Shown here: piece after piece, positions 1 to 64,000 of the stretch
Position numbering within the stretch: the first letter of the stretch is position 1
How the letters are laid out: each line of letters opens with the position of its first letter
DNA from: Tropicimonas isoalkanivorans
GTDB taxonomy: Bacteria; Pseudomonadota; Alphaproteobacteria; Rhodobacterales; Rhodobacteraceae
Direction of reading: 5' to 3'
Length of the DNA: 64,000 nucleotides
Assembly (NCBI RefSeq): GCF_900112335.1
Contig: NZ_FOLG01000003.1
Coordinates: forward strand, 62,001-126,000
The notes under the pieces: model-generated
What the model saw: the letters and a program-made list of their open reading frames with translations, nothing else
What the model was told of the DNA's origin: nothing
Databases searched by the model: none
Translations under genes and position numbers: made by a program

Positions 1-543
1 CCTTACAGCTCCGGCGGCAAGGTCACGCGGCAGGAAGAGGTCGATTGTATCAACGCCGGCGCACACCCGGCGACGGGCCATCTCGGCAAGATGCACTTCC
101 TGACCAAACTGGCGGAGGGTCTTACGGGGAGTTCGTCCTACACCAGGGAATTCACCTACCGCGCCTACCATCAGGACAACATCGATCAACAGGGACGCAA
201 TGCGATCTTCACCTTCCGGGCCGGATCGGGCGCCAACCTGTCAGAGCGCCGATTTCATGTCGGCTACGACCAGGTGAACCCCTCGAGCGCGATACTCACG
301 GAGATCGGCGACTTCGACAGCGACAATGGCGCGCTCGACATCACGGACGTGTCCGCCACCCGCCACCTCCAAAGCGAGGTGACCGCGGAGGGCACCTCCT
401 TCTGGCCGGGAGACTTTGGCGCCCGCTACTTCATCGCGTTTTCCGTCACGGTGACTGCGGCCGAAGCCGTCGACTGGCTCGAGGTTGAGGTCGAGGACTG
501 GAGGAATTCTCCCCTGCGCGATGACGTGATTGCTTTCCGATAG
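1..543 (+). CDS. C-terminal part of a tail-spike/beta-helix-like protein (5' truncated by window edge)
   Basis: The frame is open from base 1 and ends in TAG at 541-543, giving about 180 residues with no start in the window. The product is the C-terminal domain of a larger protein. It aligns along its whole length with the last 180 residues of the next gene: both have a Y-S/T-SGGKVTRQ segment, then a beta-rich domain containing DFDS and LDI-DV motifs. The next gene starts 11 bases later, so the two are tandem paralogues. The molecular role is unknown; a surface or phage-tail-like appendage is inferred from the neighbour. Confidence 0.75.
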   Translation, partial: PYSSGGKVTRQEEVDCINAGAHPATGHLGKMHFLTKLAEGLTGSSSYTREFTYRAYHQDNIDQQGRNAIFTFRAGSGANLSERRFHVGYDQVNPSSAILTEIGDFDSDNGALDITDVSATRHLQSEVTAEGTSFWPGDFGARYFIAFSVTVTAAEAVDWLEVEVEDWRNSPLRDDVIAFR

Positions 544-553
544 GACCAATACG

Positions 554-2827
554 ATGCCCAAGATCATCAACCATGAACCCGCAAATTCCGTTCGCGCAAA
601 ACTCAACGCGACGGGACTGCGCAAGACCTATTCTTCCGTCGCGGAGCTCCTGAACGCCACCGACGCGATCGCCGAGGGCGAGCTCGTCGCCGTTCCCATG
701 TCCGGACATTGGTACATCGGCGCGGCATCCGCCGCCTCGGATCCTCACCTGACCACCGCCGGCGGAGCGAAGCTTTACGTCTTGCCGGAGAATGACGCCT
801 GCTTCAGTTTCGGCGCCTGGGGTCCGGACGACACGGGCGCGGACGATGTGACGGATCTTCTGAATGCGGCCCTCGATGTGGTCCTGCGGAGTGGCGTCGG
901 AACCTTGCTAATCCCGGGCGGCGTGTACCGGCTGGAGGGCGAGGTCCAGCGGGACCTGACGCGGGGGCAAAAGCTCACGCTCCGGGGCACCGGGGCAACC
1001 AAGCTGCACCAGACCAACGGCGCATTCTCGATCCGCACGGCCTCCTTCCTGACGACATCTCTGGCAGAGCGCGTTGAGGCCGAGGAGGTCGAATGCGTTC
1101 TCAAGGATGTCACCGGGCTCGAAGTTGGAGATCTGCTCCTTTTCCGGTGCGACGAGAACCTTGAGACGGAATGGAACGACGACAAGATCGACCTACGACG
1201 GATCACCCGGATCGATGGGGCGACCGTATGGGTGAACAAGCCTTTCCGCTGGCCACATGACCCTACCGACACCAATCACCAGGTGCTGGCCCATTGGCCG
1301 GCCGAGTGCCACATGGATGGGATCGACGTCATCGGCGCAGCCGACGAGACCGGCGGAACGGCGTTCGGCTATTTCGCCCTGACGGATGGCAGCATGAGGA
1401 ACGGCTCCTTTTCGGGCGGTGCCGTGGCGGGCACGGACAGCGCCTTCACTGAGGGTCCGACCGTGAGCCGCTGCTACGGGGTCGAGATCTCGCTCAATAT
1501 CTCGAACGCCCGTTATGCACCGAGCTTGTCTTCGAGTTTCGGGTGCCGCTTCAGCGACGCCGCGGTCAAGGGCGTTGGGCATTGCGACATGAGTGCCTGG
1601 TCCGAAGATTGCGTCGTGGAAAACGTGATCGGGATCCAGACGCAGGGGCTTGTCCAATCTCGGTCCAACACGGGCGGAATCTTTCGGAATATTACCGATG
1701 GCGTTTCCGACGATGCGCTCTCCGGGTTCGACCTGAGGGGTCTGGGAGAGACCGTCGAGCACTGCCGTACAACGAGCGTCGCGCCGGCGGGCACGGTCAA
1801 TACCTGTGCGCCGCTGCTTAAGGACCAATGGCTGCCCTATGCGCGAAAGTACACCCGCCGCGTGTCGGATTTCTATGCTCCACATGCGACGATCGCCTTC
1901 GGCAAGGACGGCCGGAACACCTTTGAGCGCATCCGGGTCTGGGAGACGCGGGGAAACCGGTTCGAGGCGGATCAAACGCGGGTCACTTTCGATCCGGCCT
2001 GCGTTTTTCTCAACCGGACGGTCGGCCGTAAGAACGACAAGTTGAAGGTCGAGCAGCGGCTTCCGGAGACAGTCCCGATGGTGTCTCATTACCGCTCCGA
2101 CGCGCCCACACTCGACATCACCTCCATCACCCAGACGACCCCTGCGGTCATCACGGCTGGCGCGCATGGGTTGACGGATGGCGACGTGGTCTGGGTCTGG
2201 GGTGGCGACATGCCCGGGATCGGGGGCTATTTCACGGTGGCGAATGCCGCCGCGGACACCTTCGAGCTTGCCGTCGATGCGACCGGATTTCCGGCCTATA
2301 CCTCGGGCGGCAAGGTGACGCGTCAAGCCGCAACGGAGTGCATCGAGCTCAACTTCTATCCTGCCGTCGGGCAGCTCACGAAGTCCCATGTCATCGCCAA
2401 GCTGGCCGAAGATCTCACCGACGCCTCGCCGTATACGCTGACCTTCCTCTACCGGCCCTTCACTCAAGACACGGTGGACGAGGGTGGAGCGAACATCCGC
2501 CTGACGATTCGCGCCGGGACGAACGTCGATTACTCGGAGGCGGTGTTCCACGTCTCGATGCACACGACGAACAACACCGCGGAGATCACCCCAATCAGCG
2601 ATTTCGATAGCAAGGTCGCGGATCTCGACATCTCCGACGTGACGGTCACACCGCACTTCAAGACCAATGTCGAAGCCGAGGGCTGTAACAATTGGGCCGA
2701 AGATGCTGGCGGACGGAATTACCTCCAGATCGCCGTAACTCTGGCCTCCCCGGAGAGGATCAACTGGGTAACGGCAGACATCGAGGGATGGCGCGGCGCG
2801 ATCATGCCAAATTCCTCGGCCGCATGA
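554..2827 (+). CDS. Pectate-lyase-3-like beta-helix protein with FCCH-like and C-terminal beta domains
   Basis: This is a 757-residue protein. I start it at the ATG at 554, preceded by AGGA eight bases upstream; the longer frame from 530 would overlap the previous gene. Residues about 85-140 show the Pectate_lyase_3 entry motif (FGAWGPDDTGADD, then LLIPGGVYRL), followed by a long right-handed-beta-helix-like stretch. Residues about 520-590 (GAHGLTDGDVVWVWGG through the TSGGKVTRQ segment) resemble the FCCH-like module found in phage tail proteins. The last 180 residues match the preceding partial gene. There is no signal peptide. It may be a prophage tail spike or a secreted polysaccharide-binding or -cleaving protein; its place beside Kdo synthesis genes favours a role with surface polysaccharide. 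Confidence 0.7.
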   Translation: MPKIINHEPANSVRAKLNATGLRKTYSSVAELLNATDAIAEGELVAVPMSGHWYIGAASAASDPHLTTAGGAKLYVLPENDACFSFGAWGPDDTGADDVTDLLNAALDVVLRSGVGTLLIPGGVYRLEGEVQRDLTRGQKLTLRGTGATKLHQTNGAFSIRTASFLTTSLAERVEAEEVECVLKDVTGLEVGDLLLFRCDENLETEWNDDKIDLRRITRIDGATVWVNKPFRWPHDPTDTNHQVLAHWPAECHMDGIDVIGAADETGGTAFGYFALTDGSMRNGSFSGGAVAGTDSAFTEGPTVSRCYGVEISLNISNARYAPSLSSSFGCRFSDAAVKGVGHCDMSAWSEDCVVENVIGIQTQGLVQSRSNTGGIFRNITDGVSDDALSGFDLRGLGETVEHCRTTSVAPAGTVNTCAPLLKDQWLPYARKYTRRVSDFYAPHATIAFGKDGRNTFERIRVWETRGNRFEADQTRVTFDPACVFLNRTVGRKNDKLKVEQRLPETVPMVSHYRSDAPTLDITSITQTTPAVITAGAHGLTDGDVVWVWGGDMPGIGGYFTVANAAADTFELAVDATGFPAYTSGGKVTRQAATECIELNFYPAVGQLTKSHVIAKLAEDLTDASPYTLTFLYRPFTQDTVDEGGANIRLTIRAGTNVDYSEAVFHVSMHTTNNTAEITPISDFDSKVADLDISDVTVTPHFKTNVEAEGCNNWAEDAGGRNYLQIAVTLASPERINWVTADIEGWRGAIMPNSSAA

Positions 2828-3068
2828 AGTTACGCAAACCGGGGGTTCCGGCCTGCTGTGCCCGTGCCAACCGGTTCCATTCGACGGCTCCTGCTCTTGG
2901 CGGGGGCCGTGTCTCGTATTTCCAGCCACGGTTCTTGAGAGCAGAGTCGGCTTGGTCTAGATGTCCCCTCGAACAGATAGCTGCCGGGCTATGGCCGGTC
3001 GCTGAATGGGCGGAAGATTGACGGCGCACTTTCGAGAGGTCGCTTTCCGGCAGTCTGATGGGGGCAAG

Positions 3069-4058
3069 GTGACCAGGTCCAAATCTCCAACACACACCCT
3101 TCCATCGGTGGACCCGGTGGCGGTCGCGAAGCGGGTTCTCGACACTGAAAGCAACGCCTTGCGGCGGTTGCAGAGCGAGCTCCCGGAGGACTTTGCGTCC
3201 GTTGTCGAGGTGATCCTGGGCAACAGCGGCCGCGTGATCGTTTCGGGGATGGGCAAATCGGGTCACGTCGCGCAGAAGATCGCCGCCACCCTCTCCTCAA
3301 CCGGGACGCCCTCCCATTTCGTTCATCCGGCGGAGGCCAGCCACGGCGACCTCGGGATGATCACGGCGAAGGATATCTGTATACTGATCTCCAACTCTGG
3401 CGAGACCGCGGAACTGGGGGATCTGATCGCTCACGCGCGGCGGTTCTCCGTTCCCATTGTGGGGATCTCCCGTGCCCCCGACAGCACCCTGATGCGCGCG
3501 GCGGATTTTCGGCTGCTGTTGCCGGACGCGCCGGAAGCTTGCCTCATCGGCCTCGCGCCCACGACCTCCACAACGATGTCCCTCGCCCTCGGCGACGCGT
3601 TGGCGATGGCGTTGATGGAGTCGCGCGGATTCGCACCGGAAGACTTCGGGCGACTGCATCCCGGCGGTAAACTCGGGGCGCAACTCGCGCGTATCGGCAC
3701 GTTGATGCACGGGCCGGAGGCCCTGCCCCTGGTGCCGGAAGACATGCCGATGCAGGAGGTGCTGATCGTCATGAGTTCCAAGGGGTTCGGCATCGCGGCC
3801 CTGGTGGGCGCGGACGGCCGGCTCGCCGGCGTGATTTCCGACGGCGACCTTCGGCGCAACATGGATGGCCTCCTGACCCGCACCTCGGGAGAAATCGCCA
3901 CCCGCAGCCCGGTGACGGTCGGGGAGGAGATGCTGGCCGCAGAGGCCATGGCGCTGCTGAACGAGCGCAAGGTGACTGCATTGCTCGTCATTGACGGTCA
4001 GCGGCGGCCCATCGGGGTGGTTGGCATTCACGATCTGCTGCGGGCGGGCGTCGCGTAA
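3069..4058 (+). CDS. kdsD: Arabinose-5-phosphate isomerase (KpsF/GutQ/KdsD family)
   Basis: The enzyme interconverts ribulose-5-phosphate and arabinose-5-phosphate, the first step of Kdo synthesis in the cytoplasm. An N-terminal SIS domain (about 40-180) carries GMGKSGH, the SNSGET phosphosugar motif and LHPGGKLG. Two CBS domains follow (from about 205), ending in DLLRAG. I chose the GTG at 3069 because a purine-rich GGGGGCAAG lies just before it and it gives 329 residues, the length of the E. coli enzymes. An in-frame ATG at 3006 would add 21 residues without a visible ribosome-binding site. kdsA follows after 61 bases, so the pair probably forms an operon. Confidence 0.93.
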   Translation: MTRSKSPTHTLPSVDPVAVAKRVLDTESNALRRLQSELPEDFASVVEVILGNSGRVIVSGMGKSGHVAQKIAATLSSTGTPSHFVHPAEASHGDLGMITAKDICILISNSGETAELGDLIAHARRFSVPIVGISRAPDSTLMRAADFRLLLPDAPEACLIGLAPTTSTTMSLALGDALAMALMESRGFAPEDFGRLHPGGKLGAQLARIGTLMHGPEALPLVPEDMPMQEVLIVMSSKGFGIAALVGADGRLAGVISDGDLRRNMDGLLTRTSGEIATRSPVTVGEEMLAAEAMALLNERKVTALLVIDGQRRPIGVVGIHDLLRAGVA

Positions 4059-4119
4059 CGTCGGGCGAGATTGACCGACAGCCTCAGGCGGGGGACAACG
4101 GACACATGCGAGAAGAGCC

Positions 4120-4962
4120 ATGAATACCAGAACAGTCACCGTTGGAGACATCGCCGTCGGCGGTCGGGAACCCTTCGCCCTGATCGCGGGGCCTTGCCAA
4201 CTGGAAAGCCTGCCGCATGCGCGCATGTTGGCCGAGCGCCTTTTGGAGGCCTGTGCCCCGACCGGCACGAAACTGATTTTCAAGGCCAGCTACGACAAGG
4301 CCAACCGGACCTCGCTCTCCGGCAAGCGCGGCCTCGGGATGGAGACGGGACTGGAAATTCTCGGTCGCATTCGCGAGGAATTTGGCTGCCCGGTCCTGAC
4401 AGACGTGCACGACGAAGGCCAATGCGCGCCGGCGGCCGAAGTGTGCGACGTGCTCCAGATCCCTGCGTTCCTGTGCCGGCAGACGGATCTATTGCTGGCG
4501 GCGGGGGAAACGGGACGGGCGATCAACATCAAGAAGGGGCAGTTCCTCGCGCCCTGGGACATGGCCAACGTGGCCGCAAAAGTGGCGTCGACTGGCAACG
4601 AGAGCATCCTGCTGTGTGAGCGCGGAACGTCCTTCGGCTACAACACGCTGGTCAGCGATTTTCGCGCGTTGCCGATCATGGCCGAGACAGGCTGGCCGGT
4701 CGTCTTCGATGCCACCCACTCGGTGCAGCAGCCGGGTGGTCAGGGGGGCGCCTCGGGCGGGCAGCGGGAGTTCGTGGCGCCGCTGGCGCGCGCGGCGTGT
4801 GCCGTCGGCGTGTCGGCCCTGTTCATCGAGACGCACGAAGACCCAGACAACGCGCCGAGCGACGGTCCGAACATGGTGCCGATCGACCGGATGTCCACGC
4901 TGATTGGCGAACTGCGGGCCTTGGACGACCTGACGAAGGCCTCCGCCGACAACCGGGGGTAG
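4120..4962 (+). CDS. kdsA: 3-deoxy-8-phosphooctulonate synthase
   Basis: KdsA condenses phosphoenolpyruvate with arabinose-5-phosphate to Kdo-8-phosphate. The 280-residue length is typical. Visible motifs are AGPCQLES near residue 24, KASYDKANR (about 52-60), DVHDE and the C-terminal ETHEDPDNAPSDGP segment. The Cys in AGPC is the residue that separates metal-dependent from metal-independent KdsA enzymes, so this is probably the metal-dependent type. A ribosome-binding GAGAAGAG precedes the start. Together with kdsD it supplies Kdo for LPS or capsule. Its stop lies 6 bases from the stop of the convergent dehydratase gene. Confidence 0.95.
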   Translation: MNTRTVTVGDIAVGGREPFALIAGPCQLESLPHARMLAERLLEACAPTGTKLIFKASYDKANRTSLSGKRGLGMETGLEILGRIREEFGCPVLTDVHDEGQCAPAAEVCDVLQIPAFLCRQTDLLLAAGETGRAINIKKGQFLAPWDMANVAAKVASTGNESILLCERGTSFGYNTLVSDFRALPIMAETGWPVVFDATHSVQQPGGQGGASGGQREFVAPLARAACAVGVSALFIETHEDPDNAPSDGPNMVPIDRMSTLIGELRALDDLTKASADNRG

Positions 4963-4968
4963 CGGCGG

Positions 4969-6864
4969 TTAGTGGCGGGGAACACCCGCTGGCCGCGACA
5001 GCCGCTTGAGCGCGGCGGTCCGGTAGGCCGCATTCGGCGCGCCATAGTCATTGTAGCCGCCCCGGCGCTCAACGATCTCGAAGAAGAAGCCGTCGCCATA
5101 GGGGCGCGAGTAGAGCTGGAAGTAGGCCCCTCCCGCTCCGTCCTCGTCGTAGAGAATGTTGGCAGCCTTCAGATCGGCAACGGTCTCGTCGTCAAGGCTG
5201 AACCGGGATTCCAGATCGGCATAGTAGTTCTTCGGGATCGGCAGGCTCTCGAAGCCGTTGTCGGCCAGCTGCCGGGCGGTCGCGAAAATATCGTCGGTCG
5301 CGAAGGCGATGTGCTGGACCGAGGAGCCGAAGCTGTCGGACACGAAACGACCGGCGAAGGTGCGATGTGTGTCCACTCCGTTCAGCGTCAGCCGGATCGC
5401 CCCGTCGGTGCTCTGCAGTGCCCGCGAATGCACGATGCCGTTCGGGTCCGGCACATCCACTGCCGGCGCCTTCTCGATTTCGAAGATCGAGGTGTAGAAC
5501 AGCGCCCAGGTCAGCATCTCCTCGTGCTTCATCACCTGTGCGAGGTGGTCGATCCGGTTGAGGCCCGCCGGCGTCGCCGCGGCGTCGGGTTCGAGGGAGC
5601 GAAATTCCTTCTCCCAGACCTTTCCGAGCTCCGACTCCTGGTCAAGGAAATGCAGCACGGACCCGCCCACGCCCCGCACGGCGGGAATGTCCAGCTCGCC
5701 CGCGCCGAGGGGCTGGGAGAACAGGTTGGCGCCGAGCACGCGGGCGCGTTCCACCGTGGCGCCGGCGTCCTCCACCATCAGCCCCACGTCGCAGACGCTG
5801 GTGCCGTGCATGACGTAGGAGGAATGCGCGAAACCTTCCTGCTCGGTATTGATTACGATGTTGATGTCGCCCTGCCGCCAAAGGGTCACCGACTTCGCGA
5901 TATGCTGCGCGACCGGCGAGAAGCCAAGCGTGTGGAGCATCCCGCCGAGCGTCTCTGCCTCGGCGTCGGAGGCCGAGAACTCCACGAACTCCACGCCATG
6001 AACACGACCCTTGGCCGGCATCTCCGGCACGTCGATCTTCGAGGCTGGCTCCGACCGATTGAGTTCATCGGCGAGGTAGAGCAGAGAGCGATAGCCATCC
6101 AACGCGGCGATCCGAGCACTGCTGCCGCGCACCTGATCGTTCAGAATCTCCAGGCTGAACACCCCGTCATAGCCCGTGCCCGCGACGGCGCGCAGGAAGT
6201 CCAGAACAGGCAGGTCCCCCTCCCCCGGCATGACGCGGAAATGGCGGGACATGTACTCCAGATCCATCGCGATCATCGGCGCGTCGGACAATTGCACGTG
6301 GAAGATCTTGTCGGCGGGGATCGACCGGATGCCTTCCGGGTCGACCTTCTTGGCAAGCGTGTGGAAGCTGTCGAGGATGAGCCCCACGGCCGGGTGGTTT
6401 GCGCGCCGCACCACCTCCCACGCGTCGCGATAGTCCGACACGAACCGCCCCCAGGACCGCGCCTCATAGCCGATGCGCATTCCCCGCGCGGCGGCCCTTT
6501 CGCCAAGCTCGGAAAAGTCGGCGGCGATACGGTCGACGCCGCCGAGGCTCTGGGCGTGGGTGCTGGAGCTGACGAGCAGCAAGTCGGTGCCAAGCTCCTC
6601 CATCAGGTCGAAGCGCCGCTCGATCCGGTCGAAGGCCTTCGCGCGCAGCGGCTCCGGCAGGCCCTCGACGTCCCGCACCGGCTGGAACAGGTCGATCCGA
6701 AGACCGTGATCGCGGACCATCTCGCCGATTTCTCCCGGCGACCCGCTGTAGGCGATGAAATCCTGTTCGAAAATCTCGATCCCGTCGAACCCCGCCTGGG
6801 AGATGGCTGCGAGCTTGTCGCGGAGATCGCCGGCGATCGAAACGGTGGCTATGGAGGTCTTCAT
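4969..6864 (-). CDS. QuiC1-type 3-dehydroshikimate dehydratase fused to an HPPD-like domain
   Basis: The enzyme would dehydrate 3-dehydroshikimate to protocatechuate, the exit step of quinate/shikimate breakdown. At 631 residues it has the bidomain layout of Pseudomonas QuiC1. A TIM-barrel (1-270) carries metal ligands at E134, D165, Q191 and E239; these match the positions I recall for QuiC1. A vicinal-oxygen-chelate domain like 4-hydroxyphenylpyruvate dioxygenase (about 285-620) keeps candidate iron ligands in IDH, QHIAF and FFEIVE. It is the last gene of the leftward operon, 61 bases after the ThDP gene. No protocatechuate ring-cleavage genes are in the window. Confidence 0.86.
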   Translation of the reverse strand: MKTSIATVSIAGDLRDKLAAISQAGFDGIEIFEQDFIAYSGSPGEIGEMVRDHGLRIDLFQPVRDVEGLPEPLRAKAFDRIERRFDLMEELGTDLLLVSSSTHAQSLGGVDRIAADFSELGERAAARGMRIGYEARSWGRFVSDYRDAWEVVRRANHPAVGLILDSFHTLAKKVDPEGIRSIPADKIFHVQLSDAPMIAMDLEYMSRHFRVMPGEGDLPVLDFLRAVAGTGYDGVFSLEILNDQVRGSSARIAALDGYRSLLYLADELNRSEPASKIDVPEMPAKGRVHGVEFVEFSASDAEAETLGGMLHTLGFSPVAQHIAKSVTLWRQGDINIVINTEQEGFAHSSYVMHGTSVCDVGLMVEDAGATVERARVLGANLFSQPLGAGELDIPAVRGVGGSVLHFLDQESELGKVWEKEFRSLEPDAAATPAGLNRIDHLAQVMKHEEMLTWALFYTSIFEIEKAPAVDVPDPNGIVHSRALQSTDGAIRLTLNGVDTHRTFAGRFVSDSFGSSVQHIAFATDDIFATARQLADNGFESLPIPKNYYADLESRFSLDDETVADLKAANILYDEDGAGGAYFQLYSRPYGDGFFFEIVERRGGYNDYGAPNAAYRTAALKRLSRPAGVPRH

Positions 6865-6925
6865 CGCGTGGTCCCTTCTTCGGCGATGCGGCGGCGCGCC
6901 CAGGGCCGCGCCGCTGCGTGGCCGG

Positions 6926-8722
6926 TCAATCCGTCGATACGTGGCCCACGTTACCGTCGGGCGAGTAGATGTCGAGGATGTTCCAGTGTCCCGAGGTGGG
7001 AGTTGGGTTATTGACCATCGCCACGTCGATGACGGTAGGTTTGCCGCTGGCGATGGCCGCTTCCAGAGCCGGCTTGAAGCCGTCCGCGGACGTCACCCGC
7101 ACCCCCTCGCAACCGTAGGCACGCGCGATTGCCGCATAGTCCGGCGTCTGCTCCGCCGGGCTCGCCGCTTTGGGGAACGTCGTCCCGTGGGTCAGGCCAT
7201 AGTTCGCCTTTTGCAAACCGGCGATGGTGCCATAAGCATTGTTATTCATGATGATCCAGATCACCGGCGTGTTCTCCGCCACCGCCGTCGCCAGCATGGC
7301 CGGGTTCTGACCGAAGCCGCCGTCCCCAACAAGCGAGATCACAACCCGCCTGGGCGCCGCAATCTTGGCCCCGATGGCCGCCGGGGGACCGAAGCCCATG
7401 GTGGCGAAGCCGCCGGGGATCAGGATCGAGCCGGGTTCGTAGATGTCGAACTGCTGCGCCACGCCATTCTTGTTCCAGCCGACGTCGGAGGTGAGGATCG
7501 CATCGCGCGGCATTGCGGCGCGCAGGTCGGCCAGAATGCGTTCCGGCATCATCGGATAGGCGTCCGAGGTCTGCATCTCCGTGTTCTTCTCGGCAAAGGC
7601 CGTCCGCTCGGCGGCGATCTTCTCGTCCAACCCCGGCGCCTTGCGCCCCTCCGGCAGCATTTCGCGGGCCACCTTGTTCAGCACCTTCAGCGCCGCCTTC
7701 AGGTCCGCCACCACGCCGATCTCCGTCGGGTAGTTGCGCCCGATCTCCTGCGGCTCGATGTCGATGTGGATGAGCCTGGTGGCTCCCTCGCCGATGTTGA
7801 ACGTGTACTCCGGATACCATGAGGAGCTGTCGGCTTCCTTGAACCGGGTGCCGAGGGCCAGGATCCAGTCCGCCTTCAGCGTCTGCTCGTTGGTGAATTT
7901 CATTCCCCAGAAGCCGGTCATGCCGAGCACCAGCGGGTGATCGTCGGGCAGAACGCCCTTGCCCATCAGCGAATGGCTGACGGGGATCTGCATGTGATCA
8001 ACGAAGTCCCGCAGCTCGTCATAAGCGCGCGAGAGCGCCACCCCGCCACCGACGTAAAGCACGGGCGACACCGCATCGGCCAGATTGGCGATGATCTGCC
8101 GCGCCGTCTCCTCGTCAATCGCCGGTTTGACGAGTGCACGCGTGCTACCACGCAGCCGATCCCAGCACGCCACGTCCACCTCGGCAGAGAACAAGTCCAT
8201 CGGCACATTCACCAGCACCGGGCCGGGCTGGCCGCTCTCAGCCAGCAGGAACGCCTTTTCCATGATCTCCGGCAGCAGCTCCGGCGTGTCGACCCGCCAA
8301 GCGCGCTTCACGAAGGGACGGTAGATCTCGTATTGGGCGGCGTCGCTGTGCAGGTTCACCTCCTGGTGGGGGTGCTTGCCGTAGTAGTAGGACGGCACGT
8401 CGCCCGCGATCACCACCATCGGGATGCAGTCGAGCGCGGCATTGGCCACGCCCGTCGCCGCATTGGTCAGTCCCGGCGAGAGGTGCGAGAGCAGGACCGA
8501 GGCCTTGCCCGTCACCCGGGCGTAACCGTCGGCGGCATGGGCTGCGATCTGTTCATGGCGCACGTTGATGAACCGCAGCTTGCTGTTGGCCATCGCGGAA
8601 AGCACCGCGATGTTGGTGTGCCCGCACAGGCCGAAGATGTGCTCCACCCCGCGCCGCTCCAGGTAGCGCACAAGCTGGTTGGCGTTCAGGTCCTTGCCGG
8701 GGGCGATGTTGTCCTTGGCCAT
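6926..8722 (-). CDS. Thiamine-diphosphate-dependent decarboxylase/acetolactate-synthase-like enzyme
   Basis: This 598-residue protein has the full ThDP enzyme layout. The N-terminal pyrimidine-binding domain holds the catalytic Glu at position 57 (in VRHEQ). A central domain follows, and the C-terminal domain carries the Mg-diphosphate motif from GDGGF (466-470) to NNN (493-495). The catalytic Glu excludes a glyoxylate-carboligase-like active site. The exact substrate is not readable: acetolactate synthase, sulfopyruvate-decarboxylase-like and sulfoacetaldehyde acetyltransferase families share this fold. The ATG overlaps the previous gene's TGA by one base (TGATG), with a GTG codon just before it. 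The partnership with a CoA-acylating dehydrogenase suggests a 2-oxo-acid decarboxylase that feeds it an aldehyde. Confidence 0.82.
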   Translation of the reverse strand: MAKDNIAPGKDLNANQLVRYLERRGVEHIFGLCGHTNIAVLSAMANSKLRFINVRHEQIAAHAADGYARVTGKASVLLSHLSPGLTNAATGVANAALDCIPMVVIAGDVPSYYYGKHPHQEVNLHSDAAQYEIYRPFVKRAWRVDTPELLPEIMEKAFLLAESGQPGPVLVNVPMDLFSAEVDVACWDRLRGSTRALVKPAIDEETARQIIANLADAVSPVLYVGGGVALSRAYDELRDFVDHMQIPVSHSLMGKGVLPDDHPLVLGMTGFWGMKFTNEQTLKADWILALGTRFKEADSSSWYPEYTFNIGEGATRLIHIDIEPQEIGRNYPTEIGVVADLKAALKVLNKVAREMLPEGRKAPGLDEKIAAERTAFAEKNTEMQTSDAYPMMPERILADLRAAMPRDAILTSDVGWNKNGVAQQFDIYEPGSILIPGGFATMGFGPPAAIGAKIAAPRRVVISLVGDGGFGQNPAMLATAVAENTPVIWIIMNNNAYGTIAGLQKANYGLTHGTTFPKAASPAEQTPDYAAIARAYGCEGVRVTSADGFKPALEAAIASGKPTVIDVAMVNNPTPTSGHWNILDIYSPDGNVGHVSTD

Positions 8723-10128
8723 CACATGACCTCCGTGTTGTAGAACTCGCCGAAAAGCTCCTCGTCGGACGGCCGGTCCATCGGGATCGGCCGCGCCACC
8801 CAGGTGATGTTCATGTAGTGCTTGAGCGAGACGTTCTCGTTGGTGATGTTGCCGCCCCAGATCCCGCAGCCGAGCGAGGACGTCATCGGCATGCCGTTCT
8901 CGAAGCTGCCGGCGTTGGCCTTGGATTGCGGCTGGCGCACCATGATGCGGGAAACCGGCGCGTTCTGGGCGTGACGGAGGATGCGCTCCTCGTCGAAGGA
9001 ATAGATGCCGCAGGAGTGGCCCTTGCCGCCGACGTCGAATATTTCGCGAACCATGCGCAACGCGTCGTCAAAATCCTTCGCACGGTAGAGCGCCATGACC
9101 ACGGACAGTTTCTCGGAGGAAAACTTGTGCTCCTTCCCGATGCCGTCCTGTTCGACCATAATGAACTTCCGGTCCTCCGGCAGATCGAACCCGGCGATCC
9201 CCGCGATCGTCTGCGCAGAGACGGCCACGGTGTTGATCGTCCGGCGCCCCTCGTCGTCCCACAGCGCCTTCTCCAACAGCGCCTTTTCCTCGGCGTTGCA
9301 AAGATAGCCACCCTCGGCGATCAGGGCGTCCTTCATCTGGTTGTAGACCTGATCGACGATGATGAGGTTGCCGTCGGCGGAGCAGCCGGAGCCGAAGTCC
9401 GACATCTTGGAGATGCGGGAGTTCATCGCCGCTTCGGCAATGTCGGCGGTCTCGTCGATCACCATGGTGGAGTTGCCCGCGCCCACGCCGTAGGCCGGTT
9501 TGCCCGACGAATAGGCCGCCTGCACCATCGGCTTGCCACCGGTGGCGAGCGTCAGGTCGCACTGGCTCATCAGGTAGTTCGTCATCGGAATCGAGGGCTT
9601 CTCGACGCACTGAAAGATATCCTCCGGCGCCCCAAGCTTCTTCAGCGTCTCGCGCATGACGCGAACCATCTCGAACGTCGTGGCCTTCGCCCGCGGGTGG
9701 GGCGAGAAGATGACCGCGTCCTTGCACTTGATGGCATAGATGCCGGTGACCGGGGGGGTCAGTTCCGGGTTCGTCGTGGGGATGAGGGAGGCAATCACGC
9801 CGGCGGGCTTGGCGATCTTGGTCAGGCCCTTCTCCGGGTCCTCCTCGATCACGCCAACGGATTTCTGGCGCAGGGCGTCGCGTAGGACACCGAGGATCTT
9901 GAACCGTTTGCCGGCCCGCCCCGCCCGGTCGCCAATGCCGCTCTCGTCCACACCCATCTGGGCGATGCGGACGAACGTCGTCTCGTTGCCGCAGTTCCAG
10001 CCGAGCGCCTGGGCCAGCCGGTCCACCTGCGCCTGGTCGTAGTCCTTGATCTGCTCCATCGCCTGCCGGGCGCGGGCAAGCATTGCGTCGACGGTGTCGA
10101 TCTCTTCCTGTGTAATATCACGGGCCAT
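8722..10128 (-). CDS. CoA-acylating aldehyde dehydrogenase (SauS/EutE-like)
   Basis: The protein has 468 residues, which fits the acylating aldehyde dehydrogenase family that makes acyl-CoA from aldehyde, CoA and NAD(P). The cofactor-binding region (IPTTNPELTPPVTGIYAIKC, about 117-135) and the catalytic Cys249 in SDFGSGCS are clear. The long N-terminal extension and WGGNITNENVS segment resemble sulfoacetaldehyde dehydrogenases of the SauS type, but the substrate cannot be fixed from sequence. The start at 10128 follows CAGGAGGAAACC; the longer open frame upstream has no such signal. It is translationally coupled to the ThDP gene downstream. Confidence 0.85.
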   Translation of the reverse strand: MARDITQEEIDTVDAMLARARQAMEQIKDYDQAQVDRLAQALGWNCGNETTFVRIAQMGVDESGIGDRAGRAGKRFKILGVLRDALRQKSVGVIEEDPEKGLTKIAKPAGVIASLIPTTNPELTPPVTGIYAIKCKDAVIFSPHPRAKATTFEMVRVMRETLKKLGAPEDIFQCVEKPSIPMTNYLMSQCDLTLATGGKPMVQAAYSSGKPAYGVGAGNSTMVIDETADIAEAAMNSRISKMSDFGSGCSADGNLIIVDQVYNQMKDALIAEGGYLCNAEEKALLEKALWDDEGRRTINTVAVSAQTIAGIAGFDLPEDRKFIMVEQDGIGKEHKFSSEKLSVVMALYRAKDFDDALRMVREIFDVGGKGHSCGIYSFDEERILRHAQNAPVSRIMVRQPQSKANAGSFENGMPMTSSLGCGIWGGNITNENVSLKHYMNITWVARPIPMDRPSDEELFGEFYNTEVM

Positions 10129-10159
10129 GTGGTTTCCTCCTGATTCTATGAGCCCGGCA

Positions 10160-10996
10160 TCAAGCCGGGTGCACCTTGCGCCGCTGGCCACCGTCAAAGA
10201 CGGCGCGGGCTGCTTCGATGCAGTTTCGAGCGTGTTGTTCGGGGCCGAACTCCGCCATCCGGGCGGCGTGCGGCAGTTCGATGGAGAGCGGCAGGTTCGG
10301 GAACATGTAGTTGACCGACGAGAAATCGATCGCCCCCTCACCGGGATAAAGCCGGGCATCGCGTGCGATACGGATCATCTCGTCCTTAGTGAAGGCGAGG
10401 TCCTCCGCGTCGCAGATGTGCAGGAAGTTGATCCACTCCGCAGGCACCCGCTCCAGCGCCATTAGCGGAGCCTTGTTGAAGTGCATGTAAAGCGTGTCCA
10501 CCAGCACGCCCTGGTTGCGCCGCCCGGTGCGTTCGAGGATGTCCAGCACTTCCTCCAACGTCGTAAGGCGCGAGAAGGCGGGGAATTCGAGGTTCACCGT
10601 CAGGCCGAATGGCTCCGCCAGATCACAGATCTCGGCGAATGTCTCGACGATGTAGTTGCGGTCATTCCGCACGTCCGTCCAGGCCGAGGAAATCACGTGC
10701 CGCGCGCCAAGTTCTGCTCCGGCCTCGAAAGCGGGCAGGAAATCGCGCGGCTGGATGCTCCGCAGGATGCGCATCAGTTCGATGTCGAAACACTTCACGC
10801 CAGTGTCGGCCAGCGCCTGCTTCGACTCGCGGATCACCTGCGGCGAGGTCGGATCGATGTCAGGCTCTCCGGCGACACCGAGATGGAACAGCCGGTAACT
10901 GACGTACTCGTAGCCGGCGCGGGCCGCGATGTAGGTCTGCTCCGGGGGCGTGACGCCCGGCACGGTCAGGTAGGCGAGGGAATATTTGTGACTCAT
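10160..10996 (-). CDS. Sugar phosphate isomerase/epimerase-like TIM barrel protein
   Basis: This is a 278-residue AP-endonuclease-2-type TIM barrel of the IolE/hydroxypyruvate-isomerase kind. The metal-site motifs are NLEFPAF, LVDTLYMHF, FLHICDA and SIELPH, in the usual order along the barrel, so the fold is probably catalytically competent. The start ATG overlaps the stop of the lyase gene (ATGA at 10993-10996) and has GGAGGAAACC before it, so it is translated in the same operon. It could epimerise, isomerise or dehydrate a polyhydroxy compound upstream of the ThDP, aldehyde dehydrogenase and lyase steps. The specific substrate is unknown. Confidence 0.8.
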   Translation of the reverse strand: MSHKYSLAYLTVPGVTPPEQTYIAARAGYEYVSYRLFHLGVAGEPDIDPTSPQVIRESKQALADTGVKCFDIELMRILRSIQPRDFLPAFEAGAELGARHVISSAWTDVRNDRNYIVETFAEICDLAEPFGLTVNLEFPAFSRLTTLEEVLDILERTGRRNQGVLVDTLYMHFNKAPLMALERVPAEWINFLHICDAEDLAFTKDEMIRIARDARLYPGEGAIDFSSVNYMFPNLPLSIELPHAARMAEFGPEQHARNCIEAARAVFDGGQRRKVHPA

Positions 10997-11934
10997 ACGG
11001 TTTCCTCCGTCTCGCGGCGGTCGTGCTCCCACGGCGGCGGTGGCACGTGGCTGATGCGCGCGGGAAGGGTCCGCCCGAGGAGACGTTCGGCCTCCGCAAC
11101 GGGGGCGGTGAGCGCCTGCCAGTCGATTCCGGTCTCCAGCCCCATCTGCGCGCAGGCGAAGGCAGCGTCCTCGGTTGCGATATTGCCGGTTGCCTTCGGC
11201 ACGAAGGGACAGCCGCCCAGCCCACCGAGCGCGGCGTCGAAAATGCGGACCCCGGCCTGCAACCCCGCGACCATGTTGGCGAGCCCCAGCCCGCGCGTGT
11301 CGTGCAGGTGCAGGGACAAGCGTACCCCCTCCCCGACCTCGGCCCTCAGCCGCGAGCAGAGGGCGTAGACCTGCCGCGGATTGGCGAGGCCAGCGGTGTC
11401 GGCGATGTTGATCTCGCCCACTCCAAGTTGAGCGAATTCGCGAGCAATTTCCGCCACGCGATCCGGGTCGATCCTGCCCTCAAAGCCGCAGCCAAGCGCG
11501 GACTGGATGCCGGCGCGCACGGCGATCCCTTCCCCGAGAGCCTTCTCAATCGCCGGAACGATGGCCGCGCGGGCCTCGTCAACACTGCGATTGGTGTTCT
11601 TGCGGGAATGCGTCTCCGACGCGGAGACGGAAATGGACAGGTGCCTCACCCCCACCGCCAAGGCCCGCTCCAGGCCAGCCTTGTTGAGCACGAGCGCCGA
11701 ATAGACCACGCCCGCCTTGGGATCGATGCGGGAGAAAAGCTCGTCGGTGTCGGCCATCTGCGGCACCCACTTTGGATGCACGAAGGACCCCAACTGTATG
11801 CGACGCACGCCGGCCGATTCAAGGGCGGCCACGAACCCGAGCTTTTCGTCCAGGGAAAACAGGCGTTTCTCGTTCTGAAGTCCGTCCCGCAGGAACTCGT
11901 CCTCGATCAGTACGTCCCCTTCGAAGTCGTACAT
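10993..11934 (-). CDS. Hydroxymethylglutaryl-CoA lyase-like DRE-TIM enzyme
   Basis: The 313-residue protein belongs to the HMG-CoA lyase branch of the DRE-TIM metallolyases, which split 3-hydroxy-3-alkylglutaryl-CoA type esters into acetyl-CoA and an oxo acid. Key residues are visible: R16-D17 in FLRDGLQNE, metal ligands H209/H211 in LHLHD, and the catalytic-loop Cys242 in GLGGCPF followed by ATGNIATED. It is the first gene of the leftward operon, with a strong GGGGAGGG ribosome-binding site, and diverges from the LysR gene. No leucine-degradation genes are nearby, so the true substrate may be another branched 3-hydroxyacyl-CoA. Confidence 0.88.
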   Translation of the reverse strand: MYDFEGDVLIEDEFLRDGLQNEKRLFSLDEKLGFVAALESAGVRRIQLGSFVHPKWVPQMADTDELFSRIDPKAGVVYSALVLNKAGLERALAVGVRHLSISVSASETHSRKNTNRSVDEARAAIVPAIEKALGEGIAVRAGIQSALGCGFEGRIDPDRVAEIAREFAQLGVGEINIADTAGLANPRQVYALCSRLRAEVGEGVRLSLHLHDTRGLGLANMVAGLQAGVRIFDAALGGLGGCPFVPKATGNIATEDAAFACAQMGLETGIDWQALTAPVAEAERLLGRTLPARISHVPPPPWEHDRRETEETV

Positions 11935-12063
11935 CGCCCTCCCCTTCTCGTGCTCCGGCCCAAATGGTCCGGTCCGAACAGTATACGCATTGAGAAGAAT
12001 ATCACGAATACCGGCTTTTGCAGTTCGGCAAACATGATGTTAACTTCCGTCAAGGAAAACCCC
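11935..12063. promoter_or_regulatory. Divergent promoter region between lyase operon and LysR gene
   Basis: The 129-base gap lies between the divergent HMG-CoA-lyase-like and LysR starts. It is lower in GC than the flanking genes (GTATACGCATTGAGAAGAATATCACG around 11980-12006) and carries a short GGTCCGGTCC direct repeat. This arrangement is typical of LysR control of a divergent operon. I could not fix a single convincing binding site. Confidence 0.45.
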
Positions 12064-12975
12064 ATGCTGACACTGAGACAAATCGAAGTGATCCGCGCGA
12101 TCACGATGGCCGGAACGGTGAAGGGGGCCGCCGAGCTTCTCGGCGTCTCGGCGCCCGGAATCAGCCGGCTTATGAAACACACCGAAGCCCAGCTTGGCAT
12201 TCGCCTGTTTTCGCGGACCCACGGCCGCTATGCCCCGACCGACGAGGCGCGGGACATCTTCGCGCAGGTCTCGGCGGTGTTTCAGTCGGTAGAAAACTTG
12301 CAGACGTCCATCGAGGCCCTGAAATCCGGCGGCGGGCGGGTGGCCGCCTTCGCAGCCGTTCCCTCCATCGCGCACCACGTCTTCCCGGCGGCCGTGACCC
12401 GCCTGCGGCGCCGCTTCCCCGATCTGCGGCTGAGCCTGAATACGATCAAGATCGAGGAGGCGATTGACTACCTTTTGCTGCGCAGGGGGGAAGTGGCTGC
12501 GCTCAGCTACAAGCTCGATCACCCGGGCCTGCTCATGCAACCGCTCTACAGCGGACGCCTGATGGCCATCTTTCCCGCAGGCCATCGGTTCGCGGAGAAG
12601 GAGATGGTGTCCCTGCAATCCCTTGTCTCGGAACGGCTCATCGGTGTCGGGCGCGACGACCCTTACGGGCGCATACTCCACGAGCCGTTCCGGCAGAATG
12701 GCCTCGACGTGGATTATGCGATCATGGCCCGCACCGGCGAGATGATCTCCGCACTCGTCGGGCAGGGAATGGGCGTGGCGGTCATGGACGAGCTGTCGCT
12801 TGCCGGTCCGGCCCGTCAGCCGGGGATAGAGGTGCGGCCGATTGCCGAGCCGACGGTCTTCCGCACCTATGCCGCGCTAAAGGCGGACGAGCCGCGCTCG
12901 ATCTTCGCTGAAGCCATGATCGAAATGCTCCGGGCCGAGATGAACCTGGTCGCGGCGACGCGAAGCAGCGGATGA
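12064..12975 (+). CDS. LysR-family transcriptional regulator
   Basis: The 303-residue protein has the LysR winged helix-turn-helix at residues 1-60 (LTLRQIEVIRAI start, GAAELLGVSAPGISRLM recognition helix) and a C-terminal periplasmic-binding-like effector domain. The ATG at 12064 has AAGGA seven bases upstream; ATGs at 12034/12037 are possible but lack such a site. It is divergent from the lyase/TIM/aldehyde dehydrogenase/ThDP/dehydratase operon and very likely regulates it in response to a pathway intermediate. The long open frame upstream of 12064 is antisense to the lyase gene and not part of this protein. Confidence 0.9.
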   Translation: MLTLRQIEVIRAITMAGTVKGAAELLGVSAPGISRLMKHTEAQLGIRLFSRTHGRYAPTDEARDIFAQVSAVFQSVENLQTSIEALKSGGGRVAAFAAVPSIAHHVFPAAVTRLRRRFPDLRLSLNTIKIEEAIDYLLLRRGEVAALSYKLDHPGLLMQPLYSGRLMAIFPAGHRFAEKEMVSLQSLVSERLIGVGRDDPYGRILHEPFRQNGLDVDYAIMARTGEMISALVGQGMGVAVMDELSLAGPARQPGIEVRPIAEPTVFRTYAALKADEPRSIFAEAMIEMLRAEMNLVAATRSSG

Positions 12976-13011
12976 CGTCTGGCGCGGCTCAAGGGGCGGA
13001 ACCCGTCCCGA

Positions 13012-14070
13012 TCAGACACCGTCCCTGGACACGTCGTCTAAATCAACGCTGCTACCCGTCGCGGCGGATAGCTTGACCGCCTCGATCACCTTCAACGCCG
13101 ATAGTCCGTCCGCACCGCTGACGATGGGAGCCTCCTCCCCGCGGATCACCGCCCCGAAATGCGCGGCCTGAAGGACCAGCGGGTCCTCGAAGCTGAAGAT
13201 CGGCTTGGTGAATCCTATGGGTCCCCACCACCCCCGGTCGTCCGTGTGGTGCCAGACGGCCAGGTTGGGCAAAGCCAGCGAGCCGCGCGTGCCGCCGATC
13301 CAGTAGCAGTTCTCGGCCGTGGCCGGATAATGGGCGTTCTCCCGTGCGGTCAACTCCCAACTCCAAGGGGCGGCGGCCGCATCCGAAACGTTGACCGTTC
13401 CCAACAGCCCGCTTGCGAAACGGAGCAGAACCACCGCCGTCTCTTCCACCTCGTTGCCGCGAACGGCGTTCGACTCCATTGCGTGAACGCGCGCAACGGG
13501 GCCGCAAAGCGCCTGCAAGAGGTCGATGTCGTGGATCAGATTGAGATAGACCGGCCCTGCCCCCTTCTTCCGCCGCCACTCGGCGTCGAAGTAGTCGTCG
13601 GGCTTCAGGAACCACGTCTGCGCCTGCACCGTGGAAAGCGCGCCCAGTTCGCCGCTCCTGACAATTTCCAGAGCTTTCCGGATGAGGGGATTGTGCCGCC
13701 GGTGGTGCCCGGTCAGCACCGCAACGCCTGCCTCGCCCGCTCTGGCGAGAAGACGCTCGCCCGCGGCCACGTCGTCCGTCAGTGGTTTTTCCACCAGCAC
13801 GGGCAGGCCCGCGTCGATGCAGGTGCCGGCAACCTGTTCGTGGAGCTGGTTGGGAACGGCAACGATGACACCGTCCGCCCCTCCCTCCGAAAGCAGCTCG
13901 TCGAGCGAGGCATACCCTTTGGCCCCCAGAGCCTCCGCATGCGCCCGGACCTCTGGGTTGGGTTCCATGACTCCGGCCAACTCGACACCGTCGGCCTTTA
14001 GGATCGCCTCCACGTGGCGCAGCCCGATCAGACCGGTGCCTGCCACCGCCAAACGTGTGGGATGTGCCAT
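13012..14070 (-). CDS. Gfo/Idh/MocA-family NAD(P)-dependent oxidoreductase
   Basis: The 352-residue protein starts with a Rossmann fold (VAGTGLIGLRHVEAI, about 8-22), has the EKPLTDD motif (about 95) that holds the nicotinamide-binding Lys, and the HHRRHNP and IHDIDLL segments typical of Gfo/Idh/MocA enzymes such as inositol 2-dehydrogenase and MocA. It would oxidise a hydroxyl of a sugar or cyclitol. The start at 14070 follows GGGAGG. It stands between the LysR gene and two GntR regulators in an island with inositol-type transport and IolI-like genes, which supports a cyclitol substrate without proving it. Confidence 0.85.
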   Translation of the reverse strand: MAHPTRLAVAGTGLIGLRHVEAILKADGVELAGVMEPNPEVRAHAEALGAKGYASLDELLSEGGADGVIVAVPNQLHEQVAGTCIDAGLPVLVEKPLTDDVAAGERLLARAGEAGVAVLTGHHRRHNPLIRKALEIVRSGELGALSTVQAQTWFLKPDDYFDAEWRRKKGAGPVYLNLIHDIDLLQALCGPVARVHAMESNAVRGNEVEETAVVLLRFASGLLGTVNVSDAAAAPWSWELTARENAHYPATAENCYWIGGTRGSLALPNLAVWHHTDDRGWWGPIGFTKPIFSFEDPLVLQAAHFGAVIRGEEAPIVSGADGLSALKVIEAVKLSAATGSSVDLDDVSRDGV

Positions 14071-14163
14071 GATCAGCCTCCCGCCGGCAAAAGCACGATT
14101 ACCTCGATGCACACAAAACCCATGGTCTTCTCCCTCGTCTTTCGCAGTCACCAGTGACGCCCG

Positions 14164-14811
14164 TCACGTCGCCATCTGGCGACTCAAGCGGGCTCCGATC
14201 CTCTCGATGTGCCGCCGCAGGAGCGCCGGCGCCAGTTCCGCATCGCGCGCCACCGCCGCATTGGCGACGTCGGCAAGTTCCTCGTTTTCGGCAGGCGGCG
14301 GATGATCGTCCAGTATTCGGGCATAGCGCCGATGCAGGTCGCCAAGACGGGCGCAGGTTTCCTGCAGCATTGCCATCCCGCAACCGTCCACAAGTGCGGC
14401 TTGGAGCCGGTTGCGGGCCGTGGATGCGTCCGCAGGCTCAGCGCGCGTCAAACGGTGCAAGTCCGCCATCACGTTGCTTTCCCAGTTCAGATCCGCCCCG
14501 GCAATGGCATGGCTGAGGGCGAGTGCTGAAAGGTCCGCCCTGAGCCGCGTGACCTCCGCGAGATTCTCCTGCGAGATCGGCGCGATCCGGTAGCCGCGCT
14601 GATCCTCGAATACCACCAGCCAATCCGCCACCAGCCGCGAAATCGCCTCCCGCATGGGCGATAGCGAGACGCCGTACTCTTTACGCAGCGCGTCGAGATT
14701 GACCCGCGCACCCGGCTCGAGCGCCCCGTCGAGAATGGACTGCTTGAGCGCGAGGGAGACGTTGCTGGCGCGGGTCAGCTTGGGCCGCGATGGGGAAGGG
14801 TCTGCCGTCAT
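14164..14811 (-). CDS. GntR-family regulator with a degenerate FCD domain
   Basis: The protein has 215 residues. The N-terminal winged helix (about 15-80; GARVNLDALRKEYGVSLSPMREAISRL) is clearly of the GntR/FadR group, followed by an all-helical FCD-like ligand domain. The usual FH metal-site motif in the middle of FCD domains is not present (NRLQAALV stands there), although a late RRHIER remains. It may therefore bind ligand differently or have lost metal binding. It diverges from the second GntR gene across a 133-base gap. Confidence 0.85.
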   Translation of the reverse strand: MTADPSPSRPKLTRASNVSLALKQSILDGALEPGARVNLDALRKEYGVSLSPMREAISRLVADWLVVFEDQRGYRIAPISQENLAEVTRLRADLSALALSHAIAGADLNWESNVMADLHRLTRAEPADASTARNRLQAALVDGCGMAMLQETCARLGDLHRRYARILDDHPPPAENEELADVANAAVARDAELAPALLRRHIERIGARLSRQMAT

Positions 14812-14854
14812 GCGGAGCTTTCAGACATGGTCGATCGCAGGAAAGCTGGCATAG

Positions 14855-14863
14855 TAATCGATT
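14855..14863. promoter_or_regulatory. Candidate GntR operator half (TAATCGATT) in divergent GntR promoter
   Basis: The sequence TAATCGATT, with palindromic core AATCGATT, lies in the gap between the two divergent GntR genes. The same nine bases recur at 15641-15649 before the TRAP operon. Confidence 0.4.
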
Positions 14864-14944
14864 TTCCTCAAGCGATCTGTCGCATTCCCTTGTGATACAC
14901 GTTGCCTTGGGCCAACCTGCACCCGCAACTCAGTTTTGAAGCCC

Positions 14945-15601
14945 ATGGAAGAAAAACGAATAAGGCGGCAGTCCCTCTACGATGTGATCCGAAGCGATAT
15001 CGTCTTCGGCCGACTGAAGCCGGGAGAGAAACTTAAGGCCACGGACCTTCGTGCCCGGTACGACGCCTCCGTCTCCACGGTGCGGGAGGTGCTCAACCGA
15101 TTGGCGTCCGAAGGTTTTGTTTTCGCGCGCGAGCAGTACGGATTTTCCGTCGCGCCAATGTCCGAAAGCGGCTTGCGGGAGTTGGCCGATCTGCGAATCC
15201 TGTTGGAAAATCATGCTCTCGAGCAGTCCATAATCACCGGCGGGACCGAATGGGAGGCCGGTGTCATCGCCGCTCATCATCGGTTGCAACGCATGGAACA
15301 ACGCCGCGCCTCCGGCGACCAGAGCGTGGTGGAAATCTGGAAACGCTACGACTGGGAATTTCACCAGTCCCTCATCAGCGCCTGCGGCTCGGAAGAACTG
15401 ATGGCCCTGCATGGCACCGTGTTCGACAAATACCTGCGGTACCAGATGCTCTATCTCAGCTACCGCGGGGAGGTGGCTGAGCGCGAGCACCGCGAACTAT
15501 TGGAGGCCGCGTTGGTGAAAGATACGCAGAAGGCTCGGCAAATTCTAACACGTCATATCACCAGTGGCGTCGAGCACGCATTGTCGGCCATTCGCAAGTA
15601 A
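14945..15601 (+). CDS. GntR-family regulator (FadR/FCD subfamily)
   Basis: This 218-residue regulator has a GntR winged helix (about 5-75; LKPGEKLKATDLRARYDASVS region) and an FCD domain with the expected D-FH motif (YDWEFHQSL, about 138-146) and late histidines (REHRELL, TRHITSGVEHA). The ATG at 14945 is used; a TTG nine bases upstream is an alternative. It lies immediately upstream of the TRAP transporter operon and probably controls it. A TAATCGATT element occurs both upstream of this gene and in front of the TRAP operon. Confidence 0.88.
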   Translation: MEEKRIRRQSLYDVIRSDIVFGRLKPGEKLKATDLRARYDASVSTVREVLNRLASEGFVFAREQYGFSVAPMSESGLRELADLRILLENHALEQSIITGGTEWEAGVIAAHHRLQRMEQRRASGDQSVVEIWKRYDWEFHQSLISACGSEELMALHGTVFDKYLRYQMLYLSYRGEVAEREHRELLEAALVKDTQKARQILTRHITSGVEHALSAIRK

Positions 15602-15640
15602 GACGTGCGGAGAACGACATCAAACCGATGATATGAAAAA

Positions 15641-15650
15641 TAATCGATTA
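15641..15650. promoter_or_regulatory. Perfect palindrome TAATCGATTA upstream of the TRAP operon
   Basis: A perfect 10-base palindrome sits about 130 bases before the TRAP binding-protein start, in an AT-rich stretch (15630-15680) that probably holds the promoter. It shares its first nine bases with 14855-14863. It is a candidate operator for the adjacent GntR regulator. Confidence 0.45.
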
Positions 15651-15783
15651 AAATTCGCCTAGTCGGCCATTGTAAAAAAGTGCACGCTCGGCGCAGTAAT
15701 CTGTTGATATTTGGCGTCGCAATGGGAAGGATGTGTAACCACGTCCCCGAACGAGGGGGCGAAGCGTACAGGGAGGAGAGTCC

Positions 15784-16794
15784 ATGACATTCAAATTTGC
15801 CCGCCGAGGATTCCTGGCAACCGTCGCGGCCGTCGCGGTCGTGGCCTCGACCGGAACCGGCGCTTTCGCCCAGGACAAGGTCAAGCTGCGCCTGTCGGCC
15901 GTTCAGTCGGAAAGCGACCAGAGATCCATTGCGATGCTGGAGAAGTTCGGCCCGATGGTGTCCGAATTCGCTGATTTCGAACCGCACTGGAACGGCACAC
16001 TCTTTGGCCAGGGTGCCGAATTGGAAGCGATCGCATCGGGCGATCTGGAAATGTCCATCACTTCCGCTCAGGAGCTTGCGACGTTCTTCCCCGAGTTCTC
16101 GATCTTCACCGCAGGCTACGTCCACCAAGACGCCGCCCATCAGGTCGCGGTCTTCCATGATCCGTTGATGGATCCGTTCAAGAAGAAGGTCGAAGACGAA
16201 CTTGGCGTGAAGCTGCTCTCGGTCATGTATCTGGGTCGCCGCCAGGTCAACCTGCGCCAGCCGAAGGCCGAGTTGACCGTCATGACCCCCGATGATCTGG
16301 CCGGCGTGAACCTGCGCATGCCCGGCACGGACGCGTGGCAGTTCCTCGGCAAGGCGCTTGGCGCCAACCCGACACCGATGGCCTTCACCGAGGTCTACAC
16401 TGCGCTGTCCACCGGCTCCGTAGACGGACAGGACAACCCGTTGCCGACCGTGGTCGATGCGAAATTCTACGAAGTGACGAACCAAATCGTGCTGACGTCG
16501 CACCTCGTGGACCTGAACTACATCGCGCTTTCCTTGGAAGCCTGGAACAGCCTGACGCCGGAGCAACAGCAAACGGTCCAGGAAGCGGCCGATGCCGCAG
16601 CCGAGATGGCCCGCCAGAACCAGCTTCAGAAAGAAGAGGAACTCGTGAGCTTCCTCGAAGAGCAAGGTCTGGAGGTCTACGAACCCGACGTGGCCGCGTT
16701 CCGGGAACATGTGCAGAAAATGTACCTTGAGAGCGAATACGCCGAGACCTGGCCGGAAGGTGTTCTCGAGAAAATCAACGCGCTCGGCAACTGA
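15784..16794 (+). CDS. TRAP transporter substrate-binding protein (DctP family)
   Basis: This 336-residue periplasmic receptor has a cleavable N-terminus with a Tat-like ARRGFL motif and an Ala-rich core, cut near AFAQ. The family hallmark GVNLRMPG (about 173-180), whose Arg pairs with the carboxylate of the ligand, is followed by the conserved AFTEVYTALSTGSVDGQ. Ligands of this family are organic acids, so a quinate/shikimate-like or sugar acid is plausible here. A very strong GGGAGGAGAG precedes the ATG. It is the first gene of a four-gene rightward operon with the two membrane subunits and the AroE-like dehydrogenase. Confidence 0.92.
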   Translation: MTFKFARRGFLATVAAVAVVASTGTGAFAQDKVKLRLSAVQSESDQRSIAMLEKFGPMVSEFADFEPHWNGTLFGQGAELEAIASGDLEMSITSAQELATFFPEFSIFTAGYVHQDAAHQVAVFHDPLMDPFKKKVEDELGVKLLSVMYLGRRQVNLRQPKAELTVMTPDDLAGVNLRMPGTDAWQFLGKALGANPTPMAFTEVYTALSTGSVDGQDNPLPTVVDAKFYEVTNQIVLTSHLVDLNYIALSLEAWNSLTPEQQQTVQEAADAAAEMARQNQLQKEEELVSFLEEQGLEVYEPDVAAFREHVQKMYLESEYAETWPEGVLEKINALGN

Positions 16795-16826
16795 CGCCAC
16801 GCGCCGCGGCACGGGAGGGACGGGTC

Positions 16827-17423
16827 ATGGACTCCATCACCAAGTGGTTCTCCCGTGCGACCGAATTCGTGGCGGCCATGTTCATGGCCGCCATGTTCGC
16901 GACCTTCATCATTCAAATCGCCATCCGCTACACCGCCCGTCTGGACTGGGTGGCAGATGCAGTGCCCCTGCTCGATCCGAACCGCTACGGCTGGACGCTG
17001 GAGTTTTGCCTACTCATGTGGGTCTGGATCGTCTTCTGGGGCAATTCCTTCATCGTCCGGCAGCATGACCACGTGGTGTTCGACATCGTCTACACCGGCG
17101 TCTCGCCAAAGGTGCGGAAGTGGTTCGTCATCATTTCCGGCATCGCCGTCTGCGTGGGCCTCCTGGCGTCCGTCGAACCGACGTGGGGGAAATTCGCGAT
17201 CCTCCGCCTGAAACGGACCGCGACGCTCGATCAGATCTTCGGCCCGGATCTCAGGATGCGGGGCGTCTATTCCATCTACATTGCCTTTCTTGTGATCGTA
17301 GCCGTCCGGTACGGCTGGCGTGCCTTCTGGGCATTCCGGCACGGCGGCGACCCGGAGAAGCACCTTCTTGAACAGGTGGCCGATGACGCCACCCACACCC
17401 AGGAGCCCGGCGCGCCGAAATGA
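16827..17423 (+). CDS. TRAP transporter small membrane subunit (DctQ family)
   Basis: The 198-residue protein has four hydrophobic segments (about 12-34, 55-80, 95-115 and 145-165). It also has the DctQ-typical WVFWGNSFIVRQHDHVVFDIVY-like region between the second and third helices. It joins the large permease and the periplasmic receptor in sodium-driven uptake. The start follows GGGAGGG, 32 bases after the receptor gene, and the stop overlaps the next start in ATGA. Confidence 0.88.
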   Translation: MDSITKWFSRATEFVAAMFMAAMFATFIIQIAIRYTARLDWVADAVPLLDPNRYGWTLEFCLLMWVWIVFWGNSFIVRQHDHVVFDIVYTGVSPKVRKWFVIISGIAVCVGLLASVEPTWGKFAILRLKRTATLDQIFGPDLRMRGVYSIYIAFLVIVAVRYGWRAFWAFRHGGDPEKHLLEQVADDATHTQEPGAPK

Positions 17424-18715
17424 CGCTCGAATTCGCCTCCTGCCTGCTCACCCTGTTCTTCCTCGCCGGGATCGGGACGCCGGTCGCCTATTCCATTCTG
17501 CTGGCGTCCATCGTCTACCTCGCCGTGGCCGGTCAAAGCATCGGGGTCGCCGGCAAGATCCTGATGGACGGGCTGTACCAAAGCTTCATCCTGCTGGCGG
17601 TGCCGCTCTTCATCGTCGCGGCCAACATCATGAACGCCGGCACCATCAGCGACCGGCTCCTAAGGTTCTGCATAGGGCTGGTTGGCCGCTTCCGTGGCGG
17701 GATGGGACATGTCAATGTCGTGGCCTCACTGATCTTTTCCGGCATGTCCGGGTCTGCCGTCGCTGACGCGGCCGGCATCGGCAAGATCGTCATCGACATG
17801 ATGGTCAAGTCCGGCCACTACACCCGGGGATACGCGGCGGCGATCACCGCGGCCTCGGCCACGATCGGCCCGATCATTCCGCCCTCGATCCCGATGGTGC
17901 TTTATGCACTGGTGTCAAACACTTCCATCGGCTTCCTGTTCCTCGGCGGCATCATCCCGGGGCTGTTCATGGGAGCTGTCCTGATGGCGATGAACTACTT
18001 CATCGCGACGCGGCGGAACTTCGGGATTGAAGACGCCGTTCCGCTGTCGGAACTGCCCCGGTTGACGTTCAACGCCTTCCCGGCGCTGTTGATGCCCGCC
18101 ATCCTGCTTTACGGCATCTATGGCGGCGTCACCACGCCCACGGAAGCAGCGGCGGTGGCGGCGTTCTATGCCCTTCTCTTGGCCGCGCTCTTCTACCGCG
18201 CGCTGTCGCTGCGTGCTTTCTACCGCATACTGGTCGAAAGCGCCCGGTCTTCGGCGGCGGTCGGCCTCGTGATCGGCGGCGCGCTGATCCTGAATTACAT
18301 CGTCGCCTCCGAGAACATTCCGAACATGATGGCGAATGCCCTGGTCGGGCTGGACGTCTCCCCCCTCGTCTTCCTCATCGGGGTCAACATCCTGATCCTG
18401 CTGCTGGGCTGCCTGCTAGACGCGACGACGATCATTCTTGTCATCATCCCGCTCTTTTTGCCGAGCTGTCAGACGCTCGGCATCGACCTCGTTCATTTCG
18501 GGGTCGTCGCCGTCGTCAATTGCATGATCGGGCTGATCACGCCCCCTTACGGCATCCTCCTGTTCGTCATCAACGCGGTCACACGCATTCCGTTGGGCGA
18601 AATCATCCGGGAGGTTCTGCCTTTCCTATTCGTTCTGATCCTCGCGCTGCTGGTGCTGATCCTTTTTCCGGACCTGGTGCTCTTTCTTCCGCGGCAGCTT
18701 GGCTATCAGGGCTGA
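17420..18715 (+). CDS. TRAP transporter large permease (DctM family)
   Basis: This is a 431-residue polytopic membrane protein with the DctM signatures GMSGSAVADAAGIG and IGPIIPPSIPMVLYA near residues 110 and 155, and LGCLLDATTIILVIIPLF later. It forms the translocation pathway of the TRAP importer. It is translationally coupled to the small subunit by ATGA at 17420-17423 and followed after 21 bases by the AroE-like gene, so uptake and first oxidation are co-expressed. Confidence 0.93.
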   Translation: MTLEFASCLLTLFFLAGIGTPVAYSILLASIVYLAVAGQSIGVAGKILMDGLYQSFILLAVPLFIVAANIMNAGTISDRLLRFCIGLVGRFRGGMGHVNVVASLIFSGMSGSAVADAAGIGKIVIDMMVKSGHYTRGYAAAITAASATIGPIIPPSIPMVLYALVSNTSIGFLFLGGIIPGLFMGAVLMAMNYFIATRRNFGIEDAVPLSELPRLTFNAFPALLMPAILLYGIYGGVTTPTEAAAVAAFYALLLAALFYRALSLRAFYRILVESARSSAAVGLVIGGALILNYIVASENIPNMMANALVGLDVSPLVFLIGVNILILLLGCLLDATTIILVIIPLFLPSCQTLGIDLVHFGVVAVVNCMIGLITPPYGILLFVINAVTRIPLGEIIREVLPFLFVLILALLVLILFPDLVLFLPRQLGYQG

Positions 18716-18736
18716 CCTACCGCGCAAGGAGCGACC

Positions 18737-19576
18737 ATGACGAAGATCCGGCTGGGATTGATTGGGGACAACATCAAGGCCTCGCGGGCGCCGGCGCTGC
18801 ACCGCTACTGCGGGGAGATGACCGGTCTCGACGTGAGCTACGACCTTTTTATCCCCAAAGACATGGGGCTCACCTTCAACGAGGTGTTCGAGCATGTTCG
18901 CGACGCCGGTCTGACCGGGGTGAACGTCACCCTGCCCTATAAGGAACGGGTCGTCGCTAAGGTCACGGTCGACGACCGGGACATCGCTCGCATTGGGTCT
19001 GTCAATACAGTCAAATTTCCCGCCGAGGGGCCGAAGGGCAACAACACCGATTTCACCGGGTTCATGAGCGCCTGGCGTCACACCTTCGGCACGGCGGAGC
19101 CCGGCTCGGTGGTGATGTTCGGCGCTGGCGGGGTCGGCAAAGCAATCGCATTCGCCCTGAAACGGCTCGGCGCGCGGGAGATCGTTTTCATTGAACCGGA
19201 CACGACGAAGGCGCGGGCGTTGATCGACAATCTGAACACAGGCGCCGGCGAGAGCGTGGCGCGAGCCGGCACGCTTGCGGACCTTTCCGCCGCTGACGGG
19301 GTCGTCAATGCCACCCCCCTCGGCATGGTCGGCTACGGCGGAACACCGGTTCCAGAAGGGACCTTTCCGACGGCCCGCTGGGCATTCGACGCCGTCTACA
19401 CGCCCGTCGACACCCCCTTCAAGGCGCAGGCTGAGGCCGCTGGGGCGGCGTTCCTCTCGGGGTACGAGCTCTATTATTTCCAGGGCGTGGATGCCTTCGA
19501 GATATTCACCGGCGTCCCCGTATCCGATCACGACGCCCTTCGACGCCGTCTTGCGGCCGATACCGCGCCCGCGTGA
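18737..19576 (+). CDS. Shikimate/quinate dehydrogenase-like protein (AroE family)
   Basis: This 279-residue AroE-family protein keeps the catalytic Lys69 (NVTLPYKE) and Asp105 (NNTDFTGF) and a Rossmann GAGGVGKA at 129-136. The substrate motif is ASRAPALH: the first serine (S16) remains, but the second serine of biosynthetic AroE is Ala18. After the second Rossmann strand it reads FIEPDTTKAR rather than an NRT-type NADP loop, suggesting NAD use, as in catabolic quinate/shikimate dehydrogenases. Its place at the end of a TRAP operon also argues for catabolism. A substrate other than shikimate is possible. Confidence 0.85.
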   Translation: MTKIRLGLIGDNIKASRAPALHRYCGEMTGLDVSYDLFIPKDMGLTFNEVFEHVRDAGLTGVNVTLPYKERVVAKVTVDDRDIARIGSVNTVKFPAEGPKGNNTDFTGFMSAWRHTFGTAEPGSVVMFGAGGVGKAIAFALKRLGAREIVFIEPDTTKARALIDNLNTGAGESVARAGTLADLSAADGVVNATPLGMVGYGGTPVPEGTFPTARWAFDAVYTPVDTPFKAQAEAAGAAFLSGYELYYFQGVDAFEIFTGVPVSDHDALRRRLAADTAPA

Positions 19577-19668
19577 TCCTGCAGGTGTAGTGTGCCCCCC
19601 ACCGAATGCACGGCGAGAAAACGCTGAATAAAACAGGAAGCCTACGTGGCCCAGTTCAAGCTGTGGAC

Positions 19669-19734
19669 GAAGGGGTGCACACCGACGCCCCTCCGGCCCC
19701 TTCGCAACGGATACGACGATCTCCTCGTCGTCAG
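19669..19734. terminator. Hairpins between convergent AroE-like and TIM-barrel genes (weak terminator candidate)
   Basis: Two inverted repeats fall in this gap: GAAGGGG (19669-19675) with CCCCTTC (19697-19703), and ACGACGA (19713-19719) with TCGTCGT (19725-19731) around a five-base loop. There is no T-run, so rho-independent activity is doubtful. The convergent position is the main support. Confidence 0.3.
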
Positions 19735-20525
19735 GCGACGCTCACCGCCCTGGCAATGTAGTCCATACTCTCCTTCAGAGCAGCCTGCGGGTTCGGGAGT
19801 TCCTGCACCTCCCTGGCGAAGGGCTCGAAGGAGAAGGGTCCGGTGTATCCGCGATCAAGCAGCATCTTGATCTGCGGCACGTTTGCCAAGCGGTCCTGCA
19901 CGTCCACGAGGACGCGGTGATCGTCCAGCATTTGGTCGACTGCGACATCAGGATCAGCGACGCCGGAGATGTGCACCAGTCCGGTCCAGTCCGGAAAGAG
20001 CTCCGTTTCGCCCGCAAGATGGTGGTGGAAGGTGTCATGCACCAGCTTGTAGACACCCTCACCGCCGGCGGCCTCGATCGCTTTTACCGCCTCCGCCTTT
20101 CTGCGCAGCGACGAGACAGGGAAGCCCAGCGGCTCCACAAGTCCGGTCAGTCCGCGCTCCTCCAAGATCGGCGCCATTTCCTTCAACGCCGTCACAAGGC
20201 TGTCCGTGCCAACCGGCGTGCCGTCGTTCAGCGGACACATGACCAACGCCTTCGCCCCGCAGGCCTTGGCATAGTCGGCCATCCCGACCGCCCGCTCCGG
20301 CAGATCGCCGGACCAGACGTTGAATGGATAGAGCGCGTTTATCGACAGGATCTCAACGCCGGCCACATCGGCGGCGGCCCTCAGGTCGTCCGGGGTGGCG
20401 GTGCTGATGACGTCGGGCATGTCGTTGCGGACCTCCACCTTATCGCAGCACAGCCGGCGAGCCAGCGCGAAGAAATCGTCGACGGAGAGTTCCGGCACCG
20501 CGATGTGGTTGATGGCGAATTTCAT
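19731..20525 (-). CDS. IolI-like TIM barrel isomerase/epimerase
   Basis: The 264-residue AP-endonuclease-2-type TIM barrel resembles Bacillus 2-keto-myo-inositol isomerase IolI. It shares the KVEVRNDMP opening strand motif, a SINALYPFNVW loop, a VEPLGFP strand, KLVHDTFHHH and a final FSFEPF strand, supplying Glu, Asp, His and Glu metal ligands. The ATG at 20525 opens with MKFAINHIAVPEL; the longer frame upstream is noise. It would act on a keto-cyclitol or keto-sugar. It is the last gene of a leftward series with the inositol-type ABC importer, which fits an inosose-like substrate. Confidence 0.83.
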   Translation of the reverse strand: MKFAINHIAVPELSVDDFFALARRLCCDKVEVRNDMPDVISTATPDDLRAAADVAGVEILSINALYPFNVWSGDLPERAVGMADYAKACGAKALVMCPLNDGTPVGTDSLVTALKEMAPILEERGLTGLVEPLGFPVSSLRRKAEAVKAIEAAGGEGVYKLVHDTFHHHLAGETELFPDWTGLVHISGVADPDVAVDQMLDDHRVLVDVQDRLANVPQIKMLLDRGYTGPFSFEPFAREVQELPNPQAALKESMDYIARAVSVA

Positions 20526-20575
20526 TGGGCCTCTCAAATATCGAGGGTCGGCCGGAGCCGCGGGGAACGATGGGG

Positions 20576-20785
20576 TCAGTCCCGCCCGCCATCCCGCTCC
20601 TCGCCTCCGGTCGGATCGAACGTGACGAACAGGCGGTAGGCGGCGTAGATCCCGGCGGACAGGAAGATAATCGCAAACCCAACGGAGCCGGAGGCGAGTT
20701 CGAACAGCCCCCAACCGATTGCGATGGCCGTCACGGCCAGGCGCACCCAAAGCGGGCGGAAGAAGGGGATATCGAAGTCGAACAT
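20576..20785 (-). CDS. Small two-helix membrane protein (DUF3329-like)
   Basis: The 69-residue product begins MFDFDIPFFRPLWVR, has two hydrophobic helices (about 15-32 and 36-55) and a charged C-terminal tail. This pattern matches small inner-membrane proteins of the DUF3329 type common in Rhodobacterales; the function is unknown. It lies between the ABC importer operon and the IolI-like gene on the same strand. The start at 20785 is chosen because the protein proper begins there. Confidence 0.75.
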   Translation of the reverse strand: MFDFDIPFFRPLWVRLAVTAIAIGWGLFELASGSVGFAIIFLSAGIYAAYRLFVTFDPTGGEERDGGRD

Positions 20786-20915
20786 CGCTTGGGATCCGAT
20801 TTGTCGGCGTGGAATGCTCACGGTCGTCCGAATGCCGTGCGGAAGAACGCACCCACGAACAAGCGCATTCGGGAGGGGGCCGGCCAGGGTCGTTCTGGCC
20901 GCGCCCCGCAATCGT

Positions 20916-21848
20916 TTACTTATACTGGTCCATGTTCTCGGTCGTGACCGGCTCGAAAGGGATCCAGATGTTCGTCGGGACCTCTTCACCGTTCACCATG
21001 GAGAGCGCAGCCTTCATGGCTTCCCCACCCTGACCGGTGCCGTTCTGGAAGACGGTCACATCCAGATCGCCGGCTTCCATCGCGGCCAGCCCGTCCGGGG
21101 TGGCGTCAATGCCGGCAACCACCACGTCCTCCTTCGCGACGCCGGCAGAGTTCATGGCCTGGATCGCACCGATTGCCATCTCGTCGTTGTTCGAGATCAC
21201 GGCGTCGAAGTCGAAGCCCATGGTCAGCCAGTTCGTCATGATATCCCGGCCCATTGTCCGCTCCCAACGGCCAGACTGCTTCTCGATGATCTCCATCCCC
21301 GTACAGGGCTCCTGAGAAATCACCTCTTCGACGGCTTCCGTGCGGAGGATCGTCGCCTCGTTTTCAAGCGGGCCCATGAGCAGGAGAACCTTGCCCTCGC
21401 CCCCGAGCGCTTCACAGACCGCCTCGGTCTCCAGCCGCGCGCCGTCTTTCTCGTCGGAGCCGACGAAGGTGGTACCGTCCGGAAGGTTCTCGTAGTCCAG
21501 CGGCGGATGGTTGACGTAGACGAGGGGAATCCCCGCCTCGACCGCAGCCTTCGTCATGGGAGGCGTCGCTGCGGCATCGACCGGGTTGACGATGATCGCA
21601 TCGACACCGTTCGCGATGAAGTTCTCGACCTGGTTGAGCTGCCGCGAAACTTCGAGCTGGGCATCTTCGACGGCGAGGGTCACGTCAGGATGCGTGTCGG
21701 CCTCCTTGCGAATGCCGTTGAGCACGATGGTGAGCCACGGGTTGTCGAAGCTGGTCATCGTGACGCCAACCTTCACTTCGGCCGCGGCCATCCCTGCCGA
21801 CAGGGCAAGTCCTCCGGCGAGGGATAGGGTAAGAATAGATTTTTTCAC
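20916..21848 (-). CDS. Sugar/cyclitol ABC transporter substrate-binding protein (IbpA/MocB-like)
   Basis: This is a 310-residue periplasmic type-I binding protein. The GTG at 21848, with GGAGG five bases upstream, gives a clean signal peptide ending AAAE. Motifs include TMTSFDNPW, GVDAIIVNPVD, ISNNDEMAIGA and GIDATPDGL, as in ribose/inositol/rhizopine binding proteins. The permease and ATPase genes lie just upstream in the same operon. A close paralogue is encoded at 25678-26625. Myo-inositol or a related cyclitol is the most likely ligand, inferred from family and neighbours. Confidence 0.88.
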   Translation of the reverse strand: MKKSILTLSLAGGLALSAGMAAAEVKVGVTMTSFDNPWLTIVLNGIRKEADTHPDVTLAVEDAQLEVSRQLNQVENFIANGVDAIIVNPVDAAATPPMTKAAVEAGIPLVYVNHPPLDYENLPDGTTFVGSDEKDGARLETEAVCEALGGEGKVLLLMGPLENEATILRTEAVEEVISQEPCTGMEIIEKQSGRWERTMGRDIMTNWLTMGFDFDAVISNNDEMAIGAIQAMNSAGVAKEDVVVAGIDATPDGLAAMEAGDLDVTVFQNGTGQGGEAMKAALSMVNGEEVPTNIWIPFEPVTTENMDQYK

Positions 21849-21901
21849 TTTTTCCTCCAATAGTTTAGTGGCGGGGCAACGTGCCCCGCCCTTCACGACA
21901 T

Positions 21902-22924
21902 TCAGTTTTTCGGGGTGCGCCGTTTCTGGCGATACGTGTCGGCGACAACGGCGGCGACGATGATCGCGCCCTTCATCATCTCCTGGTAGTACGCGTCCAG
22001 CCGGAGGAACGTGAAACCGGAGATGATCACGCCGAAGATGACCATGCCGATGGCCGTCCCGAGGATTGAACCACGCCCACCCTGCAGCGACGTGCCGCCG
22101 ATGACGGTCATCGCGATGGCGTCGAGTTCGTACATCAGCCCCATGCCAGCCTGGGCCGTCTGGCCACGGGCAGCGACGACGATGGCGGCCAGGGCCGAAA
22201 GCGTCCCGGCCACGACGTAGATCCGCACCAGTTGCTTCTCCACGTTAATGCCGGATACGCGGGCGGCCTGTTGGTTCGCACCGATCGCGTAGGTGAATTT
22301 GCCGTACCGGGTATATTTCATCGCCACGTAAAAGATCGCCGCGACGATGAGGAAAATGATGACCGGCATCATGCCCGAGCCGAAGAAGGCGAAGCTCTTC
22401 GTCGGGAAGGAGATCGGCTGCCCCTTCGTGTACCATTTGGCAAAGCCGCGGGCCGCCACCATCATGCCGAGCGTGGCGATGAATGGCGGGATCTTGGTGT
22501 AGGCGATCAGCCAGCCGTTGATGAAGCCAGCGATGGCCCCGACGACGAGGCCGATTGCAACCGGCACGATCACCGGCATGTCTGTCAGGGCCGGATAGAC
22601 GGCGCGGGCGTAGTCGCTCGACTGCGCAAAACTCATCGACACCATGGCCACGGCGCCGACGATGGAGCCGGAACTCAGGTCGATGCCGCCAGAGATGATG
22701 ACCTGCGTCACCCCCACAGCGATGATCCCGATCACCGACACCTGCAGGATCATGATCTTGAGCCGGGCCACGTTTCCGAGGAATGACTGCCCCTGGAAGA
22801 TCCAGCCCAGTATTTCAAAAACCAGCGCAATGCCGAACAGCACCAGCAAGATGTTGACTTCCGTCGGCAACCGCAGGGAGCTTCCCCTCCTCGCTGGTGC
22901 GACGTTTACGTCCTTCGTTGCCAT
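21902..22924 (-). CDS. Sugar/cyclitol ABC transporter permease (RbsC family)
   Basis: This is a 340-residue integral membrane protein with about eight to ten hydrophobic helices and the RbsC-family stretches SGGIDLSSGSIVGA, GLVVGAIAGFINGWLIAY and VIGGTSLQGGRGSILGT. It forms the channel of the importer with the adjacent ATPase and binding protein. It starts 18 bases after the ATPase gene with a GGGAGGAACG ribosome-binding site; 53 bases separate it from the binding-protein gene. Confidence 0.92.
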   Translation of the reverse strand: MATKDVNVAPARRGSSLRLPTEVNILLVLFGIALVFEILGWIFQGQSFLGNVARLKIMILQVSVIGIIAVGVTQVIISGGIDLSSGSIVGAVAMVSMSFAQSSDYARAVYPALTDMPVIVPVAIGLVVGAIAGFINGWLIAYTKIPPFIATLGMMVAARGFAKWYTKGQPISFPTKSFAFFGSGMMPVIIFLIVAAIFYVAMKYTRYGKFTYAIGANQQAARVSGINVEKQLVRIYVVAGTLSALAAIVVAARGQTAQAGMGLMYELDAIAMTVIGGTSLQGGRGSILGTAIGMVIFGVIISGFTFLRLDAYYQEMMKGAIIVAAVVADTYRQKRRTPKN

Positions 22925-22942
22925 GACGGCGTTCCTCCCGTT

Positions 22943-24472
22943 CTATTTTGCGGCCAGCTTCATGACGCTCACCTGGTCGGCCTCGGACCGATCCAGGAAG
23001 CCGCTGACATTTCCCTCGTGCATCACCATGATCCGGTCGGACATGCCGAGGACTTCGGGCAGTTCCGAGCTGATCATGAGAATGGCAACGCCCTGGCCGG
23101 CGAGTTGCGTGATGAGTCTGTGAATTTCCGATTTGGCCCCCACGTCGATGCCGCGGGTGGGCTCGTCCAGGATCAAGATCTTTGGGTTTGTCAGCAGCCA
23201 GCGCGCAATCAGAAGTTTCTGCTGATTACCGCCTGACAGGTTCTCCACGATCTCGCCGAGGCTCGGTGTCTTGATCCGCAGTTTTTCGACGTAGTCGTTG
23301 ACCAACTCCGTGATTTTGGCCTGCTGAACGAAACCCGTCTTGGTCACCATATCCCGGGTGACGAGCGCCATCTGGATGTTTTCGAGGCAGTCGAGGATCA
23401 GGAAGCAGCCGGATTCCTTGCGGTCTTCGGTCAGGAAAGCCATGCCATGTTCCATGGCGTCCGTCGGCGAACCGATGGTGACCGGCTTGCCATCGATCAC
23501 GATATTGCCCGTGGTGGCCGGCTTAACCCCGAACAGCGCTTCCGCGACTTCGGACCGCCCGGCGCCGACAAGACCGGCAAGGCCCAGGATCTCGCCGGCG
23601 CGAAGTTCGAAGGTGACATTGCGAAATTCGTTGCCACGGCCGAGGTTCCGAACCTCGAGGACCGGCTCCCCGATCTCGCAGGCGATCTTCGGAAACATGT
23701 CGGTGATCTCGCGGCCGACCATCATCCGTATCACGTCGTCGCGCGTGACGTTGGACGCCGGTTCCGTGCCCACGTACTGCCCGTCACGGAATACCGTGAG
23801 TTCGTCCGCGATCTCAAAGAGTTCGTCCATCTTGTGGGTGATGTAGACGATGCCCACGCCCTTGGATTTCAGGTCTCGGATGATGGTGAACAGATGGTCC
23901 ACCTCGCTTTCCGTGAGGGCGCTGGTGGGCTCGTCCATGATCAGGACGTCGGAGCTGTAGGAGACCGCCTTGGCGATCTCGATCATCTGTTTCTGCGCGA
24001 CGGTCAGGTCCCCCACCGTCGCTCTGGGATCGAGCGGAATGTTGAGGTCGTCGAACAGGGTCTGGGTCATCCGCCGCATGGTGGCGTGGTCGATCAGACC
24101 TCCCCGGCCCTTCGGTTCGCGCCGGATCCAGACGTTCTCGGCAACCGTCATCGTGTTCATCAGGTTAAGCTCCTGATGGATCATGGCGATGCCGGAATTC
24201 AACGCATCGATCGGCGTCTTGATGTCGATCGGTTCACCGGCAAAACGCACTTCGCCGCGATCCGGCTTGTAAATGCCGGCGATGATCTTCATCAGCGTCG
24301 ACTTTCCGGCGCCGTTCTCGCCCATTAGCGCGTGAACTGTTCCCGGCCGGATTCTCAGCTGGACATTGTCCAGCGCGACCACACCCGGAAACTCCTTGCG
24401 GACGTCATCGACCTCCAGGATGTACTCGCCGGTGTATGTCTTTCGAGCGGTACCTCCGCCTCCATCAAGCAT
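22943..24472 (-). CDS. Sugar/cyclitol ABC transporter ATP-binding protein (RbsA/MglA family, duplicated ATPase)
   Basis: The 509-residue protein holds two ABC ATPase halves. The first has Walker [10 protein letters not shown], a QMIEIAKA region standing in for the signature, and Walker [11 protein letters not shown]. The second has NLSGGNQQK and [13 protein letters not shown]; its Walker A region GLVGAGRSE is degenerate, as is usual in RbsA/MglA. The start at 24472 follows GGGAGAGGAACG and removes 90 unsupported residues of the longer frame. It is the first gene of the leftward importer operon and faces the 1.2 kb gap. Confidence 0.92.
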
Positions 24473-25515
24473 CGTTCCTCTCCCTAGCCTGTCCCTGTAA
24501 GCCGACGATCTTATTCGAGAGGCGGGCCTCGCTTGCCGAGTGACCTCTCTTGGCACCTGTTTACGATTGCGAAACGGATCCCCGTTCGGGTCGCCGGACT
24601 GTTGAGCGTCGCCGGCACGCGCGCCCCGACCGGAATCGGGCGAGACACTGCGCCGGACGGGTCCGCATTCGATTTTCCGTGCACATCGTCTGATTCTCCC
24701 CCCCCCGCGCCGAAGCTTGTTTGAAATAAACATTCCATGCAATCATTCTGCAATACAAAATTCCCACTATCCGGGTATTCTGTTGGAGTCAGTGTGCGTT
24801 CCTCGCCCCACCGGAGGCGTTTGCGTGCATGAACAGGCCAAACTGGACGCGACGGGGACGTGTCACGACCGAACGCCGACAGGTCCGGGGGCCTCAGCCG
24901 AGCATCGGACGACGGATCGCAGACACCGAGGTGGGGCGATGTCCGTTCCGTGCCCAGGGGGCGGCGCAACCTGGGTTCGGGCTCGCCATTGCGACGGGCT
25001 TGGGCGCAGACGAAGATTTAAAGACGTTGTGAGCGGCTAGATGGAAAGCGCCCTCGCAGAGTGGTGAAGGTTGTTTTCTACCGCGGCGAAGGCGGCCGTA
25101 TGGATGGACGCTATTCCGCATAGTTGGGCGCGAAGGACCACAGCGTTCCTGAACAGACCGGTCGGGAAGTACAATTTCCGCTCCGGCGCACGTTCCGCCG
25201 CGCTTCCCCCAAAATTCACGGCCAGATGACGGTCAACTTACTTCCAGCCGCCGTGTGGCTGCGTGTGGGTTTCCATAGTGCGTTGCACTCCGGACCTTTC
25301 CAATCCGCCGAAGGTAGCCGTTCCCTTGGGCTCGTCACTGGCGGCGACCAGTGTCCCGCTCACTGATATTCCAGGCATCTGGGCGGGTAGGTCAATTTAG
25401 AGATGCGTTCGAGGGCGTCGCGATCGATCACGTCATTTCCGAGTGGTCCGGAGTCCGTCGGGTCAAGAAAACATGGCCGCAGACATGGTATCGCTAGCAG
25501 CATCGAGTCCCTCTT

Positions 25516-25535
25516 GCAAATTGGAATGAATTTGC
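25516..25535. promoter_or_regulatory. Inverted repeat GCAAATT-N6-AATTTGC upstream of second binding-protein gene
   Basis: Perfect 7-base arms at 25516-25522 and 25529-25535 are separated by six bases, about 140 bases before the start of the binding-protein gene. The form suits a dimeric repressor or activator site. Confidence 0.45.
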
Positions 25536-25546
25536 CATACTCCCCA

Positions 25547-25566
25547 AAAACGTACCAAAACGTTCG
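25547..25566. repeat. Tandem direct repeat AAAACGTNC with 10-base period
   Basis: AAAACGTACC is followed directly by AAAACGTTCG, so the motif AAAACGT recurs after one helical turn. It lies between the inverted repeat and the binding-protein gene and may be part of the same regulatory region. Confidence 0.4.
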
Positions 25567-25677
25567 AAATGATACCCCCGCCTTTCCGGTCGGGGAACGC
25601 TGAAAGGCTCTGGGCTCGGGGCCTCCGGAAATGACTTGCGGTGTGCCGGACACCAACCTTTGGGAGGAACCAAGACG

Positions 25678-26625
25678 ATGAAGAAGACCCTTATTGCCGC
25701 CACGGCAATGGCGACCTTGATGACATCCGCGGCTTCGGCAGAGACCATCGGAGTCACCATGGCACTGTTCGATGACAACTTCCTGACGGTTCTGCGCAAC
25801 GGCATGATCGATATGGCCGACAATATGGAAGGCGTCGAACTGCAGGTCGAGGACGCCCAGAACGACGTCGCCAAACAGCTCAATCAGATCAACAACTTCA
25901 TCGCGAGCGGCGTTGACGCCGTCATCGTGAACCCGGTGGACACCTCGGCCACTCAGGCGATGACCAGCGCCGCCGAAGCCGCTGGCATTCCTCTCGTCTA
26001 CGTCAACCGCGAACCCATCAACGTGGACACCCTGCCCGACAACCAGGCATTCGTCGCCTCCGACGAGCGTGAATCCGGCACTCTCGAGACGTTAGAGGTC
26101 TGCAAAATCCTCGCCGAGAAAGGCAAGGACCCGGCCAACGTCTATGTCATGATGGGCGAACTGTCGAACCAGGCCGCCATGCAGCGCACCGCGGACATTC
26201 ACGACGTCATCGAAGCGGGGGACTGCGCCGTCGAACTGAACATCCTGGACGAGCAGACAGCGCTCTGGATGCGGGACAGGGCTCAGGACCTGATGACGAA
26301 CTGGCTGACGACGGGCGAGCCGTTCGACGCGGTCATCTCCAACAACGACGAAATGGCCATTGGCGCGATCCTGTCGATGAAGGCCAACGGAATTGACATG
26401 GACGACGTGGTGGTCGGCGGGATCGACGCGACCGTTGACGGCCTGGCGGCCATGGCCGCCGGCGACCTCGACGTGACGGTGTTCCAGGACGCCGCAGGAC
26501 AAGGTGCAGGGGCGCTCAATGCAGCTCTGTCTCTGTCCCGTGGCGAGGACGTCGAGCAGAAGGTGTACGTTCCCTTCCAGCTGGTCACCCCGGAGAACAT
26601 GGCCGAGTTCACGACGAAGAACTGA
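25678..26625 (+). CDS. Second sugar/cyclitol ABC substrate-binding protein, paralogue of the operon copy
   Basis: The 315-residue periplasmic binding protein has a signal peptide ending SAASAE and the same landmark motifs as the paralogue at 20916-21848: QLNQINNFIASGVDAVIVNPVD, ISNNDEMAIGA and GIDATVDGL. It stands alone with no membrane or ATPase partner, so it probably feeds the permease/ATPase encoded at 21902-24472 with a different but related ligand. GGGAGGAACC precedes the ATG and a good terminator follows. Confidence 0.9.
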   Translation: MKKTLIAATAMATLMTSAASAETIGVTMALFDDNFLTVLRNGMIDMADNMEGVELQVEDAQNDVAKQLNQINNFIASGVDAVIVNPVDTSATQAMTSAAEAAGIPLVYVNREPINVDTLPDNQAFVASDERESGTLETLEVCKILAEKGKDPANVYVMMGELSNQAAMQRTADIHDVIEAGDCAVELNILDEQTALWMRDRAQDLMTNWLTTGEPFDAVISNNDEMAIGAILSMKANGIDMDDVVVGGIDATVDGLAAMAAGDLDVTVFQDAAGQGAGALNAALSLSRGEDVEQKVYVPFQLVTPENMAEFTTKN

Positions 26626-26646
26626 AGCCCTACCGTCCAAAATTTC

Positions 26647-26683
26647 GGAGAAGCGGCGCCTTTCACGTCGCTTCTTCCTTTTT
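26647..26683 (+). terminator. Rho-independent terminator after the second binding-protein gene
   Basis: The stem AGAAGCGGCG (26649-26658) pairs with CGTCGCTTCT (26666-26675) around a seven-base loop, with one G-T pair, and extends further outward. The run CCTTTTT follows to 26683. It lies 22 bases after the stop codon, between convergent genes. Confidence 0.78.
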
Positions 26684-26710
26684 GCGGTCCGCGGATCATA
26701 CCCGCCGGGA

Positions 26711-27478
26711 TCAGACCGCCCTCACCGCCTCCGCCACAGCGCGCAACGGGTGGCGAACGACGGGAAGAAACGCACGAACCTCTCCGCCGGGTCCGTAGCC
26801 CCACACCTCCGCCGCCTCCGCTTGTGACGACGTCATGACCGGATGATCGCGATACTCCCGGTTCCCATCCCGCAGGTCTTCGCCCGGCGGTGCCGCTGGC
26901 CGGTCGATGAAGGCCGCGATGCGCGAAAGCGTGCGGGCGGGGTCCGCCACGACATCTTCGTAGCGCACGACGAGAACCGAATGGAGGTAGGCGATGTCAT
27001 GCGCCACGATCTGGTGGGCCTCAAGCCAATGGTCGATCAACGCGCCTGATGGCGTGTCGACCCATTTCGAAACGGCGGCTGCGACAAGCTCGGGGTGCCG
27101 CATGACCACGATGAACTGGGAGAGCGGAAACAGCTGCTGGTAGAGGCGCATGCGCGTCAGGTTGACCGGGGATTTCTCCACCCGCCACGGGGCCGGCGGA
27201 AACCAGGGCGCCCAATCGGCCTCCATCCGCTCGCGCGTCTCCAGACGGTCCAACCGGCAGCCCTCAATCAGGTGCTGAGCGGGATCGGTGGCGAAATGCA
27301 TCGGGCGGCCGTCTTGCGCTGTGTGGGGTATGCCGCCTTGTAGGTAGACGCCCTCGTTTTCCGGAACCGGTGCGCCTTCAATTGAGGCCACGCCAGAAAT
27401 CCGCCCACACAGGCGCGCCACCAGCGACGTGCCGGATCGGTGCAATCCTCCAATGAAAAGATAACGATGGTCGATCAT
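26711..27478 (-). CDS. Sulfotransferase family protein
   Basis: The 255-residue protein opens with the 5'-phosphosulfate-binding loop GGLHRSGTSLV at about 9-19 and has a 3'-phosphate-binding strand FIVVMRHPELV (about 130-140) and a later VVRYEDVVADP, the usual order in PAPS-dependent sulfotransferases. The start at 27478 follows AAGGGG; an upstream ATG at 27604 lacks a ribosome-binding site and would add 42 residues of non-family sequence. It would sulfate a carbohydrate or other hydroxyl. It is divergent from the glycosyltransferase operon, so the glycan made there is a possible acceptor. Confidence 0.83.
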   Translation of the reverse strand: MIDHRYLFIGGLHRSGTSLVARLCGRISGVASIEGAPVPENEGVYLQGGIPHTAQDGRPMHFATDPAQHLIEGCRLDRLETRERMEADWAPWFPPAPWRVEKSPVNLTRMRLYQQLFPLSQFIVVMRHPELVAAAVSKWVDTPSGALIDHWLEAHQIVAHDIAYLHSVLVVRYEDVVADPARTLSRIAAFIDRPAAPPGEDLRDGNREYRDHPVMTSSQAEAAEVWGYGPGGEVRAFLPVVRHPLRAVAEAVRAV

Positions 27479-27588
27479 TCGCGCCCCTTGCGCTCTCCCA
27501 CGGCTCTCCAGCACCCAGCCCAGCGGGTGACCTAACGAGACTTTCTTCGGAACCTGAGGGCGGAGGGGGACGTTATCAACCAGATTTA

Positions 27589-27601
27589 GAGACATTGTCT
27601 C
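27589..27601. promoter_or_regulatory. Palindrome GAGACA-T-TGTCTC in the sulfotransferase/glycosyltransferase divergent gap
   Basis: Perfect 6-base arms surround one central base, 27 bases before the start of the glycosyltransferase operon. It is a candidate operator for one or both divergent units. No regulator gene is adjacent. Confidence 0.4.
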
Positions 27602-27628
27602 CATTCACATGACGAAAGGTGGGGTTGC

Positions 27629-29665
27629 ATGCACGTCGTGCACATTGCTCTCGGCGGCTGTCTCCGGTCGCCGCCGGTCAACTATGGCCTGACAGAAGAT
27701 ACCGGCGGCCACATCGCCTACGTGCTCGGCGCGGCTATGGCGCAAGCGCGGCGCCCGGACATCCGGCACGTGGACATCGTGACCCGGGCTTTCGACGCAC
27801 AGCATCTCGGCGCTTGCCACGCTTTGGTCGAAGAGCGCGTTGGCTCGAACTGCACGATCCGCCGGCTTCGAAGCGGGCGGTCGGAGTACCTTTGCAAAGA
27901 CGCGTTGGAGGCCGAAATCCCTGCGCTGACCGAAGCGTTTCTAAGAATGATTGGCTCGATGCCCCGGCGACCGGACATCCTGCATGCCCATTTCGCCGAT
28001 GCGGCGGTTCTGGCGGAGGCCGCATCGCGCGCTTTCGGAATACCGTGGGTCTATTCGAGTCATTCTCTGGCCCTCGACAAGGGCGGTCCTCGCGCCTTCG
28101 ACGAGACACTTTCGCCGCGCATCGCGCGCGAATACCGAGCCGTCCGAGCCGCGGGAGCGATCATAGCATCATCGCGCGACGAAGCTGAGCGCCAAATCAC
28201 GGCCTACGACGCTGACGCCGAGGGGCGGACGCACCGGATCAGCCCGGGTGTGTCGATCTACCCCCATGCCGACGAGTCAGCGGGGCGCGTTCTGCTTGCG
28301 CCCTACCTGCGGGATCCGTCCAAACCCATCATTCTGGCCATCGCGCGACCCATCGCGAAAAAGAACCTCGCCGCCCTGGTGAAGGCATTTGCCGACGCGC
28401 CTGACCTGCGGCAGCGCACCAATCTGGTGATCGTCGCGGGTCTGCGCGATGGGCTGCGGGGGGGAGACGCGGAGCGGGATAGTATCATAGCGGACCTGTT
28501 CGACGCGATCGACCGCAACGACCTGTGGGGATCTGTCGCCTTGCCCCGCCAACATGGGCCGGAGCATATCTCGTCGCTCTATGCCATCGCCGCACGGGAC
28601 GGTGTCTTCGTGAATGCGGCGCACCACGAACCCTTCGGCCTGACCCTGATCGAAGCCGCCCAGGCCGGTGTGCCCGTGGTCGCGACGCGCAACGGAGGGC
28701 CGGTCGATATCGTCCGCAGCCTGGGGTACGGCGAACTCGTCGACCCGGCGGCCCCCGAGGACATCGCCCGCGGCATCCGCAGCGTGCTCAACGACTCCCT
28801 GCGCGATGCCCGGACTGCCACCGCGCGACGCCGGGCATGCGAGATATATGACTGGGATAACTGGGCCGATCGGGTTCAGAACGTGTATTCCGGGCTCAAC
28901 GCACCATCGACATCTCGGCCTCCCGTGTTGGCGCGTGCACTTCTGGCCAGCGATATCGACGGCACTCTGACCGGCGACGAAGGCTCTGCCCGCCGGTTCA
29001 CAGCCTGGCACCGCGGCCGTTCACCCGGCCAAGTGTTCGCTGTTGCGACGGGGCGGTCCATTGTCGAAGCGCAGCGCGTTCTGGAAAACTGGTCTCTGCC
29101 CCAGCCGGACGTCTTCATCACGTCCGTCGGCACTGAGATCTGGCGTCGCACACAGGGCGGATCACTGCAGCTGTGCAAGGACTACGCCCGACGGATTGGC
29201 GCGGACTGGAACCCGCATGAGCTGCGCAAGATCCTTGCCACGCTCCAGCTCGATCCCCAGCCCCGCTACGATCAGCGCCGGTGGAAGCTCAGCTTTTTCG
29301 GCTCCTCATCGGATGCGGAGCGGATCGAAGCGGCGCTCGCCGCATCGGCAGCTCCGGCAAAAGTGGTCTTTTCCCATGGCCGGTTGATCGACGTGCTTCC
29401 GTCGCGGTCAGGAAAGGCTGCCGCGATCCGCTTCGAGGCGCGGCGTCTGCGGTTGACCGACACCGACTGTGTTGTCGCTGGCGACAGCGGAAACGACTTG
29501 GACATGCTGCAGGCCTTCGCCTGCGCCATCATTCCGGCAAATGCTAGTGAGGAGGTCGCTTCCGCCACACGCGCCTATCGCAGTCCCTTGCCCTATGCCG
29601 ACGGAGTGCTCGATGGACTGGTGCATTTCGGGCTGCGGTCCTCGCTTACCGTAGCCGCGGAGTAG
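27629..29665 (+). CDS. Sucrose-phosphate-synthase-like glycosyltransferase fused to HAD phosphatase
   Basis: The 678-residue protein has two domains. Residues 1-430 form a GT4 glycosyltransferase of the sucrose synthase/SPS type, with the EDTGGHIAYV N-terminal motif and the donor-site motif HHEPFGLTLIEAAQAG. Residues 433-678 form a HAD phosphatase of the sucrose-phosphatase type, with LASDIDGTLT and GDSGNDLDML. Together they could make and dephosphorylate sucrose-6-phosphate or an analogue such as mannosylfructose phosphate, giving a compatible solute or primer sugar. It heads an operon of four glycosyltransferase genes, so a role in glycan building is equally possible. Confidence 0.85.
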   Translation: MHVVHIALGGCLRSPPVNYGLTEDTGGHIAYVLGAAMAQARRPDIRHVDIVTRAFDAQHLGACHALVEERVGSNCTIRRLRSGRSEYLCKDALEAEIPALTEAFLRMIGSMPRRPDILHAHFADAAVLAEAASRAFGIPWVYSSHSLALDKGGPRAFDETLSPRIAREYRAVRAAGAIIASSRDEAERQITAYDADAEGRTHRISPGVSIYPHADESAGRVLLAPYLRDPSKPIILAIARPIAKKNLAALVKAFADAPDLRQRTNLVIVAGLRDGLRGGDAERDSIIADLFDAIDRNDLWGSVALPRQHGPEHISSLYAIAARDGVFVNAAHHEPFGLTLIEAAQAGVPVVATRNGGPVDIVRSLGYGELVDPAAPEDIARGIRSVLNDSLRDARTATARRRACEIYDWDNWADRVQNVYSGLNAPSTSRPPVLARALLASDIDGTLTGDEGSARRFTAWHRGRSPGQVFAVATGRSIVEAQRVLENWSLPQPDVFITSVGTEIWRRTQGGSLQLCKDYARRIGADWNPHELRKILATLQLDPQPRYDQRRWKLSFFGSSSDAERIEAALAASAAPAKVVFSHGRLIDVLPSRSGKAAAIRFEARRLRLTDTDCVVAGDSGNDLDMLQAFACAIIPANASEEVASATRAYRSPLPYADGVLDGLVHFGLRSSLTVAAE

Positions 29666-29669
29666 CCGA

Positions 29670-30833
29670 ATGAAGGACCTCCTCTTCCTGCCGGCCCCCC
29701 GCCCATTCGGCTACTTCGTGCACCATCAGGGCCGGGGCCATGCGGAGCGATGCGCGGCGATCGTCAATGCTTTGCCGGGGCATCGGCCCGTTCGCATCTT
29801 TTGCGCCCGCGACGACATTTTCCCGCGCCTCCGACCGGACGTGGAAATCTGCAAGATCCCGTCGCTCTTCGAGCCTCCGGAACCTGCCCCCGCCAAAATG
29901 GACTGGGTCCCCACACCACAGACCATGCATTGCGCACCGTTGGGCTGGTCCACCATCCGCGAGGCGATGGCGTGCATGGCGCAATGGTTCGCCGAAGCCG
30001 ATCCCGCCCTCCTTATCAGCGACGTCAGCGCCGAGGTGGCCCAGCTTGCCCGCCTTTGTTCGGTTCCGCATGTGAAAGTCATCCAGCACGGCGACCGCAG
30101 CGACCCCGGGCACCGGGCCGCCTACGACGGAGCAGCGGGACTGCTTGCACCATTCCACGCCGATCTCGCCCAGCCCGGTTGGGACCAGACGCTAACGGAA
30201 CGGATGTTCTTCGCACCCGGTCTGGGCATCGACACAACCATGCCGGACCGGGCGACGGCACGGCGGCGCCTCGGCATCGCCGACGGTACCAAGGTTGCGC
30301 TCGTCATCTCCGGCGCAGGCGGCAACGGCGTGTCCGAAGCCCCGCTCGGCGTCGCAGCGCGAACCTTCCCGGACACCCAATGGATCGGCATCGGTGCGGT
30401 TCAGCGCGACTGGCACGCCACGATGCCCGCGAACCTGCACTTGCGGGGATGGGTCGATACGGCGGCCGAACACATCGCCGCGGCGGACTTGGTGATCGCC
30501 TCGACCGGGAACACGACTTGCCACCAGATCCTCGCCGCAGGCCGCCCCTGGATCGCTGTGCCCGAGTGGCGCTACTTCGACGAACAAGTCGAAAAAGCCC
30601 GCGCGCTGGATCGTGCGGGGGCGGCGTTTCACCTGCCGGCGCTCCCTGCTTCGGCGCACCGCTGGCGGGAGGCTGTCGAACAGGCGCATGCGCGCCACGA
30701 CCCGGCGCGCCAGCGCGCCCTCGTCGCCCCGCGGGCAGCGGAAGACACTGCGGCCTGGTTGGAAGGCCTGTCCGGCCGCCTGTGGGGCGAGTCCCCCACC
30801 CATTCCTCTCCCGAATTAGCAACGCTTTCTTAA
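29670..30833 (+). CDS. GT-B glycosyltransferase (MurG/GT28-like)
   Basis: The 387-residue protein shows the HHQGRGHAERCAAI N-terminal motif of GT28-like enzymes and a C-terminal nucleotide-sugar domain with VISGAGGNGVSEA, RGWVDTAAEHIAAADLVIASTGNTT and a late acidic-aromatic PEWRYFDEQ. It lacks a signal peptide and membrane segments, so it is probably cytoplasmic. It starts four bases after the SPS-like gene and is followed after 12 bases by a GT-A enzyme. Donor and acceptor are unknown. Confidence 0.75.
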   Translation: MKDLLFLPAPRPFGYFVHHQGRGHAERCAAIVNALPGHRPVRIFCARDDIFPRLRPDVEICKIPSLFEPPEPAPAKMDWVPTPQTMHCAPLGWSTIREAMACMAQWFAEADPALLISDVSAEVAQLARLCSVPHVKVIQHGDRSDPGHRAAYDGAAGLLAPFHADLAQPGWDQTLTERMFFAPGLGIDTTMPDRATARRRLGIADGTKVALVISGAGGNGVSEAPLGVAARTFPDTQWIGIGAVQRDWHATMPANLHLRGWVDTAAEHIAAADLVIASTGNTTCHQILAAGRPWIAVPEWRYFDEQVEKARALDRAGAAFHLPALPASAHRWREAVEQAHARHDPARQRALVAPRAAEDTAAWLEGLSGRLWGESPTHSSPELATLS

Positions 30834-30845
30834 GAGGTGACTGCC

Positions 30846-31829
30846 ATGCAATCCGTTTCCGCACTGACAATTGCCGCTGGCCGCGCAGAGCATCTGCGCA
30901 ACGTGATCCGCGGTTTCCGCACCCAGACACAAGCGCCCGTGGAACTCATCGTCGCCGTTATGCAGGGTGCGCCTTACGACGACCTACCGGAGACCGATTT
31001 TCCAGTCCGCCAGATCCTCGTGCCCCCTGTGGAGGGAGAATTACCGCTGTCAGCCGCCCGTAATCGGGCGGCGGAGGCCGCCATGGGTGACGTTCTCGCC
31101 TTCGTCGACGTGGACTGCATCCCAAATCCGTCGCTGATCGCGGACTACGCGACCGCCGCCGAACCCGGTCGCGGTCTCATCATGGGCGAAGTGCTTTACC
31201 TACGGGAGGGCGCGACCTCTGGCGGGCTGGACTTCGACCTGTTCGACAAGATCGGCGTGCGCCATTCCGACCGGGCCGGCCCGCCGCAGGAAGGGCTCAG
31301 GCGCTGCGAAGACTACCGCTGTTTCTGGTCGCTGAATTTTGCCATGAATCGGGCGGATTGGGACCGCTCAGGCGGCTTCGACGAGGGGTACGTCGGCTAT
31401 GGTGGAGAGGACACCGATTTTGGCCGCGTCCTCGACGACAGAAACATTCCGATCTGGTGGATGAAAGGTGCGCGGGTCTACCACCAATACCACGCGCACT
31501 GCATGCCGCCGATCCACCAAGTCGCATCGGTCATCCGCAACGCGGAGTACTTCGCGAGCCGCTGGGGGCATCGCACGATGGAGCACTGGCTGCACGGTTT
31601 CCGCATGCTGGGCCTGATCGAGAACACCCGCACCGGCCTTCGGATCCTGCGCGAGCCAACGGAGGCCGACTTCGCCCTGTGCCGGCAGGAGCCCGATATG
31701 CCCTATGCCAACACCCGCCGGGTGCTGGACAAGCTGGAAGAAATCGACGCAGCCAGCCGCTCTGGCCGGGACCGCGAAGCGCAAGTCGCACTCGCCCAAG
31801 CCGATCTGATCGGGATCGCGGCGCAGTGA
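30846..31829 (+). CDS. GT-A family glycosyltransferase with galactosyltransferase-like C-terminal half
   Basis: This is a 327-residue GT-A enzyme. The N-terminal GT2-like domain ends in the metal-binding DVDC motif (about 88-91), and the central segment FDEGYVGYGGEDTDFGRVL is the signature of the Glyco_transf_7C acceptor/donor domain. AGAGGTG lies just before the ATG at 30846; an in-frame GTG three codons earlier is an alternative. The product acts on a nucleotide-sugar donor in the cytoplasm, and the stop overlaps a GTG codon at the next gene's start region. Confidence 0.8.
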   Translation: MQSVSALTIAAGRAEHLRNVIRGFRTQTQAPVELIVAVMQGAPYDDLPETDFPVRQILVPPVEGELPLSAARNRAAEAAMGDVLAFVDVDCIPNPSLIADYATAAEPGRGLIMGEVLYLREGATSGGLDFDLFDKIGVRHSDRAGPPQEGLRRCEDYRCFWSLNFAMNRADWDRSGGFDEGYVGYGGEDTDFGRVLDDRNIPIWWMKGARVYHQYHAHCMPPIHQVASVIRNAEYFASRWGHRTMEHWLHGFRMLGLIENTRTGLRILREPTEADFALCRQEPDMPYANTRRVLDKLEEIDAASRSGRDREAQVALAQADLIGIAAQ

Positions 31830-31831
31830 GC

Positions 31832-33115
31832 ATGGCGCCCCGGCTGCGTATCGCGGTCGTCTCCCATGTCCGCCACCCCATCGCGCCGCCGTTCATGGGC
31901 GGTATGGAGGCGCATTCCTGGCATCTGGCCAAGGCGCTGAAGGCACGCGGCCACGACGTGGCCCTGTTCGCCTCGGGCGACAGCGATGCGGGCGTCCGGG
32001 TTCATCCATTGATGGAAGAACACTACGACCGCGCCTTCCCCTGGCACGATTATCACGGGACGGACACGTTGAACCGGGTCCTCGACGACGCCTTCGCCAG
32101 GGCGCTGGACGCACTTGCCGAGGGCGGGTTCGACATTGTGCACAACAACTCTCTCCATCGTTACCCGCCACGGCTCGCGCGACGCGACCGGGTGCCGATG
32201 GTTACGTCGCTGCATGTACCGCCGTTCGATGCCTTGCGGCGGGCGGTGCACGCCTCCGCCGCGCCCTGGTGCCGGTTCACCGTGTGCTCCGACCGGCAGC
32301 GTCAGGTCTGGTGGCCCGATGGGGCTCCGGACGAGGCGCATGTAGTACCCAATGGTATCGACCTGGCGGACTGGCCGTTCTCTCCCACGGGCGACGGCAG
32401 CGCTGTCTGGGCGGGGCGGATCACGCCGACCAAGGGCGCACATGTGGCGGTCAAAGCAGCGCGCATCGCGGGCGTTCCACTGACGCTGTTCGGAACCATC
32501 GAACACCGCGACTATTTCGAGGATGAGGTACGGCCGCATCTTGGCGCAGACGTCCGCTATGGCGGGCATCTGTCCAGCCGGGACCTCGCTGCGGAGTTCG
32601 GACGCGCCTCCGCCCTGCTTTTCACGCCGCACTGGGATGAACCCTTCGGCCTGTCCGCAATCGAGGGGATGGCCTGCGGATTGCCTGTGGCGGCGACGGA
32701 CATGGGGGCGGTGCGCGAGGTGATCGGCGACTGCGGGCGGTACGCGCCACCAGACGACCCGAACCGCCTGGCGGATGCGCTGTTGGAGGCTCTCTCAATC
32801 CCACGCACGCAGCCGCGCCGCCGCGTGGAAAAGCAGTTCACCATCGACCGGATGGTCGGCGCCTACGAAGATTTATACGGTACCGCGATGGGCCTGCAGG
32901 CGGCCCCGGCCCTGCCGGTGGATTTTCCTGCAATCGAGTTGCCGCCAACACCGGAGCAGTCCATCGGAAATGGCGCTATCGGGCAAGAGCCGGAGATTCC
33001 GCCCTTGGATCCGCCGGTTGCCCGGCGCGTCACCCGGGTCCGTCCTATTGCCAACGTGTCTCAGGAGATCGGCCGTAGGGACGCCGTGGCCGACCTCCCG
33101 AAGGAAAGCGCCTGA
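31832..33115 (+). CDS. GT4-family glycosyltransferase
   Basis: The 427-residue GT-B enzyme has an N-terminal MGGMEAHSWHLAKAL motif, the donor-domain start VWAGRITPTKGAHVAV (about 193-208) and the retaining-GT4 motif HWDEPFGLSAIEGMACGLPV (about 268-287). A C-terminal extension of about 70 residues, rich in Pro and charged residues, is not part of the fold. The ATG at 31832 is preferred; a GTG at 31826 overlapping the previous stop is possible. It completes the four-gene glycan operon. Confidence 0.85.
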   Translation: MAPRLRIAVVSHVRHPIAPPFMGGMEAHSWHLAKALKARGHDVALFASGDSDAGVRVHPLMEEHYDRAFPWHDYHGTDTLNRVLDDAFARALDALAEGGFDIVHNNSLHRYPPRLARRDRVPMVTSLHVPPFDALRRAVHASAAPWCRFTVCSDRQRQVWWPDGAPDEAHVVPNGIDLADWPFSPTGDGSAVWAGRITPTKGAHVAVKAARIAGVPLTLFGTIEHRDYFEDEVRPHLGADVRYGGHLSSRDLAAEFGRASALLFTPHWDEPFGLSAIEGMACGLPVAATDMGAVREVIGDCGRYAPPDDPNRLADALLEALSIPRTQPRRRVEKQFTIDRMVGAYEDLYGTAMGLQAAPALPVDFPAIELPPTPEQSIGNGAIGQEPEIPPLDPPVARRVTRVRPIANVSQEIGRRDAVADLPKESA

Positions 33116-33139
33116 CAGTTCTGCCGTCTCAACGCTCGG

Positions 33140-34114
33140 TTAATTCGAAGACCAGATGCGGCTCCAGTCCTCCGCCATGTCGACGATCAGCCAGCCCCGG
33201 TCCGGCCCTTCGTCGAGCCCCCGGTTGAGAACGCCGATGTGCCCCTCGCGGTCATAGGCGAATTCGCGCTCCGCGTCGGTGTGATGCAAGAGCAGCCCGA
33301 ATCTCGCGCCCTCGCCTGCTGTCGTCCATTCCAGCATCGCGAAGTCACCATCCGAGTTGCCGGCGGCGAAGATAGGCCGTTTGCCAATGTGGCGCATGAT
33401 GCCGACCGGTTTGCCCTCCTTGTCGTCGATGAAGGTGATACCGCCCTCCTTGGTCAGCGCCGGCACGCCGTCCGTCACCGCGTAGGTGGTCGTGCCCTCA
33501 CTGCCGACCACCTGCTGGGAGGGGATATTGTAAGCGTCGCCCGCGATCGCGCGGATAAAGTCCACGCCACCGCCCGAGACGATGTAGGTGGCGAACCCCT
33601 CGTCCCGAAGGTAGCTCAGCAGTTCCAGCATCGGCTGGTAGGTCATCCCGGCGTAGGTCAGGCCAGTCGTCGGATGGTCCTCGGTCGTCAACCATTCGTG
33701 GGCGCTGCTCTTGAACGCTTCAGGGGTAATATTGGCGTGGGAGACATTGATGACCTCCAGCAGCCCCTCATGGCCGCCGGCCATCACACCTTCAAGGTTG
33801 TTCTCGGCGGCGGCCTTGAGGACGTCGGACGTCAGGATGGACGGATCTTCCTCAGCCTTCTGCTGAAGGATATCAAGGGCATAGAGCATCTGGAAATAGA
33901 TGGGTTGCTCGGCCCAGAGGGTGCCGTCGTTGTCGAAAACCGCGATCCGTTCCGCAACCGGCACGAAGACTTCGGAGGTCGGGTCCGTCACTGAGTCCAC
34001 GAACTCGGTGATCCGCGCCTTGGCACCCGTATCGTTCCAGGATGGAAGCGGATCGGCGATGGCCGGAACAGCGGCACTCGCGGCGGCGAGAATAACGGCA
34101 AAAATCGGTTTCAT
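33140..34114 (-). CDS. Periplasmic HAD-superfamily hydrolase
   Basis: The 324-residue protein has a signal peptide ending AIAD and HAD motifs: motif I AVFDNDGTLW (about 58-67), motif II YIVSGGG and motif III/IV GNSDGDFAML. It would hydrolyse a phosphate ester outside the cytoplasm. It follows the arylsulfatase gene on the same strand after a gap containing two strong hairpins. Such HAD proteins recur beside arylsulfatases, and a shared role in phosphate or sulfate ester scavenging is plausible. The exact substrate is unknown. Confidence 0.82.
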   Translation of the reverse strand: MKPIFAVILAAASAAVPAIADPLPSWNDTGAKARITEFVDSVTDPTSEVFVPVAERIAVFDNDGTLWAEQPIYFQMLYALDILQQKAEEDPSILTSDVLKAAAENNLEGVMAGGHEGLLEVINVSHANITPEAFKSSAHEWLTTEDHPTTGLTYAGMTYQPMLELLSYLRDEGFATYIVSGGGVDFIRAIAGDAYNIPSQQVVGSEGTTTYAVTDGVPALTKEGGITFIDDKEGKPVGIMRHIGKRPIFAAGNSDGDFAMLEWTTAGEGARFGLLLHHTDAEREFAYDREGHIGVLNRGLDEGPDRGWLIVDMAEDWSRIWSSN

Positions 34115-34139
34115 GTAATCTGCTCCGTGAAATGCGCGT

Positions 34140-34197
34140 CCCGCCCATGTGGGGCGGGTGAAGGGTTGCCGCCCCGGCGCGATGGCGGGGGCGGCAA
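34140..34197 (-). terminator. Two GC-rich hairpins between arylsulfatase and HAD hydrolase genes
   Basis: CCCGCCC (34140-34146) pairs with GGGCGGG (34152-34158), and TTGCCGCCCC (34166-34175) pairs perfectly with GGGGCGGCAA (34188-34197) around 12 bases. No T-run follows on either strand. They could stabilise or partly terminate the arylsulfatase transcript before the HAD gene. Confidence 0.45.
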
Positions 34198-34231
34198 ACG
34201 TCGCAAGGGTCCGGCGCGTCTTCGTCGCGCC

Positions 34232-35908
34232 TTACTGGGTGCCTGCGGGTGCGCTCAGCTTCTCCATGACCTTGTCCAGGCTGAAGGAAGCCGCTTCCTG
34301 GCGCGGCGGGTATTCCTGGAAGGTCTCCAGGAACTGCGCCACGTAGGCCTGCGCTGGCACCAACATATACGCGTGGTCGAGCAGCCAATCGTAGTAGGTG
34401 TTCGACGTGCGGTAGGCCCGCTCGTAGGGATCACGACGAAGGTTGGTCATGATCGGCACGCGCAGTGGCGTCAGCGGCTCCATCCAGGCGCGGAAGGTGG
34501 CCCAGGCTTTCTGCTCCAGGAAGGTGATCTTCCAGTTCCCGAACCGGAGCGCGGCAAGGTCGCCGTCATCGGTGAAGTAGAAGATCTCCTGTCGCGGGCT
34601 CTCCTCAGACTCTCCGGTGAGGTACGGCAGGATGTTGTAGCCGTCGAGGTGAACCCGGTACTCCCGGCCCGCCATTTCGTCAACGGTGACGCCTTCCAGC
34701 AGGTCCTCCTTGATCGTCTCGTTCCCCGCCGCGGCAAGGAACGTCGGCAACCAGTCCATATGGTGGACGATTTCGTTGGAGATCTCGCCCTCGGAAATGT
34801 GGCCGGGCCAGCGGACCATGGCCGGCACGCGCCAGCCGCCTTCCCACTGGGTGTTCTTCTCGCCCCAGAACGGCGTCATCGCGGCATCCGGCCACGTATT
34901 CATGTGCGGGCCGTTGTCCGTGGAGTAGAAGACGATGGTATTATCGGCGATGCCAAGCTCATCGAGTTTATCGAGGAAATCTCCGATGTGCATGTCGTGC
35001 TCGATCATGCCGGCGGTGTATTCATCCGCGCGTTCGCCGTTGTAGTTCTCGTCGGCGATCTCCCGCATCTCGTCTTTCACATGGGTGCGGAAGTGCATTC
35101 GCGTGCCGGACCACCAGACGAACCACGGCGTGCCGGCTTCGGTCTGCTCCTCGATGAAGGCGAGGGCCGCCTGCGATGTCTCGTCATCGACGACCTTCTG
35201 ACGCTCGATATTGAGCGGGCCGGTGTCCTCGATGTCTTGCGTGATCTCGCCCTCGCCGTAGGTGGCGGTGGAGCGCAGCACGCCGCGCGGGCCGAACCGC
35301 TCGAGGAACGTCTCACCCGAGGGCAGCACCGCATCGCGCGGGTAGTCCTCGTTCTCCGGCTCCTCTTCGGCGTTCAGGTGATAGAGGTTTCCGAAAAAGA
35401 CGTCGAAGCCGTGGTTTGTCGGCAGATGCTCATCCCGGTCGCCAAGGTGGTTCTTGCCGAACTGGCCGGTGGCGTACCCTTCGGCCTTCAGCAGCCCGGC
35501 GATGGTCGGATCCTCCACCTGCATGCCTTCCTCCGCGCCCGGAAGGCCGACCTTGGATAGACCAGTCCGGAAGACCGATTGTCCCATGATGAAGGACGAC
35601 CGGCCGGCGGTGCAGGATTGCTCACCATAATAATCGGTGAAGATCATGCCTTCGTCGGCGATCCGGTCGATGTTCGGCGTCTGATATCCCATCAGACCCA
35701 TCGTGTAGGCCGAGATGTTGGACTGGCCGATATCGTCGCCCCAGATTACCAGGATGTTCGGCTTGTCAGCATCCGCGCTTTCCGTCGCCTCCGGCGCGCC
35801 GGTGGCCTCGGTCGCCTCCGGCGCGTCCTGCGCAACGGCGATTCCCGTCACGCAACCAAGCGCGAGTGCGCTCAGCCCGAAGCGGGCAAAGTCCCAGTTA
35901 TTCATCAT
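34232..35908 (-). CDS. Secreted arylsulfatase (Cys-type)
   Basis: The 558-residue protein begins with a signal peptide ending AVAQ and an Ala/Glu/Thr-rich linker. The sulfatase fold follows: metal-binding GDD at about 57-59, the formylglycine motif SCTAGRSSF with Cys99, and the late STDNGPH metal/catalytic segment. It would cleave sulfate esters in the periplasm after Cys99 is oxidised to formylglycine. No formylglycine-generating enzyme gene is in the window. GGGGAGG precedes the ATG-ATG start (35908 or 35905). The sulfotransferase 7 kb away acts in the opposite chemical direction. Confidence 0.92.
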   Translation of the reverse strand: MMNNWDFARFGLSALALGCVTGIAVAQDAPEATEATGAPEATESADADKPNILVIWGDDIGQSNISAYTMGLMGYQTPNIDRIADEGMIFTDYYGEQSCTAGRSSFIMGQSVFRTGLSKVGLPGAEEGMQVEDPTIAGLLKAEGYATGQFGKNHLGDRDEHLPTNHGFDVFFGNLYHLNAEEEPENEDYPRDAVLPSGETFLERFGPRGVLRSTATYGEGEITQDIEDTGPLNIERQKVVDDETSQAALAFIEEQTEAGTPWFVWWSGTRMHFRTHVKDEMREIADENYNGERADEYTAGMIEHDMHIGDFLDKLDELGIADNTIVFYSTDNGPHMNTWPDAAMTPFWGEKNTQWEGGWRVPAMVRWPGHISEGEISNEIVHHMDWLPTFLAAAGNETIKEDLLEGVTVDEMAGREYRVHLDGYNILPYLTGESEESPRQEIFYFTDDGDLAALRFGNWKITFLEQKAWATFRAWMEPLTPLRVPIMTNLRRDPYERAYRTSNTYYDWLLDHAYMLVPAQAYVAQFLETFQEYPPRQEAASFSLDKVMEKLSAPAGTQ

Positions 35909-36225
35909 ATTAGACGCCTCCCCTCTCCCGGATCTGCGTCCGGGAGGATGTTTTAAGTATTTCGTCCTGCCGGACGAGCATCGCCGGAGCGACGCCCTGA
36001 AAAATATTCAGGCAGGCCAGCTATTCATCGGGTCTCGAAGCGCCAAACACGCGCTCACGACGGATGCTATCACCAGCGGACCGCCAGACGAAGTTTTTTT
36101 GCGGAATATGCCCCGGACCGGCAAACATACCTACACTCCGGTCCGCGACACGGGAGATTTACCGTCGCGGCCTTCGGTAATCAGCCTTTTAAAAACGAAG
36201 CGACGGCCAGTAAGGGCAACCCTGC
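35909..36225. other. 317-base spacer upstream of arylsulfatase
   Basis: It holds no credible gene. It must carry the arylsulfatase promoter, and a moderately AT-rich stretch lies around 35950-36110, but I cannot pick out a convincing promoter or terminator. Confidence 0.5.
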
Positions 36226-37284
36226 TTAGCCGTCCAGATAGGGCGCCAGAAGAGCGAGATCCGCGGGCGAGAGCCGGTCGGGAACGGTGTTCCGCTGGTG
36301 CCAGTAGGGATAGGCCAGCGAGGGTCGGCTGACTTGCTCCAGCTTTGCCTCCGCTTCGGGCGCCAGCGTAATTTCGGCCGCCTTGAGGTTGGCCTCCAGT
36401 TGCGCCTCCGTCCGCGCCCCCACGATAAGGCTCGACACGCCCGGCCGACCCAGCAGCCAGGCCAGGGCAACCTGTGCTGGGGTCGCGTCCCCATGCTCCT
36501 CGGACACCTCGATCAGCGCCTCGATGATATCGTAAAGGGCATCCACGTCGTAGATCGGCGGCTCGTCCCACTCCTCCGCCCGGCGGGTGCCTTCCGGCTC
36601 GGGCTGATTGCGCCGGTACTTTCCGGTGAGCAGCCCGCCGGCAAGGGGCGACCAGATCACCGCGTCGACCTGCTGGTCCACGCCGATCGGAAGAAGTTCC
36701 CGCTCCGCATCGCGGGCTTGCAGGGTGTAGTGGATCTGTTGCGCGATGGGGCGAACCACGTTGTCCCGCTCCGCCGCCGCGAGGTACTTCATCAGGTGCC
36801 AGCCGGAGAAGTTCGAGACGCCGAAGTACCGGATCTTGCCGGCCCGCGTCAGATCGTCCAGCGCGCAGAGCGTTTCCTCGACCGGCGTCTGGCCGTCCCA
36901 TTCGTGACACCAGTAGAGGTCTATGTGGTCAGTTTTGAGCCGCCGCAGGCTGTCCTCGCACGCGGCAATAAGGTGGTGGCGGGAGAGGCCCCTGTCGTTG
37001 GGGCCGGGCCCCGTGGGGAACCGTGCCTTGGTGGCGAGGAGCACGTCGTTCCGCCGGCCCATCAGCACCTCGCCAATGATCTCCTCTGAGGCACCGCCGG
37101 AATAGGCATTCGCGGTGTCCAGCATGTTGACCCCGGCGTCGACCGCCATGTCGATCATCCGCCGCGCGCCGGCAACGTCGGTGTTGCCGGTCCTCGCGAA
37201 GACCCCCTTGCCGCCGAACGTCATCGTGCCGAGTTGCAGCGCCGAGACCTTCAGGCCGGACGCTCCGAGACGATTGTACCTCAT
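36226..37284 (-). CDS. Aldo/keto reductase
   Basis: The 352-residue TIM-barrel NADPH-dependent carbonyl reductase has the catalytic tetrad visible as D and Y in MLDTANAYSGG, K in LATKARF and H in YWCHEWD. The C-terminal cofactor segment IVGARTEAQLEANL is also present. It resembles the YajO/Tas type of aldo/keto reductase. It follows the ureohydrolase gene on the same strand after 158 bases and could belong to that unit or stand alone. The substrate is unknown. Confidence 0.88.
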   Translation of the reverse strand: MRYNRLGASGLKVSALQLGTMTFGGKGVFARTGNTDVAGARRMIDMAVDAGVNMLDTANAYSGGASEEIIGEVLMGRRNDVLLATKARFPTGPGPNDRGLSRHHLIAACEDSLRRLKTDHIDLYWCHEWDGQTPVEETLCALDDLTRAGKIRYFGVSNFSGWHLMKYLAAAERDNVVRPIAQQIHYTLQARDAERELLPIGVDQQVDAVIWSPLAGGLLTGKYRRNQPEPEGTRRAEEWDEPPIYDVDALYDIIEALIEVSEEHGDATPAQVALAWLLGRPGVSSLIVGARTEAQLEANLKAAEITLAPEAEAKLEQVSRPSLAYPYWHQRNTVPDRLSPADLALLAPYLDG

Positions 37285-37442
37285 CCGTGTTCTCCTCTCT
37301 TGCAGTCAGTCACCGGATCGCAGCACTGACGCGCCGTCCTCCCCGAACCGGGCCGACGGGAGGACCATAGAACCAGCGCAGTGCAGGAGGGAAGAGGAAG
37401 ACCGCACTGGCGCATAGGGTGCTTCGGGGCGGAGATGGGCCG

Positions 37443-38402
37443 CTATGGGGGGGTGACCTCGCCCGGATGGAAGATGCGGCCGATGGCATTGAGCAGGATC
37501 TGAGCCGCGAGGATCGAGGTCACGCCCGACGGGTCGTAATCCGGGGCAACCTCTACCAGGTCGATCCCGACGATCCGGCCCCGCGCCGCGAGGCCCGCGA
37601 TCAGTTCCAGCACCTCGTAGTAGAGGAACCCGCCGTGGCTCGGCGTGCCGGTCCCGGGGGCGATGGAAGGGTCGAAGCCGTCGATGTCGATGGACAGGTA
37701 GTAGCGCTCACCCGCAGGTACCCGCTCCAGCACCGCCGCGACCCCGAGAGCCCGGATCTGGCGCACCGACAGAATGTCCGACCCCATGGCACGCGCGGCG
37801 TCGTAGCCTTCCTTGGCGGTGGAGGAGACATTGCGGATGCCGAACTGGCTCAGGCCGGTCACCCAAGGCTTCTCCGCCGCCCGCCGCATCGGGTTGCCGT
37901 GCCCGAAGCGGACGCCGTGGCGTTCGTCCACGAAGTCGAGATGCGCATCGAATTGGACCAGATGCACCGGCTCCTGCTCGGAAAAGGCATTTATGCAAGG
38001 GATATTGATCGAGTGATCGCCCCCGAGCACCACGGGTAGCGCGCCCGCCGCCAGGATCGCCCGCACCCCGGCCTCGATATTGGCGTGACTGCCGACGGTG
38101 TCGGTATGGATGATGTCGGCATCGCCGATGTCAACGATCCGCACGCCGTCCAGATAGGTCACGTCATCCTCGTGGTCGTAGGCCCCGTTATGGCCGAAGG
38201 AGAACAACGTGCTCGCCTCCCGAATGCCCCGTGGCCCGAACCGCGCCCCCGCCCGCCACTGCGTGCCCGCATCGAAGGGCGCGCCGAGGATCGCCACGTC
38301 TGCGTCGATCGCCGACCAGTCCGGCTGGTACGGGGATTTGGCGAAGGTAGAAATCCCGACAAACGGCAGGTTCAATCGGCCTGTTTCGTACCCGTGGGAC
38401 AT
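37443..38402 (-). CDS. Ureohydrolase (agmatinase/guanidino-acid hydrolase family), copy 1
   Basis: The 319-residue enzyme has the full Mn2 site of the arginase superfamily: GGDHS, DAHLDFVDE and SIDIDGFDPSIAPGTGTP. It would release urea from a guanidino compound; agmatine, guanidinobutyrate and guanidinopropionate are the usual substrates. It is the third gene of the leftward arm from TetR, after the NodB-fold hydrolase (51-base gap). A paralogue lies in the opposite arm (44308-45279), so the two may differ in specificity. Confidence 0.9.
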   Translation of the reverse strand: MSHGYETGRLNLPFVGISTFAKSPYQPDWSAIDADVAILGAPFDAGTQWRAGARFGPRGIREASTLFSFGHNGAYDHEDDVTYLDGVRIVDIGDADIIHTDTVGSHANIEAGVRAILAAGALPVVLGGDHSINIPCINAFSEQEPVHLVQFDAHLDFVDERHGVRFGHGNPMRRAAEKPWVTGLSQFGIRNVSSTAKEGYDAARAMGSDILSVRQIRALGVAAVLERVPAGERYYLSIDIDGFDPSIAPGTGTPSHGGFLYYEVLELIAGLAARGRIVGIDLVEVAPDYDPSGVTSILAAQILLNAIGRIFHPGEVTPP

Positions 38403-38453
38403 GGGGACTCCTTGCTGGTTGGGAGTGGGGCCTTTCGGCGGTGGGGTGGCCTG

Positions 38454-39308
38454 TCAGCCTGGGATACGATCCACTCGCAGGTCGACCGGCGACTGCAACG
38501 CATGCTCGGCGATCTCTTCCAGCGGTGCGAACCAGACGTCGCCCTGAGCGACATACTTCTCCAAATAGGCCGACATTTCCCGCCACCGCGCCAGCCGGCC
38601 GGTCAGGAAGGGGTGCAGCACCGGCATCCAGAACCCGCCCGCCTCGTGGGCCGCCTCGAACTCCTCCGCGAAGGCCCGCACCCCGTCACTCGGTGCGCGA
38701 ACCGGCATGAGGTAGTCGATCTCGGCGAAATGCGCGAAGGGCGGCCAGTCGTCCGTGCCCCAGTGCGGCGGCATCTCGACGACGCGGCCAGCGGCGGTTT
38801 CAACCAGGTAGGGAATCTCGTCGGCCATGAGAGAACTGTCATAGAGAAAGTCGTGGGCGATCAGCCGGTCCATCATCTTCGGCGTCATGCTGTAGACCGG
38901 CGCGCGGTAGCCTCGGGGCTTGCGGCCGGTCATGGCGACATGCACCTCCAGCGCACGCTCGAACAGTTCCGCCTCCTTCTCGTCCGAATGGTGCATCGGG
39001 TCTTCGTGACACCAGGAATGGTGGCCGATCTCGTGCCCGTCCTTCAGGATCGCCTCGACGGCCGCCGGGTAGGTCTGCATCACCCAAGCGGGCATGAAAA
39101 AGGTCTGCGTGAGGCCGAGGCGCCGATAAGTGTCCAGTATCCGAGGCACGGCCACGGTGGGGCCGTAGCGCCCCATCGAGATCGGCTGGAGCCGCAGCTC
39201 TGCATCCTCCGGGCGCGCGCTGCGGATCAAGGAATCCGCGTCGATATCGAAGGTCACGCAGGCCGCGGATCGCTTTCCGTCCGGCCACGGGATCGGGGTC
39301 TGTATCAT
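38454..39308 (-). CDS. NodB-fold polysaccharide deacetylase-family hydrolase (PuuE-like)
   Basis: The 284-residue protein shows NodB motifs: TFDIDAD near residue 20, the metal motif HHSWCH (about 95-100) and RGYRAP. It has no signal peptide, so it acts in the cytoplasm, unlike most polysaccharide deacetylases. The general organisation, including the terminal DVWFAPLEEIAEH, resembles PuuE-type allantoinases and related C-N hydrolases. Position between TetR and a ureohydrolase supports a ureide or cyclic amide substrate rather than a polysaccharide. GAGGAG precedes the start at 39308. Confidence 0.78.
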   Translation of the reverse strand: MIQTPIPWPDGKRSAACVTFDIDADSLIRSARPEDAELRLQPISMGRYGPTVAVPRILDTYRRLGLTQTFFMPAWVMQTYPAAVEAILKDGHEIGHHSWCHEDPMHHSDEKEAELFERALEVHVAMTGRKPRGYRAPVYSMTPKMMDRLIAHDFLYDSSLMADEIPYLVETAAGRVVEMPPHWGTDDWPPFAHFAEIDYLMPVRAPSDGVRAFAEEFEAAHEAGGFWMPVLHPFLTGRLARWREMSAYLEKYVAQGDVWFAPLEEIAEHALQSPVDLRVDRIPG

Positions 39309-39322
39309 CTCGGCTCCTCGCG

Positions 39323-39949
39323 TCATGTCCGCCTGCCGCCGGCCGACAGCAGCGCCGTCAGGTCGTTGCGCAGGCGCGTTTCGATCTCGTCCTCCGTCCG
39401 GTCGTCGGACGAAATGAACTGGATGAACCGCGCGTTCTGAAGGTGAAACAATGCCTTGCCAAGGTGCTCCACATCCACGTCCACCGGCAGCCTGCCCGCC
39501 TTCTGCATCCCTTCGAGGCGCTGCACCAGCACGTAGGCAAGCTGGTGGTCCAACTGGAAGTAGGCCTTGCTCAGGCGACTGTTGGCCTCCACCGTCACCG
39601 CCGCAATCACCTGCCGCCAGATCTGCTTGTCCAGATGGGCGATGGCGTGATCCATGACCCCGCGCGCGAAGTGCAGCGTTAGCTCGACGATATCGTTTGC
39701 ATCCCGGGGTAACGATTTTTCGAGTTTGTCGATCAGCAGGGCATCGTTCTCGATCACCAGCGCCAGCAGTACACCGGCCTTGGTGCCGTAGTAGTTGTGC
39801 ACCGTGACACCGGACACCCCAGCCGCCTCCGCGATATTCTCGATCGTCGTCTTGTCGTAGCCGTCCCGTCTGAAAAGGGTCTTGGCCTCCGCCACGATCC
39901 GCTTGCGCCGATCGTTCTTCTGGCGTGCGCGCAATGTGGTCAAAGGCAT
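39323..39949 (-). CDS. TetR-family transcriptional regulator
   Basis: The 208-residue protein has the TetR helix-turn-helix (about 15-60; TIENIAEAAGVSGVTVHNYYGTKAGVL) followed by a helical ligand domain. The start at 39949 is set by the ATG-initiated MPLTTLRARQ segment; the open frame further upstream is antisense to the binding-protein gene. It heads the leftward arm (gap of 14 bases to the NodB-fold gene) and diverges from the importer operon. A palindrome at 40009-40023 in the gap is a good operator candidate. Confidence 0.9.
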   Translation of the reverse strand: MPLTTLRARQKNDRRKRIVAEAKTLFRRDGYDKTTIENIAEAAGVSGVTVHNYYGTKAGVLLALVIENDALLIDKLEKSLPRDANDIVELTLHFARGVMDHAIAHLDKQIWRQVIAAVTVEANSRLSKAYFQLDHQLAYVLVQRLEGMQKAGRLPVDVDVEHLGKALFHLQNARFIQFISSDDRTEDEIETRLRNDLTALLSAGGRRT

Positions 39950-40008
39950 CTCCTCAATCAGGCGGACCGGCCGATGGCTGTCCAAAAGAACTTTAGCGCA
40001 GCAAAATT

Positions 40009-40023
40009 TTTTATTGAATAAAA
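40009..40023. promoter_or_regulatory. TetR operator candidate TTTTATT-G-AATAAAA overlapping a promoter
   Basis: Perfect 7-base arms flank one central base inside a very AT-rich stretch (40003-40028). A TATACA at 40034-40039 could be the -10 box of the rightward operon, and TTATTG at 40011-40016 would be a weak -35 at 17-base spacing. A repressor bound at the palindrome would cover it. Confidence 0.55.
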
Positions 40024-40078
40024 TTTTTCGCTCTATACAGTTTTTAGGGTGAACAGCGCCAGAAAGCGAGGGAAGATC

Positions 40079-41134
40079 ATGCGACATATCCTGAATGCCG
40101 CCGCCGTGGCGGCCATCGCGGGCGCCGCCGGAACTGGCGCGGCGTCGGCCGACACCGTCAATGTCGGCATCTGCGTCTCCTGGCCCGGCTATGCCATGCT
40201 GGAAGTGGCTCGCCAGAAGGAATTGATCGACCACGACCTGAACATCACCATCTTCGAGGACCCGCTGGGCGGCCATGCTGCCCTCGCCGCCGGTCAGCTC
40301 GACGTCTACGGCTGCACGGCGGACTACACCCCCCTCGTCGTGGATCGCGGCACCGACGTGGTGAACGTCGCCTTCCTCAACCCCTCCTACGGCGTGGACC
40401 ATGTGATCCTCGCGCCCGACGTCGAGATTGCCGACCTGCCGGGCAAGAAGGTCTCCGCGCCCCAGGCCTATATCGGCCACCTGCTGATGGGGATCTGGCT
40501 GGATTCCGTCGGCATCGCACCGGATCAGGTGGAGTGGGTGAATCTCAACGCCGACGAGGCGGTGGGGCCGATGATGTCCGGCGACCTGTCGGCCGCGTAC
40601 ATGTACGAGCCCTGGATCTCCAAGGTGCTGGAGGCGAAGCCTGGCGCGAAAAGCATCGTCAATACCGGCGACCCGGAGGTGCTGAAGACCGGCATCTTCA
40701 TGGACTCGCTCTACATGAACAAGAACTTCATCGAGGAGAAACGGGACGTTGCGCTCGACGTGCTGAAGGCGCGTTGGGATGGCCTGGGCTACTGGAACGA
40801 AAATACCGAGGAGACCAACCAGCTTCTCGCTGACTACCTCCAGTGGCCGGTGGAGGACATCGGTTATGTCATCGGCACCGACGGCAAAAGCTTCGAGGGC
40901 GGAATCTACATGTTCGACTTCGACGAATCCGCCCGCGTCTGCGGTGTACTTGATGGCGATGGACCATTCGGCATGGCCCACGGCTCCATGGTGGACTCCA
41001 TCGCCTTGACCAATGAGTGGTGGGTGAAACTTGGCCTCATGGACAAGACGGTCGATGCCGCCGCCGGCATCGATTGCAGCCTGATGGCCGACCTCGTGGC
41101 CGACGGTTACAGCCAGTCCCTGAGCGCCCATTGA
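40079..41134 (+). CDS. NitT/TauT-type ABC transporter substrate-binding protein
   Basis: The 351-residue periplasmic protein has a signal peptide ending ASAD. It then shows the family layout: GICVSWPGYAMLEVARQKELID, GHAALAAGQLDVYGC, a SAPQAYIGHLLMG loop and a MYEPWIS region. GAGGGAAG precedes the ATG at 40079; the longer frame from 40049 is less likely. Relatives bind nitrate, taurine, sulfonates or thiamine precursors. The following SDR and ureohydrolase genes suggest a guanidino or amino compound here. It begins the rightward arm. Confidence 0.87.
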   Translation: MRHILNAAAVAAIAGAAGTGAASADTVNVGICVSWPGYAMLEVARQKELIDHDLNITIFEDPLGGHAALAAGQLDVYGCTADYTPLVVDRGTDVVNVAFLNPSYGVDHVILAPDVEIADLPGKKVSAPQAYIGHLLMGIWLDSVGIAPDQVEWVNLNADEAVGPMMSGDLSAAYMYEPWISKVLEAKPGAKSIVNTGDPEVLKTGIFMDSLYMNKNFIEEKRDVALDVLKARWDGLGYWNENTEETNQLLADYLQWPVEDIGYVIGTDGKSFEGGIYMFDFDESARVCGVLDGDGPFGMAHGSMVDSIALTNEWWVKLGLMDKTVDAAAGIDCSLMADLVADGYSQSLSAH

Positions 41135-41205
41135 CCGAGGTACAGGAGCGCTCCGGCGCTCCCCACACCCTCCCCGATCACGACAGGTCCGCAGTGACAC
41201 CAACA

Positions 41206-42003
41206 ATGCCCCGAAAACCGATCTTCGGCCTGCGCACCCCTGTGGGCCGGCCCCAGCGCGTGACTTCGGCCGTGGCCGTCTGGGCGTTGTTCTTCGGCGT
41301 GTGGATGCTTGCCTCGGCGTCCGGTCTGGTGAACGAGTTGCTCGTCCCCGCGCCGCAGCAGGTGTTCGCCACCACGTGGGACCTCTTCGCCCATCGCGGT
41401 TTCGGCAGCGACGTGCTGATCTCCATCGGCCGCGTCGTCGTTGCCTTCGCCATGGCCTGCGCGGTCGCGATCCCGCTCGGGGTGATGATGGGCTCCTTCC
41501 CGGCGGTGGAAGCATTCTTCAACCCGTTCGTCTCCGCCTGGCGCTACCTGCCGGCGCCATCCTTCATCCCGATCCTGCTGATGTGGTTCGGCACCGGCGA
41601 GGCGCCGAAGCTGGCACTCCTGTTCATCGGCGTCATCTTCTTTCTCATCACGCTCATCATGGATCACACAAAGAACGTCCGGGAGGAGCTGGTTGAAACT
41701 GCCCTTACGCTCGGCGCCAAACGCGCCACGGTCGTTCGCAAGGTCATCTTCCCGGCCGTCCTGCCGGACGTCGTCGTGGCGATGCGGCAGATGCTGGCAA
41801 TGGCCTGGACCTATCTGGTCATCGCGGAGATCGTTGCCTCCACCACCGGCATCGGCGCGATGATGATGCGGGCCCGACGATTTCTGAAGACCGACGAGAT
41901 CCTTGCCGGCATCATCGTCATCGGCGCCCTCGGCCTGCTGTTCGACTTGCTCTTCGCGCTGATCTACCGTTGGGCCTTCCCCTACCTGAGGACACAACGA
42001 TGA
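41206..42003 (+). CDS. NitT/TauT-type ABC transporter permease
   Basis: The protein has about 265 residues and six hydrophobic helices, with the binding-protein-dependent permease loop ETALTLGAKRATVVRKVIFPAVLP that contacts the ATPase. The ATG at 41206 opens MPRKPIFGLR; a GTG four codons earlier has a weak ribosome-binding site and could be used. The stop overlaps the ATPase start in ATGA. Confidence 0.9.
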   Translation: MPRKPIFGLRTPVGRPQRVTSAVAVWALFFGVWMLASASGLVNELLVPAPQQVFATTWDLFAHRGFGSDVLISIGRVVVAFAMACAVAIPLGVMMGSFPAVEAFFNPFVSAWRYLPAPSFIPILLMWFGTGEAPKLALLFIGVIFFLITLIMDHTKNVREELVETALTLGAKRATVVRKVIFPAVLPDVVVAMRQMLAMAWTYLVIAEIVASTTGIGAMMMRARRFLKTDEILAGIIVIGALGLLFDLLFALIYRWAFPYLRTQR

Positions 42004-42794
42004 GCGGCGGTCAGAGCGCACTCGGCGTCCGCCATGTCTCGAAGTCCTTCGACCTGGGCAAGGGGCGGACCGTCGAGGCCGTGCGCGACGTCACCTTCGA
42101 CGTCGAGGGCAATTCCATCTGCGTCCTGCTCGGGCCGTCCGGTTGCGGCAAGTCCACCGTGCTGCGGATGATGGCCGGACTGGAAACCCCGACCTCAGGC
42201 GAGATTGCCATCGGCGGGCGGCACGTCGACGGGCCGGGGCGCGACCGCGGCATGGTCTTTCAGGCTTATACATCGTTCGACTGGCTCTCGGTACGCAGCA
42301 ACGTCGAGTTCGGGATGAAGATCAACGGCGTGCCTGCGGCTGAGCGGCGGGAACGGGCCGAGCGGTTCATCCAGCTCGTCGGCCTCGGCAAGTTCGCGGA
42401 TGCCTACCCCTCCCAGCTGTCCGGCGGGATGCGCCAGCGGGTTGCCATCGCGCGAACGCTCGCGAACGGGCCGGAAGTGCTGCTGATGGACGAGCCATTC
42501 GGTGCGCTCGACGCAGAGACGCGCTGGCTGATGCAGGAGCTCATGATTGACGTGGCGGAGAAGACCGACACGACGATGGTCATCGTCACCCATGATCTGG
42601 AGGAAGCGATCTTCCTGGCGGACAAGATCGTATTCCTGTCCAGCCACCCCGGGCGGGTCAAGAAGGAGATCGTGCCCACGTTCAAGTCCGGACGGGTCGC
42701 GGACAAGGAACAACTGGTGCGCCTGTCCGGGTACTCAGACCTCGAAGGGGAACTGATGCACATGATGCGCGAAGAGGGGCGCGGGCACGAATGA
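42000..42794 (+). CDS. NitT/TauT-type ABC transporter ATP-binding protein
   Basis: The 264-residue ATPase has Walker A GPSGCGKST (about 46-54), Q-loop VFQAYTSFDWLSV, signature QLSGGMRQRVAIARTL and Walker B LLMDEPFGALD. It powers the importer with the adjacent permease. ATGA overlaps on both sides couple its translation to the permease and the first SDR gene, so transport and enzyme genes are made together. Confidence 0.93.
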   Translation: MSGGQSALGVRHVSKSFDLGKGRTVEAVRDVTFDVEGNSICVLLGPSGCGKSTVLRMMAGLETPTSGEIAIGGRHVDGPGRDRGMVFQAYTSFDWLSVRSNVEFGMKINGVPAAERRERAERFIQLVGLGKFADAYPSQLSGGMRQRVAIARTLANGPEVLLMDEPFGALDAETRWLMQELMIDVAEKTDTTMVIVTHDLEEAIFLADKIVFLSSHPGRVKKEIVPTFKSGRVADKEQLVRLSGYSDLEGELMHMMREEGRGHE

Positions 42795-43564
42795 GCGGGC
42801 GGGCGACGTTCGACTTCTCCGGTGTTTCCGTCCTGATCACCGGCGCCAGCAGCGGTATCGGCTTCGGCGTGGCGGAAGGTTTCGCGCGAGCTGGCGCCAA
42901 CCTGACGATTTTGGCGGAGACCGACGCGATTTTCGAGGCGGCCGAAAGCCTGCCCGGCGCAGTCCGTGCGCTGCACTGCGATATCACCGACGCGGCCGCC
43001 GTCACCCGGTCTCTCGGCGATATCGAGCGTGTGGATGTGCTCATCAACAATGCCGGGCTGGAGCGGCCGACCCCCCTGACCGGAACACACCCCGAGGGGA
43101 ACGCCACCTTCGAGCGGATCGTGGCCACCAACGTCATCGGTACCCAGAACGTGACGGACACCCTCGCCGCTCGCATTCCCGACGGTGGGCGCATCATCCT
43201 GACGGCCTCCATCTGGTCCTACACCGCCGTCCCCGGTTTCTCGGCCTACGTGGCGAGCAAGCACGCGCTCCTGGGCCTGATGCGCACCTGGGCCCGCGAA
43301 CTGGGGCCGAGGCGGATCTGCGTCAACGCCATCTGCCCCGGCTGGGTTCGAACCGGGCCGGCGAAGAATTCGCTGCGGGAACTGGCGGAGTCGAGTGGCC
43401 GGAGCGAGGCTGAGGTCGAGGCCGAGGTGATGGCGGCGCAGGCGATAGACGGGCTGCTGGAGCCTACGGACATGGCCCCGCCCTACATGTTTCTGGCCAG
43501 CGACGCGGCGGCGGACATCACCGGGCAGGCGCTCAACGTGGACCGCGGCGAGGTGATGGCATGA
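42791..43564 (+). CDS. Short-chain dehydrogenase/reductase, copy 1
   Basis: The 257-residue SDR has the TGASSGIG cofactor loop at 17-24, NNAG at 86-89 and catalytic Ser140, Tyr153 and Lys157 (YVASK). The region after the second strand begins AETD, suggesting NAD rather than NADP. It is coupled by ATGA to the ATPase and to the second SDR. The substrate is presumably what the importer brings in, or a product of the ureohydrolase step. Confidence 0.87.
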   Translation: MSGRATFDFSGVSVLITGASSGIGFGVAEGFARAGANLTILAETDAIFEAAESLPGAVRALHCDITDAAAVTRSLGDIERVDVLINNAGLERPTPLTGTHPEGNATFERIVATNVIGTQNVTDTLAARIPDGGRIILTASIWSYTAVPGFSAYVASKHALLGLMRTWARELGPRRICVNAICPGWVRTGPAKNSLRELAESSGRSEAEVEAEVMAAQAIDGLLEPTDMAPPYMFLASDAAADITGQALNVDRGEVMA

Positions 43565-44292
43565 AGCTCGCAGGCAAGGTCGCCCTGGTCACGGGGGGCT
43601 CGCGCGGCATCGGTCGTGCCATCGCGTTGGCCTTCGCGGCTCAGGGCGCACGGGTGGTCATCTGCCATCCCGGCGACCCGGAGGCAGAAGCGACCCAAGC
43701 CGCCATCGGGCACTGGTCCGACGGTCTTGCCATTCAGGCAGACGTCTCGAATGAAGACGCCGTGGAGCGCACGTTCGAGATGGTGGAGCGCCACTTCGGC
43801 ACGCCGGAGATCCTTGTAAATAACGCGGGCATCCTGCGGCAGGTCCCGCTCATTGAGACGGACGCAGAAGATTTCGACCGCGTGATCGCAGTGAATCTGC
43901 GGGGTCCGTTCCTGACCTGCCGGGCCTTCGCCCGGCGCGCGCAGGCGGGCCGCATCATCAACATCGCAAGCGATCTGGGCTTTCTGGGCCGGGAGCAGAT
44001 GGCTGCCTACACCGCCTCCAAGGGCGGTGTGATCGCCATGACGCGCACGCTTGCGCGGGAACTGGCGCCGGGTATCCTTGTGAACGCCATCGCGCCCGGC
44101 TCGGTCGAGACCGACATGACCAGCCCCGCAAGCATGACGCCCGATCAGATCGCCCGCGACCTCGACACTCCGCTTGCCCGCTTCGGCCAGCCGGAGGAAA
44201 TCGCGTCGATGGCGCTCTACCTCGCAAGCGACGACAGCAGTTTTGTCACCGGTCAATGCTTCGGCGTGAACGGCGGCAGTGCAATGTACTGA
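43561..44292 (+). CDS. Short-chain dehydrogenase/reductase, copy 2
   Basis: The 243-residue SDR resembles FabG-type 3-oxoacyl reductases in layout: TGGSRGIG at 11-18, NNAG at 87-90, Ser137, Tyr150 and Lys154 (YTASK), and a terminal VTGQCFGVNGG. It is coupled by ATGA to the first SDR and followed after 15 bases by the ureohydrolase. Two successive SDRs suggest two oxidation steps or opposite stereo-specificities. Confidence 0.87.
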   Translation: MKLAGKVALVTGGSRGIGRAIALAFAAQGARVVICHPGDPEAEATQAAIGHWSDGLAIQADVSNEDAVERTFEMVERHFGTPEILVNNAGILRQVPLIETDAEDFDRVIAVNLRGPFLTCRAFARRAQAGRIINIASDLGFLGREQMAAYTASKGGVIAMTRTLARELAPGILVNAIAPGSVETDMTSPASMTPDQIARDLDTPLARFGQPEEIASMALYLASDDSSFVTGQCFGVNGGSAMY

Positions 44293-44307
44293 GAGAAGAC
44301 CTAAACG

Positions 44308-45279
44308 ATGAGTTCCCCCTCCTTCCGCCCGCCCTCCGGCTTCGACCTTCCGCGATACGCCGGCGTGCCGACCTTCATGCGTCTGCCCTACGTCCCGCTG
44401 GACGATCCGAGGCTGGCGGAGGTTCAGGTCGGCCTGATCGGCGTGCCATGGGACAGCGGCACCACGAACCGCCCCGGCCCGCGCCACGGGCCGCGCCAGT
44501 TGCGCGACATGTCCACCATGATCCGTGCCCAGAACGGCGCCACCGGCGTCCGCCCCTTCGAGCGCATCAACTGCGCGGACCTGGGCGACGTCAGCCCGAA
44601 CCCGGCGGACATCCAGGACAGCATGGCCCGCATCACCACGTTCTATGATGCTGTTCGGGAAGCGGGCGTATTGCCCCTGACCGCAGGCGGGGACCACTTG
44701 ACCTCCCTTCCCGTCCTGCGGGCGCTGTCCAAACCCGCGCCGCTCGGGATGATCCATTTCGACAGCCACACGGACCTGTTCAAGGACTACTTTGGCGGCA
44801 CGCAATACACCCACGGCACGCCCTTTCGCCGCGCCGTCGAGGAGGGCTTGCTGGAGCCGAAACGCGTGGTCCAGATCGGCATTCGCGGGTCGACCTACGA
44901 CGACGAGGACCGGGACTTCGCCGATGCCGTCGGCATCCGCGTGATTCCGATCGAGGAGTTCCACGCCCGCGGCCCCGAAGACGTGATGACCGAAGCGAAG
45001 GAGATCGTGGGGACCTCCCCCACGTACATCTCCTACGACATCGATTTCGTGGACCCCGCCTTCGCGCCCGGTACCGGAACGCCGGAGGTGGGTGGCCCCA
45101 ACTCCCACCAGGCGCTGCTGGTGGCGCGCCTGCTGGAGGGCGTCAACATCGCCGGGGCCGATCTTGTCGAAGTCTCTCCGCCGTTCGATCCGTCCGGCGG
45201 CACCGCGTTTCTGGCGGTGTCAATCATGTTCGAGATCCTGTGCAACATGGCGCTCGGCTTCTCGCCTACATCGGACTAA
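44308..45279 (+). CDS. Ureohydrolase (agmatinase/guanidino-acid hydrolase family), copy 2
   Basis: The 323-residue arginase-superfamily enzyme has the metal motifs GGDH, DSHTDLFKD and SYDIDFVDPAFAPGTGTPE. It is clearly related to, but distinct from, copy 1 at 37443-38402, differing most in the N-terminal substrate loop (GTTNRPGPRHGPR versus GTQWRAGARFGPR). It closes the rightward importer/SDR operon. Its stop codon overlaps the stop of the convergent creatinase-like gene. It hydrolyses a guanidino compound to urea and an amine; the substrate is inferred only at family level. Confidence 0.9.
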   Translation: MSSPSFRPPSGFDLPRYAGVPTFMRLPYVPLDDPRLAEVQVGLIGVPWDSGTTNRPGPRHGPRQLRDMSTMIRAQNGATGVRPFERINCADLGDVSPNPADIQDSMARITTFYDAVREAGVLPLTAGGDHLTSLPVLRALSKPAPLGMIHFDSHTDLFKDYFGGTQYTHGTPFRRAVEEGLLEPKRVVQIGIRGSTYDDEDRDFADAVGIRVIPIEEFHARGPEDVMTEAKEIVGTSPTYISYDIDFVDPAFAPGTGTPEVGGPNSHQALLVARLLEGVNIAGADLVEVSPPFDPSGGTAFLAVSIMFEILCNMALGFSPTSD

Positions 45280-46478
45280 CCGACGACGTTGAACGCCGGC
45301 CCGTAGGGATACCTGGTGATGTTCTGGTTTCCTGTTTCTGTGAGGATCAGGATGTCGTGCTCCCGGTATCCCCCTGCCCCGGGCTGCCCCTGCGGGATCG
45401 TCAGCATCGGCTCCATCGAAATCACCATCCCCGGCTCCAGAACCGTGTCGACGTCCTCGCGCAGCTCCAGTCCGGCCTCCCGGCCATAGTAGTGGGAGAG
45501 TACGCCAAACGAATGGCCGTAGCCGAAGGTCCGGTATTGCAGCAGGTCCCGTTCGGCGAAGAAAGCGTTGAGATGCTCGGTCACCTCCGAGCAGCGCGCT
45601 CCCGGCTTGAGCAGCGACATGCCGTATTCGTGCGCAGCGACGTTGGCCTGCCAGATCTCCAGCGACGCCGCGTCGACATGCTCGACGAACATCGTCCGTT
45701 CCAGCGCGGTGTAGTAGCCTGAGATCATCGGGAAGGTGTTGAGGCTCAGGATATCCCCGCGCTGCAGAACGCGCCCCGTCACCGGGTTGTGCGCCCCGTC
45801 GGTGTTGATACCGGACTGGAACCAGACCCAAGTGTCGCGGTATTCCGCGCCCGGAAAGCGCTTTGCGATCTCAAGCTCCATCGCATCTCGTCCGGCCATT
45901 GCCACTTCGATCTCGCGCACCCCGGCTTTCACGGCGTCCCGCACCGCGTATCCGCCGACGTCGGCCACCGCGGCACCCTGCCGGATCAAAGCGATCTCTG
46001 CCGCGGACTTGGTCATGCGTTGCCGCATCGTCGCCGGCGCGACGTCCCGCGCCGCGGCGGGCTCAAAAAATGCGTCGAACTGCGCCTTGCGGTCCAGCGT
46101 CAGGTGATCGCCCTCATAGCCCACCACCTTGCCCGCCCCCGTCACCGACAGAACGGCGCGCCAGAAATTGTCCCGTTTCCAATCCGTATAGGTGATGTTG
46201 TCGCCATGGCAGCGCCGCCAAGGCTGGCCCGCGTCGATGCCCGCGCTGATGGTCACGCTGTCGGTGGCAGTTACCACCAGCCCGTAAGGCCGCCCGAAGG
46301 CGCAGTAGAGAAAGCCGGAGTAGTAGGCGATATTGTGCATCGACGTGAAAACGCAGGCATCGAGACCGTCGTCGGCCATAATGCGCCTGAGCCCCGCCAG
46401 CCGCGCGTCGTATTCCGCGCCGGTAAACGGCAGGACGCGGTCGCCCTGGTGGAAGCGATAGTATTCGGGGCGGTCCAT
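45276..46478 (-). CDS. Creatinase-like amidinohydrolase (M24 pita-bread fold)
   Basis: The 400-residue protein follows Pseudomonas creatinase from end to end as I recall that sequence: TSMHNIAYYSGFLYCAFGRP, DNITYTDWKRDN, the block around GINTDGAHNPVT, QYRTFGYGHSFG, SHYYGREAGLELRED and GAGGYREHDIL. The catalytic histidine corresponds to His230 here (His232 in the Pseudomonas enzyme). Generic Xaa-Pro peptidases of this fold keep five metal ligands and lack these blocks. Creatinase splits creatine into sarcosine and urea. It is third in a leftward operon after BtpA-like and phosphoribosyltransferase genes, an unusual setting, so a related guanidino substrate is possible. Confidence 0.9.
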   Translation of the reverse strand: MDRPEYYRFHQGDRVLPFTGAEYDARLAGLRRIMADDGLDACVFTSMHNIAYYSGFLYCAFGRPYGLVVTATDSVTISAGIDAGQPWRRCHGDNITYTDWKRDNFWRAVLSVTGAGKVVGYEGDHLTLDRKAQFDAFFEPAAARDVAPATMRQRMTKSAAEIALIRQGAAVADVGGYAVRDAVKAGVREIEVAMAGRDAMELEIAKRFPGAEYRDTWVWFQSGINTDGAHNPVTGRVLQRGDILSLNTFPMISGYYTALERTMFVEHVDAASLEIWQANVAAHEYGMSLLKPGARCSEVTEHLNAFFAERDLLQYRTFGYGHSFGVLSHYYGREAGLELREDVDTVLEPGMVISMEPMLTIPQGQPGAGGYREHDILILTETGNQNITRYPYGPAFNVVG

Positions 46479-46507
46479 GCGCAGTCTCCTTTACTTGGCG
46501 CAGACAG

Positions 46508-47149
46508 TCAGATGGCGGGCGTGCGCCCCGCGCTCGGGAACGTCCGCTCTGCAGCGTACGTGGCAAAGCTGGACAGACGTTGCGCGTTGCACTCCGCCTG
46601 CCAATACGACGTCGGTAGAACGGCGGTGACCACCTTGTACCGCTCGCGATAGCCCTCCGTCCGCTCGTTCTGTTCCATGGCGATGGTCGCGATCCCGGCG
46701 ACGGTTCCGCCCTGACGCTCCACAAGCCGGATCGCCCCGTCCATCGTGCCGCCGGTTTCCACCCACTGGTCCACGAGCAGTACCCGCGTTCCTATCGCGA
46801 AAGCCGGCTGGCGCATCTCCATCTGCTGCGTCCGCCCGGAATAGTTGGAGAAGCTCACCGCATCGGTGTCCACGCACAGCTTGCCCGCCTTCCGGATCGG
46901 CAGGAAGCCCCGCTCCAGCCGCGCCGCCAGCGCGGCTCCCAGAACAAAGCCCATTGCATCGAGGCCTGCGACCACGTCGATGTCACCCGCCTCAAGTTCC
47001 GCGCAAAGGTCGTCCAACAAGTCTTTGAAGGCGATGGCGTTTATGTAGATCGACGTTGGATCGAGCCAGGCGAATTTCGGCCCTTTCGTGTTGGGTGACA
47101 TCAGCGACAGATACCAACGGTCGTCCCTGGGGCCTTTCAAATCGGTCAT
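46508..47149 (-). CDS. Adenine-phosphoribosyltransferase-like protein
   Basis: The 213-residue type-I phosphoribosyltransferase resembles APRT, with the FLPIRKAGKLC flexible-loop region (82-92) and the PRPP motif RVLLVDQWVETGGTMDGA at about 122-138. Normal APRTs have two acidic residues in VDD; here the second is Gln128, and the ATGGT turn is ETGGT. It would transfer ribose-5-phosphate to a nucleobase-like heterocycle. Its ATG overlaps the stop of the BtpA-like gene (ATGA) and the creatinase-like gene follows after 29 bases, so all three are co-expressed. Confidence 0.82.
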   Translation of the reverse strand: MTDLKGPRDDRWYLSLMSPNTKGPKFAWLDPTSIYINAIAFKDLLDDLCAELEAGDIDVVAGLDAMGFVLGAALAARLERGFLPIRKAGKLCVDTDAVSFSNYSGRTQQMEMRQPAFAIGTRVLLVDQWVETGGTMDGAIRLVERQGGTVAGIATIAMEQNERTEGYRERYKVVTAVLPTSYWQAECNAQRLSSFATYAAERTFPSAGRTPAI

Positions 47150-47892
47150 GCACGTCCTCCATGGGTTCGGATCGCCACGAGCAGCGCGTCGAGGCGGGCG
47201 GGGTCGATGGTGTAGAAATCGCCGTCGCGGTTGATCCCGGTCGCCACAAGGAAACAGTCGACCAGTCCGCAATAGCGGTGAACGTTTTCCGGCGTAATGC
47301 CGGAAGCGAGTGCCAGAGGGGCCGACCCGAGCGCATCGCGGAAGGTCCGGACCTTTCCCACGTCCGCCTCATGTCCGGTCGCGATGCCCGAGGTCGTCAC
47401 CACATCAATAAAGGGCGCCGCCTTCCGCGCGGATTCTGCGTAGCGTTCCGCCACCACCGGGCGCTGTTTCTTGAACGCGACCCCGCCGAAATAGAGCCCG
47501 GGCCAACCGCTCTCGGCCCGAATGCGCGCAATCTCTTCGGCTTCGTGCTGGACTGTCTCTCGCTCGTCGATCCGGGCATCGTCCGCCCAGTAGGCCTGGA
47601 ATTCGCACCCCGCCTGCGCCAGCGCGCCGAGCACCGGGAAGGCGACGCTTCCGGGTTGGGCGAGGAAGTTGACTCCGAGCCAAAGGCTGGGCCTTGCCGC
47701 GCGAACTTCCTTCAGGATCGGAAGAAACGCCTCCATCGGGAAGTCGTGGTTGATCAGGAACGCGCCAGGACAGCCCGCTGCCGTCACGAGATCGAGGTTC
47801 GCCAGGGCCTGCGCCACGTTCAGCACGTGGATCACTGGCGTCACGATGGGCTCGGGCGATTTGAGCAACTGTTCAAAACTTGAGCAGGACAC
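47146..47892 (-). CDS. BtpA/SgcQ-family TIM-barrel protein
   Basis: The 248-residue protein has BtpA-family features: VTPVIHVLN at the start, GAFLINHDFP, WLGVNFLAQP, FQAYWADDARIDE, a VVTTSGIATG phosphate-type loop and PLALASGITPENV. The TIM-barrel fold with phosphate-binding loops suggests an enzyme acting on a phosphorylated compound; the family has no firm reaction known to me. I choose the GTG at 47892 because GGGAGA lies seven bases upstream. It is the first gene of the operon with the phosphoribosyltransferase and creatinase-like genes, so it could act on the phosphoribosyl product. Confidence 0.78.
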   Translation of the reverse strand: MSCSSFEQLLKSPEPIVTPVIHVLNVAQALANLDLVTAAGCPGAFLINHDFPMEAFLPILKEVRAARPSLWLGVNFLAQPGSVAFPVLGALAQAGCEFQAYWADDARIDERETVQHEAEEIARIRAESGWPGLYFGGVAFKKQRPVVAERYAESARKAAPFIDVVTTSGIATGHEADVGKVRTFRDALGSAPLALASGITPENVHRYCGLVDCFLVATGINRDGDFYTIDPARLDALLVAIRTHGGRA

Positions 47893-47973
47893 GCGTATTC
47901 TCCCGAAATTTGGTCGAAGGGTACAAATACCACTCACATTTCAGAAATTGATTGTTGGTATGGGATCATAACA
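47893..47973. promoter_or_regulatory. Divergent promoter region, BtpA operon and LysR gene, with inverted repeat
   Basis: The 81-base gap is AT-rich. ATACCA (47927-47932) and TGGTAT (47956-47961) form an inverted repeat around TTTCAGAAA, and both arms contain T-N11-A patterns expected of LysR sites. It probably governs both directions. Confidence 0.5.
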
Positions 47974-48861
47974 ATGGCTTATGAAGCGATGGCCAAGAAC
48001 ATACCCACCGACCTGCTGCGCAGCTTTGTAACCGTTGTCGACCTCGGCAACTTTACCCGCGCCGCGGAAGCTCTCGGGCGGACCCAACCGGCGATCAGTT
48101 TGCAGATCCGGCGCCTGGAAGAGTTGTTGCAGACCAAATTGATCCTGACGGCGGGGCGGCAGTTCGCACTGACCGATGCCGGCGTGGCGCTTGGTCCATA
48201 TGCGCGGCAACTGCTGCGGCTGAATGACGACATCGTGGCCCATTTCGCCGATGCGTCGCTGTCGGGCTGGATCCGCGTGGGCGTTCCCACGGACTTTTCG
48301 CATAGCTTCCTGCTGGAGGCGATCGCCGGGTTCGCCGCGCAACATCCTGACGTGAAAATCGAAATCGAGAGTCTTCTCTCCCGGGACCTCCGAGGTGCCT
48401 TGGCGAACGACTTGCTCGATATGGCGGTCGCCATCGTTCCCGAGGGCGACGTGCCCTACCTCGTAGAGACGACCCTCGTGGAGCCGTTTTGGGCCATCAA
48501 GGAAACGTTCCACCTGCCGCCCAAAAAGCCTTTGCCGATCTTGCGTCACCCCGATCCTTGCGAATACGCGACCCGGATGCGCGCTGCCTTGCGGCTCGCC
48601 GGACGGAGTTGGCGAACCGTTCTGGTCTCTCGGGATATTGCGGGGTTGCAAACCGCCGTGCGGGCGGGACTCGGGGCGACGGCGCTGACACCGGCCACCC
48701 TGTTACCAGGAATGCGGATCGGTCGCGCGGACGAGGGTTTCCCGCCCCTGGCACCGCTGCGCATCGGTCTCTTTTACAAGCATGCAGTCCTCAGCGACGC
48801 GGGCCACGGCCTTGCGCAGCATGTTTTGGAGCATATTCAGCAGGGAGAACGGAAGATGTAG
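47974..48861 (+). CDS. LysR-family transcriptional regulator
   Basis: The 295-residue regulator has an N-terminal winged helix (DLLRSFVTVVDLGNFTRAAEALG, then TQPAISLQIRRLEEL; about 10-65) and a LysR substrate domain. ATG codons at 47974 and 47989 are both possible starts; neither has a strong ribosome-binding site. It diverges from the BtpA/phosphoribosyltransferase/creatinase operon and lies 146 bases before the importer/deaminase operon, so it could control both with one ligand. Confidence 0.88.
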   Translation: MAYEAMAKNIPTDLLRSFVTVVDLGNFTRAAEALGRTQPAISLQIRRLEELLQTKLILTAGRQFALTDAGVALGPYARQLLRLNDDIVAHFADASLSGWIRVGVPTDFSHSFLLEAIAGFAAQHPDVKIEIESLLSRDLRGALANDLLDMAVAIVPEGDVPYLVETTLVEPFWAIKETFHLPPKKPLPILRHPDPCEYATRMRAALRLAGRSWRTVLVSRDIAGLQTAVRAGLGATALTPATLLPGMRIGRADEGFPPLAPLRIGLFYKHAVLSDAGHGLAQHVLEHIQQGERKM

Positions 48862-49007
48862 CCATAAGTTTTCATTATGGCATCATTCCAACAGGATATT
48901 TCTCAGCCCCACGCTTCTGCTTCTAATCTGTGCGTAATGACACGACGGGAGCGCTACCACGAAACGCGTATCGCCCTGCAGACACCGCCAACCGACATGG
49001 AGGTCCA

Positions 49008-50135
49008 ATGTCCAATTCCTCGTTTACGCTCACGCGGCGGCGCCTGCTGGCCGGCGCGGCCGGAGCCGCCCTGACTGCACCGATGATCAACCGCGCCTGG
49101 GCGGCCGACCCGGTGACCATCAATATGCTCGCCTGGTACGGCCACGCGGAGCCAGACATGGTTTCGGAGTTCGAAGCCGAGAACAACGTCAAGTTTGTCC
49201 CCAAATACTACGCCGGCGGCGACAACATGCTGGCGCTGATCGCCCAGTCGCCCCCGGGCACCTACGATATCATCCTGTCCGACGCGGAGTTCGTGCAGCA
49301 ACTCAACGCGGCGGGCTACATCGAACAAATGGACCCGTCGCTTTTCCCGTTCGACGACTTCTGGCCGGAGTACCAGAAGTTCCCCGGTCACTGGGCCGAC
49401 GATGAGCTGTGGTCGGTGATGGTGCGTTTCGGGCTGCTCGGCGTCTCCTACAACACCGACACGCTGACCCGCGAAGAAGCGATGAGCTACAACGCCTTCT
49501 GGAACGACAAGGTGACCGGCAAGCTCGGCCATTTCGACTGGCACCTGCCGAACCTCGGCCAGATTTCCCTCCTGATGGGCAACAACGACCCGTCGCCCTT
49601 CGATATCGACGACGCGGCTTGGGACGCGGTGCAAGAAAAGACGCTGAGCCTGAAGCCGCAGGTCGGCGGCTATTTCGACTATGGCGGCACGTTCGCCTCG
49701 CTGAAGAATGGCGAGATGCTGGCCATGGCGGGGATCGGCGACTGGATCACCGGCGTTCTGCAAAAGGACGGCGCGCCGGTCGCGAGCGTCATCCCCGAGG
49801 AAGGCGGAATCCAGTGGACGGAGAGCTATTCCATAGGCAAGGGCACCGACAAGCAGGAGATCGTCAACAAGTTCATCCAGTACATGCTGAGCCCGCGTGG
49901 GCAGGTGCGTTCTATCCAGATGGCCGCCTACCCCGGCCTGTCGCCTACCAAGTCGGGCTGGAAAGCGATCCAGGAGGCCAACCCGGCAGAAGCGGAGCGC
50001 TCCGGCCTGATCGAGGGGCATGATCAAAGCCCGATCAAGCTGCTGAACGAAAAGCGGATCTTCTTCCGTGACATCCCGCAGCAGCAATCTCTGGAGGACT
50101 GGAACGACTTCTGGTCGGAATACAAGACCGCCTGA
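49008..50135 (+). CDS. Polyamine-type ABC transporter substrate-binding protein (Tat-exported)
   Basis: The 375-residue periplasmic protein has a Tat signal (LTRRRLLAG, with Ala-rich core ending AWAAD) and the PotD/PotF-like fold, with motifs NMLAWYGHAEPDMVSEFE, PGTYDIILSDAEFV and GVSYNTDTL. GGAGGTCC precedes the ATG at 49008. Relatives bind putrescine, spermidine and other cationic or small nitrogenous compounds. As the operon ends with a cyclic-amidine deaminase, creatinine, cytosine or a similar heterocycle is a possible ligand. Confidence 0.85.
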   Translation: MSNSSFTLTRRRLLAGAAGAALTAPMINRAWAADPVTINMLAWYGHAEPDMVSEFEAENNVKFVPKYYAGGDNMLALIAQSPPGTYDIILSDAEFVQQLNAAGYIEQMDPSLFPFDDFWPEYQKFPGHWADDELWSVMVRFGLLGVSYNTDTLTREEAMSYNAFWNDKVTGKLGHFDWHLPNLGQISLLMGNNDPSPFDIDDAAWDAVQEKTLSLKPQVGGYFDYGGTFASLKNGEMLAMAGIGDWITGVLQKDGAPVASVIPEEGGIQWTESYSIGKGTDKQEIVNKFIQYMLSPRGQVRSIQMAAYPGLSPTKSGWKAIQEANPAEAERSGLIEGHDQSPIKLLNEKRIFFRDIPQQQSLEDWNDFWSEYKTA

Positions 50136-50203
50136 ACCTGCCCGGCCGAAAGACCGGCGGGTACGTGCGCTTTCGCGTTCCCGCCACAACCGGAATCCTC
50201 CCC

Positions 50204-51046
50204 ATGCCAAAACGCCTCCCGGTTTATCCCTACGTCTGGCGGCTCCCCCTGCTGATTTGGCAGGGGCTGTTTTTCGTGGGCCCGCTGATTCTGATGGTCG
50301 CCATGTCGTTCTGGCTGGTGCGCAATTACCGGATGGAACCCGCGTTCGTATTCGACAACTGGGAACGGATGCTGGGGCGGGACTACTTCTGGAACGCCTA
50401 TTTCATCACCGTCTGGCGGGCGAGCGTGGCGGCGGTTCTGGCAAGCCTCATCGCCTTCCCCGCGTCTTTCACCCTCGCCTTTCGCGTCTCCGAATCCGCA
50501 CGGCGGTGGGCGATCTTCTTCCTGATCGTGCCGTTCTTCACCTCCTACCTCGTCCGGATCTATGCCTGGCAGGTGCTGCTGGCGGAGAGCGGGCCGATCA
50601 ACGCCGTCCTCGGCATGGTCGGGCTTGGCCCCTTCACGATGCTGAACTCCGGCTTCGGCGCCACGGTCGGCTACCTGACGCTTGTGCTGCCGCTGGTGGT
50701 GATCCTGCAGACCTTCAGCCTCGCCTCGGTGGACCGCAACCTGATCGAGGCCGCGTGGAACCTTGGCGCGAACCGGCGCGCAACGCTGTTTCGCGTCATC
50801 ATTCCCGCGGCGAAGGTTGGTTTGATCCTCGGGCTGGTCTTCGCCTTCATCCTGTCTTTCGGCGACTTCGTGAGCCCGTTCTACCTCGGCGGGTCCAAAC
50901 CGCCCACGCTGTCGATCCTGATCATCGACACCACGAAATCCGGCCAGCAGTGGCCCCGCGCGGCCGTCGTTGCGGTGATGATGATCGTCACGCTCTTTGT
51001 CGTGGCCTTCGCGGCCGTCGGCGCGGCCTACGGGCGGAGGAAATAG
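50204..51046 (+). CDS. Polyamine-type ABC transporter permease 1 (PotB-like)
   Basis: The 280-residue protein has six hydrophobic helices. The conserved ATPase-contact loop lies in IEAAWNLGANRRATLFRVIIPAAKVG. I use the ATG at 50204, where the cytoplasmic N-terminus begins; the GTG at 50165 would add 13 residues. It pairs with the second permease, four bases downstream. Confidence 0.88.
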   Translation: MPKRLPVYPYVWRLPLLIWQGLFFVGPLILMVAMSFWLVRNYRMEPAFVFDNWERMLGRDYFWNAYFITVWRASVAAVLASLIAFPASFTLAFRVSESARRWAIFFLIVPFFTSYLVRIYAWQVLLAESGPINAVLGMVGLGPFTMLNSGFGATVGYLTLVLPLVVILQTFSLASVDRNLIEAAWNLGANRRATLFRVIIPAAKVGLILGLVFAFILSFGDFVSPFYLGGSKPPTLSILIIDTTKSGQQWPRAAVVAVMMIVTLFVVAFAAVGAAYGRRK

Positions 51047-51049
51047 GAT

Positions 51050-51829
51050 ATGCGCCTGGGCGACTTCCTCTCGCGGCTCTATCTCGTCGCGCTCTTCGCC
51101 TTCGTCTTCGCGCCGATCGTCACCAGCATGGTGTTCTCGTTCAACTCGGACCGGTTCCCCACGGTGCCCTTGGGTCACTTCACGCTCAACTGGTACGAGA
51201 CCGCCTTTGCGCGGCCGGAGGTCTGGACGGCCTTTGGCAATTCGGTGCTCGTTGCGCTCTGTGCCGCCGCACTCTCCACGGCGCTCGGCTTCGCCACCGC
51301 CTACACCGACTTTCGCTATGGCTTCCGCTTCAAGAATGCCTATCTCGCGCTGGCGCTGCTGCCGCCCACGATCCCTCTGGTAATCATGGGGCTCGCCATG
51401 CTGGCCTGGCTCGGGCGGATCGGCCTGTCGGGAACGCTGCCGGGGATCGTGATCGCTCACACAGTGATGGGCGCGCCCTTCGCCATGGCAATCTGCCGGC
51501 TGCGGCTGCAACAGATGGACGCCTCGCTGGAAGCCGCGGCGTGGAACCTCGGCGCCTCCCCGTGGCGGGCGATGCGCAGCGTCGTCCTGCCCTTCTGCCT
51601 GCCCGCGCTGATCTCGGCCTATTGCCTGACCGCCGCCGTCAGCTTCGACGAATTCATCGTCGCCTGGTTCGTCTCCGGCCTGAACAAGACGGTTCCGGTA
51701 ATGATCCTCGAAATCCTGCAGGGCAACGTCGATCCTCAGATCAATGCCATCGGCACGGTGGTGTTTCTCACCTCGATGACACTCGTGATCGTGGCCCAGC
51801 TCCTCATCCTCCGAAAGACCGCCCGATGA
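51050..51829 (+). CDS. Polyamine-type ABC transporter permease 2 (PotC-like)
   Basis: The 259-residue protein has six hydrophobic segments and the coupling loop ASLEAAAWNLGASPWRAMRSV, as in PotC. GGAGG upstream of the ATG drives initiation, and its stop overlaps the ATPase start in ATGA. It completes the heterodimeric channel. Confidence 0.9.
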   Translation: MRLGDFLSRLYLVALFAFVFAPIVTSMVFSFNSDRFPTVPLGHFTLNWYETAFARPEVWTAFGNSVLVALCAAALSTALGFATAYTDFRYGFRFKNAYLALALLPPTIPLVIMGLAMLAWLGRIGLSGTLPGIVIAHTVMGAPFAMAICRLRLQQMDASLEAAAWNLGASPWRAMRSVVLPFCLPALISAYCLTAAVSFDEFIVAWFVSGLNKTVPVMILEILQGNVDPQINAIGTVVFLTSMTLVIVAQLLILRKTAR

Positions 51830-52881
51830 CCGATCCTTCCCCCCTCGTCCGGTTTTCCGGCGTCCGCAAAAGCTACGGCACGTTTGAAGCGGTAAAGGGC
51901 ATCGACCTCGAAATCGGCCGCGGCGAGTTCGTGGCTATCATGGGTCCGTCCGGATGCGGCAAGACGACGACACTTCGGATGCTCGCTGGGCTGGAAGCGC
52001 CCACCGACGGCGTCATCACCATCGACGGCAAAGTCATGAACGATGTGCCGGCGCACGAGCGGGATACGCCGATGGTCTGGCAATCGTTGGCGCTTTTCCC
52101 GTTTCTCAACGTCGCCGAGAACGTCGAATTCGGCCTTAAGATGCGCGGAGTGGCCGGGGACGAGCGAAACACGCGCGTCTCGCTCTGGCTGGACCGACTG
52201 GGCCTGCGCGGGTTCGAGACGCGCCCCGTCGATCAACTCTCCGGCGGGCAGCGGCAGCGGGTGGCGCTCGCCCGGTCGCTTGTCACCGAGCCGCAGATGC
52301 TGCTGCTGGACGAACCGCTGTCTGCGCTCGACGCGCACCTGGTGATCCGGATGCAGGGTGTCCTGTCCCGGCTGCAAAAGGAACTGGGGATCACATTCGT
52401 CTACGTCACCCACTCGCAGTCCGAAGCCTTCGCGATGGCCGACCGGGTGGTAATCATGGGCCACGGCGAGATCGCTCAGATCGGCCGCCCGCAGGAGATC
52501 TTCCGGAACCCGAAGACCCGTTTCGTCGCCGAGTTCGTCGGGCGGAACAACATTCTGTCCGGCACCGTTTCAGGCGGTGAGATCGACATCGACGGGATGC
52601 GGTTCCCTATGCCGGACACGCCCGATGGCCCCGCCGAGATCGTGGTTGCGGCCGACCGGATGCAGGTGAGCGGAACGCCCCCCGAGGCGCCCGCCGTTCC
52701 CGCGGAGTTCGTATCGGAGGAATTCGCAGGCACCGGCATCATTTGCTATTTCGAGGGGCCGGCGGGCGAAGAACTGAAGGCGCAGGTTACCGAGGACGCC
52801 TTGGCGGCACTGGAGCCGGAACCGGGCCGCCGCTTCTGGTTGAACTGGGCGCCCGATGCGGCGCATGTGATGACGCAATGA
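51826..52881 (+). CDS. Polyamine-type ABC transporter ATP-binding protein (PotA-like)
   Basis: The 351-residue ATPase has Walker A GPSGCGKTT (about 40-48), signature QLSGGQRQRVALARSL, Walker B LLLDEPLSALD and a C-terminal TOBE-like regulatory domain from about residue 245. The length with TOBE domain is typical of the PotA group. The stop is followed within ten bases by the deaminase start codons, so the enzyme belongs to the same transcript. Confidence 0.92.
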   Translation: MTDPSPLVRFSGVRKSYGTFEAVKGIDLEIGRGEFVAIMGPSGCGKTTTLRMLAGLEAPTDGVITIDGKVMNDVPAHERDTPMVWQSLALFPFLNVAENVEFGLKMRGVAGDERNTRVSLWLDRLGLRGFETRPVDQLSGGQRQRVALARSLVTEPQMLLLDEPLSALDAHLVIRMQGVLSRLQKELGITFVYVTHSQSEAFAMADRVVIMGHGEIAQIGRPQEIFRNPKTRFVAEFVGRNNILSGTVSGGEIDIDGMRFPMPDTPDGPAEIVVAADRMQVSGTPPEAPAVPAEFVSEEFAGTGIICYFEGPAGEELKAQVTEDALAALEPEPGRRFWLNWAPDAAHVMTQ

Positions 52882-52891
52882 GGGAGTGCGG

Positions 52892-54136
52892 GTGGTGAGC
52901 ATCGATATCCTGATCAAGGGCGGCACCCTGCCGGACGGCACGCGGGCGGATGTCGCGATCTCAGGCGGCAGCATCACCGCCGTAGAGCCGGACATTTCGG
53001 CGGAGGCGGGAGAGGTTGTCGATGCGACGGGCAAGCTTGTCTCCCCCCCGTTCATCGATGCGCACTTCCACATGGATTCAACCCTCAGCTATGGCCGCCC
53101 GCGCGTGAATGGCTCCGGCACGCTGCTGGAGGGGATCGCGCTCTGGGGCGAGCTGAAGCAGATTCAGACCCGGGAGGACATCGTGGCCCGCGCGCTGGAC
53201 TACTGCCGGCAGGCCGTGGCCAAGGGCGTTCTGGCGATCCGCAGCCATGTGGACGTGACGGACGCGAGCTTCGCCACGGTCGAGGCTCTGCTGGAAGTGC
53301 GCGACATCGTGCGGGACGTGCTGGACCTGCAACTCGTCGCCTTCCCGCAAGACGGCTGGTATCGCACGCCGGGGGCGGAGGCGCAGGTGATCCGGGCGCT
53401 GGACGCGGGTGTCGATGTGGTGGGCGGCATCCCGCATTTCGAGCGTACCATGGCCGATGGCGCCGCAGCCGTCCGCGCTGCCTGCGAACTGGCCGCCGAA
53501 CGGGGCCTGCGCGTCGACCTGCACTGCGACGAGAGCGACGACCCCCTGAGTCGCCACATCGAGACGCTGGCCGCCGAGACGATCCGTTGCGGCTTGCAGG
53601 GGCGCGTCGCGGGGTCTCACCTGACGTCGATGCATTCGATGGACAACTACTACGTCGCCAAGTTGCTGCCGATGATTGCCGAGGCCGAGGTGGCCGCCAT
53701 CCCCAATCCGCTCATCAACATCACCTTGCAGGGGCGGATGGATACCTACCCGAAACGACGCGGCCTGACACGGGTACCGGAGTTGCGCGCCGCCGGCGTG
53801 ACGGTCGCCTTCGGGCAGGATTGCGTCCGCGACCCGTGGTATCCGCTGGGCTCCGGCGACATGCTGGATGTCGCGCACATGGGCCTGCATGTGGCGCTGA
53901 TGACCGACCCGGACGGCATGTGCGCCGCTTTCGACATGGTCACGCAGACCCCGGCGGAGATCATGGGGCTGGACTTCGGGATCGCGCCCGGCAAGCGGGG
54001 CAGTCTGGTCGTTCTCGACGCGTCGGACAGGATCGAAGCGCTGCGACTCCGCCCCGCCCGTCTGTGCGTGATCTCCGATGGGCGGATCGTGTCACGAACG
54101 CAGCCCGCGCAATCCGCCCTGTCGCTGGGGTTCTGA
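52892..54136 (+). CDS. CodA-like cytosine/cyclic-amidine deaminase (amidohydrolase superfamily)
   Basis: The protein of about 414 residues has the entire CodA active-site set at a constant offset of three from the E. coli numbering I recall: His58 and His60 (DAHFH), Gln153, His211 and Glu214 (HCDES), His243 (SHLTSMH) and Asp310 (GQDCVRDPWYPLG). The residue after Asp310 is Cys311, where CodA has an aspartate beside the substrate ring, so a different ring may be used. CodA relatives deaminate cytosine, creatinine or isoguanine-like rings. Three in-frame GTG codons (52886, 52892, 52895) follow AGGGAG; 52892 or 52895 is best spaced. Confidence 0.85.
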   Translation: MVSIDILIKGGTLPDGTRADVAISGGSITAVEPDISAEAGEVVDATGKLVSPPFIDAHFHMDSTLSYGRPRVNGSGTLLEGIALWGELKQIQTREDIVARALDYCRQAVAKGVLAIRSHVDVTDASFATVEALLEVRDIVRDVLDLQLVAFPQDGWYRTPGAEAQVIRALDAGVDVVGGIPHFERTMADGAAAVRAACELAAERGLRVDLHCDESDDPLSRHIETLAAETIRCGLQGRVAGSHLTSMHSMDNYYVAKLLPMIAEAEVAAIPNPLINITLQGRMDTYPKRRGLTRVPELRAAGVTVAFGQDCVRDPWYPLGSGDMLDVAHMGLHVALMTDPDGMCAAFDMVTQTPAEIMGLDFGIAPGKRGSLVVLDASDRIEALRLRPARLCVISDGRIVSRTQPAQSALSLGF

Positions 54137-54150
54137 TCTGCCCGCCGGCC

Positions 54151-54699
54151 TCAAGCCGGCGCGAAATTCAGGATCAGATCCGCCTCCTCGAAACCGAGCG
54201 CCCGGATGTTCCGGTAGGAAATCTGCGCTTCGCCCTCCACCGCCTCGCCGGTGCAGGTCAGAATCGTGTGGCACCCCTTCGATTGCGCGACCTTGATCCG
54301 GTGCGCGAGCAGTGCCTTCTGAATCCCCCGGCCCCGGCTTTCCGGCCGAGTCGCCCCGAAGTCCGTCCACGCATAGCCGTCGCGGATATAGAGCGCTCCA
54401 GTCCCGGCAACATTGCCCCCCTCGACGGCCTGAAAGACGTGCCATCCCGGCGCCGACGGGATCGACTCCAGCCAGGGGCGCGCGCGATCCCCAAGGTCGA
54501 AGGCATCGGAGACAATTCGCGCGAATCCCTGGGCCGACCGCGGCTCCACAGGTCGGATATCCGCCTGCTTGGCGAGGTTTGGCAGTGGGAGGGTGGTGGA
54601 GCGGCGGAACATCCGCCACCCCCGCGCCGGCTTCAGGCCGGCTTTCTCCAGAACGGACGCTTCCGGCGCCTGGTCCGTGCTCAGGAAGAACCGCCGCAC
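54151..54699 (-). CDS. GNAT-family N-acetyltransferase, probably N-terminally shortened
   Basis: The 182-residue frame from a GTG holds a recognisable GNAT core with the acetyl-CoA loop ATRPESRGRGIQKALLAHRI (about 116-135) and a final YRNIRALGFE. Its start (GVRRFFLSTDQAPEASVLEKAGL) looks like the middle of the longer GNAT family it resembles, which in my memory carries about 90 more N-terminal residues. Upstream, the frame stays open but turns into Asp/Pro-rich sequence that is antisense to a membrane ORF. It may be a truncated, possibly non-functional gene. Confidence 0.65.
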   Translation of the reverse strand: MRRFFLSTDQAPEASVLEKAGLKPARGWRMFRRSTTLPLPNLAKQADIRPVEPRSAQGFARIVSDAFDLGDRARPWLESIPSAPGWHVFQAVEGGNVAGTGALYIRDGYAWTDFGATRPESRGRGIQKALLAHRIKVAQSKGCHTILTCTGEAVEGEAQISYRNIRALGFEEADLILNFAPA

Positions 54700-54750
54700 A
54701 CCCGCCGCCCGATATATGTCCGCCGCCTTGGAAATCTTGGCCCCTGCCTG

Positions 54751-54888
54751 GTGTTCTACGTGATTGTCGTCATCGGATGGATGATTGAAGGCGTCCTGGC
54801 CGGCGTCTGGACGCGGCTCTGGCTCGTCATCTGGACGCTGCCAATTCCCCTGCTCTACCTACGGCGGGTTCTGCGGAGAGCGGCGTGA
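54751..54888 (+). CDS. Small two-helix membrane ORF coupled to the carotenoid gene (tentative)
   Basis: A 45-residue frame from GTG 54751 (or 35 residues from ATG 54781) contains two hydrophobic helices, around VIVVIGWMIEGVLAGVW and WLVIWTLPIPLLYL, and ends in an Arg-rich tail. Its TGA overlaps the GTG start of the next gene (GTGA at 54885-54888), the usual sign of translational coupling. No clear ribosome-binding site is visible, and the function is unknown. Confidence 0.4.
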   Translation: MFYVIVVIGWMIEGVLAGVWTRLWLVIWTLPIPLLYLRRVLRRAA

Positions 54889-55514
54889 GACCCGACTTCG
54901 ATACCCTCTTGGTGACCGGCATCGGCCTCAGCATGCTGGTTCTGTCCTATTGGCTGTGGCGCTTTGGCCCCCTGCGAACTGCCGTGTTCGTCGTGCTAGC
55001 CGGGGTGTTTCCCGCGAGCATGGACTTCTTCTCATCGTTTGCCGTCAGCAACTACGTCTACCCCGGGCAGAGCCGCCCCTGGGTTTTCGCGTACATCTTC
55101 TTCGGCTGGATGGCCGTTTGCGGGACGTGCCTGCTGATCGCCGAAGGCGTCCTTGCCGAACCGGGCGACGACGTGCTGTCGCTGCCGAGTCTGCGGTGGC
55201 GGGCGCCGCTCCTTGCCGCCGTGGTGGCGGTTCTATTGGACCTTTTCATCGACCCCATTGCGGTGGCCGCAGGCTACTGGGTGTGGACCAAGCCGGCCAA
55301 CGTGTACTACGAAATCCCGCTACTTAACTTTGTGGGCTGGTTCGTTCTGATGTTCCTGGCACCCCTCGCCTGGATCGAAATCTCCCGGCGTCCGGCCTGG
55401 GGCGGACCCAGGATGCTCCTTGCCAGCCTCGTCGCGCTCCCGGTGCTCTTCCTGGCCAGCATTGCGATGTCGCTGGCACTGAACGGGGCGATTTACCTGG
55501 CCGGGCTCCAATGA
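54885..55514 (+). CDS. Carotenoid biosynthesis protein (CruF/DUF422-like)
   Basis: The 209-residue, very hydrophobic protein has six or seven helices and the family hallmark DLFIDPIAVAAGYWVW, followed by the conserved YYEIPLLNFVGWF. CruF-type proteins hydrate carotenoid ends; the family also includes related archaeal carotenoid enzymes. It starts at a GTG overlapping the small membrane ORF. No other carotenoid genes are in the window, so its partners must lie elsewhere. Confidence 0.78.
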   Translation: MRPDFDTLLVTGIGLSMLVLSYWLWRFGPLRTAVFVVLAGVFPASMDFFSSFAVSNYVYPGQSRPWVFAYIFFGWMAVCGTCLLIAEGVLAEPGDDVLSLPSLRWRAPLLAAVVAVLLDLFIDPIAVAAGYWVWTKPANVYYEIPLLNFVGWFVLMFLAPLAWIEISRRPAWGGPRMLLASLVALPVLFLASIAMSLALNGAIYLAGLQ

Positions 55515-55528
55515 CACAGCCGCGGTTT

Positions 55529-55555
55529 CTGTCCGGCCCCGCGCGGGCCAGACAG
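55529..55555. terminator. Hairpin between convergent carotenoid and M20 genes
   Basis: CTGTC-C-GGCCC (55529-55539) pairs with GGGCC-A-GACAG (55545-55555) around a five-base loop, with a single C-A mismatch. The convergent position suits a bidirectional terminator, though no long T-run follows. Confidence 0.45.
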
Positions 55556-55593
55556 AGGAACAATTATCAAGCGGTGCAATCAGCCCCGAAGCG

Positions 55594-56763
55594 TCATCCC
55601 ACCGGCAGGCGCTGGCGCACGAGCGTTGTCCAATAGGAGCAGCCCCAGCCGATGACCTCGTCGTCGAAGTCGTAGGCCGGATGATGCAGGTCCGCCGATG
55701 GCCCGTTGCCGACGTTGATCATCGCTCCGGGTACCTCATTCAACATGAAGGAGAAATCCTCCCCGCCCAACGTTGGCGGCATGTCCGTGGTCACGTTGTC
55801 CGCTCCGGCGACGGCACGGGCGGCGTCGGCAGCCAGCTCCGTGTGCTCCGCATGGTTCACGGTCACCGGGTAGTGGCGAATGTACTCCGCAACCCCGGTG
55901 CAACCGAACCCCGCCGCGACCTGCTCCACCAGCCCGGCAAGGCGCTGTTCCAGATGGTCCCGGACGTCCTCGCGAAGGGTGCGCACGGTACCGGTGATCT
56001 GGATCTCCTGCGGAATGACGTTGAAGGCATTCCCGCCGGCGATGGTGCACAGGGAGACGACAGCGGCATCGAAGGGGTCGATTGTCCGTGCCGAGAGCGT
56101 CTGGACCGCCTGTATCACGGCGGCGGCGGCGGGCATCGGATCGTGCGTCTTGTGCGGCGTGGCCGCATGCCCGCCCTTGCCCGAAACCGTGATGCGGATC
56201 TCATCAACCGATCCCATGATAGGCCCCGGCGCGATGGTGAAACGGCCGACCTCCAGCCCGGGCCGGTTGTGCATTCCATAAACCTCATCACAGGGCCAAC
56301 GGTCGAAGAGGCCGTCCTGGATCATCGCCCGCGCCCCGGCACCGCCCTCTTCGGCGGGCTGGAAAATCACGATCACGGTGCCGTCGAACGCCCGGGACCT
56401 GGCAAGCTGTCCCGCCGCGCCGAGCAGCATGGTCGTGTGCCCGTCATGCCCGCAGGCGTGCATCACGCCGGGTGTGGTCGAGGCCCAGTCGGCGCCGGTG
56501 TCCTCCAGAATCGGCAGGGCATCCATATCCGCCCGAAGGCCGATGGTCCGCCCGGAGGCGTTGGACTGCCCGTGGATCACCCCTACCACCCCCGTCTGGC
56601 CGATCCCTTCGTGCACCTCGTCAACGCCGGCCGCGCGCAGGGCCTCAGCCACACGGGCCGCTGTGCGCCGGGTCTCATAGAGCAGTTCCGGATGCGCGTG
56701 CAGATCCCGGCGGAAGGCCACGAGCCGCTCGAAATCGCTGGCCAGCCAGTTCTCGATCGCCAT
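55594..56763 (-). CDS. M20-family amidohydrolase (hippurate hydrolase/aminoacylase-like)
   Basis: The 389-residue metallohydrolase has the metal-site motifs RADMDALP (77-84), MHACGHDGH (101-109), FQPAEEGGAGA (about 134-144) with the catalytic Glu pair, GGEDFSFM and LHHPAYDF. The family cleaves N-acyl or N-carbamoyl amino acids. It starts three bases after the ATC-hydrolase-like gene stops, so the two are co-translated and may act in sequence, the first opening a ring and this enzyme removing the resulting acyl or carbamoyl group. Confidence 0.9.
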   Translation of the reverse strand: MAIENWLASDFERLVAFRRDLHAHPELLYETRRTAARVAEALRAAGVDEVHEGIGQTGVVGVIHGQSNASGRTIGLRADMDALPILEDTGADWASTTPGVMHACGHDGHTTMLLGAAGQLARSRAFDGTVIVIFQPAEEGGAGARAMIQDGLFDRWPCDEVYGMHNRPGLEVGRFTIAPGPIMGSVDEIRITVSGKGGHAATPHKTHDPMPAAAAVIQAVQTLSARTIDPFDAAVVSLCTIAGGNAFNVIPQEIQITGTVRTLREDVRDHLEQRLAGLVEQVAAGFGCTGVAEYIRHYPVTVNHAEHTELAADAARAVAGADNVTTDMPPTLGGEDFSFMLNEVPGAMINVGNGPSADLHHPAYDFDDEVIGWGCSYWTTLVRQRLPVG

Positions 56764-56766
56764 GCG

Positions 56767-57234
56767 TCAGTCCTTCTTCATCCGGTAACGAAAATCGCAG
56801 TGGCTTGCGCCCTTCATGATGGTCTGGGTGCGGGTCAGTTCGATCTCCGGGTTGTAGCCGATGCAGAAATCGCCGTCCCGGTTGCAGGACAGCAGATGTC
56901 CGATATCGCCCAGCCCCATCTCCCGGTACATCTCCGCGTACCGGCAGCGGGTGACATTGAAATCCATCTTTTCGGCGGAGGCCTGCAGCGGCTCGATCTC
57001 CAGCGCGTCCTCCTTCGTCCAATTGGGAAGGATCGCGGCGAAATCCTCCAGCGTCGGCGGATGGTCGAGGTGCTCCGCCATGGCCTGGCCTTGCTCGATG
57101 GCCGACCGGGAGCAGGTTTCACCGATCACGGCTTCGGCCTCTTCCCGGCCAGAGCGTTCGACGATCACGTCGAAGACATGCTTGAGGATCATCGCCTCGA
57201 TGCGGCGGCGTTCCAGAATGGGAAGGTCCTTCAT
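56767..57234 (-). CDS. L-2-amino-thiazoline-4-carboxylate hydrolase family protein
   Basis: The 155-residue protein matches the small ATC-hydrolase family (PF14196-like): the central NVTRCRYAEMYREMGL, then GHLLSCNRDGDFCIGYNP and the terminal MKGASHCDFRY. The family's founding member opens the thiazoline ring of ATC to N-carbamoyl-cysteine, and an amidohydrolase then frees cysteine. The neighbour here is an amidohydrolase, so the two-step logic is conserved, but the substrate could be another cyclic isothiourea, amidine or hydantoin-like compound. Confidence 0.85.
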   Translation of the reverse strand: MKDLPILERRRIEAMILKHVFDVIVERSGREEAEAVIGETCSRSAIEQGQAMAEHLDHPPTLEDFAAILPNWTKEDALEIEPLQASAEKMDFNVTRCRYAEMYREMGLGDIGHLLSCNRDGDFCIGYNPEIELTRTQTIMKGASHCDFRYRMKKD

Positions 57235-57298
57235 GGCTCTCCTGTTCGATCAGTTGGGACGACGGCGCGGAACGATCCCGCTGGTTGCGTCGCGCGCG

Positions 57299-58603
57299 TC
57301 AATACTTTGGTTCCGTACGATCCTTGCGTTGCAGCAGGAACAGATAGGCCGGCGCCACCTGCCGCAAAACGGCTTGCGCGGGGAAGGGATGCGGCTTCGT
57401 CACCGGCAGGGCAAGACCGCGCGGGTCCTCTCCTGCCACCGCCCGCGCCATCTCGCGCCCGAGCGCGGTGCCGAGCGCGAGGCCACGCCCGTTGCAGCCG
57501 ATCCAGGTCCAGCCGTCCGGACCGAGCGAATGGACGCGGGGGAATCTGTCCCAATTCATGCTGAGGTACCCGGACCAGACGTGGGTCATTGTGGGCACCC
57601 CCAACTCCGGGAAGGCCTCCGCAAGGTTCCGCGCCGCCTTCTCCCGCACCCTGTCCTTCGCATTCCATGGGCCAAGCACCGCGCCGCCGGTAATGAGCCG
57701 ATTCCGCGCGTCATAGCGGAAGAAGCGCAGGTCGCCGCGCGTGTCGGAGACCGCTTGCCGGCCGGGGAGGATCTTCGTCCGCAAGTTTTCGGGCACCGGC
57801 TCGGTGGACATCTGCCACGAGTGCACCGGGATGATCGAGCGCGCGATGCGGCTGGCAAGGCCCGGCACCTGCTCGCCGGTGTAGGCGTTCGTCGCGAGGA
57901 TCAGCGCGCGCGCCGTAACCTTGCCGGTGGGCGTCGTGACGACCCAGGTGGCGCCGACCCGTTCGAAGTTTTCGGCAGGGGTCTGTTCGTGGATAACCGC
58001 GCTATGGTGTTCTGCCGCGGCCGCGAGCCCGCGGGTCAAAGCCAACGGATTGACGTGCCCCCCCGAGGGGGCCAGCATCCCACCGTGCCAGAAATCGGTT
58101 CCGAGCATCGCCGTCGTCTCGGCGCGGTCCTTCAGCTCGGTCTCCAGTCCGAACCGGCGCCACGCCTCCACCCGCTTCCGGCTCAGGGCGACGCGCCCCG
58201 GCGAGTGTGCGGGCTGGAACCAGCCGGTCTGCTCCGCTTCCGCCTCTATGCCCTCGCGGCGGATGATGTCGAACAGCAGGCCCGCGCTCTGGCCCACCAT
58301 CTCAGCGAACCGCCGACCCGTGTCGCCGAAGCGCTCCACCCAGGCATCGGGTTCCGCCGCCGTGAGCGTGGGGATGACCTGTCCGTTATTGCGGCCCGAG
58401 GCCCCCCAGCCGACGGCCTTGCCTTCCAGAACGATCACATCCTTACCCTCGCGCGCCAGGTGCAGCGCGGCGGAAAGGCCGGTGATTCCGCCCCCGATGA
58501 TGACCGTGTCCGTCTCCACGTCGCCCCGAAGCGGCGGCGCGGGCGGGCGGCCGGGGGGCGTTGCCGCCCAAAGGGAATCTGGATGAGTTACGCTATCTGC
58601 CAT
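57299..58603 (-). CDS. FAD-dependent amine/amino-acid oxidoreductase (DadA/PuuB-like)
   Basis: The 434-residue flavoprotein has the dinucleotide-binding VIIGGGITGLSAALHLA (about 34-50), the WGASGRNNGQV motif of gamma-glutamylputrescine oxidase-like enzymes, and a late GWTWIGCNGRGLALGTALG FAD-closing segment. It oxidises a secondary or primary amine or amino acid to an imine. It is the first gene of the leftward operon and diverges from the AsnC regulator. Sarcosine, released by creatinase, is one possible substrate in this setting, but that is an inference. Confidence 0.87.
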   Translation of the reverse strand: MADSVTHPDSLWAATPPGRPPAPPLRGDVETDTVIIGGGITGLSAALHLAREGKDVIVLEGKAVGWGASGRNNGQVIPTLTAAEPDAWVERFGDTGRRFAEMVGQSAGLLFDIIRREGIEAEAEQTGWFQPAHSPGRVALSRKRVEAWRRFGLETELKDRAETTAMLGTDFWHGGMLAPSGGHVNPLALTRGLAAAAEHHSAVIHEQTPAENFERVGATWVVTTPTGKVTARALILATNAYTGEQVPGLASRIARSIIPVHSWQMSTEPVPENLRTKILPGRQAVSDTRGDLRFFRYDARNRLITGGAVLGPWNAKDRVREKAARNLAEAFPELGVPTMTHVWSGYLSMNWDRFPRVHSLGPDGWTWIGCNGRGLALGTALGREMARAVAGEDPRGLALPVTKPHPFPAQAVLRQVAPAYLFLLQRKDRTEPKY

Positions 58604-58640
58604 TGTTGCACCTATCGCCCCGCGAGAACGGGTTTCTCAG

Positions 58641-58692
58641 TACTTGCCACTGCGCAATACACCATGCTCATACTTGGCCAAAATCTGCGCAA
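58641..58692. promoter_or_regulatory. Paired direct repeats TACTTG...CTGCGCAA in FAD/AsnC divergent gap
   Basis: TACTTG occurs at 58641-58646 and 58671-58676, and CTGCGCAA at 58650-58657 and 58685-58692. The two units are 30-35 bases apart, about three helical turns, as expected for an Lrp/AsnC octamer wrapping DNA between divergent genes. Confidence 0.5.
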
Positions 58693-58715
58693 AAAATTTC
58701 ACCGGAGCCGTCCTC

Positions 58716-59213
58716 ATGTCTCGCCACACCCCGTCCGCCGAACCCGCCGTGACCTTTGACGAGACGGACCGCAAGATCCTCGACGTCCTGCAGCGCGACA
58801 GCGATCTGCCGATCTCGGTCATCGCGGAGCAAGTTGGCCTGTCCACGACGCCCATCTGGCGGCGGATCAAGCGGATGGAGGCCGCTGGCCTGATCCGCGC
58901 CCGCGTCGTGGTCGTGGACCAGAAGCTGGCCAACGTGCCGATGACGGTCTTCATCGGGATCACGGCGCCGCGCCACGAAATGGAATGGCTGGAACGGTTC
59001 CGCGCCCTCATCGACGAAATCCCCGAGGTGGTCGAAGCCTACCGCCTCACCGGTTCCACCGACTACATCATGAAGGTCGTCGTGCCCGATATCGCGACGT
59101 ACGACACCGTCTATCAACGGATGATCGCCTCGCTGGACTTCTCCCAGATCAACTCCTCGATCTCGATGGAGGAGTTGAAATTCACCACCGCCGTGCCGAC
59201 CAAGTACCTCTGA
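58716..59213 (+). CDS. Lrp/AsnC-family transcriptional regulator
   Basis: The 165-residue protein has an N-terminal helix-turn-helix (ETDRKILDVLQRDSDLPISV, then VGLSTTPIWRRIKRMEAAG; about 15-65) and a RAM ligand domain with the conserved VVEAYRLTGSTDYIMKVVV (about 107-125). The ATG at 58716 is preferred over a start 24 codons upstream. It probably senses an amino acid and controls the divergent FAD oxidoreductase/ATC hydrolase/M20 operon. Confidence 0.9.
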   Translation: MSRHTPSAEPAVTFDETDRKILDVLQRDSDLPISVIAEQVGLSTTPIWRRIKRMEAAGLIRARVVVVDQKLANVPMTVFIGITAPRHEMEWLERFRALIDEIPEVVEAYRLTGSTDYIMKVVVPDIATYDTVYQRMIASLDFSQINSSISMEELKFTTAVPTKYL

Positions 59214-59238
59214 GCCGGCGCGGCGGTTTGCTGCGGGA

Positions 59239-59946
59239 TCAGTGCACATGGCCGCCCAGGTAGGCGTCGGTCACGCGCGGGTCCCGGGCCAGGTCGTCGG
59301 CCTCGCCCTCGATGACGATCCGACCACCTTCGATGACGGAGGCCCGGCCCGCAATGCGCAAGGCGGCCTTCACGTTCTGCTCCACGAGCAGGACGGAATA
59401 CCCTTCGGACCGGATTCTTTCCACAAGATCGCAGATGAACCGAACCAGCTTCGGCGCCAGCCCGAGCGACGGTTCGTCCAGCAGCAGGACCTTGGGTTTG
59501 CGCATCAGCGCACGGCCGATGCACAGCATCTGCTGCTCGCCGCCGGACATTGAACCCGCCTGTTGCTTGAGCCGCTCTTCCAGCCGGGGGAACAGGCTCA
59601 ACACGTGGTCCAGCTCCTGCTTGCCCAGCGGCCCGCCCCCGATGACGAGGTTTTCCAGCACCGTCATGTTGGAAAAGATCTGCCGACCCTCCGGCGCCTG
59701 CAGAACACCGCGCTCCGCGATCTCGTGGCTTTTGAGCTTCGTGATGTCCTCCCCGTCGACGAGGATGCTGCCGCCGGTCGCGTGATAAATGCCGGAGATG
59801 CAGCGCATCAGGCTCGTCTTGCCTACACCGTTCGCACCAAGCACCGCCACGATCCCGCCGCGCGGCACACTGACGGACACATCGTGCAGGATCTCCTGCA
59901 CCCCAATCTTGAGCGACAGGTTGCGCACTTCGAGAAGATTGCTCAT
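59239..59946 (-). CDS. livF: Branched-chain amino acid/amide ABC transporter ATP-binding protein LivF
   Basis: The 235-residue ATPase has Walker A GANGVGKTS, signature MSGGEQQMLCIGRALM and Walker B LLLDEPSLGLAP with the LivF-typical GLAPK. It ends the leftward liv operon and overlaps livG by ATGA. Liv systems carry branched-chain amino acids, urea or short amides; the neighbours here point to a nitrogenous compound. Confidence 0.92.
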   Translation of the reverse strand: MSNLLEVRNLSLKIGVQEILHDVSVSVPRGGIVAVLGANGVGKTSLMRCISGIYHATGGSILVDGEDITKLKSHEIAERGVLQAPEGRQIFSNMTVLENLVIGGGPLGKQELDHVLSLFPRLEERLKQQAGSMSGGEQQMLCIGRALMRKPKVLLLDEPSLGLAPKLVRFICDLVERIRSEGYSVLLVEQNVKAALRIAGRASVIEGGRIVIEGEADDLARDPRVTDAYLGGHVH

Positions 59947-60701
59947 TCGTCATCGCCCCCCAGGTAGGCATCGAGGACCGCCTGGTTCTGGCGCACCTCG
60001 ACCGGCGTGTCGTCGGCGATCTTGCGGCCGGAGGCAAGCACCACGACCCGCTCGCAAATCCCCATGACAAGCGACATGTCGTGCTCGACGAGCATGATGG
60101 TCAGCCCCTCGGAATTGAGTTCAGTGATGAATTGCGACAGCTCCGCCGTTTCGGAATGGTTCATGCCCGCGGCCGGTTCGTCCAGAATCAGGAGATCCGG
60201 CTCCATCGCCAGCGCCCGGGCAATTTCCAGATACTTGCGCTTGCCGTAGGACAGGTTCGCCGCAAGGTCGTTGGCCTGTTCGTTGAGCCCGACGCGCTCC
60301 AGCATCTCCCAGCTGCGTTCCGAGATCTCGTGCGACCGTTTCCGCCCGCCGATGACCGATTGGAACGCCCCCACCCCGAGGGCACCGAGGGCGCCGACGG
60401 AGATATTGTCGAAAACGGTCATGTTGGGGAAGACACGCAGGTTCTGGAACGTGCGGGACATGCCCCGATGCGCAACCTGATGCGGCGGCAGGCCGGTGAT
60501 CTCCTCGCCCTTGAACCGCACCGCGCCCGAACTGGGCCGGGTGAAGCCCGAGATCAGGTTGAAGAGCGTCGTCTTGCCTGCGCCGTTCGGGCCAATCAGC
60601 CCGACAAGCTCCCCCTGCCCCACGTGGGTGGTGACTTCGTCCACCGCTGTCAGGCCGCCGAAATGGCGCGTCAGGCCGTCGAGTTCGAGAAGTGCCGTCA
60701 T
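59943..60701 (-). CDS. livG: Branched-chain amino acid/amide ABC transporter ATP-binding protein LivG
   Basis: The 252-residue ATPase has Walker A GPNGAGKTT, the LivG-type SRTFQNLRVFPNMTV Q-loop, NLSYGKRKYLEIARALA signature and Walker B LLILDEPAAGMNH. The start at 60701 is coupled by ATGA to livM; the longer frame upstream reads through livM in the wrong phase. Confidence 0.92.
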   Translation of the reverse strand: MTALLELDGLTRHFGGLTAVDEVTTHVGQGELVGLIGPNGAGKTTLFNLISGFTRPSSGAVRFKGEEITGLPPHQVAHRGMSRTFQNLRVFPNMTVFDNISVGALGALGVGAFQSVIGGRKRSHEISERSWEMLERVGLNEQANDLAANLSYGKRKYLEIARALAMEPDLLILDEPAAGMNHSETAELSQFITELNSEGLTIMLVEHDMSLVMGICERVVVLASGRKIADDTPVEVRQNQAVLDAYLGGDDE

Positions 60702-61696
60702 TCCCAGCCGACCTCCCTGTTGTCCGCACTGCCGCTCCATCCGGAGCCGAGGATACGGCGGGCGAACCGGAGTGCCGAAACTTCCCCAAACAGGCCCTTT
60801 GGAAGGAACAGGATCGCCCCGAACATGACCAGACCCACGAAAATGTTGCGGGTATCGCCCACGTCCCGCAGCACCTCCGGCAGCAGGATCAGGAGCAGTG
60901 CCCCGATGACCGCCCCCGGCAGGCTGCCGAGGCCCCCGACGACCACCATGGCCAGCACCAGGATGGACTGACTGAAGTTGAAATCGTTGGGAGAGATGTA
61001 GCCCGTCGTATAGGCCCACAGCGCGCCCGCAAGCCCGGCGAAGAAGGCGGAGATGACGAAGGCCTGCATCTTCAGCACGGTCACGTTGATGCCCATGGCG
61101 GCCGCGCATTGGTCGTCCTCGCGCAGGCTGCGCAGGGCATTGCCGTAGTAGGAATTGGTCAGCCTGTAGAGAACGACGACCGACAGCGCCATGATTGCGG
61201 TGACCACGTAGTAGATGCCGATCTCGCTCTCGATGTCGAACCCGAAGAAATCGATGCCCGAGAAGAGCAGCACCCCGTTCGGCCCCTTGGTCACACTCAC
61301 CCAGTTCAGGAAGATCAGGTACAGCATTTGCCCGATGGCCAGCGTCGCAACGGCGAAATAGATCGAGATCAGGCGCATCGTCGGCAGGGCCACGAGAAAT
61401 GCCACGAACGCCGCCGCCAGACCCGCCGCCGGCAGGCCGAGGGTGAAACCGATTTCCAACTCGGAGCCCAGGAGCGCCGCAACGTACGCGCCGATACCGT
61501 AGAACGCCGCGTGGCCCAGGTGCAGCAGCCCGGCGACGCCCGTGACGAGGTGGAGTGAGGCCGCCAGCAGTACGAAGACGGCTGCGATGGTTGCGATCTG
61601 GTAGAAATAGCCCCGGTCGAACGCCATTAGCACGGCCGGCACGACCACGAAGAGCAGGACGACCATACCGACCTTTGTCAGGAGTTGCTTAGACAC
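60698..61696 (-). CDS. livM: Branched-chain amino acid/amide ABC transporter permease LivM
   Basis: The 332-residue permease has about nine hydrophobic helices and LivM hallmarks: LLHLGHAAFYGIGAYVAALL, NSYYGNALRSLREDDQCAAAMGIN and VVGGLGSLPGAVIGA. It starts at a GTG within the end of livH, with GGAGGG just upstream, so initiation is coupled. Confidence 0.92.
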   Translation of the reverse strand: MSKQLLTKVGMVVLLFVVVPAVLMAFDRGYFYQIATIAAVFVLLAASLHLVTGVAGLLHLGHAAFYGIGAYVAALLGSELEIGFTLGLPAAGLAAAFVAFLVALPTMRLISIYFAVATLAIGQMLYLIFLNWVSVTKGPNGVLLFSGIDFFGFDIESEIGIYYVVTAIMALSVVVLYRLTNSYYGNALRSLREDDQCAAAMGINVTVLKMQAFVISAFFAGLAGALWAYTTGYISPNDFNFSQSILVLAMVVVGGLGSLPGAVIGALLLILLPEVLRDVGDTRNIFVGLVMFGAILFLPKGLFGEVSALRFARRILGSGWSGSADNREVGWE

Positions 61697-62603
61697 GTTC
61701 CCTCCGTGCTCCGAAGAGTCCCTGCGGGAAGAAGACGAGGGTGATCAGAAGGAAGGCATAGGCCACCATGTCCGCCCAAACCGAGGAAACGACGCTGGTC
61801 GCCATGCTCTCGGTGATGCCGAGGATCATCGCGCTGATGACCGCGCCAGGGATCGACGACAAGCCGCCCATGACCATGGCAACGAAGGCCTTGATGCCGG
61901 GCGTGAAGCCCATGGAGGGATAGATCGCGCCGTAATAGAGCCCGACGAGAATGCCCGCCAGCGCCCCCATCACGGAGCCGATCACGAAGGTGAGGATGAT
62001 GGTGCGGTCGGTGTTGATACCGCAGTACCGTGCGCCCAGAGGATTGTTCGAGACAGCCCGGATCGACAGGCCGATGGTGCTGTATTTCAGCAGCCATTGC
62101 AGGCCCAGGAACATCACCAGCGCGACCGCGAAGATGATCAGGTCGCCGTTGACGATCGTCACCGGCCCCAACTGGATCTGCTTGTTGATCAGGTAGCTCA
62201 GATCGACCGACTGAAACTGGGAGCCGAAGATCAGCTCCAGCGACTCCCGCGCGACGATGGACATCGCCAGCGACGACATCAGCGTCGCCTCGCGCATCGC
62301 GCGCGATTTCATGGAGGCCTCGTCCGAGAACCGGCGGAAGGGTTTGAAGGCCAACCGCTCCAGGCCGAAACCAGCGAGTGCGCCCACCGCCATTACCACC
62401 AGCAGGACGGCCAACAGCGGCGGCCCGAAAGTCGCGATCATCAGAAGGCCGGCAAAAGCGCCGATGGTGTAGATTTCGCCGTGGGCGAAGTTGACCACGT
62501 TGAGGACCCCGAAGATCAGCGTGAAGCCGATCGCCATAAGGGCGTAGATCATGCCCAGAGACAGGCCGATCGTCAGTTGCTGCAAGTAATACGGATCGAG
62601 CAC
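61689..62603 (-). CDS. livH: Branched-chain amino acid/amide ABC transporter permease LivH
   Basis: The 304-residue permease has LivH hallmarks: LSLGMIYALMAIGFTLIFGVLNVVNFAHGE at the start, SIRAVSNNPLGARYCGIN in the ATPase-contact loop and GGLSSIPGAVISAMILG near the end. GTG 62603 with GAGGGG seven bases upstream is the likely start; the longer frame from 62645 adds 14 unrelated residues. Its end overlaps livM by eight bases. Confidence 0.92.
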   Translation of the reverse strand: MLDPYYLQQLTIGLSLGMIYALMAIGFTLIFGVLNVVNFAHGEIYTIGAFAGLLMIATFGPPLLAVLLVVMAVGALAGFGLERLAFKPFRRFSDEASMKSRAMREATLMSSLAMSIVARESLELIFGSQFQSVDLSYLINKQIQLGPVTIVNGDLIIFAVALVMFLGLQWLLKYSTIGLSIRAVSNNPLGARYCGINTDRTIILTFVIGSVMGALAGILVGLYYGAIYPSMGFTPGIKAFVAMVMGGLSSIPGAVISAMILGITESMATSVVSSVWADMVAYAFLLITLVFFPQGLFGARRERV

Positions 62604-62703
62604 CGTAATCCCCTCTGTTCGGACGGGCCCGCGCCCGTTCGGCATCGCTTCACGAAGCGTTGCGGACGGCAGCCCGGAGGCCGCCGCCCGGCGACAGCGC
62701 GAT

Positions 62704-63822
62704 TTACTTCACTTCGACGAATTCGCCGTTCTCGACCGTGGCCTTGGTGAGTTCCTTGAGCGGCTCGCCGTTTTCGTCGAACGACGTATTGCCGGTGACG
62801 CCCGGGAAATCCGTCGTCGCGGCCACGGCTTCGCGCATCGACTCCCGGGTCACGTCGGGATAGGCGCGCACGACGGCTTCGAGCATGATGTTGACGGCGT
62901 CGTAAGCTTGGGCCGGGAACTGGCCGGGAGCCGCGCCGTCATGGAGCGACTTCCACTCCTCGACGAACTCCTGCACGCCGGCATCCTCGCGCGTCGGCAG
63001 GAACGTGGCGGTGAGGAACAAACCGTCGGCCGCCTCGCCCGACAGTTCGATCAGCTTGTCGTTGTAGGCCGCCGACGTCGAATAGACCGGGATGTCAACG
63101 CCGAGCTGTTCCATCTGCTTCAGGAACTGCGCACCGTCCTCGTAGAAGAAGCCGGTGTAGACGGCATCGGGATTGGTCTCGTCGATCTTGGTGATGATCG
63201 AGCGGAAGTCGGCGAGGCCCCGGTTGAAGAACTCCTCGAAGACGACTTCGCCGCCCATGTCCTTGAACGGGGTCGTGAAGCCCTTCACCACAGACTGTCC
63301 CCAGTCGGTCTGCTCCGCGATCACGGCGACCTTCTCGATGCCCTTCTCGTGCATCCATTCGGCGTTTACGGCGCCTTCCTGGTCCTGGGTGGTGATATTG
63401 CGGAACTGCCATTCGGAAATCTTGGCGAAGTCCGGGTGAGAGGCGGTCTGTGAAAGCTGCACCACGCCAGCCTTCTTGTAGACCTGCGCGGCGGCCATCG
63501 ACACCGTCGAAGTGAAGTCGCCCAGAACCGCAACGATGTCGTCGTTGTCGACGAACTTCCGCGCGATGGTCACGCCTTCCTTGGCGTCGGAGCGAGAGTC
63601 TTCATAGATGATCTCCACAGGCACCGGGAGGGCGCCGGAGGCGTTGAACTTCTCAAGCGCGATCTCGGCGGCCGACTTGAAGTCCTGGCCGTATTGCGCC
63701 GTGTTCCCCGTGAGCGGCAACTGGTATCCGATAACAATAGGGGCATCCTGGGCCCATCCGGCCAACGGGGCGACCGTCGCAGCCAGGGCGAGGGAGACGG
63801 TTAGTCTGCGGCTCAGTATCAT
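62704..63822 (-). CDS. Branched-chain amino acid/amide ABC transporter substrate-binding protein LivJ-like
   Basis: The 372-residue periplasmic protein has a signal peptide ending GWAQ and the Leu/Ile/Val-binding fold: IGYQLPLTGNTAQYGQDF, a VAVLGDFTSTVSMAA loop, a LSQTASHPDF hinge and a YTGFFYEDGAQFLKQ segment. It is first in the operon, 100 bases before livH. Such proteins also bind urea, amides or aromatic acids; the ligand is not fixed by sequence. Confidence 0.9.
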   Translation of the reverse strand: MILSRRLTVSLALAATVAPLAGWAQDAPIVIGYQLPLTGNTAQYGQDFKSAAEIALEKFNASGALPVPVEIIYEDSRSDAKEGVTIARKFVDNDDIVAVLGDFTSTVSMAAAQVYKKAGVVQLSQTASHPDFAKISEWQFRNITTQDQEGAVNAEWMHEKGIEKVAVIAEQTDWGQSVVKGFTTPFKDMGGEVVFEEFFNRGLADFRSIITKIDETNPDAVYTGFFYEDGAQFLKQMEQLGVDIPVYSTSAAYNDKLIELSGEAADGLFLTATFLPTREDAGVQEFVEEWKSLHDGAAPGQFPAQAYDAVNIMLEAVVRAYPDVTRESMREAVAATTDFPGVTGNTSFDENGEPLKELTKATVENGEFVEVK

Positions 63823-63900
63823 CTGCGTTTTCCTTTGATCGTCAGTGAGTTGGGGAGTTCGTCCGGTTGCGTTCCGGATCTCGCTGGTAAAGTTTTGAAA

Positions 63901-64000
63901 TCAAGCGTCCTCGGCCGGGCCGGGTTCCACGACGAGCCGGCAGCACCCGGTCTTGCCCGGTGTCCAGGTCTCGCCCTTGAAGGTGAAGCCCGCGGCACCG
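63901..64000 (-). CDS. C-terminal end of an unidentified gene (cut by window edge)
   Basis: A frame open from the window edge ends in TGA at 63901-63903 and encodes the last 33 residues, ending WTPGKTGCCRLVVEPGPAEDA. It lies 78 bases before the binding-protein gene on the same strand, so it could be the upstream member of the liv operon. The stretch is too short to identify. Confidence 0.45.
   Translation of the reverse strand, partial: GAAGFTFKGETWTPGKTGCCRLVVEPGPAEDA

Follow-up and report, generated by a model that had tools for sequence, protein, structure and literature searches.

A conserved bacterial gene cassette with a probable general-stress-response promoter that may direct synthesis of a small anionic oligosaccharide

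We analysed a 64,000-nt stretch of the Tropicimonas isoalkanivorans genome (GCF_900112335.1, contig NZ_FOLG01000003.1, positions 62,001-126,000 of the forward strand), here called the window; all coordinates are positions within it. Five open reading frames were confirmed at 26711-33115, where, as the first-pass annotation had proposed, a sulfotransferase gene diverges from a fusion of a sucrose-phosphate-synthase-like (SPS-like) domain to a phosphatase and from three further glycosyltransferase genes, with the Pfam families as claimed. The PAPS-type sulfotransferase (ST) gene lies on the minus strand at 26711..27478. Its longest reading frame covers 26711-27604, and its start is probably 27478 rather than 27604 (start sequence MIDHRYLFIGGLHRSGTS), since the aligned relatives also open with this RY[LV]F[IV]GG motif; this start would leave a divergent promoter region of 150 bases (27479-27628). 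The plus strand carries the 678-aa fusion of an SPS-like GT4 synthase to a HAD-IIB (S6PP) phosphatase (27629..29665; phosphatase domain, residues 436-669, at 28934..29635), a UGT/MurG-like GT-B glycosyltransferase (GT28-like, 29670..30833), a GT2 (GT-A) glycosyltransferase with a Glyco_transf_7C region (30837..31829) and a GT4 glycosyltransferase (31832..33115, with an alternative GTG start at 31826). Because these genes are separated by gaps of a few bases (junctions 29665/29670, 30833/30837 and 31829/31832), we consider them one operon. An EcfG-type promoter sequence, GGAAC-N17-CGTT, is located on the plus strand at 27549..27574, 80 bases upstream of the fusion start codon. A downstream sulfatase and periplasmic HAD protein (33140-35908) were considered as part of the unit and set aside, with no homologues at the best 80 of 193 loci described below.

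The three separate glycosyltransferases were assigned with Pfam. The GT28-like protein matched Glyco_tran_28_C (30.7 bits, cut-off 22), the GT2 protein matched Glyco_tranf_2_2 (32.0 bits, cut-off 27.3) and Glyco_transf_7C (30.2 bits, cut-off 23), and the GT4 protein matched Glycos_transf_1 (72.7 bits, cut-off 26.4). The AlphaFold model of the GT28-like protein (pLDDT 89.9) aligned in VIA-align with Bacillus subtilis YojK (Z 26.8, 3.9 Å, 330 residues aligned) and MurG (Z 23.7), so that its predicted fold places it among the GT-B enzymes of UGT/MurG type. The two structure alignments, A2 and A3, contained 26 and 24 proteins from the loci, respectively, each with the window protein added.

The five-gene neighbourhood recurs in numerous bacteria from the sea and from soil. 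Scanning named genomes gave 193 relatives, and the best 80 of these form the locus set. This set spans several families and orders, with many Rhodobacterales (including Paracoccus, Limimaricola, Jannaschia and Sulfitobacter), Sphingomonadales (Sphingomonas, Erythrobacter and Qipengyuania) and a few others. Within it, the GT28-like and GT2 genes were each present at 78/80 loci, GT4 at 76/80 and ST at 61/80; the preservation of gene order over this range argues that the arrangement is more than chance. Locus L054 is cut off by the end of its contig, and L061 is divergent and has undergone rearrangement. In the family of the window, the fusion was found in 11 of 198 genomes (E <= 1e-30), the window's own included, and all five genes occurred together in eight of these carriers (its own genome and L018-L024). 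L026 lacked GT4 in the stretch fetched, L027 had the glycosyltransferase part of the fusion without the phosphatase and no sulfotransferase, and L025 had the fusion without other cassette genes. An independent search of the 198 genomes with the GT28-like gene recovered ten genomes, all of them fusion carriers (10/11). The flanking genes vary from locus to locus, a Crp/Fnr regulator being the only further widespread neighbour (28 of the best 80 of 193 loci). Among neighbour clusters present in at least 6 of these 80 loci, judged by eye, no flippase, polymerase or exporter was found besides unrelated ABC ATPases. Neighbour clusters 5 and 6 consisted mostly of antisense reading frames and such unrelated ATPases. 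Thus, the earlier view of the locus as one pathway-like unit, with an SPS-related start, three glycosyltransferases and a linked sulfotransferase, was borne out by a conserved cassette, which suggests that the product is a small, perhaps sulfated, oligosaccharide.

The promoter sequence was conserved along with the genes. A GGAAC-N17-19-GTT motif occurred in the 130 bases preceding the fusion at 41/80 loci (best 80 of 193), as compared to a mean of 0.77 and a maximum of 4 in shuffled controls. The same motif was found upstream of GT28 at 0/78 loci, GT2 at 1/78 and GT4 at 5/60, and on the reverse strand at 3/80. When similar upstream regions were grouped, 36 of 71 groups contained it. All 41 loci with the motif were among the 68 of these 80 that lie outside the Sphingomonadales set; the strict motif was absent upstream of the fusion at the 12 loci of that set. 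Genome-wide, the strict pattern gave 97 matches versus 85 for a reversed control, and in the window 4 versus 1.11 expected. The pattern is therefore unselective on its own, and the argument for a promoter rests on its conservation. A single locus of the T. isoalkanivorans genome (L109) contains the genes for PhyR, NepR and an EcfG-type sigma factor, and the motif also precedes nepR-ecfG there. EcfG control of ST was considered as well and is unsupported, the motif preceding ST at 3 of 57 usable loci (4 of the 61 ST loci were dropped).

The ST protein matched Sulfotransfer_3 (66.2 bits, cut-off 27), and the GLHR.GTS, EKSPVN and RYE motifs were invariant in an alignment of 27 rows. We take the GLHRSGTS-type motif to be the PAPS-binding motif. 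Profile, motif and fold together identify a PAPS sulfotransferase of the Sulfotransfer_3 family, and the genome encodes an APS kinase for PAPS. The AlphaFold model of ST (pLDDT 90.2) was compared using VIA-align as a second look that covers the sulfotransferase families listed there. Among the matches listed, the closest were tyrosylprotein sulfotransferases (Z 17.2, rmsd 3.1-3.3, 210-212 residues aligned), followed by heparan sulfate sulfotransferases (Z about 12 to 13) and the trehalose sulfotransferase Stf0 (Z 10.2). Since the nearest folds act on protein tyrosine and not on sugars, the acceptor cannot be read from the fold. This likeness would also suit a separate gene with another substrate that common descent or regulation has retained in the neighbourhood, as would the divergent orientation of ST, its general lack of an EcfG motif of its own and its occasional position at the opposite end of the cassette. 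We consider such a separate role quite unlikely, however, because ST stays at the locus even where its position and strand have changed, and because its close homologues (E < 1e-90) are confined to fusion carriers, with 9 of 11 carriers versus 0 of 187 fusion-less genomes of the family, three of which had weaker matches (1e-31 to 1e-49). PMC10040529 lists sulfotransferases associated with halotolerance, which may differ from the cassette ST.

At 4 of the best 80 of 193 loci (L077, L085, L098 and L108), all named Sphingomonas or Microvirga, a polysaccharide pyruvyltransferase replaces ST; the L108 protein, the one tested, matched PF04230 with 119.2 bits. At these loci GT4 is directly followed by the pyruvyltransferase gene and then by a further GT2 gene, an order also found in three additional genomes from the Sphingomonas genus. 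A search of three Sphingomonas genomes for ST found none. ST and pyruvyltransferase occurred together at 0/80 loci (best 80 of 193). Fifteen of these 80 had neither gene at the locus, suggesting that the charged cap is not universal or is encoded elsewhere. The species names gave us the impression that the presence of ST may follow habitat, marine versus soil. Upstream of the operon, a GGANN-N16/17-CGTT sequence was found at -51 to -56 in 7/7 pyruvyltransferase-type Sphingomonas/Microvirga loci (shuffles: mean 0.12, maximum 2). This suggests a direct but degenerate promoter, given by a pattern that was picked post hoc.

Expression data for the pyruvyltransferase type come from Sphingomonas melonis Fr1, for which the EcfG motif was reported as GGAAC-N17-20-GTT (PMC6599016). 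In that study, the top 50 EcfG-dependent genes included #3506 to #3509, which overlap one another and whose annotations are three glycosyltransferases and one exopolysaccharide biosynthesis protein; their log2 changes in the ecfG mutant were -3.3, -3.4, -3.7 and -4.3. A #3505 promoter-lacZ fusion was EcfG-dependent, and the authors classed #3505 as a putative indirect EcfG target (PMC6599016). We used the sequences printed in PMC6599016 upstream of each of #3506-#3509. One of them, searched over 295 Sphingomonas-genus genomes, gave three matches, with one mismatch. In L115, all four sequences were found in order, with 1, 2, 1 and 0 mismatches, at the end of the fusion, at the end of GT28, within GT2 and within GT4. 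They were likewise in order in the operon of L117 (2, 1, 1 and 3 mismatches), and three of the four were found in L116 (2, 1 and 3 mismatches), where the first occurred only at 8 mismatches, which we count as no match. Hence #3505-#3509 are almost certainly the fusion, GT28, GT2, GT4 and pyruvyltransferase genes. In the literature covered, which leaves most subscription journals outside, PMC6599016 was the only report on this cassette that was found. The operon is thus probably part of the general stress response, with ecfG dependence drawn from expression for the S. melonis orthologue only.

The first-pass annotation had also proposed a sucrose-like core, which the data did not support in that form. 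The fusion matched Glycos_transf_1 (80.2 bits) and S6PP (PF05116, 177.6 bits, cut-off 20.3), and it fell below the NCBI cut-offs for sucrose-phosphate synthase, scoring 301.7 bits against an equivalog cut-off of 576 for TIGR02472 and 137.1 against 209.75 for TIGR02471. Over 398 proteobacterial genomes, the TIGR02472 scores were bimodal: 21 genomes lay above the cut-off (645 to 768 bits), 13 had a best match below it (219 to 459 bits, with 303 for the T. isoalkanivorans genome), and none fell between 459 and 645 bits. A residue table was made from 20 of the 21 true SPS (L138 was dropped), 79 of the 80 cassette proteins and nine other SPS-like proteins. Position 28 is Gln in 20/20 true SPS and His in the window protein, in 79/79 cassette proteins and in 9/9 other SPS-like proteins. 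Position 122 is Tyr in 20/20 true SPS and Phe in 79/79 cassette proteins, and position 184 is Gln in 18/20 and Asp in 77/79, respectively, so that Q28H and Y122F are fixed and Q184D nearly so. In TeSPS, Ala48 and Gln51 bind fructose hydroxyls (PMC7264703); judging by the spacing of the motif and the offset of our alignment, we read Gln51 as the glutamine of the GGQ motif. In a tree that took in 27 of the 79 cassette proteins and the window protein, true SPS formed one clade, separated from both the cassette proteins and the remaining SPS-like ones (100/100). By these sequence measures, namely cut-off, clade and the Gln-to-His change at the presumed fructose contact, the fusion is probably not a sucrose-phosphate synthase. 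The nine other SPS-like fusions also adjoin GT2 homologues (9/9) and GT28 homologues (8/9), which suggests that this core predates the cassette; L155 and L156, two of these nine, are themselves cassette members.

The catalytic apparatus, on the other hand, is retained. His145 and Glu334, corresponding to the catalytic TeSPS residues H158 and E331 (PMC7264703), were kept in 79/79 cassette proteins, and catalytic Glu342 and the phosphate-side residues Lys90, Lys151 and Arg164 were kept in the cassette fusions of the residue table. The HAD catalytic residues D442, D444, K596, D619 and D623, present in the window protein, were invariant in 79/79 sequences, as expected of an S6PP-type HAD phosphatase. 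A phosphorylated acceptor and its dephosphorylation are therefore likely. The retained residues would also fit a fusion that makes sucrose as a compatible solute, which the other glycosyltransferases then lengthen, as in cyanobacteria, where TeGSS, encoded beside TeSPS, makes glucosylsucroses whose levels increase with salt and heat (PMC9909042). Given the sub-threshold and bimodal scores, the position outside the true-SPS clade and the substitutions, we lowered our estimate for plain sucrose synthesis and find this route to glucosylsucrose-like products unlikely.

Alternatively, the enzymes could build a surface or lipid-linked glycan (exopolysaccharide, capsule or glycolipid) during envelope remodelling under stress. 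Surface glycans are common substrates of pyruvyltransferases, which frequently modify them, and some GT28-like proteins, MurG among them, act on lipid acceptors. The S. melonis annotation as exopolysaccharide biosynthesis points the same way (PMC6599016). However, no transporter, flippase or polymerase family recurred at the best 80 of 193 loci, scattered unrelated ABC ATPases aside. Moreover, a free phosphorylated acceptor together with a phosphatase is characteristic of soluble disaccharides. We thus regard an envelope glycan as rather improbable.

We favour a general-stress-response operon that makes a small anionic oligosaccharide, a reading to which we give a probability slightly above one half (about 0.55). 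The gene set, its linkage, the conserved promoter and the S. melonis match are observations; the sugars, the sulfate acceptor, and the solubility and role of the product are our inference, as follows. Stress would free EcfG, leading to transcription from the promoter some 80 bases before the fusion, as the sequence and the Sphingomonas expression data suggest. The SPS-like domain, with its conserved catalytic and phosphate-side residues, would use a sugar nucleotide to add a hexose to a phosphorylated acceptor, and the fused HAD domain would strip the phosphate, making the step irreversible and releasing a free, probably non-reducing disaccharide. Given the Gln-to-His change, this disaccharide is probably not plain sucrose. 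The GT28-like, GT2 and GT4 enzymes may add up to three further sugars in the cytosol, and ST, a PAPS enzyme by family, would then add sulfate to a presumed sugar acceptor. In Sphingomonas, the pyruvyltransferase and the further GT2, assigned by family, would give a pyruvate ketal instead of sulfate. With no exporter, flippase or polymerase gene recurring at the locus, the product may accumulate; and with the operon probably switched on by the general stress response, it is likely to be an anionic compound that protects against stress or serves as a compatible solute. More tentatively, and with less than even confidence, we suggest a new class of anionic non-reducing oligosaccharide stress protectants. 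These would start from a GGH-type synthase/phosphatase fusion and be a proteobacteria-wide general-stress product, with a cap swapped by lineage: sulfate in Rhodobacterales and erythrobacters, most of them marine, and a pyruvate ketal in Sphingomonas.

The alphaproteobacterial general stress response confers broad stress resistance, but numerous genes in its regulon lack an assigned function. Three points go beyond the first-pass annotation: the stress-response promoter, the expression data from S. melonis and the replacement of sulfotransferase by pyruvyltransferase. The proposal gives one strongly EcfG-dependent operon a product that can be tested, together with a natural experiment in sulfate versus pyruvate capping. 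It would also correct the reading of such fusions as sucrose-phosphate synthases and describe a further, bacterial way of making small sulfated sugars.

Among known systems, SPS/SPP fusions (TIGR02472 plus TIGR02471) share the two-domain plan and the catalytic and phosphate-side residues, whereas the cassette fusion lies under both cut-offs and outside the true-SPS clade, with His for the fructose-contact Gln in 79/79 proteins. The cyanobacterial glucosylsucrose pathway (TeSPS, tll1590, and TeGSS, tll1591) similarly has a stress-induced primer disaccharide lengthened by a neighbouring glycosyltransferase (PMC9909042). Unlike it, the cassette has three glycosyltransferases, presumably other than TeGSS, a charged decoration and alphaproteobacterial EcfG control. 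S. melonis Fr1 #3505-#3509 is an orthologous operon, as judged by the published upstream sequences, which map in order in close relatives, with a pyruvyltransferase where the window has a sulfotransferase. Finally, the sulfotrehalose of haloalkaliphilic archaea is a sulfated non-reducing sugar that serves as a compatible solute, built on a trehalose core (PMC1224877), and it resembles the proposed product in its chemistry and function, the comparison being one of products.

A Crp/Fnr-type regulator was found at 28 of the 80 related loci (the best 80 of 193 relatives from a scan of named genomes), often close to the sulfotransferase gene and in some loci in two copies; examples lie at 7312-8052 of locus L039 and 15266-16048 of locus L090. 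The sulfotransferase, which as a rule lacks an EcfG motif, may be under the control of this regulator. Inspection by eye also showed, among the neighbours of the cassette, genes of kinds characteristic of the general stress response: catalases at loci L039, L043, L047, L052, L057 and L101, the trehalose genes otsB-otsA at L075, and HWE histidine kinases at L018 and L085.

Downstream of the operon in the window, Pfam identified a HAD protein and a sulfatase (33140-35908, minus strand), both with N-termini that look signal-like by eye; homologues of neither were found at the 80 related loci.

In L027, a locus of the window's family, the fusion lacks the phosphatase domain (9525-10805, minus strand); this operon otherwise resembles the cassette and is without the sulfotransferase. 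More remote GGH-type fusions in other proteobacteria (loci L148-L154) occur together with GT2, mostly GT28, and other GT4 genes, and by eye also lie near genes for a PIG-L-like deacetylase, a methyltransferase and ferritin-like stress proteins.

The window's own genome (C15) carries a second pair in region L028 (5325-7384, minus strand), a GGQ-type GT4 and a separate S6PP phosphatase, which is MshA/SPS-like by NCBIfam profiles and may constitute a separate pathway of the mannosylfructose or sucrose type.
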